Assembly: GCA_014380825.1 (NCBI GenBank)
Contig: JACMJD010000336.1
Span: 1-6,225, forward strand
DNA from: Phycisphaerae bacterium
GTDB taxonomy: Bacteria > Planctomycetota > Phycisphaerae > Tepidisphaerales > Tepidisphaeraceae
DNA: 6,225 nt
Direction of reading: 5' to 3'
How positions within the stretch are numbered: position 1 is the stretch's first letter; each line of letters opens with the position of its first letter. This document shows, piece by piece, positions 1-6,225 of this stretch. A model generated the notes under the pieces. The model ran no database searches. It was not told the origin of the DNA and was given only the letters and a program-made list of their open reading frames with translations. Both the position numbers and the translations under genes were made by a program.

Positions 1-111
1 AACCATCGGTGTGAAACCATCGAGGAATTGATGGGCGAAGCCGTTCACTACCTGATGAGCCACAACCGAAAGATGCAATTGCGAGTTCGACAATTACGAA
101 CGGCTATTTAG
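1..111 (+). CDS. C-terminal end of an unidentified protein (5' truncated)
   Basis: Frame 1 is open from the window edge to a TAG stop at 109-111, giving the last 36 residues of a protein that begins outside the window. The tail reads as one or two amphipathic, basic helices (ETIEELMGEAVHYLMSHNRK, then a short Arg/Gln-rich end). Such a tail resembles the last helix of many GT4-type glycosyltransferases, which would suit the membrane glycosyltransferase gene starting 24 nt later, but 36 residues are too few to assign a family. Same-strand order and the short gap suggest co-transcription with the next gene. The octamer AACCATCG occurs at 1-8 and 15-22, probably by chance. That this is a real coding end is likely; its function is unknown. 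Confidence 0.5.
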   Translation, partial: NHRCETIEELMGEAVHYLMSHNRKMQLRVRQLRTAI

Positions 112-137
112 ATCCTTCGCGGAGTACCGCTCAGGAT
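112..137. repeat. Interrupted palindrome at the gene junction, overlapping the next start codon
   Basis: ATCCT (112-116) pairs with AGGAT (133-137); a TC/TC mismatch follows, then GCGG (119-122) pairs with CCGC (127-130) around an AGTA loop. The right side ends in TCAGGATGACA, which I recognise from memory as the end of a short palindromic repeat common in environmental bacterial genomes (translated forms such as SFAALRMT). The element begins right after the upstream TAG stop and supplies the ATG of the next gene (136-138). GGAG at 121-124, 11 nt before that ATG, could act as Shine-Dalgarno but sits partly in the stem. Pairing is seen directly; membership of a mobile repeat family is inference. 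Confidence 0.6.
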
Positions 138-1752
138 GACACGGTTTTCTACGCTTCGAACACTTTTCAAACGTGCGCCGCTGATCGCGTTTGTCACGTC
201 GATCCTCGTTTGCGCGATCACCGCACTGCTCGCGCCGTTGCCCGCGCCGCAGTTCCACGATGAGTTTTCCTATCTGCTGGCGGGCGACACGTTCGCGCGA
301 GCAAGGTTGACCAACTCAACGCATCCGCTGTGGGAATTCTTCGAGACGTTTCAGGTTCTTCATCACCCGACGTACGCGAGCAAGTACCCGCCTGCACAGG
401 GAATGTTTCTGGCGCTGGGACAACTGATCGTCGGCGAGCCGATCGTCGGCGTGTGGATCAGCACGGCGCTGGCGTGCGCCGCGATCGCGTGGATGGCGGG
501 CGCGGTGCTGCCGCGCACGTGGGCGATGCTCTGTGGCATTCTTGCCGCGACGCATCCGCAGGTCCTCGATTGGAACTGGAGCTATTGGGGCGGATCGGTC
601 GCGCTACTCGGCGGAGCGCTGCTGATCGGCGCGACGCTGCGCCTGCGTCGTCGCGCATCGTGGAAGGATGCCGCGATCGCGGGAATCGCGATTTCCATCC
701 TCGCGAACTCGCGACCGCTGGAAGGCGCGATTCTTTCGGTGACGTGCGTGGGGTGGATGGCGCTCACGCCGCTTGCGGCGTCGCAGATCAGGCGATTCAC
801 ATCTATCGATCTGCGACGCCGCAAGCGGCAGGTCATCGGTGCGATCACGCTGGTACTCGCGATCAACTTCGCGTGGATGGGTTATTACAACTGGCGCGTG
901 ACCGGAAGCGCCACGACGCTTCCCTATTCGCTATACGAGAAACAGTACGCCCCGACGCGCCCGCTCGCGTGGTTGCCTCCACCAACTTCTCAACCGACTT
1001 ACCGCCACAGCGCGATGCGGGAGTTCTATTTGAACTGGGAGTTACCGAATTATCTTCGACAGCGTTCGCTCGGCGGATTCGTCGAGGCATCGCTTGGCAA
1101 ACTCTGGGACTTCGCGAGAGGTTTCGGACGCGCACCAACGCTCGCGCTCGCATTCATCGGGCCCCCGTTTGTGTTGCGACGATGGAAGTGGACGCGTATC
1201 GGTTTGCTCATCGTCGTTGTGTGTCTGCTCAACTCGCTCCCCGTGCTCACTTATTTTCCACACTACAGCGCACCGGTCGCACCCCTGATATTCCTCCTCT
1301 TCGCCACTTGCCTGTCCCGAGTTTGGTCGAGGGTCCTGTCCCGAGCTTGGTCGAGGGGCGGTTTCGCAATTCGACAGCGCTGGACATTACCTGGACGCGT
1401 TCTCGTCGCGCTCATCCTGCTCGGGCAATCGGTCGCGCTCGTGCATTGGATCATCCGTCGCGCGAATACCGACGCGACCAGTTGGAACTTTCTGCGACAA
1501 GCATTCGTCGACGAGCAGACCCGGGGAGATAGAAAAGTCCTCGTCTTCGTCCGCGCCGATCCCGGTTACTACGTTCACAATGAATACGTCTACAACTCCC
1601 CCGACATCAATAACGCGCCGGTCGTTTGGGCGCGTGACATGGGTTACGCCCGCAATCGTGATCTAATCGACTACTACGTTCAGCGCGGCGCGCGCGAGCT
1701 GATGCTTTTGGACAACGGCCGGCAGTTAATTCCGTATAATGAAACGAAATAA
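136..1752 (+). CDS. ArnT/PMT-like GT-C membrane glycosyltransferase
   Basis: A 538-residue polytopic inner-membrane protein with about 10-11 hydrophobic segments (near 14-34, 95-121, 128-142, 151-168, 178-191, 195-212, 233-250, 333-347, 353-373, 377-392, 419-440) and a soluble C-terminal domain of about 100 residues. The HDEFSYLLAGDTFA segment (41-54) places an acidic DE pair in the first periplasmic loop, where GT-C enzymes such as ArnT and protein O-mannosyltransferases keep their catalytic Asp. SKYPPAQG (82-89) and FPHYSAPVAPL (374-384) also look typical of this uncharacterised ArnT-like group. The family generally moves a sugar from a polyprenyl-phosphate donor to lipid or protein on the periplasmic side; the acceptor here is unknown. 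No other ATG lies upstream of the DE motif, so the start at 136 is preferred although it lies in a palindromic repeat. Residues 211-233 and 393-408 are encoded by repeats. It sits 20 nt before the radical SAM gene. Confidence 0.8.
   Translation: MTRFSTLRTLFKRAPLIAFVTSILVCAITALLAPLPAPQFHDEFSYLLAGDTFARARLTNSTHPLWEFFETFQVLHHPTYASKYPPAQGMFLALGQLIVGEPIVGVWISTALACAAIAWMAGAVLPRTWAMLCGILAATHPQVLDWNWSYWGGSVALLGGALLIGATLRLRRRASWKDAAIAGIAISILANSRPLEGAILSVTCVGWMALTPLAASQIRRFTSIDLRRRKRQVIGAITLVLAINFAWMGYYNWRVTGSATTLPYSLYEKQYAPTRPLAWLPPPTSQPTYRHSAMREFYLNWELPNYLRQRSLGGFVEASLGKLWDFARGFGRAPTLALAFIGPPFVLRRWKWTRIGLLIVVVCLLNSLPVLTYFPHYSAPVAPLIFLLFATCLSRVWSRVLSRAWSRGGFAIRQRWTLPGRVLVALILLGQSVALVHWIIRRANTDATSWNFLRQAFVDEQTRGDRKVLVFVRADPGYYVHNEYVYNSPDINNAPVVWARDMGYARNRDLIDYYVQRGARELMLLDNGRQLIPYNETK
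768..829. repeat. 22-bp perfect inverted repeat inside the glycosyltransferase gene
   Basis: The arm at 768-789 is the exact reverse complement of 808-829, separated by an 18-nt loop (790-807). Each arm carries at its outer end a smaller self-complementary 12-mer, GCCGCTTGCGGC at 768-779 and GCCGCAAGCGGC at 818-829. On the left this extends to the 16-mer ACGCCGCTTGCGGCGT at 766-781. The nested design resembles paired REP-type palindromes in head-to-head orientation. It is translated in frame as roughly residues 211-233 (PLAASQIRRF ... DLRRRKRQ), a basic stretch between two membrane segments, probably a cytoplasmic loop. A 22-bp perfect arm is far beyond chance in 6 kb. Confidence 0.85.
1311..1357. 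repeat. Tandem pair of 23-bp imperfect-palindrome repeats in coding sequence
   Basis: Two copies, 1311-1333 and 1335-1357, differ at one base (T/C) and have a 24-nt period. Each begins CCTGTCCCGAG and ends TGGTCGAGGG, forming a weak hairpin (CCCGA with TC-G-GG, GA bulged). The +2-shifted frame reads PVPSLVEG twice, a signature I associate from memory with the widespread family whose best-known form is CCTGAGC...GTCGAAGG. In the glycosyltransferase frame it adds two octapeptides, LSRVWSRV and LSRAWSRG (residues 393-408), just after a membrane segment. The period of 8 codons keeps the frame. Confidence 0.8.
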
Positions 1753-1772
1753 CCCCAAGACCGAAACACACT

Positions 1773-3335
1773 GTGTCTGAAATCGTCCTCACCACCTTCA
1801 ACGCCCGCTACGCGCACGCATCGTTCGGGCTGCGCTATCTGCACGCGAATCTGCGCAGGTTGCGCGATTTCGCGACGATTCTCGAATTTGAGATCAACAC
1901 CAAGCCGATTGATGCGATCGAGCGAATTCTCGCTCTTGACCCGCGCATCGTCGGCGTGGGCGTTTACATCTGGAACGCGCTGGAGTCGCTACAGCTTGTC
2001 GCGGAACTCAAGCGGATTCGTCCGGATATCACGATCGTCATCGGTGGACCGGAGGTGAGCTACGAAGTCGAGCAGCAGGAAATCTGTCGAATCGCCGATT
2101 ACGTGATTTGTGGAGAAGCGGATATCGCGTTCGCGAATCTGTGCGAGCAGATTCTGTCGAATCGGCGTCCGCTGATGCGGGTGATTCATGCGGAGCTTCC
2201 GCAGTTTGAAACGAAGGACATGCAGGCTGAAGCCTGCACGCCGGTGGAGCTTCCGTATCACCTCTACAGTGACGACGACGTCGCGCATCGGGTGATCTAC
2301 GTCGAAGCCTCGCGCGGGTGTCCGTTCAAATGTGAGTTTTGTCTCTCCTCTCTGGATGTTCCCGTGCGAAACGTTCCGCTGGATTCGTTTCTCGCCGCGA
2401 TGCAGCAGTTGCTCGATCGGGGCGTGAATCATTTCAAGTTCGTCGATCGCACGTTCAACCTGAATCTGAACATCGGCCGCTCGATCCTCGAATTCTTTTT
2501 GCAGCGGTATCGGCCGGGAATGTTTTTGCACTTTGAGATGATTCCGGATCGGTTGCCCGATCCCCTGCGGACGCCGATCAAAGCGTTTCCCGATGGCGCG
2601 CTGCAATTCGAGGTGGGCGTGCAGACGTTTAACGATGCGGTTGCGCACCTCATCAGCCGTCGACAGGACAACGCGAAGGTGGAACAAAACCTCACATGGC
2701 TGCGAAATGAAACCGGCGTACACGTGCACGCGGATCTGATCGTCGGGTTGCCCGGCGAGACAATCGAAAGCTTCGGCCGCGGGTTCGATCGGCTCATCGC
2801 GCTTCGGCCGCAGGAGATTCAGGTCGGGATGCTCAAGTGCCTTCGCGGCACGCCGATCGTGCGGCACGATGAACCGTGGGGCATGGTTTACAGCCCGCAT
2901 CCGCCGTACGAAATACTGCAGACGAAGCTGATCGATTTCGCCGCGATGCAGCGCATGCGACGCTTCGCGCGATACTGGGATTTGATCGCCAACAGCGGGA
3001 ACTTCGTCCAGACGACACCACTGATCTGGCGCGACGCGTCAGCATTCGAATCATTCGCCAAACTGAGCGAATGGCTGCACGCCCAGCTCGGCCAGACACA
3101 CGCGATCGCGCTGCCCCGGCTCGCCGAGCGCGTGTTTACTTATTTGTGCGAACAGGGCGGCCTTGATCGTCATTCGACCGCACAAATCCTCTGGGCGGAT
3201 TACAGCCGCGGGGCGCGGCGCGATGTGCCGGAGTTTCTACGCGCGCTCGTCGTCGCTCCGGATCGACGAACGCGCCTGGCGGCGCCGAAAAACATTCCGC
3301 GCCGCCAGGCGCGACATCAGATCAAACCACTCTAG
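1773..3335 (+). CDS. B12-binding-type radical SAM protein, DUF4080 family
   Basis: A 520-residue class B-like radical SAM enzyme of unknown reaction, presumably cytoplasmic. Residues 1-140 form the Rossmann-like B12-binding-type domain (IVGVGVYIWN 59-68, VIGGPEVSYE 89-98, VICGEAD 111-117). I see no DxHxxG cobalamin-ligand motif, so cobalamin, if bound, would not be held by that His. The radical SAM barrel follows, with the 4Fe-4S cluster motif CPFKCEFC (C183, C187, C190) and barrel strands QFEVGVQTF (278-286) and ADLIVGLPGET (320-330). The C-terminal region from about 345 (GMLKCLRGTPI 352-362, closing RQARH 511-515) looks like DUF4080. The start is GTG with no convincing Shine-Dalgarno, chosen because the family opens directly with a LTTxNARYxHxS-type strand (here LTTFNARYAHAS, residues 6-17). 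It lies 20 nt after the glycosyltransferase gene, likely the same operon. Two palindromic repeats lie inside it (residues 150-156 and 500-514). Confidence 0.88.
   Translation: MSEIVLTTFNARYAHASFGLRYLHANLRRLRDFATILEFEINTKPIDAIERILALDPRIVGVGVYIWNALESLQLVAELKRIRPDITIVIGGPEVSYEVEQQEICRIADYVICGEADIAFANLCEQILSNRRPLMRVIHAELPQFETKDMQAEACTPVELPYHLYSDDDVAHRVIYVEASRGCPFKCEFCLSSLDVPVRNVPLDSFLAAMQQLLDRGVNHFKFVDRTFNLNLNIGRSILEFFLQRYRPGMFLHFEMIPDRLPDPLRTPIKAFPDGALQFEVGVQTFNDAVAHLISRRQDNAKVEQNLTWLRNETGVHVHADLIVGLPGETIESFGRGFDRLIALRPQEIQVGMLKCLRGTPIVRHDEPWGMVYSPHPPYEILQTKLIDFAAMQRMRRFARYWDLIANSGNFVQTTPLIWRDASAFESFAKLSEWLHAQLGQTHAIALPRLAERVFTYLCEQGGLDRHSTAQILWADYSRGARRDVPEFLRALVVAPDRRTRLAAPKNIPRRQARHQIKPL
2221..2238. 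repeat. 18-nt palindrome in the radical SAM interdomain linker
   Basis: TGCAGGCT (2221-2228) and AGCCTGCA (2231-2238) are perfect reverse complements around GA. The CAGGCTGAAGCCTG core matches a short palindromic repeat I recall as frequent in Acidobacteriota and other environmental genomes. It encodes MQAEACT (residues 150-156), in the linker between the B12-type domain and the radical SAM barrel, where an extra few residues would be tolerated. The short length allows coincidence, so the repeat-family call is moderate. Confidence 0.6.
3271..3313. repeat. 15-bp perfect inverted repeat at the 3' end of the radical SAM gene
   Basis: CGCGCCTGGCGGCGC (3271-3285) is perfectly reverse-complementary to 3299-3313, with a 13-nt loop (CGAAAAACATTCC). 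It is translated as residues 500-514 (TRLAAPKNIPRRQAR) and ends 19 nt before the stop codon. It would form a very stable GC-rich hairpin in mRNA from either strand. No T-run follows on either side, so it is not a classical intrinsic terminator. Its place at the boundary of two convergent genes suggests 3'-end protection or blocking of read-through, or a mobile palindrome inserted at a tolerant C-terminus. Confidence 0.85.
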
Positions 3336-3354
3336 AAAGCCGGCTGGTCCCGGC
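3336..3354 (-). terminator. Possible weak intrinsic terminator of the beta-barrel gene
   Basis: On the - strand, 18 nt past the beta-barrel stop, GCCGG (3354-3350) pairs with CCGGC (3343-3339) around a 6-nt loop and is followed by TTTCT. The stem is only 5 bp and the T-run short and interrupted, so it is a weak candidate. On the + strand there is no T-run after it, so it would not terminate the radical SAM transcript in this way. Confidence 0.3.
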
Positions 3355-3371
3355 CTCGAAGAAGCTGGTTC

Positions 3372-3896
3372 TTAGAACTTAAAGCCGATGCCCAGTCCGT
3401 ATAGGAACTGGCCATCACTAAACGCTTCGTTAAGGTCGTCGCTGTCGCCGCTATCGAAGAAGAACTGATACTCGACCGACAGGAAGATGAACGTTGACTG
3501 GTTCACGAAGTATTTCACGCCACCTTCCGGCCCGCCTTCAAACGTATCGTTCACGGAGTCGCCGTAGACGTAGCCGATGTTCGCACCGATGTAAGGTACG
3601 AACTGGCCGAGGTTGAAGTTGTAGTCAACCGCGATGCGGGTCGAGCCGTTGAGATTTCCGCCACTGACGCCGCGATCGTTGTAGCCGATCGACTGCCGCA
3701 GCGCGATTTCGAATTCATCAGTCAGGAAGTAGCCAAGACTTCCGCCGACGCTGAAGTTGGTTCCATCGAAGTCCGGCCCGTTGGCGCCCGAGCCGTTGAG
3801 CGTCAGTTCCCAGTCACCCTGTTTGAACTGCGCCTGCGCCATCGCCGGCACCAGCAGCAGGGCCAACATCGGTACGATCCACATTCGCTTGGTCAT
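3372..3896 (-). CDS. Small outer-membrane beta-barrel protein
   Basis: A 174-residue precursor with a clear Sec signal peptide: basic start MTKR, hydrophobic core WIVPMLALLLVPAMA, and cleavage probably after AQA (residue 22). The mature part of about 152 residues alternates polar and aromatic/hydrophobic residues (for example WELTLNGSG, FSVGGSLGYFL, FVPYIGANIGYVYG, STFIFLSVEYQFFF, FLYGLGIGFKF). It ends in Phe, the usual C-terminal outer-membrane signature read by the BAM complex. The size fits an 8-stranded barrel of the OmpA/OmpW/OMP_b-brl type; it lacks a peptidoglycan-binding domain. Acidic turns (DSGDSDDLNE 148-157) probably form loops. AAGGAG six nt before the ATG fixes the start. It lies 135 nt downstream of purQ on the same strand, so it may share read-through but probably has its own promoter. 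Pore, adhesin or structural roles cannot be told apart. Confidence 0.8.
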   Translation of the reverse strand: MTKRMWIVPMLALLLVPAMAQAQFKQGDWELTLNGSGANGPDFDGTNFSVGGSLGYFLTDEFEIALRQSIGYNDRGVSGGNLNGSTRIAVDYNFNLGQFVPYIGANIGYVYGDSVNDTFEGGPEGGVKYFVNQSTFIFLSVEYQFFFDSGDSDDLNEAFSDGQFLYGLGIGFKF

Positions 3897-4031
3897 TGAG
3901 ATCTCCTTCTTTCGTTTTCAGAAATGAACGCCCACTCGAGCGTCGGCGTGACGGTAGTGTCCGACGCGACAAATGGGAATGAGAATTTTTGGCAGTCTAG
4001 CCAGAAGATGCGGCCTGAGCGGTCCAGTGAG
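3897..4031 (-). other. 135-nt leader between purQ and the beta-barrel gene
   Basis: It contains the Shine-Dalgarno and a 7-bp inverted repeat, GCGTCGG (3940-3946) with CCGACGC (3961-3967), around a 14-nt loop. This could be a 5' UTR hairpin but is of a size that occurs by chance. I could not place a convincing -35/-10 pair; TAGACT on the - strand near 3994-3999 is the nearest -10-like hexamer. Confidence 0.35.
3903..3908 (-). promoter_or_regulatory. Shine-Dalgarno of the beta-barrel gene
   Basis: Reverse strand AAGGAG, within AGAAGGAGAT, lies 6 nt before the ATG at 3896. It is the strongest ribosome binding site in the window and suggests high translation, as expected for an abundant outer-membrane protein. 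Neighbouring genes have weak or no such site. Confidence 0.75.
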
Positions 4032-4859
4032 CTAAACTCCCGTGCCAACCGCGGCCGCCGCATGGGCGACACCGCGGTGGAAAATATGGAGCCCCGCTCC
4101 GGCGTTAACCTCTGCATTTTCAAACAGTTGAGACGTGCGCGAGGGGTGTTGGAACGCCTCGAGATATCGCTCGGGGTGCGGCATCAATCCGAAAGTGAGA
4201 CCCGATTCATCGCAGATTCCAGCCACGTCATCCGCGCTGCCGTTGGGGTTATCAGGAAATTCGGCAAGCGCCGGCAAGCCATTGGGTTTGGCATAGATCA
4301 GCGCGATCTGATCATTTTGCTTGATCGCCTGCCGCACGTCGTCATCCGCGAAAGTAAACTTCCCTTCGCCATGCGCGACCGGCAGATCAAGCGGCTCCAG
4401 GCCGGCGGTCCAGATACACTTCTGCGACAGGGGATTCAGATGAATCCATCGATCGACGAACCGCCCGCAGTCGTTGTTCGTCAGCGTGCAAAGCTGTCCG
4501 GAACGTCCGTTGCCCGATCGGCGCATGATTGGGCCGGGCAATAGATCGGTTTTCACCAATACTTGAAAGCCGTTACAGATTCCGATGATCGGTTTTCCCG
4601 CCGCAACAAAATCGCGCAGCGGCTCGTACAGGTGATGCGAAAGCTGCCTGGCGAGAATTTTCCCCGCCGCGATATCGTCGCCGTAGCTGAAACCGCCGGG
4701 GATCGCCAGGATCTGAAAATCGCGCAACGCCGCGGGCTTTTCCAGCAGTCGGTTCATATGAACCGGAACGCTGATCGCGCCCGCACGCTCGAAGGCGTAG
4801 GCGGTCTCGTGGTCGCAGTTCGCGCCAGCACTGCGAAGAATCAGGGCCTGGGGCTTCAT
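4032..4859 (-). CDS. purQ: PurQ, FGAM synthase glutaminase subunit
   Basis: A 275-residue class I glutamine amidotransferase that hydrolyses glutamine and passes ammonia to PurL, which converts formylglycinamide ribonucleotide to FGAM in de novo purine synthesis (cytoplasm). Motifs: ILRSAGANCDHET at 7-19, PGGFSYGDD at 54-62, nucleophile Cys95 in GICNGFQVL, PVAHGEGKF at 160-168, and the His228/Glu230 pair in GLMPHPERYL. It is longer than the ~225-residue PurQ of Bacillus because of the extended middle (about 105-160) and tail, a form I associate with Planctomycetota. I start at ATG 4857-4859 because MKPQALILRSAG begins the fold; ATG 4860-4862 is equally possible, and an upstream GTG (4896-4898) would add 13 residues overlapping tandem repeats. 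No clear Shine-Dalgarno. purL and purS are not in the window, so the gene stands alone here. The beta-barrel gene follows on the same strand. Confidence 0.92.
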   Translation of the reverse strand: MKPQALILRSAGANCDHETAYAFERAGAISVPVHMNRLLEKPAALRDFQILAIPGGFSYGDDIAAGKILARQLSHHLYEPLRDFVAAGKPIIGICNGFQVLVKTDLLPGPIMRRSGNGRSGQLCTLTNNDCGRFVDRWIHLNPLSQKCIWTAGLEPLDLPVAHGEGKFTFADDDVRQAIKQNDQIALIYAKPNGLPALAEFPDNPNGSADDVAGICDESGLTFGLMPHPERYLEAFQHPSRTSQLFENAEVNAGAGLHIFHRGVAHAAAAVGTGV

Positions 4860-4885
4860 CATGAATAGTTTAGTCGCGAAAGAGG

Positions 4886-4937
4886 TTATCTCCCACACTT
4901 TATCTCCCAGACCTTATCTCTCAGACTTTATCTCCCC
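4886..4937. repeat. 14-bp tandem repeat, 3.7 copies
   Basis: Units at 4886-4899, 4900-4913 and 4914-4927 plus a partial unit at 4928-4937 follow TTATCTCCCAGACC with one to three changes each. On the purQ strand every unit reads (G/A)GAGATAA, so an unstructured purine-rich array lies 27-78 nt before the purQ start, probably in its promoter or leader. It also lies directly upstream of the TATAAT box facing pilT. The regular spacing could suit phased protein binding (14 bp is not a helical multiple) or slippage-driven length variation. Confidence 0.85.
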
Positions 4938-4955
4938 GGGCCGCCGCCGACGCGG

Positions 4956-4961
4956 TATAAT
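4956..4961 (+). promoter_or_regulatory. -10 box (TATAAT) upstream of the pilT-like gene
   Basis: A perfect TATAAT in GC-rich surroundings, 98 nt before the PilT-type start codon. The -35 region 17 nt upstream (around 4933-4938, CCCCGG) does not match TTGACA, so it would need an activator or a different sigma contact. The tandem repeat ends just upstream of it and could hold that activator. The predicted 5' leader of about 90 nt contains the direct repeat CACACCGG at 4992-4999 and 5006-5013. Confidence 0.5.
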
Positions 4962-4991
4962 TCGCAGCCGCGAGATGCATCGCGCGCGCTG

Positions 4992-5013
4992 CACACCGGC
5001 TTATACACACCGG
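4992..5013. repeat. 8-bp direct repeat in the pilT leader
   Basis: CACACCGG occurs at 4992-4999 and 5006-5013, so the copies start 14 nt apart, the same spacing as the upstream tandem array. It may be an operator pair or chance. Confidence 0.4.
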
Positions 5014-5042
5014 GGAATCTTCGACACCGCTGACCATTACAC

Positions 5043-5052
5043 CCTCGCGAGG
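5043..5052. promoter_or_regulatory. Palindrome overlapping the pilT Shine-Dalgarno
   Basis: CCTCGCGAGG is a perfect 10-bp palindrome whose last bases form the GAGG Shine-Dalgarno (5049-5052), 7 nt before the ATG at 5060. The Shine-Dalgarno supports the chosen start. Whether the palindrome matters for control is unknown. Confidence 0.5.
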
Positions 5053-5059
5053 CGAAGTT

Positions 5060-6225
5060 ATGTCCAGTACCACCAACGTTGCCGACATCAAGGAAAATGC
5101 CGACATCGATCGTGACACGCCCCAGCCGACTATTCATGTCGAAGAGCGCAAGCTTGGATTGGTCGACTTCCTCAAAACCCTGATCAAGGCGAACGGTTCC
5201 GACCTGCACCTTCAGGCGATGAGCACCCCGATGATCCGCGTCGACGGCCGCGCACGGTTTATGGATTGCCCGGCGCCAGGTGACGACGCGTTGAAGGAAT
5301 ACGTCGACACGATCATGAACGCCCAGGACGATCCGGCCGACAAGCGGAGCATCCTGGAACACAAGGGCTCGGTCGACGTCGCGTACGTTCTGCCGGGCGC
5401 GGCGCGATTCCGAACCAGCATCTTTCACAGCCGCGGCAAGTTCGCGATCGTGATGCGGCGGATCATCACCAAGATCCCCAACTTCGAAGAACTCAACCTT
5501 CCGCCACAGGTCGAAACCCTGGCGGATTTTCATCGCGGCATCGTGATCGTCGCGGGCACGACCGGCTCGGGCAAATCGACCTCGCTCGCCGCGATCATCG
5601 GCAAGATCAACCGCACGCGGGCCGAGCGAATCATCACGGTCGAAGATCCGATCGAATTCCAGCACGAAAACGCCAAGGCGCTGGTGAGCCAGGTGGAAGT
5701 CGGCACCGACAGCGAAAGCTACGAATACGCGCTGCGCGCCATGATGCGTCAGGATCCGGACACGATCCTGATCGGCGAAATCCGCGATAGTTTCTCGCTG
5801 ACCACCGCCTTGAAGGCCGCCGACACCGGGCACTTGGTGTTCACGACGATTCACGCGACGAACGCTTGGACGACGATCCAGCGCGTCGTGTCGCTGTTCG
5901 ACGTAAATCAGAAAGAACTTCAGCAACAACAGCTCGCACTGAACCTCAACGCCGTCGTATGTCAGCGTCTCGCCAAGAAGCGCGAAGGCAAAGGCCGAAT
6001 CCCCGTCATCGAGCTCATGATGGCCACGCCCATCGTGCGGAAATACATCCTCGACGGCGAGTTCGAGAAACTAAAAGGCACCGTCGGCAACAAGGAAGCC
6101 GGCAGCCAGAGCTTCGATCAGCACCTGACTGATTTGTTCCAGAAGCAAATCATCGACGTGAACGAAGCCAAGCGACTGGCAAGCAACATTGACGCGTTAA
6201 GCTTGGCCCTGCGAGGAATCGGCAA
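5060..6225 (+). CDS. pilT: PilT/PilU-type type IV pilus retraction ATPase (3' truncated)
   Basis: 388 codons are visible and the frame is still open at the window edge; with usual family lengths of 345-400 the stop should lie close by. PilT-type hexameric ATPases at the inner membrane depolymerise pilin, driving pilus retraction, twitching motility and DNA uptake. After a hydrophilic N-terminus (1-30) comes the PilT N-domain (VDFLKTLIKANGSDLHL 35-51). The RecA-like core has Walker A AGTTGSGKST (165-174, Lys172), Asp box VEDPIEF (194-200), Walker B DTILIGEIRD (234-243, Glu240 the presumed catalytic Glu) and His box GHLVFTTIHATNA (257-269). The C-terminal motif that is AIRNLIR in classical PilT is replaced by PIVRKYILDGEF (324-335), so a PilU-like or divergent retraction role is possible. 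GAGG 7 nt upstream supports the ATG. It is divergent from purQ; no other pilus gene is in view. Confidence 0.9.
   Translation, partial: MSSTTNVADIKENADIDRDTPQPTIHVEERKLGLVDFLKTLIKANGSDLHLQAMSTPMIRVDGRARFMDCPAPGDDALKEYVDTIMNAQDDPADKRSILEHKGSVDVAYVLPGAARFRTSIFHSRGKFAIVMRRIITKIPNFEELNLPPQVETLADFHRGIVIVAGTTGSGKSTSLAAIIGKINRTRAERIITVEDPIEFQHENAKALVSQVEVGTDSESYEYALRAMMRQDPDTILIGEIRDSFSLTTALKAADTGHLVFTTIHATNAWTTIQRVVSLFDVNQKELQQQQLALNLNAVVCQRLAKKREGKGRIPVIELMMATPIVRKYILDGEFEKLKGTVGNKEAGSQSFDQHLTDLFQKQIIDVNEAKRLASNIDALSLALRGIG

What the first reader, a model, noticed from the sequence alone, without database searches (positions are those of the whole stretch)
768..829. 22-bp perfect inverted repeat translated inside a membrane glycosyltransferase, with nested palindromes in each arm
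A perfect 22-bp stem with an 18-nt loop has an expected count well below one in a million for a random 6-kb sequence. Each arm holds a self-complementary GCCGC-TT/AA-GCGGC core, so the element looks like two REP-type palindromes in inverted pairing. The frame stays open and the product is a basic loop between membrane helices, a site tolerant of added residues. The sequence facts are direct; mobility and insertion are inference. It may be a protein-coding palindromic element comparable in principle to Rickettsia palindromic elements.
Basis: partly seen in the sequence, partly recalled or inferred. Interest (0 to 1): 0.75.

Follow-up and report, generated by a model that had tools for sequence, protein, structure and literature searches.

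The report
Translated palindrome in sugar-transferase loop
A bacterium, probably a soil planctomycete, carries a perfect DNA palindrome inside a membrane sugar-transferase gene, and unrelated repeat palindromes sit in the same floppy loop of distant cousins, so this loop looks like a place where small repeats settle and become protein.

Summary
A perfect 22-bp inverted repeat with an 18-nt spacer (768-829) is translated in frame, and each arm holds a smaller palindrome. It lies in a low-confidence loop between two helices of a GT-C-fold glycosyltransferase.

Four homologues (61-76% identical) share the segment; two at 68 and 62% lack it. Relative to the window, arm residues are 49 of 56 identical, spacer residues 3 of 24. 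The nearest relative's spacer (P0001) fits the window spacer inverted (4 differences, P 0.0008) better than forward (9, P 0.4), hinting at template switching between the arms. A weaker form of the test gives only P 0.07.

Among 112 homologous genes (104 distinct), the only three strong inverted repeats (window, L091, L010) all fall in this loop. Those of L091 and L010 are unrelated, dispersed REP families (62 and 43 sites in their own genomes).

Best reading: an in-frame REP-dimer-like element, old and maintained. The window's own genome is not held and no other copy of its palindrome was found, so mobility is unproven; a local inverted duplication is the main rival. Intragenic REP dimers are already published.

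The parts
136..1752 (+). GT-C-fold membrane glycosyltransferase gene (538 aa), host of the element; no Pfam or NCBIfam match at E 0.001
   Evidence: Foldseek to PglB, AftA, ArnT
768..789 (+). 5' arm of the perfect inverted repeat, encodes PLAASQI (plus the last base of the T211 codon)
790..807 (+). 18-nt spacer, codon-aligned, encodes RRFTSI; read inverted it would encode DRCESP with no stop
808..829 (+). 3' arm, encodes DLRRRKR (plus the first base of the Q232 codon)
766..781 (.). nested palindrome at the 5' arm, ACGCCGC-TT-GCGGCGT (like a REP half-unit)
   Evidence: sequence
818..829 (.). nested palindrome in the 3' arm, GCCGC-AA-GCGGC
   Evidence: sequence
1311..1357 (+). second repeat insertion in the same gene: two head-to-tail units of 24 nt (CCTGTCCCGAGYTTGGTCGAGGG plus one base), in frame, encoding LSRVWSRVLSRAWSRG, absent from the 23 aligned homologues
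   Evidence: D10; alignment; low pLDDT 408-415; related sites in 2 of 26 genomes

Best explanation
An in-frame, translated palindromic element of REP-dimer type sits in a permissive, probably cytoplasmic loop between two transmembrane helices of a GT-C glycosyltransferase. It entered before the split from P0005, replaced part of the native loop, and was lost again in the P0004/P0008 line. Since then it has been kept in frame. Replication template switching between the two arms keeps them alike and sometimes inverts the 18-nt spacer, so the loop peptide changes while the arms stay. Shown: structure, frame, distribution among homologues, arm against spacer conservation at protein level, and dispersed REP dimers in the same loop of two other lineages. 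Inferred: that this palindrome came from a dispersed family, one gain rather than two, and template switching as upkeep.
For: IR and frame. Shared by window, P0001, P0002, P0003, P0005; absent in P0004, P0006, P0007, P0008 (loop lengths). Of 112 homologous genes (104 distinct) only 3 carry an inverted repeat of score 12 or more, and all 3 map to window residues 208-232. L091's half-unit has 27+35 sites (its own two included) in its genome G169, 1 in G001 and 0 in the other 24 genomes of the order. L010's unit has 22+21 sites (its own included) in its genome G754, 9 in G757, 1 in G758 and 0 in three others. Both families are nearly confined to one genome among those searched, which can explain why the window's is unseen. 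Arms 49/56 identical to the window, spacers 3/24, ungapped flanks 45/96. P0001 spacer against the window spacer inverted: 4 differences, P 0.0008; forward: 9, P 0.37.
Against: No other copy of this palindrome was found: exact arm 0 in viral contigs; hairpin 0 in viral contigs and 0 of 392 phylum genomes; an 18-mer of the arm with one mismatch in 3 of 26 and 1 of 38 genomes, one site each; protein-word searches found only P0005 (which also missed P0001-P0003, so it is insensitive) and nothing. No GTAG or CGTC tag at the head of a half-unit. P0004 and P0008 have SRKR/GRKR where the 3' arm encodes RRRKR, so part of the 3' arm may be native. On the tree two independent gains cost the same two changes as one gain and one loss. 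Spacer inversion rests on one relative and possible codons only; when both spacers are treated as unknown codons P is 0.07, the inverted fit of P0001 to P0003 and P0005 is as good, and the other three spacers do not fit the window inverted (P 0.08-0.22); P0003 and P0005 resemble each other forward (P 0.003). Arm conservation could be protein constraint.
Confidence: 0.5

Rival explanations
1. A coding palindrome made on the spot: template switching copied the native basic segment (DLRRRKR, next to the helix) in inverted orientation a few bases upstream. No mobile element was involved.
For: No copies found. P0004/P0008 keep a basic SRKR/GRKR at the place of the 3' arm, and the net difference of 13 residues equals 5' arm plus spacer. 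Coding palindromes, and hairpins made by template switching, are published (PMC6649704, PMC8794818; abstracts).
Against: It does not predict a self-complementary core in each arm, nor that the same loop holds dispersed REP dimers in other lineages.
Confidence: 0.3
2. A protein-level feature: LAASQ and LRRRKR are kept because the loop peptide matters, and the DNA palindrome is a by-product.
For: Both arm peptides are conserved in five proteins; positive charges at a cytoplasmic helix end are expected (general knowledge).
Against: The loop is dispensable (P0004, P0008) and not conserved in the wider family. A perfect 22-nt match needs matching codon choice too; synonymous shuffles reach at most 13.
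Confidence: 0.1
3. An RNA hairpin in the mRNA that pauses ribosomes or guards the message, selected for its structure.
For: Very stable fold; arms conserved while the spacer varies.
Against: No Rfam family reached its gathering score in the window; the segment is missing in P0004/P0008; most of the other 104 distinct genes have no strong hairpin there.
Confidence: 0.08

Closest known systems
Intragenic REP dimers (GTAG/CGTC-tagged REPs), Di Nocera et al. 2013, PMC3733652
   Same: Two inverted hairpin units with a spacer inside an ORF, encoding about 20 residues. The paper reports intragenic dimers or groups encoding 20-30 aa, dimers whose spacers have similar lengths but different sequences, members in Planctomycetes, and different REPs at about the same site of recB in two Xanthomonas species (abstract, sections 6, 14, 15 and passages seen)
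   Different: No GTAG or CGTC tag at the head here; copy number unknown; host gene is a membrane glycosyltransferase
Rickettsia palindromic elements (RPE)
   Same: Palindromic DNA translated in frame inside genes
   Different: Different sequence and lineage; RPE occur in many genes of one genome (recalled; RPE-1, RPE-4, RPE-6 mentioned in PMC3733652); here no second copy is known
Coding palindromes of Nematomorpha mitochondria, PMC6649704
   Same: Perfect inverted repeat inside coding sequence
   Different: There both arms encode conserved protein regions and repeats reach 284 bp (abstract); here a dispensable loop
Template switching between inverted-repeat arms in yeast coding genes, PMC8604942
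   Same: Arm homogenisation and spacer inversion, as inferred here
   Different: Shown there between yeast strains (abstract); here inferred from proteins of different species

Membership tests
REP / BIME (repetitive palindromes in inverted pairs) | Short hairpin units, often as inverted pairs | tested here: met
   Nested palindromes 766-781 and 818-829 in inverted pairing
REP / BIME (repetitive palindromes in inverted pairs) | Many copies dispersed in the genome | not testable with these tools
   Own genome not held; no hairpin copy in relatives searched. Met for the unrelated palindromes of L091 and L010 in the same loop
GTAG- or CGTC-tagged REP superfamilies | Unpaired GTAG or CGTC at the head of the unit | tested here: not met
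   Neither precedes a half-unit in 760-840. A CGTC does occur at 779-782, but behind the core of the 5' arm and partly in its stem; stems (5-7 bp) and 2-nt loops differ from the 8-9 bp and 4-5 nt given for CGTC families. GTAG is present in the L091 and L010 units (sequences)
REP mobilised by RAYT | A RAYT gene in the genome, flanked by the REPs | tested here: inconclusive
   Own genome not held; Y1_Tnp PF01797, broader than RAYT, found in 14 of 14 genomes, among them genomes of the order that lack L091's REP; flanks not examined
Rickettsia palindromic element | Translated palindrome in several unrelated genes of one genome | tested here: inconclusive
   Protein-word searches: only the homologue P0005 among 11 candidates, none in another frame (1 candidate); low sensitivity, own genome not held
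GT-C glycosyltransferase (host gene) | GT-C fold with an acidic motif after the first helix | tested here: met
   Foldseek to PglB 5ogl E 2.6e-6, AftA 8if8 1.5e-5, ArnT 5ezm 1.7e-5, TM-scores about 0.4-0.5; nearly invariant H41 D42 E43. The catalytic meaning of the motif is recalled

The most novel reading that the evidence does not exclude
A self-maintaining, invertible coding segment: the identical arms let replication template switching flip the codon-aligned 18-nt spacer, so one gene can alternate between two loop peptides (RRFTSI and DRCESP in the window) without losing frame. This loop of the GT-C family would be a general landing site where unrelated REP dimers are turned into diversifying protein segments.
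Probability: 0.12. Interest if true: 0.75.

Novelty: new member of a known kind. Interest (0 to 1): 0.45.

Why it matters
It gives a traceable case of repeat palindromes becoming protein: one loop of one enzyme family, entered in separate lineages by unrelated repeats, with an old copy whose arms stay alike while its spacer changes. If confirmed with DNA of the relatives, it would show how repeat DNA and template switching together make new peptide segments in bacteria.

Tried and rejected
Copies of the window palindrome: exact arm in viral contigs 0; hairpin in viral contigs 0; 18-mer with one mismatch in two orders, 4 sites in 64 genomes, one per genome, so no second arm within one mismatch; hairpin in 392 phylum genomes 0; a looser hairpin in 26 genomes matched 2 genomes, no more than the reversed control (3 genomes). 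Close relatives of the gene in held genomes: at best 38-42% over most of the length, up to 50% over short pieces (one search saw 397 genomes drawn from a larger class, one search kept the best 80 of 101); one viral contig, 32%. A plasmid search with the PilT gene told nothing about kinship.

The hairpin 3271-3313 at the end of the radical SAM gene first looked like a second copy (LAAPK...IPRRQAR). Rejected: its 3' arm encodes a C-terminal RQxRH-like motif seen in 21 of 23 relatives' loci, so it is not an insertion.

Y1 transposase as a discriminator: rejected, present in all 14 genomes searched. PSP-containing peptides in the same loop of 7 sequences (L113, P0009, P0010, P0014, P0015, P0017, P0018) may be another translated repeat, but for the P rows no DNA was at hand and PSP also occurs elsewhere in 25 of 203 sequences; not counted. 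The inverted repeat in L095's loop scores only 11, a level that synonymous shuffles reach freely (78 of score 10-13 in five rounds, about 16 a round, against 19 observed, 17 of them distinct), so by score it is not evidence; only its dispersed hairpins speak for it.

Full report
What is there. The window has a 538-aa ORF at 136-1752 with a perfect 22-bp inverted repeat at 768-789/808-829 and an 18-nt spacer. It is translated as T-PLAASQI-RRFTSI-DLRRRKR-Q, residues 211-232. Each arm holds a smaller palindrome (766-781 and 818-829; sequence). Sixty order-2 Markov versions of the window reached at most 13 perfect pairs. The folded strand has -57.8 kcal/mol, z -9.1.

The host gene. No Pfam or NCBIfam family matched. 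An AlphaFold2 model from 24 sequences (pLDDT 85) matches GT-C glycosyltransferases in the PDB: PglB, AftA, ArnT. The palindrome covers the loop after helix 194-210 and the start of helix 223-256, with pLDDT under 50 at 215-218. The other stretches under 50 are 74-81 and 408-415; the latter lies in a second repeat insertion (below). That the loop is cytoplasmic is inferred from its charge and from the conserved motifs on the other side. The source is inferred to be a planctomycete: homologue P0003 bears the label BH09PLA1 from a soil metagenome and P0016 (44%) that of a Tepidisphaeraceae bacterium. PilT of the window is up to 84% identical to that of genomes in the order of G061, whose name the tools do not give.

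History of the element. In an alignment of 24 proteins, P0001, P0002, P0003 and P0005 (76, 73, 71, 61% identical to the window) have the same segment in the same register. P0004 and P0008 (68, 62%) and P0006 and P0007 (54%) lack it. Between the anchors G197 and Y251 the loop has 53 residues in the window, P0001 and P0003, 52 in P0002 and P0005, 40 in P0004 and P0008, and 44 in P0006 and P0007. The median is 47 over the 203 of 232 sequences that have both anchors; 11 of the 202 others are as long as the window or longer. The net gain is thus 13, 9 or 6 residues depending on the yardstick, less than the 20 that the palindrome encodes, so part of the native loop was replaced or lost. A tree of 28 proteins built without the loop puts P0004 and P0008 in a starred six-row set with four carriers, and P0005 outside it: two changes. 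One gain and one loss, or two gains, cost the same; the shared frame and arms make me prefer one gain.

Arms against spacer. Compared with the window, the four homologues keep 49 of 56 arm residues but 3 of 24 spacer residues; the 24 flanking residues give 45 of 96, ungapped (Fisher P 1.6e-10 for arms against spacer, too small because the rows are related). Within a dispensable loop this is odd for protein selection and natural for a DNA repeat. I then asked whether spacers match when inverted. The window spacer read backwards encodes DRCESP. P0001's GNCGSP needs at least 4 nt differences from the inverted and 9 from the forward spacer (P 0.0008 and 0.37 against random hexapeptides; 8 comparisons made). 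The others are undecided: P0002 7 and 9, P0003 8 and 8, P0005 8 and 10 for inverted and forward. With codons left open on both sides, P0001 against the window inverted has P 0.07, and P0001 fits P0003 and P0005 inverted equally well (3 differences each, P 0.07), while P0003 and P0005 resemble each other forward (3 differences, P 0.003) (all). Inversion of a spacer and homogenisation of arms are known products of template switching between inverted repeats (PMC8604942, abstract; PMC8794818, abstract and opening).

The same loop elsewhere. From 112 homologous genes with DNA (104 distinct) I scored all inverted repeats. Only three reach a score of 12: window (22), L091 (25) and L010 (20, 19). All three map to window residues 208-232. 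Three together by chance has a probability near 0.002. At score 10 or more there are 19, 17 of them distinct, 4 in this loop, the fourth being L095 (11). Five rounds of synonymous shuffling gave 78 of score 10-13 and none above, so only the top three exceed shuffles; for L091, L010 and L095 among the 16 distinct others the chance is about 0.04.

These are real repeats. L091's unit (GTAG-tagged by my reading) has 62 sites with up to 2 mismatches in its own genome and 1 in the 25 others of its order; the reversed control gives 0 there and 1 in G127. L010's unit (GTAG-tagged, heads facing) has 43 sites in its own genome, 9 and 1 in two of five others, controls 0. Each count includes the sites in the loop itself. 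The two hairpins of L095 have 7 and 15 matches with up to 2 mismatches in L095 plus 198 kb of its genome, of which two each are the loop's own site counted twice; the reversed control, run for the first hairpin, gives 0. So dispersed REP dimers have entered this loop in at least two other lineages. In G169 and G754 further copies also lie in long open frames, not checked for being real genes.

What was not found. No second copy of the window's palindrome turned up. Since L091's and L010's families are themselves nearly confined to one genome among those searched, this absence is weak evidence. The own genome is not held.

A second case in the same gene. At 1311-1357 two head-to-tail repeat units of 24 nt add 16 residues (LSRVWSRVLSRAWSRG) that none of the 23 aligned homologues has. 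The anchored stretch is 76 residues against a median of 63 in 210 sequences, with 5 others as long or longer. Related sites exist in 2 of 26 genomes of the order, G163 (5) and G169 (1), with up to 3 mismatches.

Compared with the known. REPs inside genes, dimers or groups encoding 20-30 residues, dimers with spacers of similar length but different sequence, and two different REPs at about the same place in recB are all in Di Nocera et al. 2013 (PMC3733652; outline with abstract, sections 6, 14, 15 and passages). So the kind is known. The window element lacks their tags at the head and cannot be filed in those superfamilies. Searches of the open-access library for REP, RAYT and Planctomycetes listed 2 papers, and for intragenic REP, REP sequences, coding regions and RAYT 4 papers; of these I looked into PMC3733652 only, so I make no claim that the planctomycete case is unpublished.

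Verdict. Real, non-random, shared by relatives and probably a REP-dimer-like element turned into protein, perhaps kept up by template switching. The rival of a local inverted duplication (0.3) stays open until the source genome is searched.

Noticed in passing
1311-1357: Tandem pair of 24-nt repeat units inserted in frame in the same glycosyltransferase, absent from the 23 aligned homologues.
   Followed up: partly
3271-3313: 15-bp perfect hairpin (13-nt spacer) inside the last codons of the B12-binding radical SAM gene; its 3' arm encodes a C-terminal RQxRH-like motif shared by 21 of 23 relatives' loci. Possibly a terminator overlapping the gene end before the convergent outer-membrane gene.
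   Followed up: partly
4881-4936: Tandem 14-nt units (TTATCTCCCACAC-like; D1) around the start of the PurQ gene on the minus strand.
   Followed up: no
L095 loop (glycosyltransferase homologue in G221): Pair of two different hairpins with GTGG-like outer ends in the same loop; both hairpin types recur in 198 kb sampled from that genome.
   Followed up: partly
P0009, P0010, P0014, P0015, P0017, P0018: The same loop carries PSP-containing peptides (such as RAPSPHPSPERTGG) that look like yet another translated repeat; no DNA was available.
   Followed up: no
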